Part shown: piece after piece, positions 1 through 64,000 of the stretch
Position numbering within the stretch: position 1 is the first letter of the stretch
How the letters are laid out: the number at the start of each line of letters is the position of its first letter
Source of the DNA: a bacterium
GTDB taxonomy: Bacteria > Chloroflexota > Dormibacteria > Dormibacterales > Dormibacteraceae
Direction of reading: 5' to 3'
Length of the DNA stretch: 64,000 bases
Assembly (NCBI GenBank): GCA_004299235.1
Contig: SCQL01000033.1
Location: forward strand, 84,846-148,845
Made by a program: the position numbers and the translations under genes
Notes under the pieces: model-generated
What the model saw: the letters and a program-made list of their open reading frames with translations, nothing else
What the model was told of the DNA's origin: nothing
The model's database searches: none

Positions 1-2894
1 TCGAACCCGTGGCGGCAGGCGATGTAGTAGAGCGCCAGCTGCACGTCGTAGAGCTCGGGGCCGAAGTACGCCTCGTACGCGTACCTCATCGGCTTGCCGG
101 AGCCGGTCTTGTAGTCGACCACCTCGACCTCGCCGTCGCCGACGTCGTTGACCCGGTCGATCTTGCCCACGATCTCGACGCCGTCGAGCTCGAGGTGAAA
201 CCGGCGCTCGATCGCGAGCGTGCCGAGCCTGCGGATGACCTGCCTGCCGGTGACGAACCTGATGTAGTTGCCGAGCAGCGATCGCACCTGCCGCTCTTCG
301 CGCCTGCGGTCGAGGACGCCTTCCATGCGAGAGAGGTAGCCGTCGAGATGTCCCTGCAGCGCGGTCTCGAGCCACGCCTTCTGCTGCTCGGACTCGAGCG
401 GCCGCCACTCCGGCTCGTGGGCGTGGAAATCCTCGAGCACCTCGTGCAGGAAGCCGCCCCGTTCCATCGCCACCGAGCGCGGCTCGTCGATGAGCCCGGG
501 ATGGTGGTTGTACCAGTAGAGCCGCGGGCACTTCAGGTAGTCGTTGAGCGTCGTCGGGCTGAAATGGTCGATGTGGACGGACGCCGGATTGCGGTCTGCT
601 CCGTAGGGCTCGAACGGCTCGCCCGACTCGGGATCCGCCAGGAAGGCCACCTCGAGGCCGAGCCGTGCCGCGCGTGCTACGGCGCCGTCGCTGAGCGTGC
701 CCGGCTGGGAGGCGATCAGCACCTCCGCCTCGCGCGCCAGCAGCACGTCGGCCGGCTGCAAACGTGCGGACGCGCGCGTGAGCTGGCGCGATTCGGCTGC
801 CGGCGACGCCATGCCCAGAAAGACGGACGGGCCCGCCTGGCGGAGGTACGCGTCGGCGAAGGTCATGTACAGGCGGCGCTTGGCCCGCGTCATGGCGACG
901 AAGGCCAGTCGCGCCTCCTCCGCCAGGTGGCCGTCGGGATCGGACGGCCACGAGGGCATGAAGCCCACCTTGAATCGCTCGAGCCACGCCCGGTCCTCGG
1001 TCTCCAGCAGCGGATGCGGCCGCGCATCGAGGGGAAACAGCCCGTGCGCGAAACCGGCGCAGAAAACGACCTCGAACTCGAGGCCCTTCGCCTGGTGGAC
1101 GGTCATCACCTGGACCGCATCGCGGCGGCCCGGGGCCGCCTCGCTGTCGTCGGCCGCGCCCGCCAGCAGCGCTTCGAGAGAACCGGTGATGTCGGCCAGC
1201 TTCGGCCGCGAGCCGTGCAGCCGCTCGTGCACCACCTCGATCGCCTCCAGGCCTTCGATCGCGGCCCGCAGGTCGGCGATCGCCTCTTCGCGCTGCTCCG
1301 CCGGGAGCTCGAGGTCGAGCAGGCGGCGCATGGCGCCATCCTCGATGAGAACCGAGTAGGCGAGGGCGGCCAAGGAGCTCGTCGACGCCCGACCGACCAG
1401 CCGGTGGCGGGCGACCATGGCGGCGTGCAGGCTGCCCAGCTCCTCTGCGGTGAGGAACTCCATGTAATCGGGCGCGGGGCTCTCCTCGGCCGGCGCTTCG
1501 CCACCCCACGGGAGTGGATAACGCTGGGGGTCGCGACCGGCGAGCACGTACATGAGGCGCCGCATCACGCGGGGGAGAGGCCTGCCCCTTTCGTGGGCGT
1601 GCGCGCGCAGACGGCTCAGCGTCCTGGCCCCGACGCCGCCCAGGCTCGAGGCCATGGCGCCTTCGAACGCGTCGGGATCATCGGGCCGGCGCAGCGATTC
1701 GAGGTAGCCGACGAGGAAGCGGACGACCTCATTGCGGGCGGTGGCGCCGGACCCCCGCACCTCATAGGGAAGGCCGAGGGCGCGCAGCGCCTCCTCGAAA
1801 GGCCCACCCAGCGTCGTCGTGCTGCGCAGCAGGATGGCGAAGTCGCGGGGCCGGAGCCCGGGCGATTCGGCGAGGAGGCGCTTGATCTCGCGAGCGCAGA
1901 AGAACGCCTCGTCGACGGGGTCGCTCTCGCGTGTGACGACCACCGTGGGCGGCCGCGATTCGACCGTGGTCCGCAGCGCGCGCAGAGGACGGCCCGGTTG
2001 CGTGGCGGCAAGCAGATGCTCGCCGGCGTCGAGCGCCTCCTGGGAGCAGCGGCGGCACTCCTCGAGCCGCTCCGTGGCGCCGCCGTACACCGCGGTGAAG
2101 TCATGGCTGAGCAGGCGCGGCACGGTGCCACGGAACCCATAGATCGACTGGTCGGGGTCGCCCACCACGACCAGGCGGGGATGAGCCTGCGGTGGCGCGA
2201 TCAGCTGCAGCAGCTCGAACTGCGCCGGGTCGACGTCCTGGAACTCGTCGACCAGCACGAGCCGGAACCGGTCACGCATCCGCTGGCGCAGCTCAAGGTT
2301 GGACTGCAGGAGCTCGATGGCGCGGATGATCAGGTCGCGGAAGTCGAGCATCCCCGCTCGCCGCATGCGGTCCTGGTGCGCCTGATACGCGGCCGCCAGC
2401 ACGCGCAGGCGCTCGGTTGCGCTCGCTTCGGCGGCGAGCAGAAGCGGTGAGGGCAGGACCAGGTTCTGTTTCATCAGAGCGACGAAGGTCAGGACGTCCC
2501 GCGCGAAGGCGTCGGATCGGCGGACCCCCTCCAGCGACCCCAGCACGGCAGGGTCCAGCTCGGCGAGCACCCGCCGCATGACCATCCACTCCTGGAACCC
2601 GTTGAGCAGCAGCCGCTCGCGATCGGGCGAGTGTTCGCGCAGCAGGCGCGCGCAAAAACTGTGGAAGGTCGATATCCACGCCTCGCCGTAGTCGTCCTCG
2701 AGCCTCTGATCGATCCGGCGCGCGATCTCGGCGGCGGCCCCGGTCGAGAACGTGAGGACCAGGATCTCGCCGCGCCCGGCCGTGCCTCCACGCACCGCCT
2801 GCTCGTAAAGGTCGACGAGGGTATGGGTCTTGCCGGTGCCCGGCCCGGCGAGCACGCGCAGTGGTCCGTCGATTGCATGGATGTCGAGTGGCAA
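1..2894 (-). CDS. UvrD/PcrA-family ATP-dependent DNA helicase with C-terminal PD-(D/E)XK nuclease domain (3' end cut by window)
   Basis: The minus strand reads without a stop from a TTG at 2894 through the left edge (about 964 codons), so the protein is incomplete at its C-terminus. The start is TTG preceded by GGAGGAG, and an in-frame TAA lies just upstream. Near residue 17 is the Walker A motif GPGTGKT. Near residue 216 is the UvrD motif II DEFQDVD, followed by GDPDQSIYGFRG. Later come QAKGLEFEVVF and AFVAMTRAKRRLY, the classical UvrD motifs V and VI. Around residues 800-930 is a RecB-like nuclease region with HFSPTTLNDYLKCPRLY and VVDYKTG, the catalytic DYK signature. The family (AddA-like or UvrD-Cas4-type fusions) resects or unwinds DNA ends in recombination repair. 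It follows the GT87 gene by 30 nt. Long open frames on the plus strand over this gene are shadows of its high-GC codons. Confidence 0.9.
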   Translation of the reverse strand, partial: MPLDIHAIDGPLRVLAGPGTGKTHTLVDLYEQAVRGGTAGRGEILVLTFSTGAAAEIARRIDQRLEDDYGEAWISTFHSFCARLLREHSPDRERLLLNGFQEWMVMRRVLAELDPAVLGSLEGVRRSDAFARDVLTFVALMKQNLVLPSPLLLAAEASATERLRVLAAAYQAHQDRMRRAGMLDFRDLIIRAIELLQSNLELRQRMRDRFRLVLVDEFQDVDPAQFELLQLIAPPQAHPRLVVVGDPDQSIYGFRGTVPRLLSHDFTAVYGGATERLEECRRCSQEALDAGEHLLAATQPGRPLRALRTTVESRPPTVVVTRESDPVDEAFFCAREIKRLLAESPGLRPRDFAILLRSTTTLGGPFEEALRALGLPYEVRGSGATARNEVVRFLVGYLESLRRPDDPDAFEGAMASSLGGVGARTLSRLRAHAHERGRPLPRVMRRLMYVLAGRDPQRYPLPWGGEAPAEESPAPDYMEFLTAEELGSLHAAMVARHRLVGRASTSSLAALAYSVLIEDGAMRRLLDLELPAEQREEAIADLRAAIEGLEAIEVVHERLHGSRPKLADITGSLEALLAGAADDSEAAPGRRDAVQVMTVHQAKGLEFEVVFCAGFAHGLFPLDARPHPLLETEDRAWLERFKVGFMPSWPSDPDGHLAEEARLAFVAMTRAKRRLYMTFADAYLRQAGPSVFLGMASPAAESRQLTRASARLQPADVLLAREAEVLIASQPGTLSDGAVARAARLGLEVAFLADPESGEPFEPYGADRNPASVHIDHFSPTTLNDYLKCPRLYWYNHHPGLIDEPRSVAMERGGFLHEVLEDFHAHEPEWRPLESEQQKAWLETALQGHLDGYLSRMEGVLDRRREERQVRSLLGNYIRFVTGRQVIRRLGTLAIERRFHLELDGVEIVGKIDRVNDVGDGEVEVVDYKTGSGKPMRYAYEAYFGPELYDVQLALYYIACRHGF

Positions 2895-2924
2895 AGACTC
2901 CTCCGATTGGCGCGGGCGACCTGA

Positions 2925-4049
2925 TTATGCAGGCGCCCGTGTTCGCAAGTCAGCCGCGCCTGTCAAGGGCCGCCACGCCGCCACCACCAGCGCCGCGAGC
3001 AGGACCAGCTCCAGCAGCGGCCAGCGGTTCAGGCTGGGACCCACCCCGCTCAAGAACACGAATGGGCTGGCGATGATCCATCCCACCGCCAGCGCCGCAC
3101 GCCACGCAGCCGCCGGCCGGTCCTCCCAAACCATCCACCCGGCGGCGGCCAGCAGGCAGAGATCGGAGGCGTGGAGGTACGGCGCGACCAGCAGCGACGC
3201 GACCGCGGCCACGGCGATGACCAGACCGGGCGATTCTCGAAGCCTGAAGGCCGCCGCCAGAGCGGCGCCGACGATGGCCAGGCGGACCGCCGCCGCGGCG
3301 ACTCCGCCGATGCCGAGAGCGCCTTCGAGCGTGAGCGACTGCGCGCCCCTCGGAAGCGGTCCGGCCAGCTGGCTCAGGTACGCCGAGGCACCATGCGGCC
3401 CGAGCATCAACAGGCTGACGCCGACCAGCGCAGCGGCCGCGACGGCCCAGGTCATGAAGCTCCGATGCCGGCCGGCCACAAGCAGGGCGATGGGGACCAG
3501 GATCGCCGTGTTGGGCTTCAGCAGCAGCGACGAGAGGACCAGCCCGGCGGCCACGTTGCGATCCTCGCGCAGGAGCCGCCATGCCACCACCACGCAGGCG
3601 GCGACCAGGGGCACGACCTGCCCCAGGACGACCGCGTGCAGCACCCACCAGGGCGCGATCGCCGCCGCGACCGCGATCCACCTGATCACGCCATGGCTCG
3701 CGCCCGACCAGGCCAGCGCGGCGGCAAACGCCAACAAGGCGAGGACCGCCCAGACGGCGTAGGCCGGCACGTAGGGCAGCGGCGCCAGCGCCGCGGCCAG
3801 CCAGGCGACAGGTGGAGTGCTGAGGAACGGTTGCGACCTCTGGCTCGGCACCAGGAGCTTTTGCTCGGCCGCGACCAGCGGCTGGTCGTAGATGTGCGAC
3901 CAGCCCTGCTGCAGGCCGACTCGGGCGGCCGCCTCGTAGGTGTGGAAGTCGATGCCGGTGGCCTCGGCGCGGTGCGAGAGATCGACCGCGAGGGCGATCA
4001 GCACCACGCCGAAACCGAGCACCAGCCAGAGGCGGCGGGTGGTGGTCAC
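2925..4049 (-). CDS. GT87-family (DUF2029) integral-membrane glycosyltransferase
   Basis: A 374-residue very hydrophobic protein with about ten predicted membrane segments and an N-terminal TM helix. The luminal loop after TM1 contains GIDFHTYEAAARVGLQQGW and IYDQ, the acidic first-loop signature of DUF2029/GT87 polyprenol-phosphate-mannose-dependent mannosyltransferases. These enzymes transfer sugars from lipid-linked donors on the outer face of the membrane into cell-envelope glycans. The gene is divergent from a GT39-type enzyme at 4159, which suggests a shared envelope-glycan role. The acceptor cannot be told from the sequence. Confidence 0.75.
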   Translation of the reverse strand: MTTTRRLWLVLGFGVVLIALAVDLSHRAEATGIDFHTYEAAARVGLQQGWSHIYDQPLVAAEQKLLVPSQRSQPFLSTPPVAWLAAALAPLPYVPAYAVWAVLALLAFAAALAWSGASHGVIRWIAVAAAIAPWWVLHAVVLGQVVPLVAACVVVAWRLLREDRNVAAGLVLSSLLLKPNTAILVPIALLVAGRHRSFMTWAVAAAALVGVSLLMLGPHGASAYLSQLAGPLPRGAQSLTLEGALGIGGVAAAAVRLAIVGAALAAAFRLRESPGLVIAVAAVASLLVAPYLHASDLCLLAAAGWMVWEDRPAAAWRAALAVGWIIASPFVFLSGVGPSLNRWPLLELVLLAALVVAAWRPLTGAADLRTRAPA

Positions 4050-4158
4050 CGTTCGACGTTACCGCAGTCCGGGCGCGGGCCTCTCATGTGCCGGTTTCGC
4101 CTCCTGGGGCAGGGAGGCGACCGAGGAGGGGCCGCGTTCAACCTTATAGTCGAAACGC

Positions 4159-5646
4159 ATGGCAGGGCTCGCGACGGCACGCCGCGCTCAGCCCCTGTTC
4201 TGGGGGGCGGTGGTCGCGGTCACGGTCATCGTCGCGCACCTGCCGTCCTTCTTGCACCGGCTGCTCGACGGCGATGAGGCGATCTACGGCTCGATCGCGG
4301 CCCTGATGAACACCGGCGCCCAGCTCTATGCGCAAGGCGGAGTGGACAACAAGCCGCCCGGGATCTTCTGGGTCTACGCGGCGACCTTTCACCTGGCCGG
4401 CGCCTATCAGATGACGGCGATTCACGCCGTCGGGCTCGCCGTCGTCGCCGCCACGTGCGTGCTGCTCTTCATCGCCGGCCGCGACCTCGCGAGCGTCCGC
4501 GCCGGTCTGCTGGCGGCTCTCCTCTACGGCGTCATCACGGCCGCCGGCAACCCGCGCCTGCTCGCCTCGAACACTGAGCTGTTCATGATGCTGCCGCTCA
4601 CGGCCTCCGTCCTCCTGATGCTGCGCCGCCAGTGGCTCTGGTCGGGCGTGCTGCTCGTGGCGGCGGGGGCGTTCCGGCAGGTGGCGGCGGTCAACCTGCC
4701 GCTGGTCCTCGTCGCCATCGTGTGGCTCGAGCCGCCTGGGCGGCGGTGGCGTGCATCAGGGAGGTTTGCCGGCGGCATCCTTGCCGGCATGGTGGCGGGC
4801 GCGCTGCTGGTGGGGCTGACGGGTTCGCTTCCCGGCTTCTGGCGCTGGACGGTCGGCAGCCTCTACGGATACGCGTCGACGAACTGGACGCCCGGCGTGG
4901 TCTGGCCGCGGGCCCAGGACAGCATCGTGCCCTTTTTCGTCGACCTGGCCGTGCCCTGGGTGGCGGCGATCGGGTTCGCGTGGCGCTGGCCCCGCCTGCA
5001 GCCGGGTGAGCGGCTGGTCCTGCTCTGGCTCTCCGCCGGCATGCTGGGATCGCTCGCCGGCGGCCACCTCTCATGGCATTACTTCATCCAGGCGATGGGG
5101 CCGCTCGCACTGGTCGCGGCGATGGCCCTCGACCAGGTGTCCGCGCGCAGGTGGGTGGCGATCGCAGCCGCCGCCGGCATCGCGATCCCCGCGATCGCAT
5201 GGTGGGCGTTCGACCTCAGCGCCGATCCTTTGACCTATGACTTCGGCCCGCCCGTCCCGCGGCACCAGCTGGTCGCCGCGTACATCCACGACCACACGCG
5301 GCCGGATGACCGCGTCTTCGTCTGGGGCGACTGGCCGGCTCTTTACATCGAATCAGACCGCTTGATGTCCGGCCGCTTTCCCGGCTTCCTGCGTGGATTC
5401 GCGCGCGGTTCCGGGCTGCCGCCCAGCAACTGGGACACGACGCCGGATGTCTGGCCGCTGCTCGAGTCCGATCTCCGTGCCCATCCGCCATCCCTCATCG
5501 TCGACACCGCCGCCGCCGGCTGGAGCGATTTCGCGACCTATCCGATGCGCGATTACCCGGTGCTGGCGGGCCTCGTGGCGAGCCGGTATCACGCGGTGGC
5601 GACCATCGACGGCGTCGTCGTCTACGCGCCCATCGGCACCACTTGA
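4159..5646 (+). CDS. GT39/ArnT-like membrane glycosyltransferase
   Basis: A 495-residue polytopic protein with about eleven hydrophobic segments. The first periplasmic loop has LLDGDEAIYGSIAALMNTG and DNKPPGIFW, the Asp-Glu and K-P-P motif of the PMT_2/GT39 family (ArnT, dolichyl-P-mannose mannosyltransferases). The Asp-Glu pair is the expected catalytic/metal site. A soluble C-terminal tail of about 120 residues follows the last TM (DDRVFVWGDWPALYIESD region). The ATG at 4159 is about 12 nt downstream of a TATAGT-like -10, so the transcript may be nearly leaderless. It is divergent from the GT87 gene. Donor and acceptor are unknown. Confidence 0.75.
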   Translation: MAGLATARRAQPLFWGAVVAVTVIVAHLPSFLHRLLDGDEAIYGSIAALMNTGAQLYAQGGVDNKPPGIFWVYAATFHLAGAYQMTAIHAVGLAVVAATCVLLFIAGRDLASVRAGLLAALLYGVITAAGNPRLLASNTELFMMLPLTASVLLMLRRQWLWSGVLLVAAGAFRQVAAVNLPLVLVAIVWLEPPGRRWRASGRFAGGILAGMVAGALLVGLTGSLPGFWRWTVGSLYGYASTNWTPGVVWPRAQDSIVPFFVDLAVPWVAAIGFAWRWPRLQPGERLVLLWLSAGMLGSLAGGHLSWHYFIQAMGPLALVAAMALDQVSARRWVAIAAAAGIAIPAIAWWAFDLSADPLTYDFGPPVPRHQLVAAYIHDHTRPDDRVFVWGDWPALYIESDRLMSGRFPGFLRGFARGSGLPPSNWDTTPDVWPLLESDLRAHPPSLIVDTAAAGWSDFATYPMRDYPVLAGLVASRYHAVATIDGVVVYAPIGTT

Positions 5647-5657
5647 GGGGACGCGGC

Positions 5658-6260
5658 TCAGTCCGGCGAGGGCTTCACCGGCCGCTTGATCTCGAGGATC
5701 CGAGGCTCGCCCATCGCCACGGCGACGAGCCCGTCGAAGATCCGCAGCGCATCGGCGCCCTCCGGCGCGTCCGCCAGACGCACGTAGGCCGCGGCGCCGC
5801 CGGCAAAGACGAATGTCGGCGTCCCGAAAACGCCATGCTCCGCCACGGCGTGCCGGTGGTCGCGCGCCAGGGGGCGGAGGATATCGGGGTCGGCGATGTC
5901 CTGGCGGAAGCGATCGAGGTCCAAGCCGGATTCGACGGCGACGCGCTCGACCACGTCGACCCGGTTGATGTCCAGGCGATCGCGGTGGCGCGCGTGGAGG
6001 AGCGGCATATGCAAGTCATCGAAGCGTCCCTGACGGCGAGCCGCCGCCGCCGCTTTGAACGCCAGCCGGCCCCTGACCCTGTCGGCGGCCGGCGCATCCC
6101 AAACGGTCCACCCGTCATCCTTGGAGGCCACCTGGGTCAGCGAGAAGTAACGCCACCCGACCTTGAGCTCGCGCTGCTTTGAATCACGAACGTTCTGGAG
6201 CAGGACTGATGCCCGATACACGAATGGGCACAGGTAGTCGTAGAAGACCTCGAACTCCAT
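5658..6260 (-). CDS. DsbA-family thioredoxin-fold protein (FrnE/2-hydroxychromene-2-carboxylate isomerase-like)
   Basis: About 200 residues. It begins MEFEVFYDYLCPFVY, the DsbA/FrnE-type first strand and active-site helix, and it ends with the cis-Pro segment FGTPTFVFAGG. The usual CxxC is reduced to a single Cys (CPFVY), so a disulphide oxidase role is unlikely. A GSH-dependent isomerase-like or non-redox role is possible. I prefer the ATG at 6260 (GGAAGG just upstream) over the GTG at 6278. The gene converges with the GT39 gene (gap 11 nt) and its start overlaps the upstream region of the divergent CPBP gene. Confidence 0.7.
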   Translation of the reverse strand: MEFEVFYDYLCPFVYRASVLLQNVRDSKQRELKVGWRYFSLTQVASKDDGWTVWDAPAADRVRGRLAFKAAAAARRQGRFDDLHMPLLHARHRDRLDINRVDVVERVAVESGLDLDRFRQDIADPDILRPLARDHRHAVAEHGVFGTPTFVFAGGAAAYVRLADAPEGADALRIFDGLVAVAMGEPRILEIKRPVKPSPD

Positions 6261-6333
6261 GACCTTCCGATCCCCCACGCCAAAGACTGCAACCCGCCTG
6301 GTGTCGACTCGTATTCCCGACAGCTGGGCCTGG

Positions 6334-6891
6334 ATGCGCCCCGACCTCCTGGTCCGTCTCCTGCCCCTTGCCGCCGCATGCGCCCTCGCCGATCAGCTGT
6401 TCCACGGGCCCGCATGGCTTGGGTTGGGGCTGGGCCGGCCTGATGTTCAAGCGCTGTTTGCCGCCGTCGCGGCGCCGCTGATGTTCGCGATCGCGGTCGC
6501 GGTGCAGTTGTATTTGACCCGCCGAAGGGGGGCGCTGAGCGTTCCGGCCGACGCCGGTGACGCCTGGTTCCAGGCCGGCTTCTATCTCTTCAACGGGCCC
6601 ATCGAGGAAGCCTTCTTCCGCGGACTGCTGCAGGGCGGCCTCGGCAGCCTGTGGGGGCCGCCGCTGGGATTCGTGATCGCCACCACCGTTTACGTCCTCT
6701 ATCACCGTCTCGGCCGGTGGGCGTGGGCCGACACGTTCGCGACCGCCCTCGTGGGCGTGCCGCTGGGCATCGCCTTTTGGATTCTGCCCGGGCCGCCGTC
6801 GGTCCTCGGCGTCTCTATCGCGCACATCGCCGCCACATGCGGCTTCCTCGGCCCTGGCCCGTACCTGCTGAAGAAGCTGCGGCTCCTCTAG
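6334..6891 (+). CDS. CPBP-family intramembrane glutamic endopeptidase
   Basis: A small polytopic membrane protein (about 185 residues from the ATG at 6334, or 210 from an ATG at 6259 that would overlap the divergent DsbA-like gene). The motif PIEEAFFRGLLQ is the EExxxR catalytic motif of the CPBP/Abi (Rce1-like) protease family. A second conserved region carries the histidine in VLYHRLGRW, and a third lies at VSIAHIAATCGF. These enzymes cleave within membranes (CaaX-type or bacteriocin-immunity proteases). The substrate here is unknown. The later start places the N-terminus directly before TM1. Confidence 0.75.
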   Translation: MRPDLLVRLLPLAAACALADQLFHGPAWLGLGLGRPDVQALFAAVAAPLMFAIAVAVQLYLTRRRGALSVPADAGDAWFQAGFYLFNGPIEEAFFRGLLQGGLGSLWGPPLGFVIATTVYVLYHRLGRWAWADTFATALVGVPLGIAFWILPGPPSVLGVSIAHIAATCGFLGPGPYLLKKLRLL

Positions 6892-6926
6892 GCCTGGCGC
6901 CGCCGGATCGCGCCCGCCGAATATAC

Positions 6927-8108
6927 ATGCGCGTGATCGATCTCGACCCACGGCAGCAGCGGACCCTTGTCTGGGCCGGGCTCGCCGTCGTCCTCGCCGC
7001 GTTTGACGGCTCGGTGCTCGTGCTCGCGCTGCCCGCTGTCGCCTCCGACTTCAACGCGCAGACCCCGGCGCTTTCGAACCTGGGCTCGGTGCTGGCCCTG
7101 GGGGCGCTCGGGGCGCTCCCGCTGGCGACGCTGGCGGACCATTTCGGGCGGCGCCGCCTGATCGCCATCGGGGTGGCCGGCTTCTCGCTGGCGAATTTCG
7201 CCAGCGCGTTCGCGCCCTCGCTGACGGCGCTCGCCCTGCTCCGCCTGGTGGCGGTGTGCTTCGAGGCGCTGGTCGGCGGCGTGGCGACGGCGCTCATCGT
7301 CGAAGAGGCGCCGCCGGCGCGACGCGGCCAGGCGGTGAGCGTGCTGGCTCTGCTCGCCGGCGCCGGCACCGCGATCACGGTGGCCGGCTACCCCATGGTG
7401 GCGCCGCACTGGCGGTGGCTTTTCCTGGCGGGCGGGATCGGGCTGCCGGCGGCGCCGGCGATCTGGTTCCGCCTGCCCGAGGGACGGACCTGGCAGGGGG
7501 TGCGCCTGAGCGGATCCGCGCTGCGCCTGCTCATGACGGCGCCATGGCTCCGGCGGGTGGCGGTCATCGCCGCGACGACCGCCCTGCTGGCCGTGCTGCT
7601 GGAGCCGGCGGGGCTCCTCTTCACCGTGTACGCGAGCCGGGCGCTGAGGCTGTCGCCGCTCGCCGTCAGCGTGCTGATCGCCGTCTCCGGCGGGGTGGGC
7701 GCGACCGCATTCCTGGCCGGCGGATTCCTGAGCGACCGCTACGGCCGGCGCGCTCCGGCGATCGCGCTGACCGCCGCCACCGCGATCTCCGCCAGCTTGA
7801 GCTTCGCCACCTCGGCAGCCGGCTTTTTCGCCGGCAACGTGCTGTGGAGCGCGTTCGCCAGCGCGGCCGCGCCGGTGTTCGGCGCCTGGTCGGCGGAGCT
7901 GTTCCCAACCCGGGCGCGAGCCACCGCCGAGGCCGTGGGGGCGGTGGCGGCGGCGGTGGGAAGCATCGCCGGCCTCCAGGCGGTCGGTCTCATCTCGCAG
8001 TCCGCCGGTCTTGGACGGGCGATCGAGATCGTCGGCGTGCCGGCGCTCGCCGGCGCCTTTCTGCTCTTCTGGCTGCCGGAGACGAAGCAGGCCCCGCTTC
8101 CCGACTGA
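6927..8108 (+). CDS. MFS transporter
   Basis: 393 residues, about twelve TM helices. The cytoplasmic loop 2-3 signature reads TLADHFGRRRLIAIGVAGF, a good match to the major facilitator motif A, and the equivalent in the second half is GGFLSDRYGRRAPAIAL. The true start is the ATG at 6927 (MRVIDLDPRQQ). Longer open frame upstream overlaps the CPBP gene in another frame and is not used. It lies 35 nt after the CPBP protease gene on the same strand, possibly cotranscribed. The substrate is unpredictable; the general type is sugar-like or drug-like MFS. Confidence 0.8.
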   Translation: MRVIDLDPRQQRTLVWAGLAVVLAAFDGSVLVLALPAVASDFNAQTPALSNLGSVLALGALGALPLATLADHFGRRRLIAIGVAGFSLANFASAFAPSLTALALLRLVAVCFEALVGGVATALIVEEAPPARRGQAVSVLALLAGAGTAITVAGYPMVAPHWRWLFLAGGIGLPAAPAIWFRLPEGRTWQGVRLSGSALRLLMTAPWLRRVAVIAATTALLAVLLEPAGLLFTVYASRALRLSPLAVSVLIAVSGGVGATAFLAGGFLSDRYGRRAPAIALTAATAISASLSFATSAAGFFAGNVLWSAFASAAAPVFGAWSAELFPTRARATAEAVGAVAAAVGSIAGLQAVGLISQSAGLGRAIEIVGVPALAGAFLLFWLPETKQAPLPD

Positions 8109-8217
8109 GAGGAACGTTTGGCCTTGCCGCCCCCGATCGAGATCGGTGATGAACGGCCTATGCAATCTTGCAACCCCGCCGCCTGTGTTAACGTAAGCCC
8201 TGCCCATTGGGGTGCTC

Positions 8218-8233
8218 GGTCCCGCCTGGGACC
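8218..8233 (+). terminator. Hairpin in the gap between MFS and helicase genes
   Basis: A perfect 6-bp stem with a 4-nt loop (GGTCCC gcct GGGACC), followed by CCTTCTT. It sits about 110 nt after the MFS stop and 70 nt before the helicase start. It could be a weak terminator or a leader hairpin for the downstream gene. A short palindrome TGCAATCTTGCA at 8161-8172 lies just upstream. Nothing else is seen in 8109-8302. Confidence 0.35.
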
Positions 8234-8302
8234 CCTTCTTAAGTGACTTGATCCCCATTTCACGGTTCGCCCGTACCCGGCCATTCTCGAGGCTCGCCTG
8301 AG

Positions 8303-10795
8303 ATGAGCACGCCCAACCCTGGAGACGTCCTCCCGCTCTGGAATCCCGACATCCCGGGCGAGGAGATCCAGACCGGCCGCCTCGGCATCCGCGTTCGCCC
8401 CGGCACGCCGGCGGCGGCCAAGGTCTCCGCGCTGGAGGCTGCCGGCGGCGCCGAGCTGCTGCGCCAGGTGCTGGAGGAGCAGCGGATCATCGACGGCACC
8501 TACACCCTCGTCAAGCCTGACAAGCCCCTGGAGTTCGTCGGCCAGGTCCGGCAGACCCTGCTCACCGGCAGGCTGGGAAGGACCCCCATGGGGTTGGCGC
8601 TCGAGATCACCGACTGGCAGGACCTGGACGGGGACTTCGAGATGGAGAGGAACCGCCTGCGGCTCCGATACCAGGAGCTGCACGTGGTCCAGGAGTGGGA
8701 CGGCGACCTCGAAGGCTTCACCGCCATCATCCTTCGCGACCAGGCGAAGACGCTTCCGATCCTGGACTCGACGATGCGGTTCATCGAGCACCTGCGCGAC
8801 TACCGCGAAAAGCTCGCCGAGGCCGCGGTCCGGCGCTATGAGGCCACCGAGCAGTGGATGGAGTGCCCCAAGTGCGAGACCGAGGTCCCCACCTCCAACG
8901 GCATCCACTGCCCCGAGTGCGGTGAGGACATGCGCGGCGGCGAGTACGTGCGCGCGATGCTCCACCTCGTCGATGACGCCGACGGCCGCATATACCGCGG
9001 CATCGACTCGCTGACAGTGCGCTCGGCCGGCTTCCCCGAATACCGCGGGATGTCCCTCGACCGCATCCAGGGCTCCAACCTCTGGGTCAGCTTCCGCCGC
9101 TACGACCCGCTGCCCGACGAGGGCATCGTGCTGCCGACGGCGAGCGTCGAGATGTTCGAGGCCCAGCGCTCCGTCATCCGCCAGCTGCAGATCGGAAGCC
9201 CGCGCTCCGGAGCCCTCGCCGCCGAGCTCGCCGACACCGGCTGGCTGGGCAGCCCGCCGCAGGTGCCGCTCGACGGCAAGAAAGCGCATCACCTGCCCGA
9301 CCCGAACGAGGAGCAGGCGGAGGCCGTGGCCCGCGTCATGGGCATGCGCCCCGGCCAGCTCTACCTCATCCAGGGACCGCCCGGCACCGGGAAGACCACC
9401 GCCATCGTCGAGTCGATCCGGCGCATCCTCGGGAAGAACCCGGGGTCGTCGATCCTCCTGTCATCGCATTCCAACGACGCGGTCGACACCGGGCAGGAGC
9501 GATTGCTCGGCTTCTCCCACGTCCGCCAGGCCCGCATCGCCGAGCCGGGCAAGGTGCCGCGCCGCCTGCGCCCGACTCTCGTCGAAGGCGACGACCTCGA
9601 GCCCTACAACCTGGTCGCGGGCACGTGCAACCGCCTCGCCATCGACTCGCGGCTTCGGTTCAAGGTGTTCGACTGGCTCATCCTCGACGAGGCCAACAAG
9701 GTGCGCGCCAACGAGGCCCTAGCTCTGATGCCGCTCGCCAAGCGGTGGGTGATGATCGGCGACCTCAACCAGCTGCCGCCCGTGATGGAGGAGGCGGCCT
9801 CCACGTTCAAGATCGAGCAGCCGCTCGACGAGGTCGTGCGCGACGCCAGCTTCTACGGCTGGATCTGGGACAAGGTCCCGGCGGGATCGAGGATCATGCT
9901 GCCGCGCCAGTACCGGATGCGCGAGCCGATCGGCCGGGCCGTCTCGGACCTGTTCTACGGCGGCAAGCTCATCCACGAAGCGCCGCATCCGCGCATGCCG
10001 CTGCCGTGGCCGTTCGATCGCGAGCTCGTCTGGGTCGACACCGGCGCCCAGGACGAATACCGCGACGCGCAGCGATCCGTCGCCAATGAGTTCGAGGTCG
10101 CGCTCTGCAAGGACATCACCTCGATCATCCGGCGCCGGGTTCGCAAGGCCAAGCTCGCGGTCATCGCCATGTACAACTCGCAGGTCAACCGCCTCCAATC
10201 GGCGCTCAAGGGCATCGTGCCGCCGGACGACATCGAGTCGGTGGACGCGTTCGAGGGCCGCGAGTCGGACGGCGTGATCCTTTCGCTGGTCCGCTCGAAC
10301 GACCGCGCCGCGATCGGCTTCCTCAACGACCCCAACCGCGTCAACGTGGCCATCTCCCGAGCCAAGAAGCTGCTCGTCATCGTCGGCGACTCCAAGACCG
10401 TGATCGGGGGCGCGCCCGAGTTGTTCGGTCCGCTCTTCGAGCACGCCAAGAAGGAGGGGCTGGTGGCCGGCGTGGGCGCGGTCGTCACCGCCTGCCAGCG
10501 CGTCGGCATCCGCTCGCAGGTCCAGCGACTCTCGCGACCCCACCGCGGAGACAGGCGCACCCGGCGCCGCCGCCGCGGGCAGCGGACCCCGGCCGACGGA
10601 CCGGTGAACGGCGAGGCGGTCACCGCACCCGATGGTTCGGAGCCGGTGGATTCGGTCACCGCCGCCGGCGTCAACGGCAGTGAGGAGCGCTCAGCGGCTC
10701 TCGAGCCGGTCGAGCACCACCTCACCACCTCCGCGACCGCGGCCCCCCTGGAGCCGCCGGCGGAGCCGGAGTCGGGCAGCGGCTCTTCCCTTTAA
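8303..10795 (+). CDS. Superfamily 1 (Upf1/Dna2/IGHMBP2-like) helicase with internal zinc ribbon
   Basis: 830 residues. An N-terminal region of about 330 residues contains a CPKC...CPEC four-cysteine zinc ribbon near residues 187-206. The helicase core begins PNEEQAEAVARVM (Q-motif-like). It has Walker A GPPGTGKTT near residue 358 and a motif II reading LILDEANK near 460 instead of the usual DEAA/DEAS. GDLNQLPPV is motif III, VDAFEGRESDGVILSLVRSN is motif V and VNVAISRAKKLLVIVGD is motif VI. The last 100 residues are basic then Glu/Pro/Ser-rich and probably disordered. These features place it with 5'-3' SF1B RNA/DNA helicases of the Upf1-like branch. The start ATG follows no strong SD. It is followed 15 nt later by a HIT-family gene. 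Confidence 0.85.
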   Translation: MSTPNPGDVLPLWNPDIPGEEIQTGRLGIRVRPGTPAAAKVSALEAAGGAELLRQVLEEQRIIDGTYTLVKPDKPLEFVGQVRQTLLTGRLGRTPMGLALEITDWQDLDGDFEMERNRLRLRYQELHVVQEWDGDLEGFTAIILRDQAKTLPILDSTMRFIEHLRDYREKLAEAAVRRYEATEQWMECPKCETEVPTSNGIHCPECGEDMRGGEYVRAMLHLVDDADGRIYRGIDSLTVRSAGFPEYRGMSLDRIQGSNLWVSFRRYDPLPDEGIVLPTASVEMFEAQRSVIRQLQIGSPRSGALAAELADTGWLGSPPQVPLDGKKAHHLPDPNEEQAEAVARVMGMRPGQLYLIQGPPGTGKTTAIVESIRRILGKNPGSSILLSSHSNDAVDTGQERLLGFSHVRQARIAEPGKVPRRLRPTLVEGDDLEPYNLVAGTCNRLAIDSRLRFKVFDWLILDEANKVRANEALALMPLAKRWVMIGDLNQLPPVMEEAASTFKIEQPLDEVVRDASFYGWIWDKVPAGSRIMLPRQYRMREPIGRAVSDLFYGGKLIHEAPHPRMPLPWPFDRELVWVDTGAQDEYRDAQRSVANEFEVALCKDITSIIRRRVRKAKLAVIAMYNSQVNRLQSALKGIVPPDDIESVDAFEGRESDGVILSLVRSNDRAAIGFLNDPNRVNVAISRAKKLLVIVGDSKTVIGGAPELFGPLFEHAKKEGLVAGVGAVVTACQRVGIRSQVQRLSRPHRGDRRTRRRRRGQRTPADGPVNGEAVTAPDGSEPVDSVTAAGVNGSEERSAALEPVEHHLTTSATAAPLEPPAEPESGSGSSL

Positions 10796-10810
10796 GCTTC
10801 GCGCTGCCAA

Positions 10811-11236
10811 TTGACCGACGAGTGCGTCTTCTGCGAGATCCTGAGGCGGGGGTTGCCGGCCAGCTTCACCCATGAGGACGACACCGTCGTCGCGTTCATG
10901 GACATCCAGCCGATCACGCAGGGCCACATGCTGGTCGTGCCGCGTGAACACGCGGTGCTGATGTCCGACCTCGACGAGACGGTGGCGATGCGGGCCTTTT
11001 GGGTCGCTCGTCATCTGGCGTCGGTGGTGCGAAACACGCTCGGCGCCAGCGGCGTCAACCTCTTCGTCGCCGATGGGGAGGTCGCCTTCCAGGACGTGCC
11101 TCATTTTCACGTCCACGTCATCCCACGCTATCCGAACGACGGCTTCGGCCTCACCTTCCCCGACTCCTACAGCAGCCCGCCCGGCCGCCCCGCGCTGGAG
11201 ACGATCGCCGCCGCGATTCGCGGCGCGCATTCTTAG
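10811..11236 (+). CDS. HIT-family hydrolase (histidine triad nucleotide-binding protein)
   Basis: 141 residues from a TTG start. It begins CVFCEILRR, typical of HIT proteins with an N-terminal Cys pair, and ends with the triad VPHFHVHVIPRYPNDGF (H-x-H-x-H), the nucleotide-binding and catalytic signature. Family members hydrolyse nucleoside phosphoramidates or AppppA-like dinucleotides. Length and architecture are standard. It lies 15 nt after the SF1 helicase, probably in the same transcript. The last codons overlap the convergent lipoprotein gene by 4 nt. Confidence 0.9.
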   Translation: MTDECVFCEILRRGLPASFTHEDDTVVAFMDIQPITQGHMLVVPREHAVLMSDLDETVAMRAFWVARHLASVVRNTLGASGVNLFVADGEVAFQDVPHFHVHVIPRYPNDGFGLTFPDSYSSPPGRPALETIAAAIRGAHS

Positions 11237-11658
11237 GCCGTGACCGTGACCTTGATCGCGACCTGCAGCACGTACATCGGACAGGCCTGAGCGGGAGAGC
11301 AGCGCGGACCCGCGCCGGCGGTGATCTCGGCCTGGCCCGGCGCCACGGCTTTGAAGCCGGCGAGGGTGACGCCGCGGACGGCGGTGGCGGCGGGGTTCAC
11401 CGTGGGTTCCAGGATCGACGTGTCGCTGGAGGCGACATGGCTCCAGTCCGTCATCCCGCTGTACGCATGCAACACGACCTCGATCTTCTGGCCGACCCGC
11501 ATGGTCGCCGATGGATCTCTTTCGGTGACCGCCAGGTCGAACCCAGGCCCCGGAGCCACGCTCGGGGTGGGGCTCGGACCGGCGCCCGAACCGGTGGCCG
11601 CGCCGCCACAGGCGGCCAGGACGAGCGCGGCGAGCGGCGCCGCCAGCAGGCTTCTCAT
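11233..11658 (-). CDS. Small secreted lipoprotein of unknown function
   Basis: 141 residues from the ATG at 11658. The signal peptide MRSLLAAPLAALVLAACGG has a clear lipobox (LAAC). A Pro/Ser/Gly linker follows, then about 100 residues that look like a single beta-sandwich (FDLAVTERDPSATMRVGQ ... ITAGAGPRC), ending in VAIKVTVTA. Two Cys remain in the mature part (PRCSPAQACP). The fold resembles Ig-like or BIG-type domains but I do not recognise a family. Open frame upstream of 11658 is antisense to the next lipoprotein gene. Confidence 0.65.
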   Translation of the reverse strand: MRSLLAAPLAALVLAACGGAATGSGAGPSPTPSVAPGPGFDLAVTERDPSATMRVGQKIEVVLHAYSGMTDWSHVASSDTSILEPTVNPAATAVRGVTLAGFKAVAPGQAEITAGAGPRCSPAQACPMYVLQVAIKVTVTA

Positions 11659-11700
11659 CTCCGAATACGCAACGGGCCCGGCCGGGTCCGGGTAACACCG

Positions 11701-13182
11701 GTGGCGATAACATCGGCAGGGTACTTGCCCAAGTCTGAGACTCCAAAGCGTGCGGCCAGAAGCCTGGGCGGGCTGGCCGCGGCTGTGCTCCTGGCGGCTG
11801 CCTGCGGCGGTGGAACGCAGACCGCCGTCCACTCACCGACCCCCATATCCGGCGGCCTGTCGAAGGGTCTGATCGCGTACGTGGCCGGCCAGGGGATCGG
11901 CGTCCTGGACCCGGCCACCGGTAAGGCCGCCATCGTCGCTCCCCTGCCCGCCGGCGGCGCTTTCCGGGTGGCGGGACCGGTGTGGGCTCCCGCGCCCGGC
12001 GTGCCCTACCCCGTCCTGTACTTCACCATTCACGACGACCGGCCGGCGGAGCGCCGCACCACCGCGGGCGTGGTCCCGTACGACTGGCTGTTCCGGGTCG
12101 ACCCGTTCACCGGCGTCGTCGAGCCCCTGGCCGCCTCGCCGGACGCCCAGAGCGAGGGTCCGCTCGGGCTGGTCGCCAACGCGCACTACCTGGCGCTGAC
12201 CCTCGGCTGCTGTGCCAGCTATGAGGTCGACGCGCTCGACCTCACGCAGCCGGTCGGGGCGCTGAAGGTGCTGTCCAGACCGCCGGCCCAGGCGGCGTTC
12301 TTCACCCAGGGGGCGGCTCCCGGCGATTCCGGTCTAATCGCCGTCCGCGCATTCGGCACCGGCGCGTGGTACTGGCTCAACGCGGATGCCGGAGTCCTGA
12401 ATCCATTCCCTCTGCCCCTGGGACCGGACGACGGCCCGATCGCCATCTCGGCCGACGGCACGATGGCGGCGGTGTCGCTGCCCGATCACGGCGCCGTGAT
12501 CGAGCCGATCAACTCGGGGCTGCCGCCGGCGCCGCCCAGCTCGGCCGCAGGCACGGGGGCGCCGAGCGGCTCGCCCTCGTCGCCGCCGCCGCATCCGGCT
12601 ACCGCGCCACGGCACATCAACTCCAAGCTGCCGCACGTGGATGGGCTCGCGTGGAGCCCCGACGCCAAGCTCCTGGCGGTGGCGGTCAATGGCGAGCTCG
12701 AGGTGTACAGCGCTTCGGCATCGGACGGCACGCCGCCCGCCAACCGCTATCTGACCGGAGGCGCCGTGATGGGAGTCGACTGGTCGGGCCCGATGCCCAC
12801 CAGGACGTTTGCGCTGGTCAAGGCCGGCCCCGGCCCGCAGGCGTTGGTCGACGCGCTGCTCGAGGCGACCAAGCTCCCGGCCGCGGCCGATACACCGGAG
12901 GCTCGACCGCTGACCAAGGTGTACCTGTGGCAGTGGGATTCGACCCAGCCGTCGCCGATCTCATCCATCGCCGATGCCACCCCGGCGGTGCTGCAGCAGT
13001 ACCCGCCGCTGGCGGCGGGGGTGGTCTTTCATCACTGGGCGCCGTCGACCAGCTGGGAGCTGCTCGGCGCGTGCTTCCGGTACCGGGTGGTGATCACGGG
13101 CAGCGTGCCCCCGATGCCCTCGACCTTCGGGTTGGCAGCCGGCACGCCATGTTCGGAGGCGAAGCCGACGCCTTCGCCCTGA
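11701..13182 (+). CDS. Secreted lipoprotein with WD40/beta-propeller-like repeats
   Basis: 493 residues from the GTG at 11701 (a TTG at 11725 is an alternative). The signal peptide ends LLAAACGGG (lipobox AAC). The mature part carries propeller-like segments GLIAYVAGQGIGVLDPATG, PIAISADGTMAAVSLPDHG and LAWSPDAKLLAVAVNGELEVYS, typical of TolB/WD40-like PD40 repeats. A low-complexity Pro/Ser insert interrupts it near residue 290. It is divergent from the neighbouring lipoprotein with 42 nt between the starts. Function is unknown; surface-exposed sensing or scaffolding is possible. Confidence 0.6.
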   Translation: MAITSAGYLPKSETPKRAARSLGGLAAAVLLAAACGGGTQTAVHSPTPISGGLSKGLIAYVAGQGIGVLDPATGKAAIVAPLPAGGAFRVAGPVWAPAPGVPYPVLYFTIHDDRPAERRTTAGVVPYDWLFRVDPFTGVVEPLAASPDAQSEGPLGLVANAHYLALTLGCCASYEVDALDLTQPVGALKVLSRPPAQAAFFTQGAAPGDSGLIAVRAFGTGAWYWLNADAGVLNPFPLPLGPDDGPIAISADGTMAAVSLPDHGAVIEPINSGLPPAPPSSAAGTGAPSGSPSSPPPHPATAPRHINSKLPHVDGLAWSPDAKLLAVAVNGELEVYSASASDGTPPANRYLTGGAVMGVDWSGPMPTRTFALVKAGPGPQALVDALLEATKLPAAADTPEARPLTKVYLWQWDSTQPSPISSIADATPAVLQQYPPLAAGVVFHHWAPSTSWELLGACFRYRVVITGSVPPMPSTFGLAAGTPCSEAKPTPSP

Positions 13183-13221
13183 GGGCGTACGGCGGCGAGG
13201 GCGGCGCTTAGGATTGGCGGC

Positions 13222-14748
13222 GTGGCCGACTTCGACTTCCTCGGGAGCCACGCCCAGACCATACCGACCAAGGCCGCGATCATCTGCGGCGGAAGGTCCA
13301 TCGACTTCGCGACCCTGGACAGGCGCGCCAACCAGGCGGCCCACGCATTCCGGGGCCTGGGGTGCAGGGCCCAGGACCGGGTCGCCGTCATGACCTTCAA
13401 CTCGATCGAGAACTTCGAGATCGGCCACGGCCTGCGTCGCGTGGACCTGATCTTCGTGCCCGTGAACTACCGGCTGCGCGGCTCTGAGGTCGCCTACCTG
13501 ATCAACGACTCGGGGGCCAGGGTGGTGGCCGCCGGGCCCGACCACGTGGAAGTGGTCGATTCAGCCCGAGCCGAGATCGATGGTGATCTCCGCTTCGTCG
13601 CCGCCGGGGAGCAGGCGCCCGCGGGCTGGCTCTCGTATCGCGCCCTGACGGAAGGCGCCTCGGACCAGGCGCCCGAGGCTGCGGTGGCCGGCGGGCTCGG
13701 CGCCTCGATGATCTACACGTCCGGCACCACCGGTCACCCCAAGGGAGCGTGGCGTCCAAATGGGGTGAACGTCGAGAACGTGCTGCAGGTCATCTCGATC
13801 TTCGCGCTGAGCCAATCGGACGTCCACCTGATGTGCGGCCCTGGCTATCACAGCGCCGTCTCTCTCTTCTCGGCCCTCCATCAGGTGCTCGGCGCGACGG
13901 TCGTGGTGCAGCCGAGATTCGACGCGGAGGAGGCTCTCGACCTGATCGAACGCCATCGCGTGACGACCACGTTCATGGCGCCCACGCTCCTGCAACGCCT
14001 CATCGAGGCGCAGGAGAGACGGCCGCGAAACGTCTCCTCGCTGCGCGCCCTGCTCCTGGGCGCGGCCCCGTGCCCGCATGCGCTCAAAGCCCACGCCGAA
14101 GCCACGTTCGGCCAAGTGTTGTGGGAGTTCTACGGCGCCACCGAGACGGGCATCAACACCGTGCTGCGGCCCGAGGACCAGCTGCGCAAGCCCGGTTCGT
14201 GCGGCACCGCCGTGCCCGGCCAGGAGATCCGCCTGGTGGGCGACGACGGCAGGGAGGTCCCTGACGGCGAGCCCGGCGAGTTCATGGTTCGCAACACGTG
14301 GCTGGCGGAGTACTACCACCGGCCCGAGGCGACGGAGCAGAGCCTACACGACGGGTTTTTCTCCGTCGGCGACGTCGCCTACAGGGACGGCGAGGGCTAC
14401 TACTTCATCTGCGACCGGCGCGTGGACATGGTCATCTCGGGTGGCGTCAACATCTACCCGGCGGAGGTGGAGGCGGTCTTGCACGCGCATCCCGCGGTGA
14501 TGGACGCCGCTGTCATCGGCGTCCCGGACAAGCGGTGGGGCGAGTCCGTGAAGGCGGTGGTGCAGCTCCGGGCCGGTGCATCGGCCTCCGAAGCCGACCT
14601 GATCGTTTTCTGCGGCCAGCGGCTGGCGGGCTACAAAAAGCCGCGATCGATTGATTTCGTCGACGCGCTGCCGCGCGATGCGGCGGGCAAGCTGCTCAAG
14701 CGGAGGCTGCGTGAGCCCTACTGGGCGGGGACGGGGCGCCGGATCTGA
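13222..14748 (+). CDS. AMP-binding acyl-CoA synthetase/ligase
   Basis: 508 residues from a GTG. The adenylate-forming P-loop is MIYTSGTTGHPKG, the A5-type motif is WEFYGATETG, and the hinge region holds GYYFICDRRVDMVISGG, IYPAEVE and the C-terminal catalytic Lys in RDAAGKLLKRRLR. This is the standard architecture of ANL-superfamily fatty/aromatic acyl-CoA ligases, which activate a carboxylate with ATP and CoA. Length is normal. No neighbouring beta-oxidation genes identify the substrate. It starts 39 nt after the lipoprotein gene and converges with the isomerase gene. Confidence 0.85.
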   Translation: MADFDFLGSHAQTIPTKAAIICGGRSIDFATLDRRANQAAHAFRGLGCRAQDRVAVMTFNSIENFEIGHGLRRVDLIFVPVNYRLRGSEVAYLINDSGARVVAAGPDHVEVVDSARAEIDGDLRFVAAGEQAPAGWLSYRALTEGASDQAPEAAVAGGLGASMIYTSGTTGHPKGAWRPNGVNVENVLQVISIFALSQSDVHLMCGPGYHSAVSLFSALHQVLGATVVVQPRFDAEEALDLIERHRVTTTFMAPTLLQRLIEAQERRPRNVSSLRALLLGAAPCPHALKAHAEATFGQVLWEFYGATETGINTVLRPEDQLRKPGSCGTAVPGQEIRLVGDDGREVPDGEPGEFMVRNTWLAEYYHRPEATEQSLHDGFFSVGDVAYRDGEGYYFICDRRVDMVISGGVNIYPAEVEAVLHAHPAVMDAAVIGVPDKRWGESVKAVVQLRAGASASEADLIVFCGQRLAGYKKPRSIDFVDALPRDAAGKLLKRRLREPYWAGTGRRI

Positions 14749-14752
14749 CGCG

Positions 14753-15676
14753 CTAGGACAGGAGCGGCAGCAGGTACTCCAGCGAGCGGCTGATGCGGCC
14801 GAGGGGGCGGTCGTCGGCGGAGTCCAGCCTGGTTTCCTGCTCCAGGGTGTACCAGCCCTTGTACCCGTGACCGCGCAGCGCTTCGACGATGCGGCCCACG
14901 CCGGCATCGCCCTCGCCGAGCGGCCTGTAAAGGTACTGGCCGACCGCCTCGCCGTAGTCGTGGCCGTGGTCGCGAACCTGCGCCGCCAGGTCACGGTCGA
15001 TGTCGTTGAGGTGGACGTGCCGGATGCGGCCGCCCGCCAGCTCCAGCACCTCCAGCGGATCGGCGCCGGCCATGATCAGATGACCGACGTCGAGGCAAAG
15101 CCCGGCCTCGGATCCGACCAGCAGGCGCTCGATGTCAGACGGCCCCTGGATGATGCTTCCGAACCTCGGCTGGACGGCAAGCTGCAGCCGGTGGCGGGCG
15201 CACACGTGCTGCACCGACCCGATCAGATGCAGCAGATGGGCCCATTCGGCGTTCGACAGCACGACCCCACGCTCGATTTCCACACTCCGGTGCGGGATCG
15301 CCGACAGGATCAGCGTGTCGGCTCCCAGCGCGGCGAGCCAGCGGGCGTGGCCGTCGATGTGCGCCAGCTCCGGGCCGCGGATGTCGTGGTGATGCAGGAT
15401 CGCGTGCACCTGCCCGGCGACCATGCGGAGGCGGTGGCGCTTCAGCAGCGGCCTCGCCTGATCACTCCTGTCGGGGAGGAACCCCGGCGGGCCGGCCGTC
15501 ACCGCACCGTCGCCGACCGCCGCCACCTCGGACAGCACGCGCTCGGCATCGAGCTGGTGACCCCAGCCGGCCACTTCGCTCACGCCCCAGCACGCGGGCG
15601 ACAGGGCGAGCCGATGACCGGGGCGTCCGCCGGACCTCTTCAGGCCGGAAAGGGGACGAATTCGTTGAGCGATCAA
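14753..15676 (-). CDS. Sugar phosphate isomerase/epimerase (xylose isomerase-like TIM barrel)
   Basis: 307 residues from a TTG. It carries the AP-endonuclease-2/IolE-type TIM barrel pattern. CWGVSEVAGWG is near the N-terminus, LCLDVGHLIMAG and HVHLNDID supply metal ligands (D, H, H, D), and GWYTLEQE the C-terminal Glu. The family includes inosose dehydratases, tagatose/fructose epimerases and hydroxypyruvate isomerases, and IolE-like enzymes share the CWG start. No inositol genes are adjacent, so the substrate is open. A short inverted repeat overlaps the start. Confidence 0.7.
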   Translation of the reverse strand: MIAQRIRPLSGLKRSGGRPGHRLALSPACWGVSEVAGWGHQLDAERVLSEVAAVGDGAVTAGPPGFLPDRSDQARPLLKRHRLRMVAGQVHAILHHHDIRGPELAHIDGHARWLAALGADTLILSAIPHRSVEIERGVVLSNAEWAHLLHLIGSVQHVCARHRLQLAVQPRFGSIIQGPSDIERLLVGSEAGLCLDVGHLIMAGADPLEVLELAGGRIRHVHLNDIDRDLAAQVRDHGHDYGEAVGQYLYRPLGEGDAGVGRIVEALRGHGYKGWYTLEQETRLDSADDRPLGRISRSLEYLLPLLS

Positions 15677-15682
15677 CGCTCA
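15666..15682. promoter_or_regulatory. Inverted repeat overlapping the isomerase start
   Basis: A perfect 6-bp inverted repeat with a 5-nt spacer (TGAGCG atcaa CGCTCA) covers the TTG start of the isomerase gene. This position would suit an operator or a hairpin masking translation initiation. The rest of 15683-15909 shows no gene, only GC-rich sequence. Confidence 0.25.
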
Positions 15683-15909
15683 GAGATTAACCTTCTGCTC
15701 CGCCGGTGCCTGAATCCAGACGTGAGCCCGACCGTGTCCGAGCCCTCCCCGGGCTCCACAGGGAGCGGGAGGGGGGTCAGGTGGTCGCGGAGGCTCGAGC
15801 GGTGATCGCCTACGTCAAGGCCTGAGAAGGCTTCCGATTCCAGCGGTGCCATCGGTGCCGATCGGGACGCCGCGGTTTTCAGGCTGCCAGGAATAGATTG
15901 TGGAGTCAG

Positions 15910-16422
15910 ATGACTCGACCGGCCACGCTCGCCGACGCGGCCGCGATCGCGCGGGTTCACGTCGCCACCTGGCGCACGACGTATGACGGCCAGCTGCCCG
16001 ACGACTTCCTCGCCTCGCTCAGCGAGTCGGGCTACGCCGACAGGTGGAGGCGCGTCATCGGCGAAGGCTCGAACCGCGTGTACGTGGTGGAAGAAGACGG
16101 CGGAGTGGTCGGGTTCGCGTCCGGCGGCCGCGAGCGGGCGGGCGAGAGCGGCTTTGGCGGTGAACTGTATGCGATCTACGTCCTCGACATGGCGCAGCGG
16201 CGCGGCCACGGCCGGGAGCTCGTGCGTGCGGTCGTCGGAGGCCTGCGCGAGATGGGGTTCGAGGACATGATCGTCTGGGTGCTGCGCGACAACCGGCCGG
16301 CCAGGCTCTTCTACGAACGATTGGGCGGCGAATACGTGCGCTCGCAGCCGATCACGATCGGCCCGGCGACCGTGGAGGAGGTGTCGTACGGCTGGCGGCG
16401 CCTGGAGTACGTCCGCTACTAG
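15910..16422 (+). CDS. GNAT-family N-acetyltransferase
   Basis: 170 residues from the ATG at 15910. The N-terminal ATLADAAAIARVHVATWRTTY and the acetyl-CoA loop ALYVLDMAQRRGHGRELV-type segment (seen as YAIYVLDMAQRRGHGRELV) match the GNAT fold, with the R/QxxGxG/A pyrophosphate-binding loop. It ends with NRPARLFYERLGGEY, the conserved alpha4/beta6 pattern. It transfers acetyl from acetyl-CoA to an unknown amine. It stands alone and converges with an MFS gene. Confidence 0.85.
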   Translation: MTRPATLADAAAIARVHVATWRTTYDGQLPDDFLASLSESGYADRWRRVIGEGSNRVYVVEEDGGVVGFASGGRERAGESGFGGELYAIYVLDMAQRRGHGRELVRAVVGGLREMGFEDMIVWVLRDNRPARLFYERLGGEYVRSQPITIGPATVEEVSYGWRRLEYVRY

Positions 16423-16470
16423 ACAACGCACGATCCGCACCGGCTTGGCGGCCGCTTCGACCGCCTGCGG

Positions 16471-17637
16471 CTAGGGTCGGGCCGCCTCGGTCGCGGGATG
16501 AGTGGGCGCCGCTCGAGGCATCAGCGTGATGCCCACCGCCACCAGGCAGACGGCGGAGACGGCGATGAACGCCAAGGTGGGGTGGGCCGCGAACAACGCT
16601 CCGCCGGCGAGCGCGCCGGCGATCTGGACGGCCGTCTGCACAGTCTGGTAGACGCCCTGGGTGCGGCCCTGGTGGCCCGGTTCGGCGGACCGGCTGACTT
16701 CGGCGATGAGGCTGGGCCCGCCCGAGATGGTGAACATGCCCTCGATCACACCCAGGCCGATCAGCCACGGCACGGACGTCACGAACGGGTAGAGGGCCGC
16801 GAAGAAGGCCGTCCCGATCAGGGCGACGACGACCAGCCGGCGGGCTCCGAACCGATCGCCGAGCGCTCCGGCCTGCGCGCTGACGAGCGTGGCGGGCAGC
16901 GCGAAAGCCGCGAACGATATGCCCACGGCGAGCGTCGTGCCGCCGCGGTGGGTCATGTAAAGCGGCCAGATCGTGTCGAACGTCCCGATCATGTACGACG
17001 TCCCGGCGCCCAGAAGCAGCAGAGGGAGCAACGACCGGACGATGCGCCTGGCCGGTAGCGGCGCTTCCGGCCTGGACGCCACGTGGGCGTTGGGCAGGGT
17101 CGCGATGGCGGCTGCCGCCAGAGCGCATGCGAGCGCGGCCACCACGAACACGACTCCGAGGTCGAACAGGGCGATGAACCCTCCGATTGCCGGCCCGACG
17201 AGCATGCCCGCGGTGTTGGTCGACTGCATGACGCCATAGGCGCGGCCCCGCTCGCCGGGCTGAGTGACCTCGGCCAGCAGACCGTTGGCGGCGGGCCAGA
17301 ACGCGCCGCCCGCCCCACCGTGGAGAAAGCGGAGGACGACGAAGGCCGGCACGGGCAGCGGCAGCAGGTAGGCGAGGAAGAGGAGCGCGTACGCGGCCAG
17401 CGACACCACCATCACCGGACGCGTGCCGAAGCGGTCGGCCGCCCAGCCCGCCGGGTAGCGCATCGCCGCGTTGGCAAGAAGACCGGCGGCGAACACCGCG
17501 CCGACGAGCGCGGCCGAACCCCCCCTGCGGCCGAGAAAAATCGGTAGCAGGGGCAAGAAGAACCACACGCCGACCGCGGTCAGCAGGTTGCAGGTGTAAA
17601 GCGTCCACAGGGTTCGTCGATGCACGTCAGCCGACAT
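16471..17637 (-). CDS. MFS transporter
   Basis: 388 residues from the ATG at 17637 (MSADVHRRTLWTLYTC). Twelve TM helices are expected. The loop 2-3 motif is AGWAADRFGTRPVMVVSL and the second-half equivalent is AGALGDRFGARRLVVVAL. The substrate is unknown. Open frame upstream is antisense to the lipoate ligase gene and is not used. The start is 27 nt from the divergent lipoate ligase gene, so the two share a promoter region. Confidence 0.8.
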   Translation of the reverse strand: MSADVHRRTLWTLYTCNLLTAVGVWFFLPLLPIFLGRRGGSAALVGAVFAAGLLANAAMRYPAGWAADRFGTRPVMVVSLAAYALLFLAYLLPLPVPAFVVLRFLHGGAGGAFWPAANGLLAEVTQPGERGRAYGVMQSTNTAGMLVGPAIGGFIALFDLGVVFVVAALACALAAAAIATLPNAHVASRPEAPLPARRIVRSLLPLLLLGAGTSYMIGTFDTIWPLYMTHRGGTTLAVGISFAAFALPATLVSAQAGALGDRFGARRLVVVALIGTAFFAALYPFVTSVPWLIGLGVIEGMFTISGGPSLIAEVSRSAEPGHQGRTQGVYQTVQTAVQIAGALAGGALFAAHPTLAFIAVSAVCLVAVGITLMPRAAPTHPATEAARP

Positions 17638-17664
17638 ACTGGCAGAGGCGTGGCTGTGGACTGC

Positions 17665-18426
17665 ATGCACGAGCTGGAGTGGGATCTGATCCCTTCGTCG
17701 CCCCATCCCGCGCACATGCACATGGCCCTCGACGAGGTGCTGCTCGAGCGCGTGATCGCCGGTGAGCGGCGCCCGGCGCTGCGCCTTTGGGAGTGGATCG
17801 AACCTGCGCTGGTCATCGGCTCGCATCAGTCGGTGATCAACGAGGTGGATGCGGTCGCCGCCCGCGCCCTGGGATTCGTGGTCACGCGGCGCATGAGCGG
17901 CGGCGGCACGATGCTCTGCGAGCCGGGCCGGACCATCACCTACTCGCTCTACCTGCCGGAATCGGTGGCGGCCGGCATCTCGTTTCGCCAGTCCTACGCG
18001 CTGCTCGACGACTGGGCCGTGCGCTGCTTCGTCGAGCTCGGCGTGCCCGCGAGCTATCGCGAGATCAACGACATCATCTCGCCGCGCGGGAAGATCGCGG
18101 GCGCGGCGCAGGCGCGCCGGCGTGGCTTCATCCTCCACCACACGACCATCGCCCACTCGATGGAGGTCGAGCTCGTGCCGCGGCTGATCAGGATCGGTCG
18201 CGAACGCATGGCGGAGCGCGGCATTCGAAGCGCCGAAAAGCCGGTGTCACCGCTGTCCTGGTTCACGTCGCTGTCATGCTCCCAGGTGGGGGCAAGGCTC
18301 CAGCGGCGATTCGCCGGCGAGTTCCATACGCACGAGGCCGAGGCATCGGCCGAGGAGCTGGCGGCGGCCGACCGGCTGGTGGCGTCGAAGTACTCGACGC
18401 CGGACTGGGTGAACCGCCTGCCCTAG
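17665..18426 (+). CDS. Lipoate-protein ligase A family protein (LplA/LipM-like)
   Basis: 253 residues from the ATG at 17665, with a GTG at 17650 as an alternative. It has the BPL/LplA catalytic domain. LRLWEWIEPALVIGSHQ, the lipoyl-binding VTRRMSGGGTMLCE, and KIAGAAQARRRGFILHHTT with the catalytic Lys in GKIAG are all seen. Such proteins attach lipoate or octanoate to E2 and GcvH domains. A C-terminal accessory domain is minimal, so an octanoyltransferase (LipM) role is equally likely. The downstream gap contains a hairpin before the convergent osmoprotectant gene. Confidence 0.85.
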   Translation: MHELEWDLIPSSPHPAHMHMALDEVLLERVIAGERRPALRLWEWIEPALVIGSHQSVINEVDAVAARALGFVVTRRMSGGGTMLCEPGRTITYSLYLPESVAAGISFRQSYALLDDWAVRCFVELGVPASYREINDIISPRGKIAGAAQARRRGFILHHTTIAHSMEVELVPRLIRIGRERMAERGIRSAEKPVSPLSWFTSLSCSQVGARLQRRFAGEFHTHEAEASAEELAAADRLVASKYSTPDWVNRLP

Positions 18427-18442
18427 CGAGCCTCAACTAGGG

Positions 18443-18464
18443 CGCCTCCCCCCGAGGAGAGGCG
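18443..18464. terminator. Hairpin between convergent genes
   Basis: CGCCTC and GAGGCG arms separated by 10 nt lie between the stop of the lipoate ligase (18426) and the stop of the osmoprotectant-binding protein (18490). The position fits a bidirectional terminator, though there is no T-tract. Confidence 0.4.
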
Positions 18465-18489
18465 GCCTCTCGCTCCCTCCGCTCCGAGC

Positions 18490-19407
18490 TCAGCTGAAGT
18501 AGTTGTGCTGCTGGAGGTAGGCCTTGGCGACGGCGTCCGCGTCCTGGTGCTCGAGCTCGACCTTCGCGTTCATGGCCACCAGGTCCGTGGTCGTCAGCTT
18601 GGCGCTGATGTTGTTGAGCACCTTCTTCACCTCGTCGGTGGCCACGCTCTGGCGAACGATGGGGATGACGTTGTCGGCGGCCTCGAGATGCTTGTCGTCC
18701 GCGAGCACGACAAGGCCGAGGGACGTCAGGTCCGCGTCGCTGCTGAAGACCAGGCCGACCTGGATGCTGCCGTTCTTGAACGCCGCACGCGTCGCCGGGC
18801 CGTCGGTGTCCAGAGCCTTGAAGTCCTTGAAGTGGATGCCATAGGTGCTCTGCAGGCCGAGCAGGCAGTAGGGCCGGGTCGGGCACTCAGGCCCGGCGCC
18901 GAGGACCAGCTGGCTCCCGACGGGGGCGAGGTCGGACAGCTTGGTCAGCTGGTACTTGGTGGCGGTGTCCTTGGTCACCGCAAACGCGTCCTGGTCGACG
19001 GCGCCCGACGGTTGGAGGGCGACCAGGCCGAGAGACTGGAGGTGCGAGTTGAGCTTGGCCGTAGACGCCGTCGCATCGCCGGTGGCCTCACCGGCCTTGT
19101 TGTCGTAGAACTCGAGGTCGCTGGCGACATAGCCCGCGTACAGGTCCACCTGGCCGTTCTTGAGCGCCGGGGCGAGGACCTCACGCGTGCCCAACAGGAG
19201 CTTGTAGTTGACCGTATAGCCGTCATGCGCCAGCGCCTGACCGTAGAGCTCGGCCAGGACGCTGCTCTCCGGGAAGTTGAAGCCGGCGACGTTGACCGTC
19301 CCTTTGGCAATGTTGCTCGGGGCGCTGCTGCCGCCACAGGCGGCGGCCGCGGTCACGATCAGAGCGGCGGCGGCGAGCAACCGCCCAAGACCTGGTTTCC
19401 GGTTCAT
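18490..19407 (-). CDS. Osmoprotectant (glycine betaine/choline) ABC transporter substrate-binding lipoprotein
   Basis: 305 residues from the ATG at 19407, chosen for the AAGGAG 8 nt upstream. The signal peptide ends TAAAACGGSS (lipobox). The mature part begins KGTVNVAGFNFPESSVLAELY, the OpuAC/QAT-domain start, and contains GTREVLAPALKNGQVDLYAGY, the ligand-binding segment of OpuCC/YehZ/ProX-like proteins. It binds quaternary ammonium compounds outside the cell and delivers them to the permeases encoded just downstream (19474-20849). The ATPase is divergent at 20870. Confidence 0.85.
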   Translation of the reverse strand: MNRKPGLGRLLAAAALIVTAAAACGGSSAPSNIAKGTVNVAGFNFPESSVLAELYGQALAHDGYTVNYKLLLGTREVLAPALKNGQVDLYAGYVASDLEFYDNKAGEATGDATASTAKLNSHLQSLGLVALQPSGAVDQDAFAVTKDTATKYQLTKLSDLAPVGSQLVLGAGPECPTRPYCLLGLQSTYGIHFKDFKALDTDGPATRAAFKNGSIQVGLVFSSDADLTSLGLVVLADDKHLEAADNVIPIVRQSVATDEVKKVLNNISAKLTTTDLVAMNAKVELEHQDADAVAKAYLQQHNYFS

Positions 19408-19473
19408 CAAATTCATCTCCTTGCACACAGCGGCTCGTCGATCCAACCGCCGCCGCGGCCCGATGCTTCCAAG

Positions 19474-20175
19474 TTAGGCCGTTTTGAACGTGGTGGCACG
19501 CTCGGGTGCCTTGAGGAGTCGAATGCCCCTTGGCACCAAGAGGCGCTCCAACGCCGACAGCGAGCCCTCGGTGCCGAGAGCCAGCAGGCCCACCAAGACC
19601 GCACCGGCGAACAGCTTGGTGTAGTCCTGCTGGGCGAGCCCGTCGATGATGTAGCGCCCGAAGCCGCCGCCGGCGATGATCGCCGCCAGCGTGGCCGTGG
19701 CCACCACCTGGACGGCTGAAGTTCGAATCCCGGCCATGATCAGAGGGATCGCCAGCGGTAACTCCACCCGCATGACCTGGGCGAGCTCGCGGTAACCCAT
19801 CGCACGCGCCGCCTCCTTGATGTCGGGATCCACCTCGCGCAGGGCGACGTAGCTGTTGGTGAGCATCGGCGGAACAGCGAGCGCGGTGAGCGCCAGGACG
19901 ATCGGCAGATCGCCCAACCCGAAAGCCTGGAAGGCGATCACAAGCACGCCGAAGGAGGGCACCGCCCGGCCGACGTTGGAGACGTTCATCGCCAGGTTGC
20001 CGAACCGGCCGTAATGGCCGAGGGCGACGCCGATCGGCAGGGCGATCAAGGCGCCGATGACCACCGACTCGGCCGATAGCTGCACGTGCTCGCTCAGCCG
20101 GCGCGGGATGCCGTCGGAGCCGGCCCAGTGGGCGGGATCGGCGAGCCACCGGGCGACCGCCTCCAGCACTGTCAT
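19474..20175 (-). CDS. Osmoprotectant ABC transporter permease (OpuCB/YehW-like)
   Basis: 233 residues from the ATG at 20175, overlapping the upstream permease stop by 4 nt. It has five to six TM helices and the BPD_transp_1 EAA loop EAARAMGYRELAQVMRVELP. YGRFGNLAMNVSNVGRAVPS is the conserved OpuCB-type segment. With the second permease (20172-20849), the binding protein and the divergent ATPase it forms a complete QAT-family importer for glycine betaine-like solutes. Confidence 0.9.
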   Translation of the reverse strand: MTVLEAVARWLADPAHWAGSDGIPRRLSEHVQLSAESVVIGALIALPIGVALGHYGRFGNLAMNVSNVGRAVPSFGVLVIAFQAFGLGDLPIVLALTALAVPPMLTNSYVALREVDPDIKEAARAMGYRELAQVMRVELPLAIPLIMAGIRTSAVQVVATATLAAIIAGGGFGRYIIDGLAQQDYTKLFAGAVLVGLLALGTEGSLSALERLLVPRGIRLLKAPERATTFKTA

Positions 20176-20849
20176 CGCTCGACTCCGCGCGACCAAGGCA
20201 CGACCAGCCGCTGGGCGCCGGCCAGCGTGAGGTCGGCCACCAGCGCCAGGACGATCGAGAGCACCGTGGCCACCACGAGCGGGGTGTGGAAGTTTTCGAT
20301 CAGGCCTCGGAGGATGAGCTGTCCGAGGCCGCCAAGCCCGATCACGGCGGTGATCGTCACCAGCCCGATCGTGGTCACGGTGGCGATCCGGATTCCGGCC
20401 ATGACCGCGGGCAGCGCGAGAGGCAGCTCGATCCGGATCAGCCGCGCCAGCGGGCGGTAGCCCATACCGTCGGCCGCGTCGAGGACCTCCGGCGGGACGG
20501 CCTCCAGGCCGACGACCACGTTGCGCACCAGGATCAGCACGGTGTAGCCGACCAGGCCGATCTCGGCGGTGACCGCGGTGAGCCCGGTGTAGGGGACGAG
20601 CAGGGCGAACAGCGCGATCGAGGGAATCGTGTAAAAGATGCCGAACACGGTCAGCACCGGGTTTCTCAGCGCACGCCATCGGTGGGCGGCGATACCGAGC
20701 GGAAGCGAGATCGCAAGCCCGCCGGCGACCGCGACCAGCGTGAGAGCGATGTGCTGCTGGAGCGCATCCAGGAACAGCGGGACGTGCGTCCCGAGCCAGT
20801 CCCAGTTGATCCAGGGGTCGACGACCTCCAGGAATGGCCCCATCGGCAT
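20172..20849 (-). CDS. Osmoprotectant ABC transporter permease (OpuCD/YehY-like)
   Basis: 225 residues. The N-terminal periplasmic stretch WINWDWLGTHVPLFLDALQQH precedes the first TM. GIFYTIPSIALFALLVPYTG and the EAA loop DAADGMGYRPLARLIRIELP are typical of the heteromeric OpuC permeases. It is first in the leftward permease-permease-binding protein operon. Its start lies 20 nt from the divergent ATPase start, so regulatory DNA is minimal or internal to the genes. Confidence 0.9.
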   Translation of the reverse strand: MPMGPFLEVVDPWINWDWLGTHVPLFLDALQQHIALTLVAVAGGLAISLPLGIAAHRWRALRNPVLTVFGIFYTIPSIALFALLVPYTGLTAVTAEIGLVGYTVLILVRNVVVGLEAVPPEVLDAADGMGYRPLARLIRIELPLALPAVMAGIRIATVTTIGLVTITAVIGLGGLGQLILRGLIENFHTPLVVATVLSIVLALVADLTLAGAQRLVVPWSRGVER

Positions 20850-20869
20850 TCGATTACGGTAAACGAGCC

Positions 20870-21856
20870 GTGATCCGCCTGGAGAACGTGAGCAAGGGGT
20901 TCGCCGGGGGCTCCAACGCGGTACGTGACCTGACCCTGGACATCCCCGGCGGCCAGACGTGCGTCCTGATCGGCCCCTCGGGCTGCGGCAAGACGACGAC
21001 GCTGCGGATGATCAACCGGCTCATCGATCCCGACCGAGGCCGGATCCTGATCGACGGGGAGGACGTCCAGGGGGTGGACCCGGCCCAGCTGCGCCTCAAG
21101 ATGGGCTACGTCATCCAGCACACCGGGCTCTTCCCGCATATGACGGTGGGCGACAACGTCGGCACCGTGCCGCGTCTGTGGGAGTGGGACAAGCCGCGGA
21201 TCAAGGCCCGCATCGAGGAGCTCCTCCAGCTGGTCGGGCTCGACCCGGCCGTGTACCGTGACCGATATCCGCATCAGCTGTCAGGAGGCCAACGGCAGCG
21301 CGTGGGTTTCGCCCGGGCATTGGGCGCGGACCCGCCGATCCTGCTCATGGACGAGCCCTTCGGCGCCGTGGACCGCATCACGCGCGAGCGCCTGCAGCAC
21401 GAGTTCATCAGCATCCAGCGCTCGATGCGCAAGACGGTGGTGTTCGTCACGCACGACATCGACGAGGCGATGCTGCTGGGAGATCGCATCTGCCTGCTCA
21501 GGATGCAGGCTCAGATCGCCCAGTACGACACGCCTGAAGCGGTGCTGACCCGGCCGGCGAGCGAGTACGTCGCCGAGTTCCTCGGTCGTGAACTGCTGGT
21601 ACGCCGGATGTCGGTGGTGCTGATCGACCCGCAGACGCTGGGCCACCCGGCGGCCGGCCCGGTGGACGGCGAGCCGCGCGTGCCGCTGACCAGCACCCTC
21701 ACCGAGGCGTTCGCCGCAGCCCTGACGAGCCCGACCGAGCACGCGGCCGTTTTCGACGGCGAACGCTACGTGGGGACCTTCACGGCCACATCGCTGTTGG
21801 CCTCGTTGCGGCGCGCGAGCGCAGAGGAAGGTGAATCGGTTGCCACAGGAGTTTGA
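20870..21856 (+). CDS. Osmoprotectant ABC transporter ATP-binding protein (ProV/OpuCA-like)
   Basis: 328 residues from the GTG at 20870; an ATG at 20834 would overlap the divergent permease gene. Walker A is GPSGCGKTT, the signature is LSGGQRQRVGFARAL and Walker B is ILLMDEPFGAVD. About 90 residues follow the ATPase core. They end LTEAFAAALTSPTEHAAVFD, which resembles a single degenerate CBS module; OpuCA proteins usually carry two as osmosensors. It energises the divergently encoded permeases. The 3' end overlaps the next gene by 26 nt. Confidence 0.9.
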   Translation: MIRLENVSKGFAGGSNAVRDLTLDIPGGQTCVLIGPSGCGKTTTLRMINRLIDPDRGRILIDGEDVQGVDPAQLRLKMGYVIQHTGLFPHMTVGDNVGTVPRLWEWDKPRIKARIEELLQLVGLDPAVYRDRYPHQLSGGQRQRVGFARALGADPPILLMDEPFGAVDRITRERLQHEFISIQRSMRKTVVFVTHDIDEAMLLGDRICLLRMQAQIAQYDTPEAVLTRPASEYVAEFLGRELLVRRMSVVLIDPQTLGHPAAGPVDGEPRVPLTSTLTEAFAAALTSPTEHAAVFDGERYVGTFTATSLLASLRRASAEEGESVATGV

Positions 21857-23207
21857 CGTCGTGTGCCTGGGCGGTGGGGTCGCCGGCGAGGCGATCGCGG
21901 GCGGGCTTCAGGGCAGCGGCCTCACGCTCGCGGTCATCGAGCGCGAACTGGTCGGAGGCGAGTGCCCCTACTGGGGCTGCGTGCCTTCCAAGACGCTGCT
22001 GCGCTCTGGCGAAACGCTCACCGAGGCGGGTCGCGCTCGCAACCTCGCCGCTTCGCGCGTGGAATGGGACCTCGACTTCCCCAAGATCGCCAAGCGCGTG
22101 TCCTGGATGGCTCGCGACCTCGACGACACCCGTCCTGCCGCCGCCCTGGAAGCAACAGGAGCCAGGCTTTTTCGTGGCGAAGGCAAGCTCGTGGACCTGC
22201 GCACGGTCGAGGTCGGCGGCGATCAGATCGTCGCGCGCCGCGCGATCGTGATCGCCAACGGCGGCACCGCATCGATCCCCCCGATTCACGGCCTGGACAC
22301 GGTCGATTACTGGACCAGCCGCCAGGCAGCTGTCCCACGCGAGCTGCCGAGCTCGCTCGCGGTCCTCGGCGGTGGCGCCGTCGGCATCGAGCTCGGCCAG
22401 GCGTTCGCGCGCTTCGGTTCCAAGGTCACCGTCATCGAGGCCGCGCCGGCGTTCCTGGGCCTCGAAGAGCCGGAAGCCGGAGCGGCTCTGCGTCCTCACC
22501 TGGAGGCGGACGGCATGGCGCTGACCGTCGGCGATGCCTGCGTGGGGGTCGAAAAGAGCGATTCGGGGGTGGTGGTCCACCTGAATTCAGGCGCGATCGT
22601 CTCCGCCCAACGGCTGCTGGTGGCCACCGGTCGCCGTGCCAACTTCGAGGCGTGGCATGGCGCCGGCCTCCCGCGCACCGATCGCGGCTGGCTGAAGGTG
22701 GACCCGGCCACGCTGGAGGCTCACGCGGGTGTGTTCGGCGCCGGCGACATCACCGGCCTCGGCGGCTTCACCCACCTCGCGTACTACCACGGCCAGATCG
22801 TGGCGCGCCGGTTGCGCGGCGAGAACGCGAAGGCCGACCACAAAGCCGTGCCGCGCGTGACCTACACCGATCCCGAGGTGGCGTCGGTCGGCCTGTCGGA
22901 GACGGCGGCTCGCGAGCGGGGCATCGACGTCCTGACGGCCACGACCGATCCGGCCGAGACGGCGCGAGGCTACATCCACGACTTCCACGGGGGCAGCCTG
23001 AAGCTGGTGGCCGACCGCAAGCGCGGGGTGCTCGTCGGCGCCACCCTGGTCACGCCGCGGGCGGGAGAGATCGTGGGCGAGCTGGTGCTCGCGATCAAGC
23101 AGGGCACGCCGCTGGCGGCGCTGGCCGACGTCATCCACCCGTTTCCCGCCTTCAACCGGGTCCTCGGAGCGAGCCTCGCCGAACTCGCCGCATCCGCGAC
23201 ACGCTGA
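21831..23207 (+). CDS. FAD-dependent pyridine nucleotide-disulphide oxidoreductase (dihydrolipoamide dehydrogenase/mercuric reductase-like)
   Basis: 458 residues. The N-terminal FAD site is DVVCLGGGVAGEAIAGG and the redox disulphide is in GGECPYWGCVPSKTLL, here C-P-Y-W-G-C instead of the common CLNVGC. LGGGAVGIELGQAFARFG is the NAD(P) site and GVFGAGDITG the second FAD motif. The dimerisation domain ends VIHPFPAFNRVLG, where lipoamide dehydrogenases have the HAHPT His-Glu pair. Only one His is seen, so a true E3 activity is uncertain. It overlaps the osmoprotectant ATPase gene but probably has no functional link to it. Confidence 0.8.
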   Translation: MNRLPQEFDVVCLGGGVAGEAIAGGLQGSGLTLAVIERELVGGECPYWGCVPSKTLLRSGETLTEAGRARNLAASRVEWDLDFPKIAKRVSWMARDLDDTRPAAALEATGARLFRGEGKLVDLRTVEVGGDQIVARRAIVIANGGTASIPPIHGLDTVDYWTSRQAAVPRELPSSLAVLGGGAVGIELGQAFARFGSKVTVIEAAPAFLGLEEPEAGAALRPHLEADGMALTVGDACVGVEKSDSGVVVHLNSGAIVSAQRLLVATGRRANFEAWHGAGLPRTDRGWLKVDPATLEAHAGVFGAGDITGLGGFTHLAYYHGQIVARRLRGENAKADHKAVPRVTYTDPEVASVGLSETAARERGIDVLTATTDPAETARGYIHDFHGGSLKLVADRKRGVLVGATLVTPRAGEIVGELVLAIKQGTPLAALADVIHPFPAFNRVLGASLAELAASATR

Positions 23208-23259
23208 TCGGCGGCCTTCCGGCCGGCCTTTCAAACCCCGCCGCGCAACCCTCTGAGCT

Positions 23260-24021
23260 TCAGGAGGGCACGACCTCGAAGGTCAGGCGGGCCCGCAGGC
23301 GCATCAGGGCGGCCAGCACCGGCGCTCCCAGCGCCAGCACCATGGCCACGTTGCCGGCGGCGCGAAACGTGTCGTACGCGAGGGACGTGAGCACGTAGAA
23401 GCGGCCGAAGTGAAGCCACGCCGTCGCCGGCGCCATCCCCGGCAGCCAGCCCAGGCTTGGATTGCCGCGGTAGACCGGGATCCAGTCGGTGATGTCGAGC
23501 AGAGCCCCGACGACCCAGCCCATGATCGCGCCGACCGCCGCCAGGACGACGACCTCACGCCAGCCCGGCGTGCGGTGGTGAGGGCGCGCCCAGCGTCCGC
23601 CCAGCCCGGCCGCAACCCCGACCCAGCCGACCGCGAACACCTGGTACGGCACCCACGGCCCCATGCCGCCGCCCGCGAGCGCCGAGACCAGGATCGACAG
23701 CGCTCCGGCCAGGAAGCCGAACGAGGTGCCGAAGACGAAGCCGGCGCACAGCACCAGGAAATAGATCGGGCTGAAGCCGCCGATGCCCTCGATCACCGCC
23801 AGCCGCAGCGCCGTGTCGATGGCCGCGATCGCGGCCAGCAGGGCCACGGCGCGCGAATCCAGCTGACGCGTCCCGGCCTCCACCAGGAACAGGCCCGCGA
23901 CGCAGGCCAGGCTCAGAGTCCAGGCCGGCGTGCCGGCCGGCAGCCCGCTGCCGAAAAACGGCCAGCAGAAGAGGGCCAGGCCCACGAGCGACACCAGGCC
24001 CACCGGGAGCTCGCGCCTCAC
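23260..24021 (-). CDS. ECF transporter S component (predicted cobalamin-specific)
   Basis: 253 residues from the GTG at 24021, overlapping the ATPase stop by 4 nt (GTGA). It is a polytopic membrane protein with about eight hydrophobic segments; FLVLCAGFVFGTSFGFLAGA and GALLDITDW are the better-conserved parts. It is last in an operon of DUF4430 lipoprotein, EcfT, double EcfA and EcfS under a cobalamin riboswitch. This assigns the vitamin by context, matching predicted CblS-type B12 ECF systems. Confidence 0.75.
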   Translation of the reverse strand: MRRELPVGLVSLVGLALFCWPFFGSGLPAGTPAWTLSLACVAGLFLVEAGTRQLDSRAVALLAAIAAIDTALRLAVIEGIGGFSPIYFLVLCAGFVFGTSFGFLAGALSILVSALAGGGMGPWVPYQVFAVGWVGVAAGLGGRWARPHHRTPGWREVVVLAAVGAIMGWVVGALLDITDWIPVYRGNPSLGWLPGMAPATAWLHFGRFYVLTSLAYDTFRAAGNVAMVLALGAPVLAALMRLRARLTFEVVPS

Positions 24022-25373
24022 GCCCTCACCGCCCCCGGCGTCATCTCCGTGATCCCGCCGCCGGCGACGGTGACCACGCGATCGGCCAGCGCGGTCCGCA
24101 GATGGGCGTCGTGAGTCGCCAGCACGACAGCTGACCCCGCGTCGCGCAGCCGGGCCACGAGCCGGACCAGCGCGGCGCGGGCGGCGGCATCCATCCCGCG
24201 CGTTGGCTCGTCCAGCAGGACCAGGTCGGGCCGCCCCGGCAGCACGGCGGCGAGTGCCGCCCGCTGGCGCTCCCCGCACGAGAGGTCGCGAGGGTAGCGG
24301 TCGGCGACCGCCAGCAGGCCGAGCTCCTGAAGAACCGCCTCGGGGACCTCGGACTCTTCAGCCCGTCGGAGCGTGAGCCTGACCTCGGCGCGCACCGTCG
24401 GGCGGTGGAGCAGCGCGGTCGGGTTCTGCGGCAGGTAGGCGATGCGGCCAGGCCGCCGTTCGACCCGTCCGGCCAGCGGCGGCAAAGCGCCGGCGATCAA
24501 CCGCAGCAGGGTCGTCTTGCCGCCGCCGTTCGGCCCGCTGAGCGCCACCACCTCGCCCGCGGCTCCGGCCAGGTTGACGCCGTCCAGGACCACATGCCCG
24601 GCGAACCCGGCGCTGACACCGGCGAGCGACCAGGCCTCGGCTCGGCGGCCGGTGCGCCGTCCAGGCGCGACCGGCGCGGCAGGCAGGGTCCACGACGCGG
24701 GATCCGCCGGCTCGGCCCGGCCCTCTTCGACCCGGATGAGCGCGGACGCAACCCTCAGCAGCGGCTCGAGCCGGTGCTCCGAGATGACGACCGCGCAGCC
24801 GCGCCCGGCCAGGCTGGTGGCGGCCTCGAGCACCATCGCCGCGCCGTCGGGGTCCAGCTGAGAAGTGGGCTCGTCGAGCACCACCAGCTGAGGCCTCATG
24901 GCCAGGGCCGAGGCCAGGGCCACGCGCTGGCGTTCACCGCCGCTGAGGGTCCTGACGCTGCGCCCCGCCAGGTGCGACACACCCGCCGCATGCAGAGCTT
25001 CGTCGACGCGCCCGGCCATCTCGCGGGGCGGCATCCCGATGTTTTCGAGCCCGAACGCGACCTCACGGTCGACGGCGTCGTACACGGTCTGCAGCTCCGG
25101 ATCCTGGAACACGAAGCCCACGGTGCGCGCCAGCCGGCGGGTGGGGGTTTCGATGATGTTCATGCCCGCGACCTCGGCTGTGCCCGCGATGCGACCGCCG
25201 TGGAAGTGTGGGACGAGGCCGTTGAGAACGCGGAGCAATGTCGACTTGCCGCCGCCGGATGACCCGGCCACCACCGTCAACCCGCCTTCGAGCGCCAGGC
25301 TCACCTCGCGCAGCGCCGCACCTGCCGCGGCCGGGTACCAGTACGACAGGCGGCTTAAGCGCGCGACCGCCAC
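24018..25373 (-). CDS. ECF transporter double ATPase (fused EcfA-EcfA')
   Basis: 451 residues from the GTG at 25373. There are two full ABC cassettes in one chain. The first has Walker A GSSGGGKSTLL, signature LSGGERQRVALASAL and Walker B LVVLDEPTSQLD. The second has GPNGGGKTTLL, LSCGERQRAALAAVL and LVLLDEPTRGMD. The second signature has LSCGE instead of LSGGE. A linker of about 60 residues joins them. This is the energising subunit pair of an ECF vitamin importer. It overlaps EcfT by 19 nt and EcfS by 4 nt. Confidence 0.9.
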   Translation of the reverse strand: MAVARLSRLSYWYPAAAGAALREVSLALEGGLTVVAGSSGGGKSTLLRVLNGLVPHFHGGRIAGTAEVAGMNIIETPTRRLARTVGFVFQDPELQTVYDAVDREVAFGLENIGMPPREMAGRVDEALHAAGVSHLAGRSVRTLSGGERQRVALASALAMRPQLVVLDEPTSQLDPDGAAMVLEAATSLAGRGCAVVISEHRLEPLLRVASALIRVEEGRAEPADPASWTLPAAPVAPGRRTGRRAEAWSLAGVSAGFAGHVVLDGVNLAGAAGEVVALSGPNGGGKTTLLRLIAGALPPLAGRVERRPGRIAYLPQNPTALLHRPTVRAEVRLTLRRAEESEVPEAVLQELGLLAVADRYPRDLSCGERQRAALAAVLPGRPDLVLLDEPTRGMDAAARAALVRLVARLRDAGSAVVLATHDAHLRTALADRVVTVAGGGITEMTPGAVRA

Positions 25374-26182
25374 ACCAGCACCGGAGTGAAGAGAAGCAGG
25401 CAGGCCGCCAGCGGCCGGATGTCGATCGCCGGGAATGCGAGCGTCGGGTATGCAAACCAGTCGGCGGCCCAGCCGGCGGCGCGGGCGAGCACGAAGATGG
25501 CGAGCGCAAAAGCCGAGGCGGCGACCAGGACCCAGTCGGATCTCCGCAGGCGCGTCGATTTGACCGCGGTCCGCGGCCCGGAGCCAAAACCTCGAGCCTC
25601 CATCGACTCGGCCAGCTGGATCGATCCCTCGACGCTGGTGAGCACCACAGGGACGACGACCTCGGCCCACGAACGAGGGCCGCGCGGCCGCCATCCGCGC
25701 AAGCGTTGCGCCTCGCTGACCTGCACGAAAGACGCCGCCACCGCAGGGACGAGGTTGAGGGAGGCGGCGATGGCGGCACCGGTGCGCGACAGCGCGGCCG
25801 GTAACGCGTCCATGACCTCGTAGGAGGCGAGCATCAGCGAGAACGGGGCGGCGGCCGCGATGGCGGCGGCGATGGTGATGCCCCCCGACATCCCATATGC
25901 CAGCGCCTCGAGCGTGTAAGGCCCGCCGACGCCTGGGATCTGGGTAGGAAGCGTGAACAGGACCGTGGCGCCGAGATGCGCCGAGACGAAATTCAGCAGC
26001 GTGGCGAACGCCGCGATCAGGGTCACGCCCACGAGCAAACCGCGCATCCGCGGCAGTCCGGCGCCGGCGGCCAGCGCTGCGAGCGCCGCCGCCAGCACCA
26101 TCACTTTGTAGGCCGGGTTCGTGGTCACCAGGACGATGAAGAGGCTTGCGGCCGACCAGGCCGCCACCGCCCTTGCGTTCAC
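25355..26182 (-). CDS. ECF transporter transmembrane component T
   Basis: 275 residues from the GTG at 26182, 8 nt after the DUF4430 lipoprotein. It has five to six TM helices. The coupling-helix region is EAQRLRGWRPRG and SMEARGFGSG, the two A-R-G/x-R-G motifs that dock onto the ATPases in EcfT proteins. It provides the scaffold between the double ATPase and the S component. Longer open frame upstream is antisense noise over the riboswitch and lipoprotein. Confidence 0.85.
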   Translation of the reverse strand: MNARAVAAWSAASLFIVLVTTNPAYKVMVLAAALAALAAGAGLPRMRGLLVGVTLIAAFATLLNFVSAHLGATVLFTLPTQIPGVGGPYTLEALAYGMSGGITIAAAIAAAAPFSLMLASYEVMDALPAALSRTGAAIAASLNLVPAVAASFVQVSEAQRLRGWRPRGPRSWAEVVVPVVLTSVEGSIQLAESMEARGFGSGPRTAVKSTRLRRSDWVLVAASAFALAIFVLARAAGWAADWFAYPTLAFPAIDIRPLAACLLLFTPVLVWRSRA

Positions 26183-26190
26183 GGTGCGGC

Positions 26191-26682
26191 TCAGCTCTCC
26201 TTGGCCAGCGGCGGGGGCGCCGGCGACTGAGCGGACTGCTGGACGTAATGCCAGCCGAGCGCTTCCTTGTCGTGCAGGTTGACCTGCGTGTATCCGGTTT
26301 GGGCGCCGGCCCAAGCACCCGCCGTCTCGATGAACAGCGCCCAGTAGGGCTGGTTCTGCGGGAAGCACTGGCTGTACTGCGCCGGCTCGCTGTCGATCTG
26401 GCAGACGGCCTTGCCGAAGCTGAAGACCTGGGCCTGGTAGGCGACCCCCGACTGGTCCATCAGGGCCTGGCCGTCGATGGTGTCGCCGCTGAAGCCCACG
26501 CACTTTTGCAGCGTCGTGCCGGAAAGGTGCTCGACCACGACGTACGCGTGGTGGGGCGCGCTCGCGTTGATGCACGAGCTCGTCGGGGTCGCCGAAGCCG
26601 TCGATGACGAGCTGCCGCAGGCGGTGACGGCGCCCAGGGCAAGGACCAGTGTCGCGCTGGCCCCAATCAGATGGTTGCGCAC
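26191..26682 (-). CDS. DUF4430 lipoprotein, predicted extracellular cobalamin-binding component of the ECF system
   Basis: 163 residues from the GTG at 26682 with GGAGG upstream. The signal peptide ends LGAVTACGSSSS (lipobox). The mature part has an alternating-strand pattern and the DUF4430 features QPYWALFIE and GYTQVNLHDKEALGW. DUF4430 is related to the C-terminal domain of transcobalamin/intrinsic factor. It is the first gene behind a cobalamin riboswitch and is followed by EcfT, EcfA and EcfS. The inferred role is to capture B12 outside the membrane and pass it to the S component. Confidence 0.7.
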   Translation of the reverse strand: MRNHLIGASATLVLALGAVTACGSSSSTASATPTSSCINASAPHHAYVVVEHLSGTTLQKCVGFSGDTIDGQALMDQSGVAYQAQVFSFGKAVCQIDSEPAQYSQCFPQNQPYWALFIETAGAWAGAQTGYTQVNLHDKEALGWHYVQQSAQSPAPPPLAKES

Positions 26683-26778
26683 GGTGTTTCCTCCAGGCGG
26701 TCAGCCTTTTCCGTACGCGCCGCTGAAAGCCGACCGCCAGGAGCTTCCGTGCCGTTGCGCGCGGACGGGTCGCGAGAT

Positions 26779-26925
26779 GGGCGTTCAGGTCTCCTGGCTC
26801 ACGGATCACCGCCCCCGTCCGCCTTCCCGAGTACCTCTCCACTCAGTGGCGTTGTCGGACGTAGGCTCCCCGCTCACAGTTGCGCGACAGCTCCGGTTTC
26901 GCACCGGATTCCCTTGATGCCGTAC
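26779..26925 (-). promoter_or_regulatory. Cobalamin (B12) riboswitch
   Basis: On the minus strand the classical conserved blocks appear in order. First is GAATCCGGTGCGAAACCGG with GCTGTCGCGCAACTGT, then GGGGAGCC. The B12-box core GCCACTG comes next, then GGAAGGCG, and last GTGAGCCAGGAGACCTG. It lies about 95 nt upstream of the DUF4430 start and directly after the ComB gene. It should repress the DUF4430-EcfT-EcfA-EcfS operon when adenosylcobalamin is plentiful. Confidence 0.92.
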
Positions 26926-26931
26926 CGAATC

Positions 26932-27618
26932 TTAGCCGTTCAGGCCGGATGCGCCTTTGGTCAGCCGCAGGCAGCCGCCGTCATGGACGACGGGCATGGC
27001 AAAGTCGAAGCGGTCCGGAACGAGGGCGAGGTCCAGGTCGGTGGGAGGAAAGCCCGGCCACGCGCCGCTGATCGCCCGTGCATAGCGGGCGCTTTCGCGC
27101 AGGGGTTGGAGAAGTCGATCGATGTCGGGCTGTTGCCGGCGGATGATCGCCTCCATGTAGCGGGCGCATGCATGGTCCTCCGGGTGATCGGCGGAGGCGA
27201 CCAGCGTCAACACCGATGGGCTCAGCGCGATGCAGGCGGCAACCGTCGCGCGAGCCACCACCAGGCTGGCCGCGAACATGTCGAGCCCGGGCGGAACTGA
27301 GGCGATGACCGGCACGCCGGCGCTGGAGCGCTGAATCAGCACGCGGCCCTCGAGGGCGGCGGCGTGGATCTGGGTCGGTGAGTTGCTGATGGCGATCCCC
27401 TTCACCGGCAAGGCCTCCTCCTCAGCTGAGAGCACGGCTCCCGGCGTGCGCGCCGCCAGGGTACGGGCCTCCGCCACGGTGGGCACGAGCAAGCACTCTT
27501 TGGCGCCGCCGGCAAGTGCGTATGCGCTGACCGTGAAGGACCGCAGGACGTCGATGACGACCACGACCCCACGTCCCTGCCGAGCCCCTTCGACGCCGGT
27601 CGCGTGGATGATGTCCAC
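26932..27618 (-). CDS. 2-phosphosulfolactate phosphatase family protein (ComB-like)
   Basis: 228 residues from the GTG at 27618. VVVVIDVLRSFTVSAYAL is the ComB-family signature with the catalytic Asp. LISRSSAG-type sequence (seen as VLIQRSSAGVP) and HPEDHACARYMEAI complete the family pattern. ComB removes phosphate from 2-phosphosulfolactate in coenzyme M synthesis, but bacterial homologues far from that pathway are common and their substrates unknown. It ends 7 nt before the riboswitch and is divergent from a cupin gene. Confidence 0.8.
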   Translation of the reverse strand: MDIIHATGVEGARQGRGVVVVIDVLRSFTVSAYALAGGAKECLLVPTVAEARTLAARTPGAVLSAEEEALPVKGIAISNSPTQIHAAALEGRVLIQRSSAGVPVIASVPPGLDMFAASLVVARATVAACIALSPSVLTLVASADHPEDHACARYMEAIIRRQQPDIDRLLQPLRESARYARAISGAWPGFPPTDLDLALVPDRFDFAMPVVHDGGCLRLTKGASGLNG

Positions 27619-27647
27619 ATGAAGATGGTGGGGCCTGCGGCCAGGGC

Positions 27648-27998
27648 ATGATATCGGCGAGAGTGCCAGCACCAGCCCCGGGCCCGCCGCACCGTCCATT
27701 CGGCTTCGAGCAGATCGCCGACTGCGGCTCGATGCGCGTCGTCGGCTTGCGGCTGGAGCCGGGACAGAACGTACCTGAGCACCGGAACGCCATCCCCGTC
27801 GCGCTGATCGTCACCGAGGGACGGCTCAATTTCGACGATGGCATGAATTCGGGCCAGGTCGGCGCCGGGGAGATGCTTCTGATCAACCCGGGCGAGCGCC
27901 ACACGTACCGCGCCGACGTCGATACGTCGGCCTACCTCGTATTCGCGGGCCTTCCCGGCGTGCGAAGCCGCACGTGGACCTTGCGGCGCAAGCACTGA
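27648..27998 (+). CDS. Cupin-domain protein
   Basis: 116 residues. It is a single small cupin barrel. LRLEPGQNVPEHRNAIPVAL is motif 1 (with PxHxN-type metal ligand spacing reduced to one His) and INPGERHTYRADVD is motif 2 with G-x-x-H. Such stand-alone cupins are sensors or small isomerases/dioxygenases. No partner is obvious. It is divergent from the ComB gene with 29 nt between. Confidence 0.75.
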   Translation: MISARVPAPAPGPPHRPFGFEQIADCGSMRVVGLRLEPGQNVPEHRNAIPVALIVTEGRLNFDDGMNSGQVGAGEMLLINPGERHTYRADVDTSAYLVFAGLPGVRSRTWTLRRKH

Positions 27999-28020
27999 CA
28001 GGGTCGAGGCATCGCGCCGC

Positions 28021-28584
28021 CTATGGGGCGTTCCAGAGCGCCAGGACGCGGTTGCGGCCATCGTCGCGAAGCACGCTCAACGTCGCGACATCGAGCTGCA
28101 GCTTGGCGGCGGCCGAGATGTCGATGCGCAACCACGCGACCGCGACCGCACGAAGGATGTGGCCGTGGGCGAACGCGAGCACCCGGCCGGTGGTGCCCGC
28201 CGCCAGGGCGATGAACTGCTGCGCTCGGGCGTAGATCTGCGCCGGCGTCTCACCGCCCGGACAGCCGTCCTTGTACAGCTCCCAGTCAGGGCGCGACTCA
28301 TGGATCGTCTTGGAGGTCAGGCCTTCGTAGTCGCCGTAGTCGACCTCGCGCAGAAAGGAGCTCAGGCGTGGATTGGGGAAACCCGCCAGGTCGGCCGTGC
28401 GCGCGGCGCGCCGCAGGGGGCTCGAGTACACGACGTCGAAATGGATGCCGGCGAGTCGAGGGCGCAGCGCCGCGGCCTTTTCCTCACCGCGAGGCGTCAG
28501 CGGTAGGTCGGTGCTCCCGGTGTGGCGGCCGTTGAGACTCCACTCGGTCTCCCCGTGGCGCGCGAGGTAGAGCTCGAGCGTCAG
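28021..28584 (-). CDS. Histidine phosphatase (phosphoglycerate mutase-like)
   Basis: About 187 residues. LYLARHGETEWSLNGRHTG is the RHG catalytic motif, YSSPLRRAARTA the second Arg, and LAFAHGHILRAV the second catalytic His. The start is awkward. The only ATG/GTG/TTG in frame is at 28683, overlapping the upstream gene by about 100 nt. A CTG at 28584 overlaps the upstream TGA by 4 nt (CTGA) and sits exactly where family members begin. I give the CTG start. Confidence 0.8.
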   Translation of the reverse strand: MTLELYLARHGETEWSLNGRHTGSTDLPLTPRGEEKAAALRPRLAGIHFDVVYSSPLRRAARTADLAGFPNPRLSSFLREVDYGDYEGLTSKTIHESRPDWELYKDGCPGGETPAQIYARAQQFIALAAGTTGRVLAFAHGHILRAVAVAWLRIDISAAAKLQLDVATLSVLRDDGRNRVLALWNAP

Positions 28585-29165
28585 GCGGGCTTGCCCATCA
28601 TCTCGGGCCGGCCCGAACGCAGAGAGCGGCCGGCGCTCTCGATCACGGCGCCCGCGCGCACACGCTGCCCGGGACGCACGCACACCAGGCCCACCGCGGC
28701 CTGGCCGCCCTGCTGCTTGAGCGCCTCGTTGACGGCCGAGAGGACGCGGTTGGCGGCATGGGCGGTGCCCGCCACATCGGTGTCCGGAAGAATCGCCAGA
28801 AGCTGCGGCGGGGTGCGGCCGACGACACCGGGGGTGTCGACGTCACGCACCGTGCCCGCCAGGGCGGCGGCCATGGTCTTGAGCGTCTCGTCCGCTGTGC
28901 CCGCGCCGTTGGCCTCGATCAGCAGCACGCCCAGGTTGCGCTGGTAGCGGTGCGCGCGCGCCAGCTCGTCCTCGAGCACCGGGCGGACGAACCGCTCGTT
29001 GAACAGGCCGGTGGCTCGGTCGACGATGTGGAGAGGCTCGGCTTGCGGGTCATCGGCCTTCACGCCACATGACGGGCAGAAGACGGCGCCATGGGGCAGC
29101 AGCGATCCGCAAGCCTGGCATGTCTGGGCCTCCGGCCGGCGGCGGAGGAAGTCGCCAATCGGCAT
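28581..29165 (-). CDS. Zinc-ribbon protein with degenerate GGDEF domain
   Basis: 194 residues. Cys16, Cys19, Cys30 and Cys33 form an N-terminal zinc ribbon (CQACGSLL ... CPSCG). DRATGLFNERFVRPVLEDEL and RAHRYQRNLGVLLIEANG then match the opening of GGDEF domains. Where the catalytic GGDEF loop should be the sequence reads VGRTPPQLLAILPDTD, so diguanylate cyclase activity is not expected. It could bind nucleotides or proteins as a pseudo-enzyme. It is coupled to the downstream histidine phosphatase. Confidence 0.65.
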   Translation of the reverse strand: MPIGDFLRRRPEAQTCQACGSLLPHGAVFCPSCGVKADDPQAEPLHIVDRATGLFNERFVRPVLEDELARAHRYQRNLGVLLIEANGAGTADETLKTMAAALAGTVRDVDTPGVVGRTPPQLLAILPDTDVAGTAHAANRVLSAVNEALKQQGGQAAVGLVCVRPGQRVRAGAVIESAGRSLRSGRPEMMGKPA

Positions 29166-29229
29166 TCGGTTAAGCCTATCAGCCGAGTGCTTGAGGCCTG
29201 AAATCAGCCGCCCCCGGGTGATCGCGCCG

Positions 29230-29568
29230 TCAGCCCACCGCGGCGGCGGGAGATGTCAACCAGCTGTCCGCCCATGCCGCGACCGCGGACAGCACGGGCT
29301 CGAGGGCGCGGCCGCGCGACGTCAGTCGATAGCTCACGCGCACCGGTGGTCCTGGATCGACGAGGCGCTCGACGATGCCTTCAGTCTCGAGCTCACGCAA
29401 GCGCTCGGTGAGGACGCGGTCGCTGATGCCGGGAATGCCGGCCAGCAGCTGGTTGAAGCGAGCGGGTGCGGGGATGAGCCCCTTCACGACCGCCCCCGTC
29501 CAACGCTTCCCGATCAGCTCGATGGCGCGCTGAAAGGGCGCGCTGTAGTCGAGGCCCCCACCGACCAT
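29230..29568 (-). CDS. HxlR-family transcriptional regulator
   Basis: 112 residues. It is a winged-helix protein with the HxlR pattern: AIELIGKRWTGAVVKGLI, RFNQLLAGIPGISDRVLTERL as helix-turn-helix, and VSYRLTSRGRALEPVL as the wing. The usual N-terminal CxxC-type Cys (redox or aldehyde sensing in some HxlR members) is absent. It is divergent from a membrane protein gene at 29707 that it may control. Confidence 0.85.
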   Translation of the reverse strand: MVGGGLDYSAPFQRAIELIGKRWTGAVVKGLIPAPARFNQLLAGIPGISDRVLTERLRELETEGIVERLVDPGPPVRVSYRLTSRGRALEPVLSAVAAWADSWLTSPAAAVG

Positions 29569-29706
29569 GGGGAGAGATTCTATGCGCTATCGGAGGTCTC
29601 CGAAAGCACCGCGCCGTGGATTCGCTGAAATTTTCCGGCGGCGAAACTTCCTCATGTCGTCGCCCGCCTGGAGTGGTCAGCGTGAGCGCGCAGGCGGAGG
29701 TGCGCG

Positions 29707-30210
29707 TTGGAATCGCGGCCTGGGCGTAGACTCCGGCTGTGGGCCTCTTCGCGTAGCGTGCGCTGGCTGTCACTGATCGTCGGCATCGCGTTGGTGGCCG
29801 TCGCGTTCGTCGCCGCGACACGCGTCGCCGACACACGCGAAGGCCTCGTCGCCGAGGTGATCACGCTCCTGGGCGGCCTGGCCGGGATATGCCTGGTCTT
29901 CTACGGCCTGTTCGCCAACATGCGCCCGGTGCCGCCGGTGGATCGGCCGGCGACGCGGATCGACGCACGGCCGGCAACCCGGATCGCATCCGCGAAGGAC
30001 CTGCTCTTCGGCGCCGGCGGCCTGGCTCTTGCCGCGGTCCTGCTGAGCGGCCTGGCGGTCAGTGGGGGCATCCAGTGGGCCGGGCTCGGCTTGATCGCTC
30101 TCTTGCCGATGATCGCGGGCAGCGCGTATCTGTGTGCGCGATTCCTGCGTTCGCCGGCGCGGGACTGGACGCTCGACCTCAGGAGGTCGAAGAGCCGCAG
30201 GGAGCCTTAG
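29707..30210 (+). CDS. Small membrane protein of unknown function
   Basis: 167 residues from a TTG with GGAGG 6 nt upstream. Four hydrophobic segments are visible: WLSLIVGIALVAVAFVAA, VITLLGGLAGICLVFYGLF, GAGGLALAAVLLSGLAV and LGLIALLPMIAGSAYL. A basic/Asp loop (residues 75-95) sits between the pairs. No family is recognised. It is divergent from the HxlR gene and overlaps the PspC gene end by 4 nt. Confidence 0.55.
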   Translation: MESRPGRRLRLWASSRSVRWLSLIVGIALVAVAFVAATRVADTREGLVAEVITLLGGLAGICLVFYGLFANMRPVPPVDRPATRIDARPATRIASAKDLLFGAGGLALAAVLLSGLAVSGGIQWAGLGLIALLPMIAGSAYLCARFLRSPARDWTLDLRRSKSRREP

Positions 30211-30734
30211 GGCTTCCGCGCGAGAGCGCGCACCAGGAGAAGGATGCCGAGGGCGATCAGGCCTGCGGGCCACAGGACTGACCAGTTGACCAGCCCGATG
30301 TTGTTGGCCAGGAACACCAGGCCGAAGCCGACGAGGATGAGGCCCAGCAGCACGGAAGCCGAGGCCGTCACCACCGTGGTCGCCGCCGGCGGCGTCTCCG
30401 GGACCGCCTGGGTCGCAGGGGCCTCAGGCGACGCCGGCGGTGGAGGCGGGGCGGGCCTCGGCCGCGCGAAAAGGCCTCTCACATCCGCCCAGGCGCGCCT
30501 CAGATCGGCGGACATGGAGTCGAGGCTGGACCCGCCTGTCACCTGGCGCTCGGGCATCACCAGCCACAGGGCGAGATAGACGACGACACCGATGCCCTGC
30601 AGGAAGGCGAGCAGGACGAAAGCCAGGCGCACCCACAGCGGATCGACGTGGAAACCCTCGGCCAGGCCCGAGCAAACGCCCCCGAGCATGCGGTCCGAGC
30701 CGCGGTAGAACCTTTGGCCGGTCGCTGGTTGCAT
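30207..30734 (-). CDS. PspC-domain membrane protein
   Basis: 175 residues from the ATG at 30734. RFYRGSDRMLGGVCSGLAEG followed by DPLWVRLAFVLLAFLQGIGV is a typical PspC domain (envelope-stress proteins and anti-sigma-like membrane proteins). A Pro/Ala-rich linker leads to two more TM helices at the C-terminus, ending LALGILLLVRALARKP-like. It lies 31 nt after folC on the same strand. Confidence 0.85.
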   Translation of the reverse strand: MQPATGQRFYRGSDRMLGGVCSGLAEGFHVDPLWVRLAFVLLAFLQGIGVVVYLALWLVMPERQVTGGSSLDSMSADLRRAWADVRGLFARPRPAPPPPPASPEAPATQAVPETPPAATTVVTASASVLLGLILVGFGLVFLANNIGLVNWSVLWPAGLIALGILLLVRALARKP

Positions 30735-30765
30735 CGTCCACCGCAATTACTACCAGACCCGCTCG

Positions 30766-32031
30766 CTACACGCGCGTGGCGAGGATCTCGCCGACCAGAT
30801 ACAGCGAGCCGCACACGAGCACGTTGCCATCGGGTCCCGCCAGCTCCCTGGCGTGTTCGAGCGCCGCGCCCGCGGGCCGGACCGCCTCAGCTCCCGACCC
30901 GTAGGCCGACGCGAGCTGCTCGGCAGGCACCGCATGCCCACCGGCGCTCACGGGCTCGGTGAAGACGGTGGCCTCCGGGCTCAGAGTTCGCAGGGCGGCC
31001 AGGAGCTGGAACGGATCGCGCTCGCTCAGCATGGCGAAGACGGTGATCAGCCGCTCCGTGCCGATGAGGTGCCGGAGGGCCGTTCCCGCCTTGGCCATCG
31101 CCGCCGGGTTGTGGCCGCCGTCCAGGATGACCCGCGGCCGCCGGCCGATCACCTGGAGCCGGCCCGGCCAGCGCGTCGAAGCCAGTCCGTCGCGGACGGC
31201 GTCATCGGCGGCCCCGTCCAGGAGCTGCGCGGCGGCGACGGCGAGCGCGGCATTCGCCGGCTGGTAGTCACCCACGAGCGGCAGCTCCAGGCCGGCGTGC
31301 TCGAAGCCGGGGCCGGTGACGGTCAGGGTGTGGCCGTCCCAGCCACGCGAGGTCGATTCGACCTGGATCTCGCGGCCGAGACGCCAGATCGGCGCCGCCG
31401 CGAGCCGCGCATGCTCCTCGACGATCTCGAGCGCCGCGCCCTCGCAACCGGTGATGACGTGGTCACCGGGCTTGACGATGGCGGCCTTCTCGTGTGCGAT
31501 CTGCTCGATCGTGTCGCCCAGGTACTTCTGGTGGTCCAGGTCGACGTTGGTGATCATCGCCACGCCAAGGTCCAGGGCATTGGTGGCGTCGAGGCGCCCG
31601 CCCAGACCGACCTCGCAGACCAGCCGATCGGTGCGGGGCGCGAGGTAGGCCAGCGCCATCGCCGTCAGCATCTCGAACTCGGTCGCCTGCCCCATGCCGG
31701 CGGCGATCGCCTCCAGCGCGGGCATGATGGCCTGCAGCGTTTCGACGAACTCGTCTTCGCCGATCGGACGGCCGTTGACCTCGATCCGTTCGGTGTACGA
31801 GATCAGGTGGGGCTTGGGCATGAACCCCACGTCGTGACCGGCCGCGCGCAGGATCGAAGCGAGGCAGGCCCCGGTCGAGCCCTTGCCGTTGGTGCCCGCG
31901 ATGAGCGCGCCCTTGAGACCTCGGTCCGGGCGGCCGAGACGGTCGAGGAGCGCTCTCGTCCGTTCCGTGCCCAGCTTCATCCCGAACCGGCCCTGCTTGG
32001 AGATGTAGGCCAGCGCTTCCGCGTACGTCAC
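30766..32031 (-). CDS. folC: Bifunctional folylpolyglutamate synthase/dihydrofolate synthase
   Basis: 421 residues from a GTG. The Mur-ligase-type ATP site is LIAGTNGKGSTGACLASIL, followed by GFMPKPHLISYTERIEVNG and TNVDLDHQKYLGDTIEQIA, all diagnostic of FolC. It adds glutamate to dihydropteroate or folates. It is 14 nt downstream of folD in a leftward folB-larC-folD-folC operon, so one-carbon metabolism is grouped here. Confidence 0.95.
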   Translation of the reverse strand: MTYAEALAYISKQGRFGMKLGTERTRALLDRLGRPDRGLKGALIAGTNGKGSTGACLASILRAAGHDVGFMPKPHLISYTERIEVNGRPIGEDEFVETLQAIMPALEAIAAGMGQATEFEMLTAMALAYLAPRTDRLVCEVGLGGRLDATNALDLGVAMITNVDLDHQKYLGDTIEQIAHEKAAIVKPGDHVITGCEGAALEIVEEHARLAAAPIWRLGREIQVESTSRGWDGHTLTVTGPGFEHAGLELPLVGDYQPANAALAVAAAQLLDGAADDAVRDGLASTRWPGRLQVIGRRPRVILDGGHNPAAMAKAGTALRHLIGTERLITVFAMLSERDPFQLLAALRTLSPEATVFTEPVSAGGHAVPAEQLASAYGSGAEAVRPAGAALEHARELAGPDGNVLVCGSLYLVGEILATRV

Positions 32032-32045
32032 GCCGTCATTGTCGA

Positions 32046-32897
32046 TTAGGGGCGGCGGCGCACCTCGGCTTGGTACGTGTTCTTGATCAGCATCGCGCGT
32101 GTCATCGGGCCGACACCGCCCGGGTTCGGGGTCAACCAGCCGGCCACCTCCTCGACCCGCGGGCCGAGGTCGCCCACCTGCCTCCCGTCTGCCCAGTTGG
32201 TGCTGACGTCAACGACCGTCGCGCCTGCCTTGACCATGTCCCTGGTGATCAGGTTGGCCCTGCCGGCGGCCGCGACCAGGATGTCGGCGGCGCTCGTGTA
32301 ACCGGCGAGGTCCTGAGTCCTCGTGTGGCACAGCGTCACGGTCGCGTTGCGCTTGAGCAGCAGCAGAGCGGTGGGTTTGCCGACCAGGTTGCTCCGGCCG
32401 ACCACAACCGCATGCGCGCCTTCCATTTGCACCCCCGCCCGATCGAGCAGCTCGACGATGCCCGCGGGCGTGCACGGTTCGACCCCTCCCGGCAGTCCGA
32501 GCGCGACGCGACCCGCATTGATGGGATGAAACCCGTCGACATCCTTGACGGGATCTAAAGCCAGCACCACTTGGGTCATGTCGATGTGTCGAGGCGCGGG
32601 CTGCTGCACCAGGATGCCGCTCACGCTCTGGTCCCTATTCAAGCGGTCGACGAGCGCCAGCAGCTCTTCGGTGGTGGTCTGAGCCGGCAGGCGATGATCC
32701 TCGGAATCGATGCCCACCTGGCCTGCGTTTTTTTGCTTGAGCTCCACGTACCGCGCCGAAGCGGGGTCGTCACCGACCAGCACGGTCGCGAGCTTGGGGC
32801 GCGAACCGCCGCGGGCGATGTGTGAGGCGACCGCGCGGGCGGTCTCTTCGAAGATCTGTTGGGCGACGGACTTGCCGTCCAGGACGCGAGCGGTCAC
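32046..32897 (-). CDS. folD: Methylenetetrahydrofolate dehydrogenase/cyclohydrolase
   Basis: 283 residues from a GTG. YVELKQKNAGQVGID holds the catalytic Tyr/Lys pair (Y-x-x-x-K). GILVQQPAPRHID, PVKDVDGFHPINAG and VVVGRSNLVGKPTALLLL are the FolD signatures, and TPNPGGVGPMTRAML is the C-terminal PGGVGPxT motif. It interconverts methylene-, methenyl- and formyl-THF using NADP. Length is standard. Confidence 0.96.
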   Translation of the reverse strand: MTARVLDGKSVAQQIFEETARAVASHIARGGSRPKLATVLVGDDPASARYVELKQKNAGQVGIDSEDHRLPAQTTTEELLALVDRLNRDQSVSGILVQQPAPRHIDMTQVVLALDPVKDVDGFHPINAGRVALGLPGGVEPCTPAGIVELLDRAGVQMEGAHAVVVGRSNLVGKPTALLLLKRNATVTLCHTRTQDLAGYTSAADILVAAAGRANLITRDMVKAGATVVDVSTNWADGRQVGDLGPRVEEVAGWLTPNPGGVGPMTRAMLIKNTYQAEVRRRP

Positions 32898-32996
32898 CGG
32901 CTAATTGTCGCCGGGGTGTCGCTCGCGGCGTCGACGGTGCGCCGCGACATCCAGGGAACGCACCGCCGAGCCCGAAGGCACCGGGGCCCCGCCGGC

Positions 32997-34151
32997 TTAG
33001 ATCAGGCCCAATTCCCTGCGGGCGGCCTCTGCCACCAGGCGCATGACCTCGCGCAGGTCGCGCCCCGTCTCACGTGAGATCCGCCGGCAGTCCTCGTACT
33101 CAGGCGCCGCATCGACCGGCCTGCCGCCCAGCTCTTTGACTTTGACGCGCGCCCTTCCGAGCTCTGTCTGGACCTCGATGATGGTTCGCTGCGCGATCAC
33201 CCGCTGCGCCACCGTCATGCGCACCCCCATGGTGGTGCTGTGCCGGAGCAGGTGATCGCTCAGGCGAGCGGCCAGCTCGGGGGGGGACATGACGGAAATC
33301 AGATGACCCGGCCGGCCCTTTTTCATCAGGGTAGGGGTGGTGCTCACATCGAGCGCGCCCGCGGCCATGAGGTCTTCACAGAGCGCCGCGATGAGGTTGG
33401 GCGCCATGTCGTCCAGGTTGGTCTCGATGAGGGTGACTCCGGTCTCGCGTTCGACTTCCTCACCGATCCACACCGCCAGCGCATTGCCTGGAGACTGGCG
33501 GGCGCCGATGCCGTAGCCGATCGCTTTGAGGGACATCGCCGGCCGCAGGAATATCGCCGAGGCGGCCAGGATGGCCGCGCCGGTCGGCGTCACCAGCTCC
33601 CGGCCGTCCTCGGCCGGCTCGAACACCGCACCCGTGCCCTCGAGCACACGCAGGCTCGCCGGCGCCGGCAGCGGCATCGCATCCTTGCGACCCCGAGGCG
33701 CCGGGAGCGGTGAGGCGAACACGCGGTTGACGCCGAGGCCGTGGAGGAGCCAGAAGGCGCCGACCACATCGACCAGCGTGTCGGCCCCGCCGAGCTCGTG
33801 AAGGTGAAGCTTCTCTTCGGCAAGGCCGTGGATGCGGGCTTCAGCGCGAGCCAGCCTGTCGACGGCGGCGAGCGCCGGCGTCTTGACCTGGTCGGGTAAA
33901 TCCGCGTCTTCGACCGCGGCGCGCAGCGCCGGCACCGTCCGCTCGACTCGATCCGAGGTTTCGATCACGACCCGCGTGCCGCCGACGTGGCCGCGTTCCT
34001 CCCGCCGCACGTCGACGCTGACCTCGTCCCCGAGCCTGAGCGCCGCGACCGCGGCGTCGAGCAGGGCGCGATCCGCGCCCGAGTCGATGAGCGCGCCGAG
34101 CGTCATGTCGCCGGAGATGCCCGCAAAGCAGTCGAAGTACGCGATGGTCAT
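32997..34151 (-). CDS. larC: Nickel-pincer cofactor biosynthesis protein LarC (DUF111)
   Basis: 384 residues. It begins IAYFDCFAGISGDMTLGALI, the invariant LarC start, with LHLHELGGADTLVDVVG and ETNLDDMAPNLIAALCEDLM further in. LarC inserts Ni into the pyridinium dithiocarboxylate mononucleotide in a CTP-dependent reaction to make the lactate-racemase-type cofactor. Here it is a single intact ORF; many genomes split it by a frameshift. LarB and LarE are not in the window. It overlaps folB by 4 nt (ATGA), so it is translationally coupled to a folate gene. Confidence 0.9.
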   Translation of the reverse strand: MTIAYFDCFAGISGDMTLGALIDSGADRALLDAAVAALRLGDEVSVDVRREERGHVGGTRVVIETSDRVERTVPALRAAVEDADLPDQVKTPALAAVDRLARAEARIHGLAEEKLHLHELGGADTLVDVVGAFWLLHGLGVNRVFASPLPAPRGRKDAMPLPAPASLRVLEGTGAVFEPAEDGRELVTPTGAAILAASAIFLRPAMSLKAIGYGIGARQSPGNALAVWIGEEVERETGVTLIETNLDDMAPNLIAALCEDLMAAGALDVSTTPTLMKKGRPGHLISVMSPPELAARLSDHLLRHSTTMGVRMTVAQRVIAQRTIIEVQTELGRARVKVKELGGRPVDAAPEYEDCRRISRETGRDLREVMRLVAEAARRELGLI

Positions 34152-34504
34152 CCGCGTGTCCTGCTGATGTGCACAGCGGCCGCATCGATCGGTTGCATGC
34201 TCGCCGGACGCTTGGCGATCCGCACCGAGACGGCGCCCACCCGCGGCAGGTCGAGCACACGATCCGCGATGCGGCCGGCCAGCGTTTCGAGGAGTTTGAC
34301 GGATTCGCCCTCGACGACCTCTTTGGCGATGGCACGAACCCGGGTGTAGTCGACGGTGTCCTCGAGCCGGTCCGTGAGCCCTGGCTCGCTCAGGTCGCAG
34401 TCGACTTCGACATCGACCCTGAATTCCTGCGCCTGCTCGCGCTCAGCCGGACGCACGCCGTGCCGGCCCTGAAACGACATGCCCGCCAGGAGGATGCGGT
34501 CCAC
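34148..34504 (-). CDS. folB: Dihydroneopterin aldolase
   Basis: 118 residues from a GTG. ILLAGMSFQGRHGVRPAERE is the FolB start (GxxGxHGVxxxE), with LEDTVDYTRV and ESVKLLETLAGRIAD completing the pterin-binding site. It cleaves dihydroneopterin to hydroxymethyl-dihydropterin and glycolaldehyde in folate synthesis. It is the first gene of the leftward folB-larC-folD-folC operon and is divergent from a GNAT gene (34 nt between starts). Confidence 0.93.
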   Translation of the reverse strand: MDRILLAGMSFQGRHGVRPAEREQAQEFRVDVEVDCDLSEPGLTDRLEDTVDYTRVRAIAKEVVEGESVKLLETLAGRIADRVLDLPRVGAVSVRIAKRPASMQPIDAAAVHISRTRG

Positions 34505-34538
34505 GGGTCAATTGTGCCCGCGGCCTAGACTGGGCGGC

Positions 34539-35063
34539 GTGACCAGCCCCAAGGTTGACGTCCGGCCTGCGGCCGAGCATGACCTCGGAGCGTTGAACGC
34601 CATCTACAACCACTACGCCGCCGAGACCCATTACACGTTCGACGTCGAGCCGATCCCCATGGACGCCCGCCGCGAGTGGTTCAGCCACTACGCCGGCACG
34701 GGCCGGTACCGCCTCCTGGTCGCCGATCTGGGGGGTCAGGTCGTCGGCTACGCATGCAGCGGCCGGTTCCGGCCCCGGCCCGGTTACGCGACGTCGGTGG
34801 AGACCAGCGTGTACCTGTCGCCCGAAGCCGTCGGCCGGGGCGCCGGGTCGCGGCTTTACGAGGAGCTGTTCAAGTCACTCGAAAATGAGGACGTGCACCG
34901 CGCGTACGCGGGAATCGCCCTGCCCAACCCCGCGTCGGTGGCGCTGCACGAGCGGTTCGGGTTCAAGCGCGTGGCGCACTTCACCGAGCAGGGGCGCAAG
35001 TTCGGACGGTTCTGGGACGTCGGCTGGTTCGAAAAACCCCTCGGCGCCGCGGTGGCAACCTAA
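34539..35063 (+). CDS. GNAT-family N-acetyltransferase (phosphinothricin/methionine sulfoximine acetyltransferase-like)
   Basis: 174 residues from the GTG at 34539. VRPAAEHDLGALNAIYNHY, then ETSVYLSPEAVGRGAGSRLYEEL with the acetyl-CoA loop, and NPASVALHERFGFKRV with FWDVGWFEKPL match the Pat/MddA branch. These acetylate phosphinothricin or methionine sulfoximine-type glutamate analogues; the true substrate is not proven. It stands alone. Confidence 0.85.
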   Translation: MTSPKVDVRPAAEHDLGALNAIYNHYAAETHYTFDVEPIPMDARREWFSHYAGTGRYRLLVADLGGQVVGYACSGRFRPRPGYATSVETSVYLSPEAVGRGAGSRLYEELFKSLENEDVHRAYAGIALPNPASVALHERFGFKRVAHFTEQGRKFGRFWDVGWFEKPLGAAVAT

Positions 35064-35201
35064 CCTCCACGAATACCTGCGCCCGCCGGCCCGATCAGGA
35101 TCGGTCTGGTCCAGGGTGCTGCCCCGGGCCTGCCAGGTGCCCCTGCCCGAGTTACCTTGATGCGCCCTACCCAGATACTTGACCCTGAATATCCGAGCTG
35201 T

Positions 35202-35221
35202 TATATTCTAATTGGAATATA
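35202..35221. promoter_or_regulatory. Perfect inverted repeat at the padR start, candidate PadR operator
   Basis: TATATTC and GAATATA arms separated by 6 nt end at the A of the padR ATG (35221). The AT-rich island is conspicuous in this GC-rich DNA. PadR repressors bind such dyads and usually repress their own gene plus the adjacent pump, so autoregulation of padR-emrB is inferred. Confidence 0.55.
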
Positions 35222-35847
35222 TGCCCGAACCCCTCCCGGAGATATCGCCGCTGGCGCTTTCCATCCTCGAGCTGCTCGACGAACGGCCCATGCACCCCTA
35301 TGAGCTGGCTTCCAAGATGCGCGAGCGCCATCACGACATGTTCATCCGCCTCAACTTCGGCACCCTGTATCACACAGTCGACGTGCTCGAGCGAAACAGC
35401 TGGATCGTGCCGGTGGAACATGAGAAGGAAGGACGCCGGCCCGAGCGCACCATCTACGAACTCACCGAATCAGGCCGGGCACAGCTGGTGCGGGTCCTGA
35501 GCGAGCTCCTGGCCCAGCCCAAGCGCGAATACCCGCACTTTGTCGCCGGGCTGATGTTCATGCATCACCTCGACGCGGGCCGGGCCGCGCACCTGCTCAG
35601 GGAGCGCACCGCCGCCGTCGAGGCGCACATCGAAAAGCTCGGCCGCGTCCTGAACGAGCTTCGAGCGCGCGGCCTGACGCGGCTCTCACTGATCGAGGTG
35701 GAACACAAGATCGCGATGCTCGAAGCAGAGCGCGATTGGGTGCGCAAGGTCGAGAACGAGATCACCGAAGGCACGCTGCCGTGGACGGTCGGAATCGATG
35801 CCGGCGATGAGGGGTTGAGGAGGGCACATGGCGCAGGCACGCACTAA
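35221..35847 (+). CDS. PadR-family transcriptional regulator
   Basis: 208 residues from the ATG at 35221. ALSILELLDERPMHPYELASK is the winged-helix start and LNFGTLYHTVDVLERNSWIV the recognition helix, with GRRPERTIYELTESGR as the wing. A C-terminal coiled-coil/four-helix region of about 100 residues is the PadR vir-C dimerisation domain. It overlaps the downstream efflux gene by 20 nt, the usual repressor-pump arrangement. Confidence 0.9.
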   Translation: MPEPLPEISPLALSILELLDERPMHPYELASKMRERHHDMFIRLNFGTLYHTVDVLERNSWIVPVEHEKEGRRPERTIYELTESGRAQLVRVLSELLAQPKREYPHFVAGLMFMHHLDAGRAAHLLRERTAAVEAHIEKLGRVLNELRARGLTRLSLIEVEHKIAMLEAERDWVRKVENEITEGTLPWTVGIDAGDEGLRRAHGAGTH

Positions 35848-37456
35848 TCCGTGGCTGGTGCTGATGGTGCTCTGCATCGGGTTCTTCATGATCCTGCTGG
35901 ACACCACCATCGTGAACGTGGCCATTCCGGCCATGAGCACAGGGCTCAACACGACCCTGGACCAGATCCTGTGGGTCCTGAACGCGTACATCCTGGTCTA
36001 CGCCGTGTTGCTGATCACGGCCGGACGCCTCGGTGACCTCTTCGGGCAGCGCAACCTGTTTGCCGTCGGGCTCGCCATCTTCACCCTGGCTTCCGCCCTC
36101 TGCGGCCTGTCCCAGAACCCCCAAGAGCTCATCGCCGCGCGCGTCGTCCAGGGCGTCGGCGGAGCCCTACTGACGCCGCAAACGCTGGCCATCCTCACCA
36201 CCCTCTTTCCGCCGGAGCGGCGCGGCGCCGCGTTCGGCATCTGGGGTGGCGTCGCCGGCCTCGCCACCGTCGCCGGGCCGACTCTCGGCGGGGCGATCGT
36301 GACCTACATCGATTGGCGCTGGATCTTCTTCGTCAACGTCCCGATCGGGATCCTCGCCCTGATCGCGACTTTCGCCATCATCCCGGACCTGCGCCCGGGC
36401 CGCCACCATGGATGGGACGTCGTCGGCGTGATCCTCGCGACGGCGGGACTGTTCGGGATCGTCTTCGGCCTGATCGAAGGCGAGAAGTACAACTGGGGCC
36501 AGATCGCACCCTACGGGGTGACCATCCCCGAAGTGATCATCGGCGGCATCCTGGTCATCGTCGCCTTCGTCATCTGGGAGCGGTTCCAGAAAGAACCGTT
36601 ACTTCCCCTCTCGCTCTTCGAGGAGCGCAACTTCGCGGTGACCAACTGGATCGCGGCCGCGATCAGCTTCGGGATGATGAGCCTGTTCCTGCCCATCGTC
36701 ATCTACCTGCAGTCCGTGCGCGACTTCTCGGCCTTCACGGCGGGGCTCACGCTGGCGCCGATGTCCTTGACCTCCATGCTGACCGCTCCAATCGCCGGTC
36801 GGATGTCAGACCGCATCGGCGGCAAATACATCCTGATGGCCGGCATCTCAGTGTTCGCTGTCGGGTTTGGAGCGCTGACCTACGTGGCCGGCCCAGACTC
36901 GACCTGGGCGACCTTTCTGGTGCCGGCGATCATCGCCGGCGCCGGCATGGGCATGACCTTTGCACCCATGACGACGGTCGCGATGCGGAGCATATCGCCC
37001 AGAATGGCGGGCGCGGCGTCGGGCGTGCTCAACACGACGCGCCAGCTTGGGGCTGCCATCGGCAGCGCCGTCGTCGGCGCCGAGCTGCAAAGCCAGCTGG
37101 CGACTAGCCTCCACAACGAGGCGGTCGCGCACGCCTCAGCTCTGCCCCCGAGCTTCCGGGATCAGTTCGTGGCCGCATTCAGCTCGGTCGCCGCCAACGG
37201 CTTCGAGATCGGCACCGGCCAGAATGGCGCCAAGCTACCGGCGGGGCTGCCCCCTTCGGTCGCGCATCAGGTCACCGCGCTCGCTCACGACGTTTTCGTG
37301 AGCGCTTTCATCGACGCGATGAAGCCCACCCTCGCGCTGCCGATCGCGTTCCTCGCTTTCACCGCGCTGACCACTTTGCTGATCAGGAGCAAGCAGCGGT
37401 CGACGCCACAGTCAGTTGAAGCCGTCGTGGACGAGGTTGCCGCCGCCGCGGGCTAG
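35828..37456 (+). CDS. DHA2-family (EmrB/QacA) multidrug MFS efflux transporter
   Basis: 542 residues with fourteen expected TM helices. The ATG follows GAGGAGGG. LDTTIVNVAIPAM is the DHA2 motif D1 and GRLGDLFGQRNLF motif A. The antiporter motif C reads GVAGLATVAGPTLGGAIV. A second loop has APIAGRMSDRIGGKYIL. It exports drugs or amphiphiles with proton exchange. Coupling to padR predicts induction by a phenolic or drug ligand. Confidence 0.92.
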   Translation: MAQARTNPWLVLMVLCIGFFMILLDTTIVNVAIPAMSTGLNTTLDQILWVLNAYILVYAVLLITAGRLGDLFGQRNLFAVGLAIFTLASALCGLSQNPQELIAARVVQGVGGALLTPQTLAILTTLFPPERRGAAFGIWGGVAGLATVAGPTLGGAIVTYIDWRWIFFVNVPIGILALIATFAIIPDLRPGRHHGWDVVGVILATAGLFGIVFGLIEGEKYNWGQIAPYGVTIPEVIIGGILVIVAFVIWERFQKEPLLPLSLFEERNFAVTNWIAAAISFGMMSLFLPIVIYLQSVRDFSAFTAGLTLAPMSLTSMLTAPIAGRMSDRIGGKYILMAGISVFAVGFGALTYVAGPDSTWATFLVPAIIAGAGMGMTFAPMTTVAMRSISPRMAGAASGVLNTTRQLGAAIGSAVVGAELQSQLATSLHNEAVAHASALPPSFRDQFVAAFSSVAANGFEIGTGQNGAKLPAGLPPSVAHQVTALAHDVFVSAFIDAMKPTLALPIAFLAFTALTTLLIRSKQRSTPQSVEAVVDEVAAAAG

Positions 37457-37467
37457 GCTTAGCGGTC

Positions 37468-38367
37468 GTGGGCGGACCCGCTTCCGGGAGGCTCGATCGA
37501 GACGGCGTCAGACTCCACTACCTCGAGTGGAGGCCTGAGGCCGACAGCGCACGCCGGCCGCCGGTGCTGCTGCTCCACGGTCTGAGCTCGAACGCCCATT
37601 ACTGGGAGCGGATGGCGCAGCATCTGGACGGCCGCCACGTGGTCGCGCTGGACCAGCGAGGCCATGGCCTGACCGGCCGTGAGCCCCACTCTCCACGCTT
37701 CCCCGACGGCTACGCCATGGACGCGTTGCTGGAGGACGCGGCCCACGTCATCTCCGAGCTGGGCTTGCGCAAACCGGTGGTGGTCGGCCACTCGTGGGGC
37801 GCCACGGTCGCCCTGGAGCTGGTGGGCACACGGCCCGGCCTCGCCTCAGGGTTGGTGTTCATCGACGGTCCGGTGCAGAGTGCCGCCAACCTGTTCAGCT
37901 GGGAGGAGGCGCAACGCATCATGCAGCCACCGCTCCCGCGCTTTGCCTCGTTCGCCGACGCCGTCGCCGCATCGAGACAAGATTTTGCGGAGGCGTGGGG
38001 CGACGACCTCGAGTCGTTCGTGGCCGCCCGGATCGTGCCCGACGACGAGGCGCTGGTCCTGACGCTGACCGGGCCGGTGCGATTTGAGCTGCTGCGGGGT
38101 CTCTACAACTCGCAGCCCGACGTGCTGTGGCCGCGTGTCGAGGTGCCGGCCGCGGCGTTGCTCGCGTTGCGGAGCTTCGCGCGGGTCTCGAGGTCAAAGG
38201 AGGCTGGCGTGGCACGCCTGGCCGCCGTCGCTCCGGAGGTGGAGGTGCGATGGTTCGACACACCGCACGACATCCCGGTCTATCTGCCGGCCGAAGTCGC
38301 CGCCGAAGTCGAGCGAATCGCCGGCCTGGCGGCTACCGGCTCGGCGTCAGAGGCGGCCGCCGGATAA
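37468..38367 (+). CDS. Alpha/beta hydrolase
   Basis: 299 residues from a GTG. VLLLHGLSSNAHYWERMA is the oxyanion HG region, VVALDQRGHGLTG follows, and the nucleophile elbow is VVGHSWGAT. The C-terminal His candidate is in WFDTPHDIPVYLP. The substrate is unknown (esterase, epoxide hydrolase or C-C hydrolase-like). It lies 11 nt after the efflux gene. Its last 21 nt overlap a convergent gene. Confidence 0.85.
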   Translation: MGGPASGRLDRDGVRLHYLEWRPEADSARRPPVLLLHGLSSNAHYWERMAQHLDGRHVVALDQRGHGLTGREPHSPRFPDGYAMDALLEDAAHVISELGLRKPVVVGHSWGATVALELVGTRPGLASGLVFIDGPVQSAANLFSWEEAQRIMQPPLPRFASFADAVAASRQDFAEAWGDDLESFVAARIVPDDEALVLTLTGPVRFELLRGLYNSQPDVLWPRVEVPAAALLALRSFARVSRSKEAGVARLAAVAPEVEVRWFDTPHDIPVYLPAEVAAEVERIAGLAATGSASEAAAG

Positions 38368-38652
38368 CAGCTTCAAAACCGACAGCAGCACCGCCGCGCC
38401 GATGAACGCCACGACGATGCTCCCCCAAAAGCCCACCGTCCCGCTGACGTTGAAGATCGCCCCCAGCAGATAGCCACCGATGATGGCACCCGCCACCCCG
38501 ACCACGACGTCGGCGATGCAGCCAAACCCGCGTCCGGCCACCACCCGAGCCGCAATCGCGCCCGAGATCAGGCCGACGACGATCCACGACAGCCACGAGC
38601 CCGGCTGGAGATCAAGGCTCGAAACCAGCCAGGCGCCGCTCGACGCGATCAT
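38347..38652 (-). CDS. GlsB/YeaQ/YmgE-family stress membrane protein
   Basis: 101 residues, three TM helices. SWLSWIVVGLISGAIAARVV and ADVVVGVAGAIIGGYLL are the glycine-rich membrane segments of the transglycosylase-associated protein family (general stress proteins). It overlaps the downstream hydrolase start region by 4 nt and converges with the other hydrolase. Confidence 0.88.
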   Translation of the reverse strand: MIASSGAWLVSSLDLQPGSWLSWIVVGLISGAIAARVVAGRGFGCIADVVVGVAGAIIGGYLLGAIFNVSGTVGFWGSIVVAFIGAAVLLSVLKLLSGGRL

Positions 38653-39488
38653 GATCCCGCCAGCCAGGCGGCGATCAGGTCGAAGACCTGCTCGTGGCCG
38701 AGATCGTTGAACGGCTCATGGTAGCGACCCTCGAGGAGGTGCAGCCGGCTCATCGCCGCGGCTCTTTCGTGCAGTTCGCGGCTCCCCCGGGGATCGATCA
38801 GCGCGTCGGCGGTGCCGGCCAGGATCAGGAAGGGGACCTGGATCTCGCCGGCGCGGGTGAGGATGTCGCGGGCCGCGGCCTGCCACTCGTTGAAGGTCCG
38901 GCTTGAGATCCTGCTGTGGACCAGCGGATCGCGGCGGTACGCCTCGACCACCTCGGGAATCCGGGAGATCGTCCTCGGGTCGACTTCGTTGTCGAACGCC
39001 AGCTTCGGCGCCACCTTCGAGGCCACCCTACCGAGGCTGACCTTCCACCTCGGAGCCACGACATTCAGCTTGAGGGCCGGGCTCGAGACGATAAAACGCC
39101 GGGCCTTCGGCAGCTTGCCCGCGAGGGCGGCGCTCAGGATCACAGCGCCGCCGAACGAATGACCGACAGGCACGACCTCGCCGGCGGCAACCGTTTCCAC
39201 CAGCCGGACGAACGCCGCCGCATCGTCGGTCCATTGCGACCATCCATCCACGTGGCCGCGCGGGCCGGGGCTGTTGCCGTGGCCGCGAAGATCGACGGCA
39301 AACGTGCCCATGCCGCGCCCGGCCATGGCCTGGGCGAAACGCTCGTACCGCCCCGCATGCTCACCGAGCCCGTGGACGACCGCGAACGTGACGGCGGCGC
39401 CTGGCTTGGGCCACGCTCGATACGCCAGCCTGGTGCCGTCGGCGGATTCGACGAAGCCGCCGGTGGCCGCCTTGGTCTCAGCCGCCAA
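38649..39488 (-). CDS. Alpha/beta hydrolase (monoacylglycerol lipase-like)
   Basis: 279 residues from a TTG that overlaps the VirB4-like stop by 11 nt. FAVVHGLGEHAGRYERFA is the Hydrolase_4/lysophospholipase signature, followed by DLRGHGNSPGPRGHVDGW. The nucleophile is VPVGHSFGGAV, and ILAGTADALIDPRGSRELH gives the acid Asp and EGRYHEPFND the His. It likely hydrolyses monoacylglycerols or lysolipids. Confidence 0.88.
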   Translation of the reverse strand: MAAETKAATGGFVESADGTRLAYRAWPKPGAAVTFAVVHGLGEHAGRYERFAQAMAGRGMGTFAVDLRGHGNSPGPRGHVDGWSQWTDDAAAFVRLVETVAAGEVVPVGHSFGGAVILSAALAGKLPKARRFIVSSPALKLNVVAPRWKVSLGRVASKVAPKLAFDNEVDPRTISRIPEVVEAYRRDPLVHSRISSRTFNEWQAAARDILTRAGEIQVPFLILAGTADALIDPRGSRELHERAAAMSRLHLLEGRYHEPFNDLGHEQVFDLIAAWLAGS

Positions 39489-42198
39489 GGTGGCCGAAGC
39501 CTCTCAGGATCTTGAGCGCCTCCTGTTCGGCCTCCATCAACGTCGGCGCGTAAGCGCGGAGGCCGTACAGGGCGTATGCCCACTCGGGGCTGGGCGGACC
39601 CTGGGAGTGGAGGCGGAACGTCGGCGGATAGAAAAGGATGCGCTCGCCCTCCACCTTCTTGATCACCGGCCGCTTCGCCAGCACGTCCTCGAGCGACTGC
39701 CCGCTGGGCAACCGGCCGGATTCGAACTCCAGCCGGCGCAGCTTGGCCAGAGGATGGTTCTCGTCTTCGATCGCGGCGCGGATGCCGTACTCGGCACTCA
39801 GGTCCCGCAGGAAGATCGTGATGATCAACGCGTCCGTCTCGTCAGCGGCCATCTTGACAAAGCCGGCGGCGCTCACATCGCCGTGGTCCTCGTCGCGCAG
39901 GTGCCTGAAGTACTCCATCTCGAACAGACCGCGCGAGCGCGAGCTTGCGATCCAGGGCGGGTCGCAGCGCCAGGTGCGGGCCCCGGCCAGCGCCTCGAAC
40001 TGGGCGTGGACGCGCTCCAGCCGATGCTCTGGAAGGCTCCTTAAGCGGTAGTGGAGAACCCGCTGCAAGTTCGCAAATAAGCCTACGCGCCAGGGTGGGG
40101 GCCGCGCCGGTGCCCGCGCGAGCCGCATCGCCTCCTCCTGCCATGACGGCGCCTGGACCTGAACGGCCAGCCTTTCAGCACCCGCCGCGAGGAGGAATTC
40201 CCCACGACGAGCGGTTTCGAGAAACGCCCGTTGGTGGGAGCTAAGGTGAAATGTCTCCTGCAGCTTGGCGGCCTCGCCGGGACGCTGGGCGCCGAAGAAC
40301 GCCAATGCCGGATTGGTCGCCACCACCGCGCCCTGATCCGAGCTGAGCAGGTCGCCCGGATTCTGGGTGGCGAAGACCAACGATCCGTCGTACTTCCGGA
40401 TCCGCCGGGCGAGGCTGACCACGAACCGCCGGATGGTCGCATCCTCGAACAGGAGCCCGAGCTCGTCGACCACCAGCATCCGGCGATGGTCCTTGCGCTT
40501 GATGAGCGCCCACAGCGCTTCCGCGAGCAGGAAGTGGACGGGGGCGACCATCTCGTCGCGCAGCTCGCGCATGCCGAACACGACGATCGGGGCCTCGAGG
40601 TCGACATTGGTGGGTGCGCTGAACATCTGACCGAGGCTGCCGTGCACCCAGCGACCCAGGATCGTCGCCACTCGCGAACCCTGGGAAAGGACTTCGGCGA
40701 CGTCCCGCAAAAGCGGCTGATCCACATTGCGGTAGGCCTCGCGCACCGCGCTTTCGACATGCGCGCGCTCCGGTTCGTCCAGGCCGCCACAGATGGTCGC
40801 GCAAAGATCGACGGCGTCAGCGGCGGCCGGCCCGAGCCACGACTCATCCCGTCGATCGGAATGCCGCAGCTCGAGCACGTTCAGCGCGTGACCTGAACCC
40901 AGCGCGAGCTCCACGTCGATGCCGCCGAGCTGCTCGGCCAGGCCGCCGTATTCATGTTCCGGGTCGATGACGTAGACCTGTGTCCCCCTGCCCAGCGCGC
41001 CCATCGCGATGGCCGACAGGAGATAGGTCTTGCCGGCGCCGGAATGTCCGAACACGCCGATGTTCGCGTTGGCGTAACGCCGCTGGTCGAAGGGATCGAC
41101 GAGCACCGGCGCACCCGTGGCTCGGTTCCGGCCGATGACAAGGCCACCGGGCTGTTGAAGGTCGGCCTCCAACCAGGGAAAGAAGGTGACCAGTGCGCTG
41201 GTGTCGAGCACGCGCTTTCGCTCCAGCCGGTCGATGCACATTGGACGAGTGGCCAGGTAACCGTCGAACATCCTGAACGTGCACGGCCGGATGTGGCAGA
41301 GAATCCCGCGCGCGGCGGATTCCATCCTCTCCGCGCCCGCCCGCAAGTCATCTCTGGTGGGCGCGGTCAGGGTCAGGTAGACCGAGACGTGAAAGGCTTT
41401 GTCCTGGCTCGCGGTCAGGCGGCGCTGCAGGTCCTCCGCGTTCGGCATCGCGCCGGCCAGGTTCGGATCGGTCGCGCCGGCGTTCAGCTCCTGCAGGCGT
41501 GCCGCCCTCATGTTGATCAGCTGACGCTGCAGGTAATCGACGATCCACGCCACGGGCAGCGGCGTCGCGTGCCACGACAGGCTCACCTTCAGTCCCGGCG
41601 GCAGCAGACGAAACAGCCAGCCGGCCTCCAGCTCGGTGCCGGGGAGGCGTTCGACGTACCAGGTGGAACTGAAGCCACCCGAGTGCAGGAAACGGCCGGG
41701 TTGCTCTTTGCCAAATGCCGCCTCCCGCGCCGGCGGCGGCGAGGTGAAATCCACGCCCATCTCGCGCAGCGCGGACTCGACTCGCCCTGCCTGCCTGGTC
41801 GACGTGGTGAGCCTGGTGGTGAAGCGATGCGCGGACGGCGATCGCGCGATGTGATCGACAAACCATGCATCCGCCCCGCGCATGTCGTCGAAGTCGACCG
41901 GCCGCGGACTGCTTTCCAGCGGGTCGGCACCCGGCCCCGGCTCGACTTCGATCACGACCTGGAGCGGAGTATCCAGTCCATCGAGCAGCCGGCGAAACGA
42001 GTTGAGCCACCGCGAACGATCGGCCTCAACGGCGCCGGCAAAGCCGAGCGGCCCGGTTTGGATCACAGTCAGATCGTCGACGACTCGGTCCCACAGCACG
42101 CTCGGAGCTCGAGGCACGATTCGAGCCGCGCCGAGATTCAGCTCCCGGATCACATCACGCTGGCGCGGCGCTTGGCTCCGCGCTCGCGATGGGCTCAT
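39478..42198 (-). CDS. VirB4/TraC-like type IV secretion ATPase with C-terminal extension
   Basis: 906 residues from the ATG at 42198; open frame upstream to 42450 is spurious. The N-terminal 330 residues match the VirB4/CagE domain loosely. IGVFGHSGAGKTYLLSAIA is Walker A near residue 383, DPEHEYGGLAEQLGG follows, and RRMLVVDELGLLFED is Walker B near 574. VFATQNPGDLLSS is the sensor region. The final 200 residues (from about 705) are not typical of VirB4 and are unrecognised. It overlaps the PrgI-like gene, the usual gram-positive T4SS pairing, but no other conjugation genes (VirD4, relaxase, VirB6) are in the window. Confidence 0.8.
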   Translation of the reverse strand: MSPSRARSQAPRQRDVIRELNLGAARIVPRAPSVLWDRVVDDLTVIQTGPLGFAGAVEADRSRWLNSFRRLLDGLDTPLQVVIEVEPGPGADPLESSPRPVDFDDMRGADAWFVDHIARSPSAHRFTTRLTTSTRQAGRVESALREMGVDFTSPPPAREAAFGKEQPGRFLHSGGFSSTWYVERLPGTELEAGWLFRLLPPGLKVSLSWHATPLPVAWIVDYLQRQLINMRAARLQELNAGATDPNLAGAMPNAEDLQRRLTASQDKAFHVSVYLTLTAPTRDDLRAGAERMESAARGILCHIRPCTFRMFDGYLATRPMCIDRLERKRVLDTSALVTFFPWLEADLQQPGGLVIGRNRATGAPVLVDPFDQRRYANANIGVFGHSGAGKTYLLSAIAMGALGRGTQVYVIDPEHEYGGLAEQLGGIDVELALGSGHALNVLELRHSDRRDESWLGPAAADAVDLCATICGGLDEPERAHVESAVREAYRNVDQPLLRDVAEVLSQGSRVATILGRWVHGSLGQMFSAPTNVDLEAPIVVFGMRELRDEMVAPVHFLLAEALWALIKRKDHRRMLVVDELGLLFEDATIRRFVVSLARRIRKYDGSLVFATQNPGDLLSSDQGAVVATNPALAFFGAQRPGEAAKLQETFHLSSHQRAFLETARRGEFLLAAGAERLAVQVQAPSWQEEAMRLARAPARPPPWRVGLFANLQRVLHYRLRSLPEHRLERVHAQFEALAGARTWRCDPPWIASSRSRGLFEMEYFRHLRDEDHGDVSAAGFVKMAADETDALIITIFLRDLSAEYGIRAAIEDENHPLAKLRRLEFESGRLPSGQSLEDVLAKRPVIKKVEGERILFYPPTFRLHSQGPPSPEWAYALYGLRAYAPTLMEAEQEALKILRGFGHLGG

Positions 42199-42535
42199 GT
42201 CCCATGGAGGCACGCACCGCTCGCGATGGGCGCCCCCAGGCGCGTTCAAGCCAGCCGAGGTTCCACCGGACGCGGTAGCTCCTGATGGAAAAGAGCGCGA
42301 TGTCCGCGAGCCAATCGTCGGCCGCCCTACCCTGCCACCGTCCCCAAGCGACCGCAGCGCCGGCCCCGACCACGAGGCAACAAGCCATCGCTCGCACCGG
42401 TGATGGCGCCCAGCGGGAAGACCAGAGCGCAAATCCGGCCAGCAGCGCAACCACCATGTAGGCGAGTCGCGTGGGCGTCAGCCCGTAGAGCAGCTTATCC
42501 TCGAGATCGACGTCGAGGGGAACCCTGGCCGGCAT
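42155..42535 (-). CDS. PrgI-family T4SS membrane protein
   Basis: 126 residues from the ATG at 42535 (a TTG at 42565 is the longer alternative). MPARVPLDVDLEDKLLYGLT followed by TRLAYMVVALLAGFALW is the PrgI start with two adjacent TM helices, then a cytoplasmic tail. PrgI-like proteins are the small VirB3-like membrane partners of VirB4 ATPases. It overlaps the VirB4 gene by 44 nt and lies 90 nt from the tRNA-Lys. Confidence 0.75.
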   Translation of the reverse strand: MPARVPLDVDLEDKLLYGLTPTRLAYMVVALLAGFALWSSRWAPSPVRAMACCLVVGAGAAVAWGRWQGRAADDWLADIALFSIRSYRVRWNLGWLERAWGRPSRAVRASMGHEPIASAEPSAAPA

Positions 42536-42624
42536 GCCGGGCAGGGTACGGACCACACCGGCCAAGGAGAGCCCAGCCTGTTAACGGCGCCATCCCCTTA
42601 GAATCGACTGTCGGCTCTCTTCGC

Positions 42625-42700
<76 letters not shown>

Positions 42701-42739
42701 TCATCATTGTGCAAGTTCGGGTGACAGGTCTCAAAAGGC

Positions 42740-42803
42740 CTTCGGCTGATGCGGCACACAACTTCGGCTGATGTGTCGCAGTTACTTCGGTTGGTTTGTC
42801 ACG
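42740..42803 (+). repeat. Three iterated subterminal repeats, left end of IS481
   Basis: CTTCGGCTGATGCGGCAC (42740), CTTCGGCTGATGTGTCGC (42762) and CTTCGGTTGGTTTGTCAC (42785), spaced 22-23 nt. They are probably transposase-binding sites. The second and third align with the two right-end copies. The first may belong to an older end. Confidence 0.65.
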
Positions 42804-42821
42804 CTCCCGCGCATGAGGGAG

Positions 42822-43172
42822 ATGAGCGTGACTGAGCAGCGATACAAAGCGGTCCTGGCGGTAATTGGCGACGGTCGGACGGTGGGCGAGGTGGCCAGGG
42901 ATTGGGGCATCTCTCGGCGGACCATGCACCGATGGCTGGCTCGCTATGAAGCCGAGGGCTTGGAGGGCCTGGGCAATCGGTCGCACCGGCCGGCGCATTG
43001 CCCGCACCAGATGCCCGCGGTGTGGGAAGCAAAGGTACTGGAGACACGCCGGGCCAAGCCGTACTGGGGTGCCCGACGGCTGGCGCTGGAGTTGACACGA
43101 AGGGGCGGGGCCGAACCGCCGCTGTCGGAGTCGGCGGTGTACCGCTGCCTGGTCCGGGCCGGGGTGATTTGA
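42822..43172 (+). CDS. IS481-family transposase, N-terminal part (helix-turn-helix)
   Basis: 116 residues from the ATG at 42822 (open frame extends to 42771). TVGEVARDWGISRRTMHRWL is the Mu/homeodomain-like HTH and KPYWGARRLALELTRRG the second DNA-binding segment. It stops at TGA 43170-43172 in the context GGGGTG ATT TGA C. Skipping one T restores I-D and joins the frame to the catalytic part at 43177. IS481 transposases are normally one ORF, so this is either a one-base insertion in a T run or a programmed +1 shift. Confidence 0.8.
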   Translation: MSVTEQRYKAVLAVIGDGRTVGEVARDWGISRRTMHRWLARYEAEGLEGLGNRSHRPAHCPHQMPAVWEAKVLETRRAKPYWGARRLALELTRRGGAEPPLSESAVYRCLVRAGVI

Positions 43173-43176
43173 CCCG

Positions 43177-43998
43177 GTGCAGCGCCGTTGGCGACGTGGG
43201 AACTGGAAGCGTTGGGAGCGAGGCGCACCCATGGAGCTCTGGCAGCTGGACACGGTCGGTGGCTTCTTACTCGCTGACGGGACCACGGCCAAGGCTCTGA
43301 CCGGAGTCGACGACCACTCGAGGTACTGCGTCTCGGCCCGGCTCATGCTCCGGGAGCGCACGCAATCTGTCTGTGATGGATTTACGTCTGCGTTGCGAAC
43401 CCACGGCATCCCAGCTCAGGTGCTGACCGATAACGGCAAGGTCTTTACCGGCCGCTTCGCCCAGCCTCCGGTCGAGGTTCTCTTTGACCGCATCTGCCGC
43501 GAGAACGGCGTCGACCACATCCTCACCCAACCCCGCTCACCGACCACCACAGGCAAGATCGAGCGCTTCCACAAGACGCTTCGAGTCGAGTTCGACACCA
43601 GACAGGTCTTCCGGACATTGAAGACGGCACAGGAGGCACTGGACGAATGGGTTAGCTACTACAACACGCAGCGTCCACATCAGTCGCTGGGCGACGCCAC
43701 GCCAGAGAGCCGCTTCCATTCGGGCGGCGAGCAGCCGCAGCATCGGTTGACTCCGCGCCCCGAGCGCAACGGCGAGCAGTGGGTTTGCCGCAAGGTGGCC
43801 AGCAACGGAGTCGTCTCCGTCGGCTACCAGCAAGTGAGCGTCGGACGGAACTACAGCGGCAGCGCCTGCGACGTTCTGGTGACCGACAGCTTGCTGCAGT
43901 TCTGGGTGGGCAGCGAGTTGCTCAAGACGGTGGCTCGCACAAGCCAAGGCCCTGTCCGCAAACTGCACGCCGACGGCACGGCACCGCGGCGGAAGTAG
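43177..43998 (+). CDS. IS481-family transposase, catalytic part (rve integrase core)
   Basis: 273 residues in the +1 frame relative to the preceding ORF. ELWQLDTVGGF gives the first Asp, AQVLTDNGKVF the second and SPTTTGKIERFHKTLRVEF the Glu, so the DDE triad is intact. YYNTQRPHQSLGDATPESRF is the conserved C-terminal signature of IS481/IS3-type integrases. A further 90-residue C-terminal region ends before the right repeats. Without frameshifting it lacks the DNA-binding domain. Confidence 0.85.
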   Translation: MQRRWRRGNWKRWERGAPMELWQLDTVGGFLLADGTTAKALTGVDDHSRYCVSARLMLRERTQSVCDGFTSALRTHGIPAQVLTDNGKVFTGRFAQPPVEVLFDRICRENGVDHILTQPRSPTTTGKIERFHKTLRVEFDTRQVFRTLKTAQEALDEWVSYYNTQRPHQSLGDATPESRFHSGGEQPQHRLTPRPERNGEQWVCRKVASNGVVSVGYQQVSVGRNYSGSACDVLVTDSLLQFWVGSELLKTVARTSQGPVRKLHADGTAPRRK

Positions 43999-44013
43999 AT
44001 TCAGTGAGAGTGG

Positions 44014-44054
44014 GACAGATCAGGCGAAGTAGCTTCACGACAGATCAACCGAAG
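44014..44054 (-). repeat. Two iterated subterminal repeats, right end of IS481
   Basis: Read on the minus strand these are CTTCGGTTGATCTGTCGTG (from 44054) and CTTCGCCTGATCTGTC (from 44029), spaced 25 nt. They are inverted relative to the left set and give terminal inverted repeats of about 45 bp. The outer copy also supplies the last codons (T-F-G-stop) of the recombinase remnant. Confidence 0.65.
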
Positions 44055-44070
44055 GTCGACAGGCCCACCA

Positions 44071-44090
44071 TGGCTTCCGTAACGCGAACC
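44071..44090 (-). repeat. R0: cassette-array core repeat within the recombinase 3' end
   Basis: Reads GGTTCGCGTTACGGAA followed by GCCA on the minus strand, coding V-R-V-T-E-A. The 16 core bases are identical to R1, R4 and R5 of the array, in the same reading frame, but R0 lies in inverted orientation relative to R1-R5. Confidence 0.9.
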
Positions 44091-44401
44091 GAGGTCGCGG
44101 GAAGACGGAAGGTCGGGATGATGCTGTCGCGGCTCTCGACCCGGACCTCGACGATCAACTCTTTGAGCAGCGCCTTGCGCTGACCCGGCGTGCCGTTGAG
44201 CATCGCGTCCCGGACCGCTTGTTCCGCGCTGCGCACGGCTTCCTGGGTTGGCACATCAACGGCGGTTGTGGAATCGCGCAACTCTGCGAGCTTCGCGCGA
44301 AGCTGAATCAAGCGACGCTCAAGCGCGTCGACTCGACTGCCGAACCGCGACTCGGATAGCCGGCCGTTCTCGAAGGCGCTGTAGTAGCGCTCGACAGCTG
44401 C

Positions 44402-44406
44402 TGAGT
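44402..44406. repeat. Target-site duplication TGAGT, left of IS21
   Basis: TGAGT directly abuts the IS21 left tip at 44407 and is repeated at 46843-46847. IS21-family elements make 4-8 bp duplications. Confidence 0.9.
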
Positions 44407-44505
44407 TGCGCGTGGCCATGTGAAAGTACCCATCCGTGGCCGGTCGAAGTCCCCACCCTCGACTGTCTGATTTAGCCACCGGGTGCGTCCCCCGGGCCGG
44501 GCAAA

Positions 44506-46014
44506 GTGGAGATGTCTCAATCCCACCAGCCCACCCGGAGGACCCACCTATTGAAGACGACGAGGGAGCATTTGAACATCATCGATGCGTTTCATGATCT
44601 GGGGAGCTACCGAGCGGCGGCGCGCTTGTGCGGTACGACGCACAAGACTGTGAGGAAGGTTGTCGAGCGGCACGAGGCAGGCGGCCCTTGGGCGCGGAGG
44701 CCGCGGCTGACGTCGAGGAACACCGACAAGGTGATGTCGGTCATCCGAGAGCGGGTGCGCACGACCGACGGCCGCATCTCCGCCAAACGATTACTTCCGG
44801 CGGCGCGCGCCGCTGGCTACAAGGGCTCCGCCCGCAATCTTCGTCGCGCGGTCGCCAAGGTCAAGGCGGAGTGGCGGCGGGAGCGACGAATCTATCGACC
44901 TTGGGTGCCGAGCCCGGGCCAGCACCTGGTCGTGGACTGGACCAAGATCGCGGTCGGCCTGCACATGTTCTGCGCCGTGTCCGCGTGGTCGCGATACCGC
45001 TTCGTGCGCTTCGCCAGCGACGAGACCAAGGAGACGACCCTGACCTTGATGGCGGAATGCTTTGAGGAACTGGGAGCGGTGCCGGCGGTCGTGCTCACCG
45101 ACCGCATGGCCTGTCTCAAGAATGGGGTCGTCGCCAACGTCGTGGTGCCTCACCCCGACTACGTCCGCTTCGCCGCGCACTACGGTTTCCGGCCGGACTT
45201 CTGCGAAGCCCAAGACCCGGAATCGAAGGGCGTCGTCGAGAACCTGTGCGGGTATGCGCAACGCGATCTGGTCGTGCCCGCGGACAACTTCGGCGGCGAC
45301 GTCGCGAGCGGCAATCGCCAAGCCAAGCTCTGGGGTCTCGAGGTGAACGACCGCGTCCACAGCGAGACGCAGGCGACTCCGGACGTGCGACTGGTGGAGG
45401 AGCGAGCGCTGATGCGACCGCTGCCGTCTCTGCGACCGGCGCTCTGTCGTGGCCAGCTGCGCAAGGTCGACCGCATGCAAACGATTCGCTTCGGCGCGGC
45501 CCGCTACTCGTTGCCGACCGCCTGGGTGGGCAAGCAGATCGAGGTCACCGTGCAGGACCACGAGGTGCTGCTCGCGTACGACGGAAACGAGATCGAAAGG
45601 CATCTGCTCATGGCGCCCGGTGAGGTCTCTATTAAGGATGAGCACTACCAGGGCAAGTCGAGGATGCCGGCACGGGCTATCCGCGTTCGGACCGGGACCG
45701 AGCGTGCGTTCATCGCGCTCGGACCTCCCGCCGAAGCCTTCCTGCGTGCAGCGGCGGCGGTCGGCACATCGCGACTGGCAGCCGAGCTCGCGGACATCGT
45801 GACCCTGGAGATGAGCTGGAGTCGTGAGCAGCTGCTGGCGGCGCTGGAGCGGGCGACTCGCTTCCGTCGCTTCAAGGCAGCTGACATTCGCTCCATCCTC
45901 GAGGCTGGTCCATCGGCTCCCAACCCGGTGCCCGCTGGCGACGCGCTGAAATTAGCGCTGCCGGAGGTTCCGGTCAGACCGCTGAGCGCCTACTCCCTGG
46001 AGGCGATTCGATGA
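44506..46014 (+). CDS. istA: IS21-family transposase IstA
   Basis: 502 residues from a GTG (an ATG two codons later is equally good). The HTH is SYRAAARLCGTTHKTVRKVV. The rve core shows GQHLVVDWTKIAVG, AVVLTDRMACLKNG and DPESKGVVENLCGYAQRDL, an intact DDE triad. A C-terminal Mu-type domain follows. The gene overlaps istB by 4 nt (ATGA). It cuts and joins the IS ends with IstB help. Confidence 0.93.
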   Translation: MEMSQSHQPTRRTHLLKTTREHLNIIDAFHDLGSYRAAARLCGTTHKTVRKVVERHEAGGPWARRPRLTSRNTDKVMSVIRERVRTTDGRISAKRLLPAARAAGYKGSARNLRRAVAKVKAEWRRERRIYRPWVPSPGQHLVVDWTKIAVGLHMFCAVSAWSRYRFVRFASDETKETTLTLMAECFEELGAVPAVVLTDRMACLKNGVVANVVVPHPDYVRFAAHYGFRPDFCEAQDPESKGVVENLCGYAQRDLVVPADNFGGDVASGNRQAKLWGLEVNDRVHSETQATPDVRLVEERALMRPLPSLRPALCRGQLRKVDRMQTIRFGAARYSLPTAWVGKQIEVTVQDHEVLLAYDGNEIERHLLMAPGEVSIKDEHYQGKSRMPARAIRVRTGTERAFIALGPPAEAFLRAAAAVGTSRLAAELADIVTLEMSWSREQLLAALERATRFRRFKAADIRSILEAGPSAPNPVPAGDALKLALPEVPVRPLSAYSLEAIR

Positions 46015-46784
46015 GCACGACCGCGCTACCACTCGCACCGGACCTGGTCGCCGGTCTGCGCCGCCTCAAACTCTCGACCGTCCGGGCCATCGCACCGGAC
46101 GTGTGCCAAACCGCCAAGACTCAGCGCTGGGCGCCGGACGAATTTCTGCGCACCCTCAACGAAGCGGAGATCTCGGCGCGCGATGAATCCAACTACCAGA
46201 ACCGATTGAAGATGGCCGGCTTCCCAGTCACCAAGACCCTCGATGACTTCAAGCTCCAGATCTCGTCAGTCCCCAAGGCAACCTTCGACTACCTCGCCTC
46301 ATTGGAATGGATCAGAGCCAAGGAGGACCTCATCCTTGTCGGTCCAGCGGGCACTGGCAAGTCGCATCTGCTTGTCGGTCTCGGTCACGCGGCCGTGCGT
46401 GCCGGCCTGCGCGTTCGTTTCTTCGTTGCCTCCGACCTCGTCGAGACGCTCTACCGCGGCCTCGCAGACAACTCGGTGGGCAAAGTCATCGATGGTCTGC
46501 TGCGCGCCGACCTGGTTCTCCTCGACGAGCTGGGCTTTGCACCACTTGACCTCACCGGCACCCAGCTCCTCTTCCGTTTCATCGCCGCCGCCTATGAGCG
46601 GCGTGCGCTTGGCATCGCCAGCCACTGGCCCTTCGACCAATGGGGACGTTTCCTTCCGGAGCCGACCACAGCCACCTCAATGATTGATCGCCTCCTCCAC
46701 CACAGCGTCGTGGTGGTCACCGAGGGCGAGTCCTACAGGCTCCGCGAAGCCCGTTCAAGAGGAGGTGAGCGCCACAAGAAGTGA
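46011..46784 (+). CDS. istB: IS21-family helper ATPase IstB
   Basis: 257 residues. Walker A is LVGPAGTGKSHLLVGLG and Walker B DLVLLDELGFAPLD. The N-terminal SNYQNRLKMAGFPVTKTLDD is the typical IstB helical domain. A DnaA/DnaC-like AAA+ protein, it regulates target choice and activates IstA. It ends 58 nt before the right IS tip. Confidence 0.93.
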   Translation: MSTTALPLAPDLVAGLRRLKLSTVRAIAPDVCQTAKTQRWAPDEFLRTLNEAEISARDESNYQNRLKMAGFPVTKTLDDFKLQISSVPKATFDYLASLEWIRAKEDLILVGPAGTGKSHLLVGLGHAAVRAGLRVRFFVASDLVETLYRGLADNSVGKVIDGLLRADLVLLDELGFAPLDLTGTQLLFRFIAAAYERRALGIASHWPFDQWGRFLPEPTTATSMIDRLLHHSVVVVTEGESYRLREARSRGGERHKK

Positions 46785-46842
46785 GCGCCGGGTGGGGACT
46801 TTCACCTGGCCAAAAGTGGGGACTTTGAGTTGGCCATTGACA

Positions 46843-46890
46843 TGAGTACCTGCCTGGATCGTCGAGCCGGCCAGAGATGCTAAGCGGCTT
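46843..46890 (-). pseudogene. Short continuation of the serine recombinase remnant right of IS21
   Basis: After removing IS21 and one TGAGT copy, the minus frame reads LSISGRLDDPGRY directly into SAAVERYYSAFENG. This fits the end of the recombinase domain and its linker. A TGA at 46891-46893 blocks further reading, so the recombinase was already truncated before or independently of the IS21 insertion. The first five bases are the second TGAGT copy. Confidence 0.6.
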
Positions 46891-47017
46891 TCAGGAAAAG
46901 GTGGCCGGCAAATGGATGCCGTATGTCGGTCGCGAGTTGACGACGAGCCCACAGTTCCGTGTCAAGGTTTCATCCGACAACTCGGTTCTAATCTGGGATG
47001 TTCGGCAGCCAACGTAA
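46877..47017 (+). CDS. Short hypothetical ORF between IS21 and the array
   Basis: 46 residues from an ATG, MLSGFQEKVAGKWMPYVG, later VKVSSDNSVLIWDVRQPT. The composition is protein-like and its third positions are less GC-rich than the surrounding chromosome. No family is recognised. It may be a fragment of a cassette gene truncated by rearrangement. The rest of 46785-47153 shows only the IS end and GC-rich spacer. Confidence 0.3.
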   Translation: MLSGFQEKVAGKWMPYVGRELTTSPQFRVKVSSDNSVLIWDVRQPT

Positions 47018-47153
47018 AGATCGCGCACTGCCCACGTTCAGGCCTAGACAATTAACCCGAGGGTGTCTGGCAAAGCCGCCGCCGATCCATCACCGCCCAC
47101 CGTCCGAATGCCGGGTGCACCTAGACTGATCGGCCGAGCGGTCACTGCCGGTT

Positions 47154-47179
47154 GGTTCGCGTTACGGAAACTACGGCCC
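47154..47179 (+). repeat. R1 array repeat
   Basis: Core GGTTCGCGTTACGGAA followed by ACTACGGCCC. The left flank ATCGGCCGAGCGGTCACTG (from about 47129) is shared with R3, so these two copies match over about 50 bp. Confidence 0.95.
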
Positions 47180-47219
47180 ATGCGTTACGTCGGTCGCAGG
47201 GCGGCGGGCGGATATCGGT

Positions 47220-47573
47220 TCAGGTCTGCGCCAAGGCAAACGCCAGCACAGCCAGGACAACGGCAATTGCTACGCCGAGAACTGCGGCGACCAAGGTATA
47301 TGTACCGACAGACATGCCGGCGATTCTGCGCCCAGAAGCAGCCACGCGCAGGAAGGGATAGAAGATCGCAGCGCTGGCTACTACGCCGAGCATCACCCCG
47401 CTTATGCCCAGAAGTACGCCGCGCTGACCGGCCCACTGCCTTACGGCGAACACCAGCCACCCGATTCCGGCAAGGACGGGGATATAGCTGAACCACAGCC
47501 AGCGGAGGGATCGCCGTATTGCGGCACTTCTCTCGGGATCCTCGCGAGCGCGTTCACCGTGGCCGCCGACCAT
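47220..47573 (-). CDS. Cassette A: membrane protein of unknown function
   Basis: 117 residues, starting MVGGHGERAREDPERSAAIR with AGGAAG upstream. Three TM helices are visible (FSYIPVLAGIGWLVFAV; GVLLGISGVMLGVVASAAIF; TLVAAVLGVAIAVVLAVLAF). The first 13 codons are homologous to a free-standing leader ORF upstream of cassette D, although the rest of the proteins differ. The stop lies 40 nt from R1. No family is recognised. Confidence 0.6.
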   Translation of the reverse strand: MVGGHGERAREDPERSAAIRRSLRWLWFSYIPVLAGIGWLVFAVRQWAGQRGVLLGISGVMLGVVASAAIFYPFLRVAASGRRIAGMSVGTYTLVAAVLGVAIAVVLAVLAFALAQT

Positions 47574-47618
47574 CTTCCTGCGACGCTAGGTTAAGCCGAT
47601 GGGGGCTGATCTCAATGT

Positions 47619-47644
47619 GGTTCGCATTACGGAAACTACGGCCC
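47619..47644 (+). repeat. R2 array repeat
   Basis: One difference from R1: core reads GGTTCGCATTACGGAA (V-R-I-T-E in the conserved frame). The left flank, over about 80-90 nt, resembles that of R5. Confidence 0.95.
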
Positions 47645-47671
47645 GCGCTCTGACAGTGTGCCGCGCTGAGA

Positions 47672-48865
47672 TTAGTGGCTGACTTGGACGCCTGCGTGAA
47701 ATGTGAACACTGCAATCATCACGACGACCGTGATCACGATCGCGATGCCGACTCCTAACACTCCCGCATTAACCGTGAGTTTGCTTACAGAGCCGGGGTA
47801 GCGCCGAGCTAGTTCGTCAGCCGGCGCCGTCTCCCAGCTGCCCTGCAGCGGGACGTTCAATTCGTGCCCAAGCGCGGCGACGTCAAAAGCCCGACTGACC
47901 CGGAGTAAGACCCGGTCGTCGCGATCCAGGAGCAGCGCCATTGGGATTGGGACCGAAGCGGATGTTTTGCTGCTGACCTGGACTATGCGATGGACAGCAG
48001 CGCGATCGCAACTCTTGCCGCCGAGGCCAGTCAACGTCACTACGTGGGGGCCGACAAGGATCCGGCTTGTCTTGTAGAAAGCGAACAGCAGGACGGGTAC
48101 GCCAATCCCGAATAAAACGATCAGGATCGCGTCGGCTCCAATGGCCGCCCATCCGTGCCCGCGTATCGCTTTGCTCGCGTCAATGGCGGCTTTGACGAGA
48201 AGTCCAACCACGAACACGCCCACAAGCACCCAGGAGGTCCGCACCCTCCGGCGGCTCGGAAGCAGTACGAGGGTTTGGGAATCGCTCTCCGAGGCGGCTG
48301 GTCCAACAAATTGAGGTATTGGAGGCCCTGCCGCGCTTCGGGGCCCGATCAATGCCAGCTTCTTCAGACGCCGAAGGCTCCAGATGCCCGTGCTCAGCCC
48401 CGCTGCCCCGAATGCCGTTATCAGGCCGAACAGAAAGATGCCGGACGGGGTGCTCGATAGCTCGGAGGCAGGGTCATCGACGGTCGGGAACTCGTCGCCG
48501 TGAATGATGAGCAACCGCGCTTTGCCCTGCCAATATCGCACCGATACCTGATCGCTTGCGTGAACGCCGTCGCGGGCAAGGTCAATGTTGCTGACTGCGA
48601 TGGCTTCAGTAGCGCGCGCCGTCCGGACGGTGATCGAGCCGCTAGTGCCGCTGCTGCTCGTCCCATAGTTAGCGTCCGTAACGGTGCCTGGCAGAGTCCG
48701 ATAGCAAGAGGGGCTCTGTTGCTCGCACTCAGTCGCGGCCTGGTACTGCGATATGTCGCTCCGCGCTTGGAACCAGATGATCGTCAGGCCGAAAAGAAAG
48801 ACCAGACCGACACCGATCGCGAGGACTCCGAACACGATTCGAGCCCACGCCCAGATCCGAACCAT
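47672..48865 (-). CDS. Cassette B: large membrane protein with DUF3592/PH-like features
   Basis: 397 residues. TM1 is WARIVFGVLAIGVGLVFLFG, followed by an extracytoplasmic beta-rich region with two Cys (TECEQQSPSCYRTLPG) reminiscent of DUF3592-type proteins. Further TM helices lie at FLFGLITAFGAAGLSTG, VLVGVFVVGLLVKAAI and ILIVLFGIGVPVLLFAF. A cytoplasmic PH-like segment (ILVGPHVVTLTGLGGKSC) precedes a final TM. Function is unknown. The stop lies 27 nt from R2, and the start is 189 nt from R3. Confidence 0.6.
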   Translation of the reverse strand: MVRIWAWARIVFGVLAIGVGLVFLFGLTIIWFQARSDISQYQAATECEQQSPSCYRTLPGTVTDANYGTSSSGTSGSITVRTARATEAIAVSNIDLARDGVHASDQVSVRYWQGKARLLIIHGDEFPTVDDPASELSSTPSGIFLFGLITAFGAAGLSTGIWSLRRLKKLALIGPRSAAGPPIPQFVGPAASESDSQTLVLLPSRRRVRTSWVLVGVFVVGLLVKAAIDASKAIRGHGWAAIGADAILIVLFGIGVPVLLFAFYKTSRILVGPHVVTLTGLGGKSCDRAAVHRIVQVSSKTSASVPIPMALLLDRDDRVLLRVSRAFDVAALGHELNVPLQGSWETAPADELARRYPGSVSKLTVNAGVLGVGIAIVITVVVMIAVFTFHAGVQVSH

Positions 48866-49054
48866 GGCGCCGAGATTCTATGTCTCGCCGGCGAAGTTCA
48901 GGTCCATCACGGCATGATTTCCAGTCTCGGAGACCTTCTTGAGAATTGAGTTGCCCGAAGGCTCCGAAGCTTCCTTATGAGCTGCAGCTTGCGTGTCGTA
49001 GGTGTCGGGTGTCGGGAGCACAGAGGCCAATCGGCCGAGCGGTCACTGTCGGTT

Positions 49055-49080
49055 GATTCGCGTTACGGAAACTACGGCCC
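49055..49080 (+). repeat. R3 array repeat
   Basis: One difference from R1 (GATTCGCG instead of GGTTCGCG). The left flank from about 49030 is shared with R1. The minus-strand stop codon TAG of cassette C gene 1 lies inside this repeat (49072-49074). Confidence 0.95.
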
Positions 49081-49308
49081 CTTCAGCGCGGCCCCGCTGA
49101 GCAGAACAGCGACGAATGCGGCGACCGCCAGTAGCAACCCGACCAAGACGAACGGTATCCGCCACCGTACTTCCGTTTCGAGAAACCCGCGCGTTGTCCG
49201 ACCCGCAGCGAATCTGGCTCGCCACAGGCGGTAACGGGCGAAGACCAGCGCCAGCGGTGCGGTCAGAAGGAGCGCACCGACGATGAGGAGTTGGAGCCAG
49301 AACGGCAT
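49072..49308 (-). CDS. Cassette C gene 1: small two-TM membrane protein
   Basis: 78 residues, MPFWLQLLIVGALLLTAPLA and PFVLVGLLLAVAAFVAVLLS as TM helices with a basic loop between (RYRLWRARFAAGRTTRG). Its stop codon is provided by R3, so the insertion of the repeat fixes the C-terminus. Function unknown. Confidence 0.5.
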   Translation of the reverse strand: MPFWLQLLIVGALLLTAPLALVFARYRLWRARFAAGRTTRGFLETEVRWRIPFVLVGLLLAVAAFVAVLLSGAALKGP

Positions 49309-49444
49309 GCCGGCCGATGGTACTCGCCGGTGTGCGAATTAGTTCAATGCAGGGCATTGGGTTCGACCGCGCCTCTTATAGTCCGCACGACAATGGGATA
49401 TCCCCTGCCACTCTTCGTGTCGCGAACGCTGGCGAAACAACCTA

Positions 49445-49945
49445 TTGCTCCCAGACGGGGTCCCTTTCCGGCTAGTCGTCCAGGCTGTATTTAGTGGAGT
49501 GGACTGCTCGATCTATGCGATCGGGTCGTTGGTATTGATCGGCTTTGGTTTGGCCGTTGCAGCACATGCCCTGCCGAGCGGCTCTAGATCCAGCGATGTA
49601 CCCGGTGGTCTGGCGATCTTCGGGTTCGGATTGCTCTGTGGATTGCTCCCGTCTTTCAGGGTCTGGCAGGTGGCACGCGCACTTCGCGAAGGCGATGCCC
49701 ATCTGGCTGACGTTCTCGAGGCGGAGGTCGGCACGGCCAGGATCTACGGAACTCCCTGGGGGGAGCCTATGGGCACGCGAACGCGTCCAATCGCTGCCAC
49801 CGGTACCTACCGGCTGACCGATACGGGTGAGAACGGTCGGTACTACATGCAGCAATGGTGGGCGACAAGGCTGCAGCCGGGTGCTCGGATTTGGGTTCTC
49901 CGGCGTCTCGGCCGGGACGTCCTTTACGCTCCGGTGAACGACTAG
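49445..49945 (+). CDS. Cassette C gene 2: membrane protein of unknown function
   Basis: 166 residues from a TTG; the true start is uncertain. Two TM helices (AIGSLVLIGFGLAVAAHAL; GLAIFGFGLLCGLLPSF) precede a soluble domain with EAEVGTARIYGTPWGEPMG and YYMQQWWATRLQPGARIWVL. This is the only rightward gene in the interior of the array. R4 begins 43 nt after its stop. The 49309-49444 spacer shows nothing else. Confidence 0.5.
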   Translation: MLPDGVPFRLVVQAVFSGVDCSIYAIGSLVLIGFGLAVAAHALPSGSRSSDVPGGLAIFGFGLLCGLLPSFRVWQVARALREGDAHLADVLEAEVGTARIYGTPWGEPMGTRTRPIAATGTYRLTDTGENGRYYMQQWWATRLQPGARIWVLRRLGRDVLYAPVND

Positions 49946-49988
49946 GGTCGGTTGAGTGTGATCCTTCGACCTACGACCGTGATGCTTT

Positions 49989-50014
49989 GGTTCGCGTTAC
50001 GGAAACTACCGCCC
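49989..50014 (+). repeat. R4 array repeat
   Basis: One difference from R1, a synonymous change in the conserved frame (ACG to ACC). It forms an inverted pair with R4' at 50033. Confidence 0.95.
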
Positions 50015-50032
50015 ACACCAATTCGATGGGCT

Positions 50033-50048
50033 TTCCATAACGCGAACC
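50033..50048 (-). repeat. R4': inverted partial repeat
   Basis: Minus strand reads GGTTCGCGTTATGGAA, 15 of 16 core bases identical to R1. With R4 it forms a dyad with a loop of about 18 nt, capable of a long hairpin in single-stranded DNA. Confidence 0.85.
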
Positions 50049-50058
50049 GAAGGCACGT

Positions 50059-50508
50059 CTACAAGCTGCGATCGTTGCGGTCGCGTTTCTTATGCCTAGC
50101 GAACCAAGCCTCGAACCACTTGTGGTACAGCTCCCATGCGCGATGGAACTGCTGGGGATCAACCACCCACGCAACCGCGGCGGCGCGGCTCGGCGGCCGG
50201 GTTCTCCATTTGTCCAACGTGTCGAGAAAACGGGTGATGTGGCCACGTCGTACAGAGTTGATCTCCTTGAACAGCTTCTCCCCGGCCTCAGTCAGCGAGT
50301 AGCGATCCGGCGAACCGATCACAAGCCCGGCACCTACGAGCTGGCCTACGGCAGAACTGAACTCATCGACAGTCGGGATTGCGTGATTGTTCGAATCCGC
50401 TGCGGCGATGACCTTGTCCAACGGTGCTCCGCCGGTGCCGGCAGCGTCGCCTATCGAAAGGAAGATCCAGGCTTCGGCGCCGGTCCAGCCTCGCTCGTCT
50501 GATCCCAT
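50059..50508 (-). CDS. Cassette D: winged-helix-like hypothetical protein
   Basis: 149 residues. EAWIFLSIGDAAGTGGAPL and AAADSNNHAIPTVDEFSSAV followed by LVGAGLVIGSPDRYSLTEAG resemble a winged-helix domain with a wing ending in the common D/S-R-Y-x-L-T-x-x-G pattern. A basic C-terminal tail (FARHKKRDRNDRSL) follows. The ATG at 50508 follows a leader ORF by 6 nt. The stop lies 44 nt from R4. Confidence 0.55.
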   Translation of the reverse strand: MGSDERGWTGAEAWIFLSIGDAAGTGGAPLDKVIAAADSNNHAIPTVDEFSSAVGQLVGAGLVIGSPDRYSLTEAGEKLFKEINSVRRGHITRFLDTLDKWRTRPPSRAAAVAWVVDPQQFHRAWELYHKWFEAWFARHKKRDRNDRSL

Positions 50509-50514
50509 TTGCCT

Positions 50515-50565
50515 CTAGGGAGCTGGGTCCTCGCGAGCGCGATTACTATCGTCGCCGACCATCAT
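50515..50565 (-). CDS. Leader ORF upstream of cassette D, homologous to the N-terminus of cassette A
   Basis: 16 codons, MMVGDDSNRAREDPAP, ending TAG 6 nt before the cassette D start. Cassette A begins MVGGHGERAREDP in frame with its product. The two DNAs align over about 60 nt including the upstream TAG-n-GTCGC block. A shared translation-initiation or promoter module is inferred. Confidence 0.4.
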   Translation of the reverse strand: MMVGDDSNRAREDPAP

Positions 50566-50613
50566 CCCGGCGACACTAACACAAATGGATCGGGCGACCG
50601 CAGACTTCGATTT

Positions 50614-50639
50614 GGTTCGCGTTACGGAAACGACAGCCC
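50614..50639 (+). repeat. R5 array repeat
   Basis: Core identical to R1. Two differences follow in the tail (ACGACAGCCC), both synonymous for T-T in the conserved frame. It is the last recognisable copy. Confidence 0.95.
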
Positions 50640-50688
50640 CTGCCGTCTAGAATCGCAGCGCCGTGAACACGAGACAAGCCCCATTTTC

Positions 50689-51084
50689 ATTGCTGTCGGT
50701 TCACCCCGCGGGTGGCGTGTCGTTAACGAGGCTATTGAATTCGAGCTCTGGCTGAGCAAGTACCTGATTGACGGCACAGCTCGAGTGCTGCATCGCGCTT
50801 TCAAGTTCACGAGTGGGGAGGCAGCCGCTTACAGCACGTTCTTGCGGGAGGTGACAAGCAGGGCAGGCGGCATTGTCGAGCCCAACGTTCGCGTTACCGA
50901 ATGCGAGGACTGGGAGGACAGCCGGGTCCTGGAGCTGGCTCAGACAGTCGGGGCGTTTCTGATCGTGAGCTCGGATGATCACCTCTTTTCGATGTCGCCT
51001 TGGCGTGGCATTCCCGTCCAATCGCCCGAGGCGTTCGTATCACGGGTCGACGCCATGCGGCGCCGATCCCGGAAAGGCTCTTGA
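50689..51084 (+). pseudogene. Cassette E: N-terminally truncated PIN-domain protein
   Basis: The frame shows SPRGWRVVNEAIEFELWLSK, VRVTECEDWEDSRVLELA and AFLIVSSDDHLFSMSPWRGI, the middle and C-terminal parts of VapC/COG-type PIN ribonuclease toxins. The first strand with the catalytic Asp (LDTN-type) is missing. No ATG or GTG lies in frame upstream until a distant TTG at 50509, so it is probably inactive. The homology starts about 60 nt after R5. No antitoxin gene is seen. The stretch 51085-51309 shows nothing I can name. Confidence 0.6.
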
Positions 51085-51309
51085 CGACCGAGACTGATCG
51101 AGTCGCTCTGAACAGTGGTATAGAGATGGTCGAGGACCGCTTGCGCAGCGCGTGTGGCTGCACCCCGGACTCGGGCACCGGCGCACCCCGAAGGCCGGCT
51201 GCTTGACTTGGGCTCGGTGACCGCGGGCACGGCGCCGGTGCGGCTCTCGGCTCAAATCCTCAAGCCTTCCTTGGTGGCGGCCCTACTGCTGACGGCCGAG
51301 GCAGGTGCG

Positions 51310-51993
51310 CTAGATTCCGACTCCGGTCGTGGCGACGACGCGGAGGATCTCGTAGCACGCCTCACTGAGGTGCTGATCGATCACGTCGACTAGGGCTTCA
51401 GCGTCCCGCTGCTCAAATGCCTTCACGATCCGCTCGTGCTCCTTCTGTCCGTGGTCGCTGTTGCTGAGTGCGCGGACTTGGAAGTTCCGGACGATGTGAA
51501 GGTGGACGTTGTAGGTCCGATACGTCTCGAGGATGAGCGGATTCCCGCAGTTCTCCACGAATATCTCGTGAAGCCTGTAGTCGGAAGCCATCCAGTCGTC
51601 GATCTTGTCCTGTCGATAGTGGTTGCGGTCGATGCAATTGGCGAGGGCGGCAACGCACGCTTTCGCTTCATCGATCGCTGAGTCCGGCGCCAGCTCGACT
51701 GCGATCCGCGCAGCGTAGATCTCGATCATCCGCCGAAGGCCGAAGATTTGTTGGATGTCGTCATGTCCGAGTGGCCTGATCGTCGTCCCCGAGCGCGGCG
51801 CCACGAACAGAAGGCCCTCGCGTTCCAACTGCTCCACCGCCGCCGTGACGGGAGTGACACTTACGCCGAGACGCTGGCTCACCCACCGGATTGACAACCG
51901 CTCTCCGGCTGGCCATGCGCGCTTTGCGATCATGTCGCGGAGATAGTCGTACGCGCGCTTCGACTGGGGTTCCGTGCTATTCCTCGTTGCCAT
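51310..51993 (-). CDS. GntR-family transcriptional regulator (FadR/FCD subfamily)
   Basis: 227 residues. AYDYLRDMIAKRAWPAGERL and LGVSVTPVTAAVEQLEREGL form the winged HTH. The helical FCD domain follows with DYRLHEIFVENCGNPLI and EHERIVKAFEQRDAEALVDV, holding the metal-binding Asp/His positions. It lies last in the leftward sugar-acid operon and most likely represses both divergent operons until a sugar acid binds. Confidence 0.9.
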   Translation of the reverse strand: MATRNSTEPQSKRAYDYLRDMIAKRAWPAGERLSIRWVSQRLGVSVTPVTAAVEQLEREGLLFVAPRSGTTIRPLGHDDIQQIFGLRRMIEIYAARIAVELAPDSAIDEAKACVAALANCIDRNHYRQDKIDDWMASDYRLHEIFVENCGNPLILETYRTYNVHLHIVRNFQVRALSNSDHGQKEHERIVKAFEQRDAEALVDVIDQHLSEACYEILRVVATTGVGI

Positions 51994-52028
51994 GATTGGT
52001 CCCAGTGGGCGGCTGAAATCGCAGTGAA

Positions 52029-52982
52029 TTATACCTGGGATTGCAGCCTTCCGGGCCGGTGGATTGCGGTGGCTCCCGAGTGAGTCACGACGGTTACCCG
52101 GTTTACCAACGCCCCGAGGCCGTCAACTGAGATGGTGATCACATCGCCGGCGGCCGCCGAATATGGTGGAGGCGGGACGATCGGCGTTCCCGTGAGAAGC
52201 CAGGCGCCGACGGGCAGCCGATAGGCGGCGTGCAGAACACCGCACAGCTCAACCGGGTCCCTGACCATGTCAGATAGCGGCGCGACGCCGGCGAAGACCT
52301 CCGAGCCGTCGCGCTCGATGGTCATTTGGATACGGCGGGCAGGTAGCTCGCCGAGCTCCCATGCCAGGACCGCTGCAGGCCCGATCGAGCAGCTGCGGTC
52401 GTAAATCTTGGCCTGGGGAAGATAGAGCGGGTTGTCACCCTCGATCGAACGCGAGCTCATGTCGTTGCCGCAGCTGTAAGCGACTGCTTCGCCGCGGCTG
52501 TTGGTCAGGACCGCGAGCTCAGGTTCAGGGACGTCCCAGGTCGAGTCCGGTCGAATCCCAACCTCGCCGCCAGGCGGAATGACTCGCCACCCCGATGCCT
52601 TGAAGAACAGCTCCGGGCGGTCGGCCTGGTACACGCGTTCATAGACGTCGGCATCGGTCGACTCCTCCATCCTGGCCTGACGGCTTCGAAGATAGGTGAC
52701 GCCGGCTCCCCACACCTCCTGTCCCTCGACCGGAGACAACAGACTGATATCCCCAACGACAATCTCGGGCCACCGGCGGCCGGATTCGATCTGCGCCCTC
52801 ATGTCGGCGGCCGATCCGGTTAGGAGCTCGTCGAGTGTCAGCGGGGAGAGGTCGAAGAGCCGGCCCCCGCGCCAGAGGGCAAGGAGCCGACGATCGCGAT
52901 CCGCGGCAAGAACCAGCGACGTACCGGCGGGAAGTGAGGTCGCCAGCGTCACCGACCGCCATCCACGTGGACGGTCTTCCAT
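52029..52982 (-). CDS. Fumarylacetoacetate hydrolase-family protein (2-keto-3-deoxy-sugar-acid dehydratase/hydrolase, AraD1-like)
   Basis: 317 residues from an ATG that overlaps the aldehyde dehydrogenase remnant's end. [53 protein letters not shown] with the metal-binding Glu pair, and [20 protein letters not shown] match the AraD1/KdaD branch. It dehydrates 2-keto-3-deoxypentonates or hydrolyses diketo-deoxy acids. The neighbouring dehydratase and lactonase support a sugar-acid role. Confidence 0.85.
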
Positions 52983-53143
52983 GGCTTGAAGAATTCACGC
53001 GCAACCTTGCCCTGCTCGTGGCTGCCGGTTGAGCTCTGCTCCATCCCGCCAAACGGTGCCTGGCCATCGCGCCATGCGATGAAGGAGCGGGCAACGGGGA
53101 TGGTCGAATTCACCGAATCAGAGCTGTGCCCATATGTGGGCAA
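52949..53143 (-). pseudogene. C-terminal remnant of an aldehyde dehydrogenase
   Basis: The minus frame has about 40 recognisable residues: VNSTIPVARSF, then APFGGMEQSSTGSHEQGK and [14 protein letters not shown]. This is the C-terminal signature of ALDH-superfamily enzymes (ketoglutarate-semialdehyde dehydrogenase-like). Nothing of the NAD-binding and catalytic domains remains between here and the dehydratase gene at 53165. A deletion has removed the rest of the gene. Its stop overlaps the FAH start, the arrangement of an ancestral coupled operon. Confidence 0.75.
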
Positions 53144-53164
53144 GTCTCAGCGCTCACCGGCTTC

Positions 53165-54316
53165 CTACAGGACCCCAACCGTCATGCGGTCGATCGCGTC
53201 CCAATCGAACTCGATGCCCAGCCCGGGTGTGGACGGTGGGTGGGCGAAGCCCTCGGAATCGATCACGAGGCCGGCCTTTAGCCCGCAGTCGAGTCCGGTG
53301 GTGGGGACCAGCAGCTCAAAGTAGGTGCAGTTCGCGATTGCGCTGCAGCAATGGAGGTTGACGATCTCCATAGCGTGGTAGATGCTCGTGTGGATCTCGC
53401 ACTGCATCCCGAATGATTCAGCGAGGTGCGCTGTCTTCAGAACCGGGGTGACTCCACCCTTCCAAGAGACATCCGATCTCACGATGTCGACGACGTCGTT
53501 CGCGATGTAGTTCGCGATCGCATAGTGATTCCCCGCCAATACCTCGGTGCCGCAGATTGGAATGTCCAGCGCGGCCGCGAGCTTGCGCTGCGAATGGGCG
53601 TCCACATCGAAGACCGGCTCTTCAAGCCACAGGTATCCAAGGCGTTCGAGCTCGCGTCCGATCCGCAGGGCCTGGGGGTACGTGTACGCTGCGACCGGAT
53701 CGGCCATCAGGGCGAATTCCGGACCGACCGCATCACGGCAGGCGCGGTAGATCTCGAGGTCACGTGCCGGGTCGCCGGGCGGGTGGATCTTGTACGCGTG
53801 CCATCCCTTGCTCTTGACCTCTGCGGCCTGCGCGGCGTACGCGTCGACGGACGGTAGGACGAAGGAACTGCCGTAGACAGGCACGCGCCTCCGATACTCG
53901 CCCAAGAGCCGATACAGAGGTAGCCCTGCTGCTTGGGCCGCAATGTCCCAAAGACAGATGTCAAAAGGGCTATATGCATAGGTCGGGACGAGGTTCCACC
54001 AACGGTCGTGCGACCGGAAGTCGTGCCAGTGGCGCTCGCGTGCCAACGCGTCCTTCCCGATGAAGAAAGGCTTGATTGACGCCGCTGCGACATGCCCGCC
54101 GGCTTCAGCGCCGCGTGCGCTGAAGCCGAATGAGTGGCCTTGGAGCCCACCCTGCGTGGTGATGGTGACGACGAGAAAATCCAGGGCGCGCTGCCTCACA
54201 TGCGCGAGCGTGCCCGGGTCGACGTCGTGGTTACGGCACATCCTGATGTCGATGTCCGTGATGACGAAGTCCTTCTCGACCGCGCGCGTAGCGGAAGCGC
54301 TGACATGTTTAAGCAC
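53165..54316 (-). CDS. Mandelate racemase/muconate lactonizing enzyme-family sugar-acid dehydratase
   Basis: 383 residues from the GTG at 54316, overlapping the permease stop by 8 nt. The barrel shows GWHAYKIHPPG (K-x-H general acid/base motif), FALMADPVAAYTYPQAL (metal Asp), LWLEEPVFD (metal Glu), PICGTEVLAG (metal Glu) and QCEIHTSIYHAMEI (catalytic His). All are in enolase-superfamily order. It probably dehydrates an L-fuconate-, rhamnonate- or galactonate-like acid to the 2-keto-3-deoxy acid. Exact specificity cannot be read from the motifs. Confidence 0.85.
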   Translation of the reverse strand: MLKHVSASATRAVEKDFVITDIDIRMCRNHDVDPGTLAHVRQRALDFLVVTITTQGGLQGHSFGFSARGAEAGGHVAAASIKPFFIGKDALARERHWHDFRSHDRWWNLVPTYAYSPFDICLWDIAAQAAGLPLYRLLGEYRRRVPVYGSSFVLPSVDAYAAQAAEVKSKGWHAYKIHPPGDPARDLEIYRACRDAVGPEFALMADPVAAYTYPQALRIGRELERLGYLWLEEPVFDVDAHSQRKLAAALDIPICGTEVLAGNHYAIANYIANDVVDIVRSDVSWKGGVTPVLKTAHLAESFGMQCEIHTSIYHAMEIVNLHCCSAIANCTYFELLVPTTGLDCGLKAGLVIDSEGFAHPPSTPGLGIEFDWDAIDRMTVGVL

Positions 54317-55553
54317 GTCGCGCCTGCTGCACGCCTTGGTTGCTGGACGGCGGCGCCTCGAGCCCCGAAGACGGGCTGGCGGCCACCGACGTGGGTCGGG
54401 CGGTCCCGCGGCGAACGTGCGAAGCAGCTCGGCCAGAGGCGGTGTAGATCGTTGCGGCAGTGATGATGACGGCACCCTGGATTAGCCCTTGGTAGTTGCT
54501 GCCGAGGTTCATCACGTTGAAGCCGTTGGCGAGCGTAAAAAGAATCGCCGTCCCCACGATCGACTTGATGACGCTTCCGAAACCACCGAACAGACTGGTC
54601 CCGCCGAGAATCGCTGCGGCGAGCACGGTCAGTTCCATGCCCGTCATCGCGTCGGGCGTCACAGCCCCGATCCGGGCGGCGTACATCGTTCCGGCGAACG
54701 CAGCCGCGACTCCGCTGAGGACGAGGGCGCCGATTCGATAGAGGTTGACGCGGATGCCCGACAACCGCGCCGCCTCGGAATTCCCGCCAACCGCATACAG
54801 CCGGCGCCCAACGATCGTGAAGCGGAGCACGAGCCACGCCGCGATCGTCACCGCGAACATGAAGTACACCTCGCGATCGAGCACAAGCGTGTATGGGTTG
54901 AAGATGCCGTAGACCACGAGCGCCGCGCCGATGAGCAGCCACACGCTGGCACGCAGGGCCGCCGGCCTGAGCTCACTCCTGTTGCGGAACACCGTCACCA
55001 GGCCGATGCCAAGCAGGACGATTCCGATCAACGGAAGCAGGTTGGGCGTTCGTTGATAGACATTCTCGACATTGGTCAGGGCTAGGCTGTTCGCAGAGAC
55101 GGTTCGCGCATTCGTGAGCAGCAACAAGAGTCCGCGCACCGCGGTGAGGGTGCCGAGGGTGACAATGAACGCGTTGACTCGGACAACCTGCACCAAAACC
55201 CCGTTGAGGAGCCCGACCAGCAGCCCCACGGTTAAGGCCGCGGCCAGGGCGATGTATACCCCGTAGCGGTCAAGAAGCGCTAGCCCCACGGCACCCGACA
55301 GCGCCGCCACTGAGCCCACCGACAGGTCGAAGTTGCCGCTTATAAGGACGATCGTCGTAACGACCGCGAGGAGGCCGACGATCGCCATCTGGTCGAGGAT
55401 GTTCGCCGCGTTGACGCCGCTGATGTAGTTGAGGCCCCCCTTCGCTGAAGTGAGGACGGTGAAGATGGCGACGATCAGGAGGAGGGCGTAGTAGACGCCC
55501 GCATTCTGAAAGGACAGCGCCTCGCGCCTGAGCCCGCTGAAGAGCGTTCTCAT
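54309..55553 (-). CDS. Sugar ABC transporter permease (RbsC/XylH-like)
   Basis: 414 residues, about ten to twelve TM helices. LISGNFDLSVGSVAALSGAV is the RbsC signature, with VNAFIVTLGTLTAVRGL and YAVGGNSEAARLSGIRV following. The C-terminal 45 residues are Ser/Pro/Arg-rich and probably disordered. It overlaps the ATPase gene by 4 nt and the dehydratase by 8 nt. It imports a monosaccharide with the RbsA- and RbsB-like partners. Confidence 0.92.
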   Translation of the reverse strand: MRTLFSGLRREALSFQNAGVYYALLLIVAIFTVLTSAKGGLNYISGVNAANILDQMAIVGLLAVVTTIVLISGNFDLSVGSVAALSGAVGLALLDRYGVYIALAAALTVGLLVGLLNGVLVQVVRVNAFIVTLGTLTAVRGLLLLLTNARTVSANSLALTNVENVYQRTPNLLPLIGIVLLGIGLVTVFRNRSELRPAALRASVWLLIGAALVVYGIFNPYTLVLDREVYFMFAVTIAAWLVLRFTIVGRRLYAVGGNSEAARLSGIRVNLYRIGALVLSGVAAAFAGTMYAARIGAVTPDAMTGMELTVLAAAILGGTSLFGGFGSVIKSIVGTAILFTLANGFNVMNLGSNYQGLIQGAVIITAATIYTASGRAASHVRRGTARPTSVAASPSSGLEAPPSSNQGVQQARRA

Positions 55554-57070
55554 GCGGCGCTGCCATCCTCAAGGTCGATACCGCTGGCGGCCGCGAGCAG
55601 CTCCTCCTTGGTGACGTCGCATGCGCGGTACTCCCGGATGCACCTCCCCTCGCGAAGTACGAGCACGCGGTCACACACGGCGAGTAGCTCCTCGAATTCA
55701 GAGGAGACCATGACGACCGCCTGGCCCTCATCCGCGAGGCGGCGTATCAGGGCGAGGATGTCAGCTTTCGCCCCGACGTCAACGCCGACCGTCGGCTCGT
55801 CGAGCAGCAAGACCTTCTCGCGGCCTGACGTCCACTTGGCGAACGCGACCTTCTGGGCATTGCCACCACTCAGACTTGAGACCGGATCTTCCACCGAGTG
55901 CGCGACGATGCGGAGTTCGCGGATTGCGTCGATAGCCCGCTGCCGCTCGCGCCGCGTGTCGAGTACCCACGCACCGGCCGAAAAGGTTCCAAGTGATGGG
56001 AGCGTGACGTTCCGCCAGATTTCCCACTCGGGAATGAGGCCCTGCCTGATTCGATCTTCGGGGACCAGCGCGATTCCGGCGCGGACTCCCACGGTGGGGT
56101 TGGCCTCGACTGGCCGTCCGTCCACCGTCACGGCTCCCGAGCGCCGGCGGTCGTCGCCGAAGATCGCGTGCAGCAGCTCGGAGCGCCCCGACCCCAAGAG
56201 GCCGGCGACACCAACGATTTCGCCTGCAGCCACTGACATCGAGACATCGACAAGCCGTCCGGGGCTCGACAGGCCGCTGACGGTCAGCCTGGGGATCGGG
56301 TGGGGTGCGGTCGGCCGTATCGAGCCGGCGATTTCCTCGGCGAGAGCTCGACCGGCGATGGCTCTGATGAGTGTCTGCTCAGCGAAGGACGCTGTCGGGC
56401 CGGTTGCCACGGCGGCACCATCGCGCAGGACGGTCACCGTGCTGGTCAGCCGCAAGACCTCATCGAGGTAGTGGCTGATGTAGAGAAACGCGGTTGATTC
56501 GGCCCGGCTCAGGTGGCCGACAACCCGGAACACGACCTGCCGCTCCTCGTGCGAGAGGGACGCGGTCGGCTCGTCCATGATGATCAGGTCCGCTCCACGG
56601 GCCAGGGCTTGGAGGAGGGCCGTCATCTGCCGTAATCCGATCGGCAGATTCTGGACGAGCGCGTCAGGATCGATCTCGTAGCGGATCCGGTCGAGCAGGG
56701 CATTGAAGTCGCGGAGCCGCGAGCGGCGGTCATACCGCCAGCCGGCCCTCGAAAGGTAGACATTCTCGAGCACGGAGAGCGTTGGGACGAGCGGGATGTG
56801 CTGGTAGATGGCGGCGATGCCCGACGCTTTGGCGTCGGCAGGACCGGTCCAGGAGCACTGCCGGCCTTTCCAGAGGATCTCGCCGGCGGTTGGTGGTATG
56901 GCGCCGGTGAGAATCTTGATCAAGGTCGACTTACCGGCTCCGTTGGCTCCGACGAGCCCGTGAATCTCGCCGGCGTCGAGCGTCAGATCGACGCCACGCA
57001 GCGCCACCGTGCCATTCGGATAGACCTTTTCGACATCGATAAGTCGAAGCAACGGTGACGCTGCGCTCAT
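55550..57070 (-). CDS. Sugar ABC transporter ATP-binding protein (RbsA/XylG-like, two cassettes)
   Basis: 506 residues. It has two ABC domains. The first has GLVGANGAGKSTLIKIL and LIIMDEPTASLS. The second has GVAGLLGSGRSELLHAIF (variant P-loop typical of RbsA), LSGGNAQKVAFAKW and LLLDEPTVGVDVGAK. It powers uptake through the permease at 54309. It lies 22 nt after the binding protein gene. Confidence 0.95.
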   Translation of the reverse strand: MSAASPLLRLIDVEKVYPNGTVALRGVDLTLDAGEIHGLVGANGAGKSTLIKILTGAIPPTAGEILWKGRQCSWTGPADAKASGIAAIYQHIPLVPTLSVLENVYLSRAGWRYDRRSRLRDFNALLDRIRYEIDPDALVQNLPIGLRQMTALLQALARGADLIIMDEPTASLSHEERQVVFRVVGHLSRAESTAFLYISHYLDEVLRLTSTVTVLRDGAAVATGPTASFAEQTLIRAIAGRALAEEIAGSIRPTAPHPIPRLTVSGLSSPGRLVDVSMSVAAGEIVGVAGLLGSGRSELLHAIFGDDRRRSGAVTVDGRPVEANPTVGVRAGIALVPEDRIRQGLIPEWEIWRNVTLPSLGTFSAGAWVLDTRRERQRAIDAIRELRIVAHSVEDPVSSLSGGNAQKVAFAKWTSGREKVLLLDEPTVGVDVGAKADILALIRRLADEGQAVVMVSSEFEELLAVCDRVLVLREGRCIREYRACDVTKEELLAAASGIDLEDGSAA

Positions 57071-57092
57071 CGGGAATTCGTCCTGTGCCGTT

Positions 57093-58076
57093 CTAGAATT
57101 GAACCGGACAGTCCGACAGATTCGCTTGGGTGATCGCCGGAGTCGGAAGAGAGATGTACTTGCGATCGTAGTGGGTCTGCCCGGTCAGCTGGTCGTAGGC
57201 CGTCGACATTGCGAGTTCCCCAAGAGTGACCGGCCGCTGGCACACCGTCCCGTAGATTGTCCCGTCCTTGATCAGGTTGGCAGTTGGCTGGTCGATCCCA
57301 ACTCCGACCACCTTCGGCTTCGAGGCGAGACCGGACAGCGCCTGCCCGCATCCCGCGGCCATGTCCTGCGACATTGCGTACACGAGCTGAATCGTGGGGT
57401 GGGCGGTCAGCATGTTCTGACAGGCGGACCGGCCGCCTTCAGGCGTCCAGGCGCCAGGTTGCGTGGCCACGACGGTGAAGCTCGCCGAGCCTTTATGAAT
57501 CGCGTCGAGGAAGCCTTGGCTCCGCTGGTGTACAGCGACAAAGCAACACCCGGAGCCCTCGACGATGGCGATTTGGCCTCCGGAGGGCAGCGCCTGGAGC
57601 GCCAGCGCGCCGGCGGTTGCACCGACCTGCACCTCGCCCTGCGTCACGTAGGCGAAGAGACCCGAGTACACATTCGCGGGATCGTCGGACGTCCCAACCT
57701 GCGTGTGCACGGCCATGACCGGAATCCCGGCGGCACGGATCTGGGCGACTTCGCGCTGCGCCGCGGCTCCGTCATTGGGCTGGAGGATGATCAGATCGAC
57801 CTTCTGGGCGATGAGATCCTGGACGTTGCTCGCCTCTGTCTCGACCTTCCCCTTGGAGTCGAGCTCGATCACCTTGACGCCGAGCGCCTGCGCCTTGTTC
57901 TTGATGCCGGTTCCGATCGCCGCCGCGTACGGGTACTGCAGGCCAGCGTTGATCTCCCCGATTGTGAATGTCTTGTTGCTTCCGGACCCGGAGGCGCCTC
58001 CCCCTCCGCACGCCACGAGACTCACGAGCCCCACCGCGACCGCGGCGAGCGCCGAGAGCGACCCGAACCTAGTCAT
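57093..58076 (-). CDS. Sugar ABC transporter substrate-binding lipoprotein (RbsB-like)
   Basis: 327 residues from the ATG at 58076 with AAGGAGG upstream. The signal peptide ends VSLVACGGGG (lipobox). FTIGEINAGLQYPYAAAIGT and DLIILQPNDGAAAQREVAQI are the periplasmic-binding-protein type 1 pattern. It binds the sugar outside the cell and starts the leftward operon. Confidence 0.92.
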   Translation of the reverse strand: MTRFGSLSALAAVAVGLVSLVACGGGGASGSGSNKTFTIGEINAGLQYPYAAAIGTGIKNKAQALGVKVIELDSKGKVETEASNVQDLIAQKVDLIILQPNDGAAAQREVAQIRAAGIPVMAVHTQVGTSDDPANVYSGLFAYVTQGEVQVGATAGALALQALPSGGQIAIVEGSGCCFVAVHQRSQGFLDAIHKGSASFTVVATQPGAWTPEGGRSACQNMLTAHPTIQLVYAMSQDMAAGCGQALSGLASKPKVVGVGIDQPTANLIKDGTIYGTVCQRPVTLGELAMSTAYDQLTGQTHYDRKYISLPTPAITQANLSDCPVQF

Positions 58077-58154
58077 CGAAACCTCCTTGTACACTGTGAC
58101 TGAAGTTGCGCTATGCTGCCATCTGATGTGTCAGTTTGTCAACATCGCTGCGGC
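58077..58154. promoter_or_regulatory. Divergent promoter region of the sugar-acid regulon
   Basis: The gap between the RbsB-like and mutarotase starts. It is unusually AT-rich and contains directly repeated TGTCA (TGTCAGTTTGTCAACA, 58130-58145) and a minus-strand TTGACA -35-like hexamer at 58137-58142. It is the natural place for the GntR operator. An alternative mutarotase ATG (58113) would lie inside it. Confidence 0.45.
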
Positions 58155-58514
58155 GTGCGATCGTTCGGACTGACTTTGGGGCTCCGCCCTGGGGCCGCCG
58201 ACGCCTATCGCGCGTACCACGCGGCGCCTTGGCCGGAGGTTGTCGCGCATATGGGTCGCATCGGCATCCGGCGGATGGCTATCTTCCTCACCGGGGAGGA
58301 CCGGCTCCTCATGTACCTGGAGACTGACGACGGGTTCGAAGCCCCCAACGATTTCGCTCGCCTGTCTGAGGACGCGCGCACGCGCGAGTGGGGGGACTTG
58401 ATGGCAGCGCTGCAGCGCCCGGCTCCCGAAGCTGATGGCGAGGCAGGGTGGCTAAGAATAGAGAAGGTCTTTGACTTCGACCGCGAGCAAGGAAAGCCCT
58501 TGACGGCCCGATGA
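58155..58514 (+). CDS. L-rhamnose mutarotase-family protein
   Basis: 119 residues from the GTG at 58155 (ATG at 58113 possible). RSFGLTLGLRPGAADAYRAY and APWPEVVAHMGRIGIRRMAI, then RLLMYLETDDGFE match the RhaM/DUF718 ferredoxin-like fold with its conserved Tyr, His and Trp-Pro. It interconverts sugar anomers so that the imported sugar fits the next enzyme. It is coupled by 4 nt to the aldo/keto reductase gene. Confidence 0.85.
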   Translation: MRSFGLTLGLRPGAADAYRAYHAAPWPEVVAHMGRIGIRRMAIFLTGEDRLLMYLETDDGFEAPNDFARLSEDARTREWGDLMAALQRPAPEADGEAGWLRIEKVFDFDREQGKPLTAR

Positions 58515-59515
58515 CCGGCCGCGACTTCGTGGGCTCGGCGTCACTCGCGACGCGCGCGCTCGGACGGACCTCGTTGAGCCTCACCGTCCTCGGCCTCGGG
58601 TCGGCGCCCCTTGGAGGGCTCTACCGGCCGGTCGACGACGACGAAGCGGTCAAAACGGTAGCGCACGCGTACGCACGAGGGATTCGCTACTTCGATACCG
58701 CGCCGCTCTATGGCTTCGGACTCGCAGAGAGGCGCGTAGGCGCCGCCTTGAGGCGTCAGCGCAACGATTTCGTGATCTCGACGAAGGTCGGAAGACTGCT
58801 CAGGCCAGTGGAGGATGCCGCACCGGACCCACTCTTCCCCGGAGCCCCACCCCTTCGACCGGTGTTCGACTTCTCCTACGACGGCGTGATGCGGTCGTTC
58901 CACGAGAGCCTCGAACGCTTGGGGCTCGACTCCGTGGACATCCTCCTAATCCACGATCCCGACCACCACCAATTGGAGGCGCTGTCCGGCGCCGCGAAGG
59001 CGCTTGGGGCGATGAAGGCCGCAGGCGTGGTCAAAGCCATTGGAGTCGGGATGAACCACGCGGGGATGCTCCAGCGCATGGCCTCGGAAGCCGACTTCGA
59101 CTGCTTCCTCCTCGCCGGACGGTACACGCTCCTCGAGCAGACCAGCGCCGAAGACCTCCTCCATGAATGCCAGACCCGCCGGATAGGCGTTCTGATCGGC
59201 GGCGTCTTCAACAGCGGCGTCCTCGCTTCGACCGGTCCTGAAGCGACCTTCGACTATGCGCCAGTTTCGCGGGCCATCCTCGATCGCGTGCGAGGAATCC
59301 AGGCCATCTGTTCACGGTGGAACGTACCGCTGAAGGCAGCGGCCCTTCAGTTCCCGCTCGCGCATCCCGCTGTCACATCGGTGGTGACAGGCCCCAGATC
59401 GGTGGCGGAACTCGACGAACTATGCGACGCGCTGACGACACCGGTACCGAAGGAGATGTGGGAGGAACTCCGCCATGCTTCATACATCGCCGACTACTGC
59501 CCCATCCCCTCGTAG
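58511..59515 (+). CDS. Aldo/keto reductase (L-fucose/D-threo-aldose 1-dehydrogenase-like)
   Basis: 334 residues. GIRYFDTAPLYGFGLAERRVG holds the catalytic Asp and Tyr, VISTKVGRLLRP the Lys, and VDILLIHDPDHH the His region. Such enzymes oxidise the anomeric carbon of L-fucose, D-arabinose or L-xylose to the lactone with NAD(P). The C-terminal SVVTGPRSVAELDE is the cofactor loop. It stands between the mutarotase and lactonase genes, as expected for a first oxidation step. Confidence 0.88.
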   Translation: MTGRDFVGSASLATRALGRTSLSLTVLGLGSAPLGGLYRPVDDDEAVKTVAHAYARGIRYFDTAPLYGFGLAERRVGAALRRQRNDFVISTKVGRLLRPVEDAAPDPLFPGAPPLRPVFDFSYDGVMRSFHESLERLGLDSVDILLIHDPDHHQLEALSGAAKALGAMKAAGVVKAIGVGMNHAGMLQRMASEADFDCFLLAGRYTLLEQTSAEDLLHECQTRRIGVLIGGVFNSGVLASTGPEATFDYAPVSRAILDRVRGIQAICSRWNVPLKAAALQFPLAHPAVTSVVTGPRSVAELDELCDALTTPVPKEMWEELRHASYIADYCPIPS

Positions 59516-59533
59516 GCCGGGGAACTGCCAATT

Positions 59534-60391
59534 GTGACCGCGCCCGGCATCATCGACTCGCATCACCATCTCTGGGACCCGAGGCAAGCCTCCTACCCTT
59601 GGATGGACGGTGACGTCTTCACGCCCATCAGAAGGAGCTTCGACGAGGCGGAACTAGCTGAGATAGCTAGGGCGCACGGTGTAAGGCATACGGTTCTCAT
59701 CCAGACACGACATGAGGTCGATGAGACAGAAGGGTTACTCGGCCTCGCCGCCGAAAGCGATCTCATCGCCGGGGTGGTTGGCTGGGTCGACCTGACATCA
59801 GCCGACGTGGAGGCTGAGCTGCGACGGCTCCGATCGCGGGGGGGCGGGAGCAAGTTGGTGGGAGTCCGCCACATCGTCCACGACGAGGAGGACGGCGAGT
59901 GGCTGCTGCGGGCGGACGTCAGTAGAGGTCTAGCCGCCGTGGGGCGTCTCGACCTGACTTTCGACCTTCTCGTCCGAACCCGAGAGCTGCCCGCCGCACT
60001 TGCCACAGTCCGCCGGCATCCCGACGTCCGGTTTGTCATCGACCATTTGGCGAAGCCGCCAATCGCATCCGGAAATTTGTCGGCCTGGAAGCGGGCGCTG
60101 GAGCCGTTTGGGTCAGAGCGCAACGCCTACTGCAAGTTCTCGGGACTGGTGACGGAAGCGAGCTGGGACCGATGGAGGGTCGAGGATCTCCGACCCGTGG
60201 TGGACTTTGCCATGGCTGTCTTTGGGGCGGATCGGCTCCTCTTCGGGTCAGATTGGCCGGTTTGCCTCCTCGCTGCCACCTACGACGAGGTCCTCGAGGC
60301 TGCTCAGGACTGCGTCGCGGACCGGCCCGAGGAAGATCGAACGGGTGTGTTTGGGGGTAACGCATGCAAGGCGTACAAGTTGGCGATCTGA
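59534..60391 (+). CDS. Amidohydrolase-family sugar lactonase (L-fuconolactonase/rhamnonolactonase-like)
   Basis: 285 residues from a GTG. IIDSHHHLWDPRQASYPWM is the COG3618 start with the HxH metal pair. VRFVIDHLAKPPI carries a His/Lys, and LLFGSDWPVCLLAATY the C-terminal Asp. It hydrolyses the sugar lactone made by the reductase to the aldonate. Its 3' end overlaps the RraA gene by 28 nt. Confidence 0.9.
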   Translation: MTAPGIIDSHHHLWDPRQASYPWMDGDVFTPIRRSFDEAELAEIARAHGVRHTVLIQTRHEVDETEGLLGLAAESDLIAGVVGWVDLTSADVEAELRRLRSRGGGSKLVGVRHIVHDEEDGEWLLRADVSRGLAAVGRLDLTFDLLVRTRELPAALATVRRHPDVRFVIDHLAKPPIASGNLSAWKRALEPFGSERNAYCKFSGLVTEASWDRWRVEDLRPVVDFAMAVFGADRLLFGSDWPVCLLAATYDEVLEAAQDCVADRPEEDRTGVFGGNACKAYKLAI

Positions 60392-61026
60392 GCGAACGCC
60401 TGGGAGCCTGCTACACAGGGGCCGTTTATGACATCCTCAGGGAGCGGGGCGTCTCCGATCGAGTGCTTCCCGTAACCATCCGATCGATCAGCGTCGGTCA
60501 CAAGCTCGCGGGGCCCGTCTTCACAGTCACGGGTCGCCGGCTCGACGGGCTGGACCCGCACGAGACCCTGTTGCGTTGGACGGAGTTTCTGTCGGCCGCA
60601 CCGGCGGGGTCGGTCGTAGTCTGCCAACCTAACGACTCGACGATCGCCCACATGGGTGAGCTGTCTGGGGAGACCCTGCTGGCGCGAGGCGTCCGCGGCT
60701 ATGTCGTTGACGGCGGTTGCCGAGACACTGAGTTCCTCCAGGGCATCGGGTTCCCCGTCTGGTGCCGCTACTTCTCCCCGGCGGACGTGGTCGGTCGGTG
60801 GGTTCCGGAGGCTTTCCAGGAGCCGATCACGATCGGCGGAGTCAGGGTCTCGCCCGGCGACTTCATCCTCGCCGATCAGGACGGCGTCGTCGTAATTCCC
60901 GAAGCGATCACTGGCGACGTCGTGACTGAGATCGAGGCACTCATGAGGAAGGAGAACCGCGTACGGATGGCGATCCGGGCAGGCATGGACCCCAAGGAGG
61001 CCTACCTCACCTTCGGCGTGTTCTGA
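60364..61026 (+). CDS. RraA-family aldolase-like protein
   Basis: 220 residues. AGPVFTVTGRRLDG, ELSGETLLARGVRGYVVDGG with the Arg-Asp metal-binding CRDTEF, and ADQDGVVVIPEA are the RraA/HMG-aldolase pattern. The family includes 4-hydroxy-4-methyl-2-oxoglutarate aldolases and oxaloacetate decarboxylases. In this operon a retro-aldol role on a 2-keto-3-deoxy acid is plausible but unproven. It ends the rightward operon. Confidence 0.85.
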   Translation: MQGVQVGDLSERLGACYTGAVYDILRERGVSDRVLPVTIRSISVGHKLAGPVFTVTGRRLDGLDPHETLLRWTEFLSAAPAGSVVVCQPNDSTIAHMGELSGETLLARGVRGYVVDGGCRDTEFLQGIGFPVWCRYFSPADVVGRWVPEAFQEPITIGGVRVSPGDFILADQDGVVVIPEAITGDVVTEIEALMRKENRVRMAIRAGMDPKEAYLTFGVF

Positions 61027-61259
61027 CCTCCGGCGCGGCGCCGCGCCGGGCGGCGTCGGTTTCCGGAACCCTGGCCACCCAGAGGGGCGCTTGCAGCATC
61101 AGTCTTGACCAACTGCGATGGCAGTGCTAGTGTGGCTCGACATCAGCCTCAGCAGATAGAGTCCAGCCCGGCCCCCAGTACACGCGCCATGCAGCGCGGG
61201 GGGCACCCGAAGCACGCCATCTCTGGTTGCAAATGCGCGTTTAGGAGGAGTGCCGAGAA

Positions 61260-63164
61260 GTGACCAGCATCAAGACCGAGCTTGCGCGCCGGGTGCTTGC
61301 AGTCGGCGTGGGGGCAGCAACGATAAGCTCGATGTTCGCCGTGGCCGTCCTCGGCGCGAGGCCGGTGATGGCTGTGGCCCCGGCGCATCAGTCCGTGACC
61401 TCCGCCAATTGGAGCCAGGGCTACGAGTACTCGCCGGCCGGGGGCGACAGCTGGTTCACGACCTGGGCCGACGATGGCAATCTGTATTCAACCTCCGACG
61501 ACACAACGGGGTGGGGAACCTGCTCGAGCAACGTCGCCATCTCGAAGGAGGTGGGCTCCGATCCTCTCAACCTCACCGGCAGCGACGTCAACTGCATGGC
61601 AGGCTGGGGGGGCGTGGGAGACGCCCAAGGCCATGGGGACAACGGCTCCTGGAAAACCTCAGGCATCACCTCGATCGGTGGAACCCTCTACCTCTGGATC
61701 ACTCGGGACATTTACAACGACCCCAACAACGGGCACCGCGAGACATCCAAGAACCCGTGCCTTCTGAAATCGACCGATCATGGTCAAACCTGGAGCGGCC
61801 CGAGCCAGAGCACCTGCTTCAGCTCGCCCATGTTCGTCACCACCGCCTTCGGCGCGCCGGCATTCGTGCAGTACGGTCAAGACGGCTCCGGGGGTGTTGA
61901 CGGCGGGGACACCTATGTGTACAGCATCTCCAACAACGGCAGTTGGGACAACGGCGACAGCATGATCCTGGGGCGCGTTCCCAAGTCTCTGATCGGCAAC
62001 CTGAATGCGTCCGACTGGCAGTTTTACAGCGGGGCCGGTACCTGGTCCAGCAGCACCAGTTCCGCCGTCAATCTGATCGCAGAGCAGAATCACCTGGGCC
62101 TGGCCGGGGTCACATACGACCCCGCCCTTGGCATGTACATCTTGGCGTCCTGGTACTACCCCGGTGTCAGCGGCTACGGGCTGCTGAGCAATTATCCCGA
62201 GACCAAGTGGAATTTCTTTCAGTCACCGAAGCCGTGGGGCCCGTGGACCAAGATGTCGCTGACCGACTGGAACCCACAGGGGTACTACAACCCGATCTTC
62301 GTCAACAAGTTCATGGGCGGCGACGGGCTCACGGACTACCTGTTCACGACCGGCAATTTCGCGGTCCCGAGTCTCTACAAGCTGACGGTGGTTCAAGCCC
62401 ACCTAGGCACCGGCGTCAGCACCGAGTACAACGATAACGCCGCTGGTGTCACGTACAGCGGCGCCGGGTGGGTCTACAGTCCGAATCGCGGGTATGGAGA
62501 CTATCAGGACGATCTGCACTACACGCAGAGCAATGGCGATTCGGTCACCTTCAACTTTTCCGGGTCCGGCATCCAGTACATCGGCGAACTCTATCCGGGC
62601 TTCGGAACCGCGAATGTCTCCGTCGACGGCGGGATCCCGACCTCCGTCAGCGCGAGCAACACGGGGACGGGCCGCATTGCGCAATGGACGATCTACGCAT
62701 CGCAAGGCCTGACCAACGGCGCCCATACCATCACGATTACGAAGACATCAGGGACATACGCCACCGTGGACGCGTTCATAGTTACCAGGCCTTTGACAAA
62801 CGACAACGATGCTGCAGTTGCGTACAGCGGTACCGGCTGGATCTATTCGAGCACTACCTTCGGTGACTACGGAGATGACCTCCACTACACGCAAGTCAAT
62901 GCGGACTCGGCCTCCTACAACTTCTCGGGGACTGGGATCCAGTACATCGGAGAGCTCTACCCCGGCTTCGGATCAGTCTCGATATCAATCGACGGCGGGC
63001 CCGCGGTAACTGCCAGCGAGGAGAGCCCCGACGGCAGCCGCGTGGCTCAGGCAACGATCTTTAGCGATCTCGAACTGGCTTCCGGGTCGCACACGATCAC
63101 GGTGGCAAAGTCCACTGGGACCTATGCGACCGTGGACGCGTTCGCGGTACGGACCACGATTTGA
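61260..63164 (+). CDS. Secreted protein with DUF4185-like N-terminal domain and two carbohydrate-binding-like repeats
   Basis: 634 residues from a GTG with AGGAGGAG upstream. A signal peptide of about 38 residues ends near ARPVMAVAPA. Residues 45-380 look like a five-bladed glycosidase-type propeller (WFTTWADDGNLYSTSDD, LYLWITRDI, STDHGQTWSGPS). Two homologous C-terminal domains of about 120 residues follow, each with GDY-x-DDLHYTQ, IQYIGELYPGFG and SGTYATVDAF. They resemble galactose-binding-like modules. It may release or bind the sugar used by the adjacent regulon. No catalytic assignment is certain. Confidence 0.65.
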   Translation: MTSIKTELARRVLAVGVGAATISSMFAVAVLGARPVMAVAPAHQSVTSANWSQGYEYSPAGGDSWFTTWADDGNLYSTSDDTTGWGTCSSNVAISKEVGSDPLNLTGSDVNCMAGWGGVGDAQGHGDNGSWKTSGITSIGGTLYLWITRDIYNDPNNGHRETSKNPCLLKSTDHGQTWSGPSQSTCFSSPMFVTTAFGAPAFVQYGQDGSGGVDGGDTYVYSISNNGSWDNGDSMILGRVPKSLIGNLNASDWQFYSGAGTWSSSTSSAVNLIAEQNHLGLAGVTYDPALGMYILASWYYPGVSGYGLLSNYPETKWNFFQSPKPWGPWTKMSLTDWNPQGYYNPIFVNKFMGGDGLTDYLFTTGNFAVPSLYKLTVVQAHLGTGVSTEYNDNAAGVTYSGAGWVYSPNRGYGDYQDDLHYTQSNGDSVTFNFSGSGIQYIGELYPGFGTANVSVDGGIPTSVSASNTGTGRIAQWTIYASQGLTNGAHTITITKTSGTYATVDAFIVTRPLTNDNDAAVAYSGTGWIYSSTTFGDYGDDLHYTQVNADSASYNFSGTGIQYIGELYPGFGSVSISIDGGPAVTASEESPDGSRVAQATIFSDLELASGSHTITVAKSTGTYATVDAFAVRTTI

Positions 63165-63269
63165 ATCCTTGAGTAAGGACGGGTACTTGTGGTTCGAGGA
63201 GCCTGTGTTCGACGTCGACGCCGGACGACCGAGTAATCCCAACCGGCGGTTCTAGGCGAGAATCGAAAC

Positions 63270-63641
63270 CTATCGGCTCTTGTCAATCGCCCGCTTGCGG
63301 ACTTCGTTGAGGCGGACGGCGATGAGCTTCCTCACGAGCGCTTTGGGAAGCGGTTGGTCGATCGGAAAGTGCAACGACCCCGCGGTGCTCCGGTAGCCAC
63401 CGAGGTCATGGGACAGCTCGGCCAGCACCGAGCCGCTGTGAGGCAGGTAGCTGAGGTGATTCTTGAAGGCCGCGAATCCCGCGATGACCTTGCCTTCCAG
63501 CCGGAAGGCCGGCATGCCGTACGAGATGCACTCCTCCGCGTCGGGGAGGATGGCCGCGATCGTTCGGCGCAGTTTCTGAAGGGTGGTCCGCTTCGGCTCG
63601 TCGAGCTTGGCCAGGTAGTCGTCGATCGGTTGTGTCGGCAC
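63270..63641 (-). CDS. DUF1801 (YdhG/iron-chaperone-like) protein
   Basis: 123 residues from the GTG at 63641; the ATG at 63707 gives 145. PIDDYLAKLDEPKRTTLQKL, AECISYGMPAFRLEGK and VAAFKNHLSYLPHSGSVL-type sequence (seen as IAGFAAFKNHLSYLPHSG) match COG5646. This small fold is related to frataxin-like iron chaperones, and its function in most bacteria is unknown. Confidence 0.85.
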   Translation of the reverse strand: MPTQPIDDYLAKLDEPKRTTLQKLRRTIAAILPDAEECISYGMPAFRLEGKVIAGFAAFKNHLSYLPHSGSVLAELSHDLGGYRSTAGSLHFPIDQPLPKALVRKLIAVRLNEVRKRAIDKSR

Positions 63642-63724
63642 AAGGGCATTTTGCGTCGCCGGCAGCAAATGGTCATTGCTCCGCCTGGACGGTGGCATAT
63701 TCGACAATGTCGCCTCGGGGGCTG

Positions 63725-64000
63725 ATGAGCGTGCAATCCGGGCAGGGCCGCGGGCAGGACGTCGAGGTCATTTCATCGTTCACGCGCTGCGTGGCCGCGG
63801 CCCTCGACGTCCCCGTCGCCGATGTACCGCAGCCAAACCCCGTGGTGGGTGATTGGAAAGGGCAGCTCCGCCAGTGGCTGGCGCGGCGCCATCTGGGTCT
63901 GGTGCGGCTTGCCGGCGCCACCACCTTCGAATGGCCCGGTTACTGGATCGCGGTCGCGAAGCGAAACGATTCTCAACGCGATGCCGCTGTTCTCATGTTC
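63725..64000 (+). CDS. Unrecognised protein, cut by the right edge
   Basis: The plus strand is open from the ATG at 63725 (or 63707) to the window end, 92 codons. It reads VEVISSFTRCVAAALDVPVA, VVGDWKGQLRQWLARRHLG and FEWPGYWIAVAKRNDSQRDA. The codon pattern is more protein-like here than on the opposite strand. I do not recognise the family. It is divergent from the DUF1801 gene. Confidence 0.55.
   Translation, partial: MSVQSGQGRGQDVEVISSFTRCVAAALDVPVADVPQPNPVVGDWKGQLRQWLARRHLGLVRLAGATTFEWPGYWIAVAKRNDSQRDAAVLMF

What the first reader, a model, noticed from the sequence alone, without database searches (positions are those of the whole stretch)
44045..51084. Integron-like array of small gene cassettes tied to a large serine recombinase
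Five direct 26-bp repeats (R1-R5) separate four complete intervals and one open one. Each holds one or two short, atypical, mostly membrane-protein genes. The 16-bp repeat core GGTTCGCGTTACGGAA is also the 3' coding end of the large serine recombinase remnant at the island's left end (R0), in the same reading frame. This is the layout of an integron (recombinase, recombination site, cassettes), but integrons use tyrosine recombinases and foldable attC sites. Here the site is short and coincides with the recombinase C-terminal codons. The core identity and spacing are seen directly. That the repeats are recombination sites is inference. The main alternative is accretion: successive serine-integrase elements inserted at one site and decayed, leaving only att scars. 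I know of no described serine-recombinase cassette system with this layout.
Basis: partly seen in the sequence, partly recalled or inferred. Interest (0 to 1): 0.93.

Follow-up and report, generated by a model that had tools for sequence, protein, structure and literature searches.

The report
Serine-recombinase gene-cassette array beside tRNAs
Dormibacteria carry rows of small gene cassettes, many of them beside tRNA genes; the same cassettes turn up in different rows and different genera, and most end in one arm of an attachment site that also forms the tail of a serine recombinase gene, an enzyme that likely moves them, so the system looks like an integron but would use a different kind of enzyme.

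Summary
The repeats are real and part of a wider system. The core occurs in 32 of 42 genomes of the window's family, taken as Dormibacteraceae, in arrays of up to 16 boundaries on one contig. The repeat is one arm (P') of a serine-recombinase attachment site ending in GGCCCACCA, a tRNA 3' end; conservation runs from -31 to +29 and stops at +30. Units, mostly 0.6-1.3 kb, start right after GGCCCACCA and end with P'. One unit occurs twice in one array, another in two genera with both flanks changed at the crossover. A tRNA-Leu locus is empty in one species and filled in its congener, breaking at GCCCACCA. Intact CcrB-like serine recombinases have this site as their 3' end, and their element ends in the same P' arm. 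Called genes face either way (47 to 52) and the arm shows no attC-like folding. Most array genomes lack the recombinase, so its action is inferred. Nearest known: Dehalococcoides ssrA islands, SCC, dif modules and, by analogy, integrons.

The parts
44062..44402 (-). C-terminal remnant of the large serine recombinase (R0 element); frame ends ..PTFRLPATSVRVTEAMVG
   Evidence: 73-82% nucleotide identity to the recombinase genes of L031, L062, L075, L077, alignments ending 2-3 nt from the crossover; ORF 44045-44479
44062..44090 (-). R0: P half of the attachment site: core GGTTCGCGTTACGGAA followed by gccaTGGTGGGCC
44430..46840 (+). IS21-type insertion (istA 44506-46014, istB 46011-46784) inside the recombinase element; outer bounds approximate
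   Evidence: Pfam rve, Mu-transpos_C_2, IstB_IS21
47123..47183 (+). R1: P' site, right end of the recombinase element
   Evidence: its upstream arm scores 16.45 bits against the cassette-end matrix built without it
47180..47644 (.). cassette 1, 465 bp, one gene 47220-47573 (-), 117 aa, hydrophobic, no Pfam match
47588..47648 (+). R2: P' site, end of cassette 1
47645..49080 (.). cassette 2, 1436 bp, gene 47672-48865 (-), 397 aa, hydrophobic stretches; relative in G006 (88% over 1267 bp) with other sequence after its P' site
   Evidence: 14 protein relatives listed, none with a Pfam domain
49024..49084 (+). R3: P' site, end of cassette 2
49081..50014 (.). cassette 3, 934 bp, ORFs 49072-49308 (-) and 49445-49945 (+)
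   Evidence: the first is a gene call; the second has a DUF202 match below cut-off
49958..50018 (+). R4: P' site, end of cassette 3
50015..50056 (-). P-type half site with inverted core 50033-50048 (ATGG variant): start of cassette 4; with R4 it makes the palindrome
   Evidence: (I5)
50015..50639 (.). cassette 4, 625 bp, P start and P' end, gene 50059-50508 (-), 149 aa, winged-helix match below cut-off
50583..50643 (+). R5: P' site, end of cassette 4
50640..51106 (+). probable cassette 5, PIN-domain gene ending 51084; homology to a cassette in L068 stops where the L068 core begins, so its own P' core seems to be missing
   Evidence: PIN_3 5.7e-05, below cut-off; alignments with L068

Best explanation
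The repeats are the ends of gene cassettes: compact units (465 to 1436 bp here) that start right after a sequence like a tRNA 3' end (GGCCCACCA) and end with one arm, P', of the attachment site of a CcrB-like large serine recombinase, which likely inserts and excises them in trans by crossing over inside GGCCCACCA. Shown by sequence: where units start and end, that they recur as units in new contexts, an empty and a filled tRNA site, and that the cassette end matches the end of the recombinase's own element. Inferred: the enzyme, its action in trans, and the HTH protein of its element as directionality factor. In this scheme left halves are P' or a tRNA 3' end and right halves are P or anything: P'+P is attP, tRNA+flank is attB, and a cassette circle with P' but no P would be a one-armed attP. 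In the window only the C-terminal end of the recombinase remains, beside an IS21, so this array has no working enzyme of its own.
For: Among 104 distinct P' sites conservation runs from -31 to +29 and stops at +30 (the core itself was a selection criterion, its flanks were not). In L071 a YCII-type cassette occurs twice in one array, 97% identical, both copies starting at CGGCCCACCA (after a tRNA fragment in one, after P' in the other) and ending at P'; a Phd cassette of G028 and G034 (different genera) is 95% identical with different flanks on both sides; in L063/L067 one unit follows P' in one genome and a tRNA fragment in the other. tRNA-Leu(GAG) locus: 16 bp to the next conserved gene in G031, 1130 bp in its congener G032 with a P'-ended ParE cassette. 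The recombinases of G029 (526- and 544-aa frames) end in the core and read on into a tRNA 3' end; related copies of the element lie at two places in G029, 97% alike at the P' end, where the alignment stops 3 nt from the crossover. The P' arms of these elements match the cassette-end matrix (10.25 and 10.05 bits; 1.4e-4 and 1.9e-4 of the null), 28 P-type halves have a median of -9.2. 15 of the 18 nearest listed homologues carry VRVTE and 2 VRVME, codings of the two core variants; 1 of the other 102 does. 36 of 39 loci with two or more boundaries have all on one strand.
Against: A cognate recombinase is intact in 1 of 42 family genomes and present as a broken gene or fragment in 2 more; 11 of the 14 genomes I picked have no PF07508 hit. 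Exchange of P' sites with one another or of one-armed sites with attB is not canonical for serine integrases. Units ending in tRNA fragments (35 of 96 intervals of 100-4000 bp) may belong to other integrases. At the tRNA-Leu locus 11 of 22 measurable genomes have 581-8612 bp between tRNA and the next gene without a core site. The genomes are largely metagenome-derived and in many contigs; no circle, read junction or assay was available.
Confidence: 0.78

Rival explanations
1. Accretion and decay: successive full serine-integrase elements inserted at one site, then lost their genes and P ends, leaving att scars between unrelated DNA.
For: The window itself holds a decayed recombinase element (R0-R1). 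15 of 106 P' right halves carry a P half, as stacked elements would. Dehalococcoides ssrA islands show such stacking (PMC3146451, passages read). My P' sites were picked by an intact core, so decayed P' copies are not counted.
Against: 86 of 106 right halves fit P no better than shuffles although the P' beside them is intact. Units bounded by GGCCCACCA and P' recur in new contexts. 54 of the 73 intervals with a gene call hold one gene.
Confidence: 0.1
2. The cassettes are shuffled by homologous recombination between repeat copies, or by another unseen recombinase, and the serine-recombinase element is only one guest of the array.
For: Most array genomes lack the enzyme. P' copies share 30-60 bp, enough for some homologous exchange inside arrays. 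tRNA-ended units are common.
Against: Exchanges between a tRNA-fragment flank and a P' flank share only about 9-11 bp around GGCCCACCA. In the 14 genomes checked no PF00589 hit lies on a contig from which I took an array, except one in G029:C1 about 14 kb from the recombinase (many of these contigs are short). The cassette ends match the recombinase element's own P' arm.
Confidence: 0.09
3. A tyrosine-recombinase integron with unusual attC sites.
For: Small cassettes, one-directional site array, variable content, toxin-antitoxin genes among the cargo.
Against: IntI above its curated cut-off in 1 of 42 genomes, on a contig without boundaries. No folding signal in the 35 nt upstream of the core (mean z 0.04, control 0.07) and no consensus fold over arm and core (RNA parameters). 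The site forms the 3' end of a serine recombinase.
Confidence: 0.02
4. The repeats are a transcription or regulatory element or chance similarity.
For: Several repeats lie just downstream of ORFs.
Against: Counts far above shuffles; no fixed relation to gene direction; repeats mark breakpoints between genomes.
Confidence: 0.01

Closest known systems
Dehalococcoides ssrA genomic islands (DsiB serine recombinase; PMC3146451, passages read)
   Same: Tandem islands downstream of an RNA gene 3' end, bounded by a 20-bp repeat of that end; CcrB-like recombinase whose 3' end overlaps attL; a 15-bp motif next to each repeat, comparable to a P' arm; 15 islands without the integration module.
   Different: There: reductive dehalogenase and other genes, a 6-gene module with a second small recombinase (DsiA), target ssrA. 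Here: tRNA-Ile and tRNA-Leu type sites, P'-ended units with a median of 832 bp, most without P at their start, core in 32 of 42 genomes of one family.
Staphylococcal cassette chromosome (SCC; CcrA/B/C)
   Same: Large serine recombinase of similar sequence (NCBIfam CcrB 2.2e-50, below its cut-off); tandem units at one attachment site, some without ccr (recalled).
   Different: Target orfX/rlmH rather than a tRNA, large cassettes, no arrays of one-gene units (recalled).
Integron gene cassettes
   Same: One-directional array of small cassettes, each carrying its site at one end; variable content; toxin-antitoxin cargo.
   Different: Serine instead of tyrosine recombinase; no sign of a folding site; no common gene orientation; tRNA 3' ends instead of attI.
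dif modules of Acinetobacter (XerC/XerD; PMC13141974, passages read)
   Same: Small modules shuffled at short recombination sites by an enzyme encoded elsewhere.
   Different: Xer sites with alternating C and D modules, on plasmids; here nearly all boundaries of an array have one orientation.

Membership tests
Integron | IntI tyrosine integrase (TIGR02249 above cut-off) with the array | tested here: not met
   1 of 42 genomes, on a 3.4-kb contig without any array boundary
Integron | attC sites that fold as single strands | tested here: not met
   35 nt upstream of the core: z 0.04 (se 0.09) over 104 sites; RNAalifold gives no pair over arm and core (RNA parameters)
Integron | cassettes bounded by one site each, moving as units | tested here: met
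Integron | cassette genes mostly in one orientation behind a common promoter | tested here: not met
   47 same, 52 opposite among 99 called genes; promoters not tested
Large-serine-integrase element accretion at an RNA gene (SCC / ssrA-island kind) | large serine recombinase with Resolvase, Recombinase and zinc-ribbon domains | tested here: met
   PF00239, PF07508, PF13408 above cut-off for the G029 enzyme; CcrB is the best NCBIfam model, below cut-off
Large-serine-integrase element accretion at an RNA gene (SCC / ssrA-island kind) | recombinase 3' end overlaps the attachment site | tested here: met
   window R0, L031, L062, L075, L077; 17 of the 18 nearest listed homologues carry VRV[TM]E
Large-serine-integrase element accretion at an RNA gene (SCC / ssrA-island kind) | units stacked in one orientation at an RNA gene 3' end | tested here: met
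   36 of 39 loci one strand; tRNA-Leu and tRNA-Ile loci; no tRNA-type end is left at the window's array
Large-serine-integrase element accretion at an RNA gene (SCC / ssrA-island kind) | each unit flanked by attL and attR, i.e. a P end and a P' end | tested here: not met
   24 of 101 intervals start with P; 43 have P' at the end and no P at the start
Large-serine-integrase element accretion at an RNA gene (SCC / ssrA-island kind) | site-specific excision and integration by the enzyme | not testable with these tools
   needs an assay or raw reads
dif modules | XerC/XerD sites at the boundaries | tested here: not met
   by eye only: the 16-bp core and GGCCCACCA do not resemble the Xer sites listed in PMC13141974

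The most novel reading that the evidence does not exclude
A serine integron: a gene-cassette capture and shuffling system run by a large serine recombinase, in which recombinase-free one-gene cassettes carry a one-armed attP (P' plus the tRNA 3'-end sequence), insert at tRNA 3' ends or between one another, and build arrays that persist after the enzyme is lost.
Probability: 0.5. Interest if true: 0.95.

Novelty: new variant of a known kind. Interest (0 to 1): 0.86.

Why it matters
The known systems that collect single genes as interchangeable cassettes, integrons and dif modules, use tyrosine recombinases. A serine-recombinase version, with cassettes defined by one arm of an attachment site, would show that cassette capture arose more than once. 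It would ask how an enzyme thought to need two-armed attP and attB sites handles one-armed sites, help explain gene turnover next to tRNA genes in Dormibacteria, and supply recombinases with small, natural multi-site arrays.

Tried and rejected
Folding of the site as attC: no signal. Tyrosine recombinases or IntI as the enzyme: no PF00589 hit on the contigs from which I took arrays in the 14 genomes checked, except one about 14 kb from the recombinase in G029:C1; IntI. Arrays around other recombinases: I examined 45 of the 79 loci (the two of palsa_840 and 43 at 49-56% identity). A tRNA-like arm follows the recombinase end in 33 of 45; tail 18-mers recur elsewhere in 14 of 45. In the eight strongest of these they recur at one to three other places, so no array was seen; the other six have one or two single matches each. 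Exact 28-mer in viral contigs: none. Phylum-wide 29-mer with up to 3 mismatches: 7 of 12 family genomes, 0 of 19 other genomes of the class, 1 of 220 beyond (G078, one site; transfer or binning error). BLAST-end enrichment (263 of 1895 ends within 30 nt of a crossover, 1.05% of positions expected) is inflated because many short matches are the site itself or tRNA fragments; I rely on the long matches instead. Literature: searches, judged by titles and abstract starts, listed no serine-recombinase cassette array; only open-licence papers are held.
Full report
Observation. The core GGTTCGCGTTACGGAA is at R0-R5 as described: 9 matches with up to 3 mismatches in the window against 0.50 expected, 0 of 100 shuffles reaching 9. 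Two of the nine (50886, 63139) lack the flanks and are taken as chance. R0 is on the minus strand, R1-R5 on the plus strand. R4 pairs with an inverted core at 50033 to form a ~60-bp palindrome.

Host. The window's genome G000 (2.87 Mb, 96.8% complete) has a second locus on contig C2 with a frame-broken recombinase of the same kind. The family is taken as Dormibacteraceae: two G029 contigs equal in length two palsa_840 records titled Candidatus Dormiibacterota, and G025:C62 equals in length a contig of Candidatus Dormiibacter inghamiae (lineage). The handles themselves are unnamed.

Spread. With up to one mismatch the core is in 32 of 42 family genomes and in 14 of the 19 good ones; the reversed control pattern hits once each in two genomes. 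Outside the family the 29-mer (up to 3 mismatches) is in 0 of 19 genomes of the class and 1 of 220 beyond.

Anatomy. I fetched 60 stretches, nearly all around listed sites but not all listed sites. With the window, L031 and L062, and with two overlapping stretches joined, they make 62 loci. Sites were picked by the core (up to 2 mismatches), so core conservation is partly a selection effect; the flanks were not selected. Among 104 distinct P' sites, of which three are probably P halves in disguise, conservation is high to +29 (aCTaCGGCCCACCA), weak from -31 to -1 and absent from +30 on. P-type halves carry the inverted core followed by a spacer and GTGGGCC; recombinase tails are of this type. 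The outer side of five of six recombinase tails listed and of many P halves is a tRNA-like 3' end or its relic: tRNA-Ile type, or tRNA-Leu(GAG) in L062; in the window it is cut off by an IS. So the crossover lies in the shared GGCCCACCA, and attP would be P'+P.

Arrays. There are 106 P' boundaries with a readable right half and 60 tRNA-type boundaries, giving 101 intervals; 97 are under 4 kb, with a median of 1012 bp. P'-ended intervals of 100-4000 bp have a median of 832 bp (n = 61), tRNA-ended ones 1577 bp (n = 35). One interval, in the window, rests on the chance site 50886. In 36 of 39 loci with two or more boundaries all lie on one strand; the other three (L031, L070, L239) each contain one inverted core that by its sequence looks like a P half. 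By start and end type: no P start and P' end 43, no P start and tRNA end 34, P start and P' end 21, P start and tRNA end 3. Of 106 P' right halves, 15 show P (up to 3 mismatches), 5 are doubtful and 86 are like shuffles.

Movement. 32 of 99 intervals have a relative elsewhere in the set. Clear cases: a YCII-type cassette twice in one L071 array; a Phd cassette in G028 and G034; a unit after P' in G001 and after a tRNA fragment in G010; a ParE cassette after P' in L082, after a tRNA fragment in L229 and after another tRNA-like end in L100. The window's cassette 2 is in G006 at 88%; its start there has no recognisable boundary, but the sequence after its P' site closely matches what follows R5 in the window. 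At tRNA-Leu(GAG), 22 of 29 loci gave a distance to the conserved downstream gene: 16-133 bp in five genomes (G031, G030, G029, G022, G001), longer with core sites in six (G032, G036, G037, G015, G017, G004), 581-8612 bp without a core in eleven. G031 and G032 are of one genus. In G032 the tRNA sequence runs to GCCCACCA, then the cassette follows, and P' ends in GCCCACCA again; beyond it the first ~45 bp resemble G031 only weakly and clear homology then resumes in register.

Recombinase. G029 has two genes with open frames of 526 and 544 aa; the second has Resolvase, Recombinase and zinc-ribbon domains. Both end in the core and read on into a tRNA 3' end. The two elements (about 4.4 kb) are related copies, 97% alike over 1.5 kb at the P' end and 89-90% over 2.9 kb at the recombinase end; at the P' end the alignment stops 3 nt from the crossover, at the P end it runs on into the shared tRNA fragment. 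The element of L077 also carries an HTH_17 protein (candidate directionality factor, inferred) and a 422-aa protein without a Pfam match. The element's P' arm matches the cassette-end matrix built without it. The nearest 18 of 120 listed homologues carry VRVTE (15) or VRVME (2), matching the ACGG and ATGG core variants; one has neither. Against this, only 3 of 42 family genomes have a recognisable cognate enzyme and only one has it intact, and 11 of 14 checked genomes have no PF07508 hit. The enzyme's role is therefore inferred. The arrays either keep moving with an enzyme that comes and goes or are partly fossil.

Cargo. Of 96 intervals of 100-4000 bp, 73 had a gene call from a simple codon model; 54 of these had one gene; orientation of the 99 genes was 47 with and 52 against the array. 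I scanned 69 proteins (67 of the 99 and two window ORFs). The 25 best-represented of 89 Pfam families include SnoaL, DinB, TetR, Phd, ParE, methyltransferases, YCII and guanylate cyclase; single scans add P450, cupin and PIN. A few match candidate defence models (PycC, SoFic, mad2). No PF07508 or PF00589 hit lies on the array contigs of the 14 genomes checked apart from the recombinase elements themselves and the G029:C1 case. The window's cassette proteins have no Pfam match above cut-off.

Known systems. Dehalococcoides ssrA islands (PMC3146451, passages read) are the nearest: tandem islands at an RNA gene, CcrB-like DsiB overlapping attL, a 15-bp motif beside each repeat, 15 islands without the module. 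This case differs in unit size, in the lack of P on most units and in its tRNA targets. It works like an integron but fails three of the four integron tests made here. I call it a new variant of serine-recombinase accretion; the bolder reading, a serine integron, is not excluded.

Noticed in passing
window 42625-44061: tRNA-Lys(CTT) followed by an IS with an integrase-core transposase whose right end seems to abut GGCCCACCA of R0, hiding what lay outside the array; this tRNA's 3' end is GCGCGAGCACCA, not the GGCCCACCA type.
   Followed up: partly
window 39478-42450: 990-aa ORF with a P-loop that reads like a VirB4/TraC-type conjugation ATPase (by eye, no search); the array may lie beside a conjugative element.
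   Followed up: no
L198/L241 (G032:C254): An integron integrase above the curated cut-off in one family genome, on a contig without these sites.
   Followed up: partly
L031 15326 and L070 13156: Two inverted cores are followed by a shared sequence (TTTCGCAAG.GGGT..GCAGTG) instead of a tRNA end: perhaps another target.
   Followed up: no
tRNA-Leu(GAG) locus of 11 genomes: 581-8612 bp between tRNA and the next conserved gene without the core: perhaps other cassette or island types.
   Followed up: no
G078:C148 (L240): One P' site in a genome outside the class, beside a sequence 86% like a cassette of G006: transfer or binning error.
   Followed up: partly
homologues: 93 of 120 listed recombinase homologues carry an [LFI]EP motif in the last 140 residues, as expected if their genes run into tRNA 3' ends: tRNA targeting looks common in this subfamily.
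   Followed up: partly
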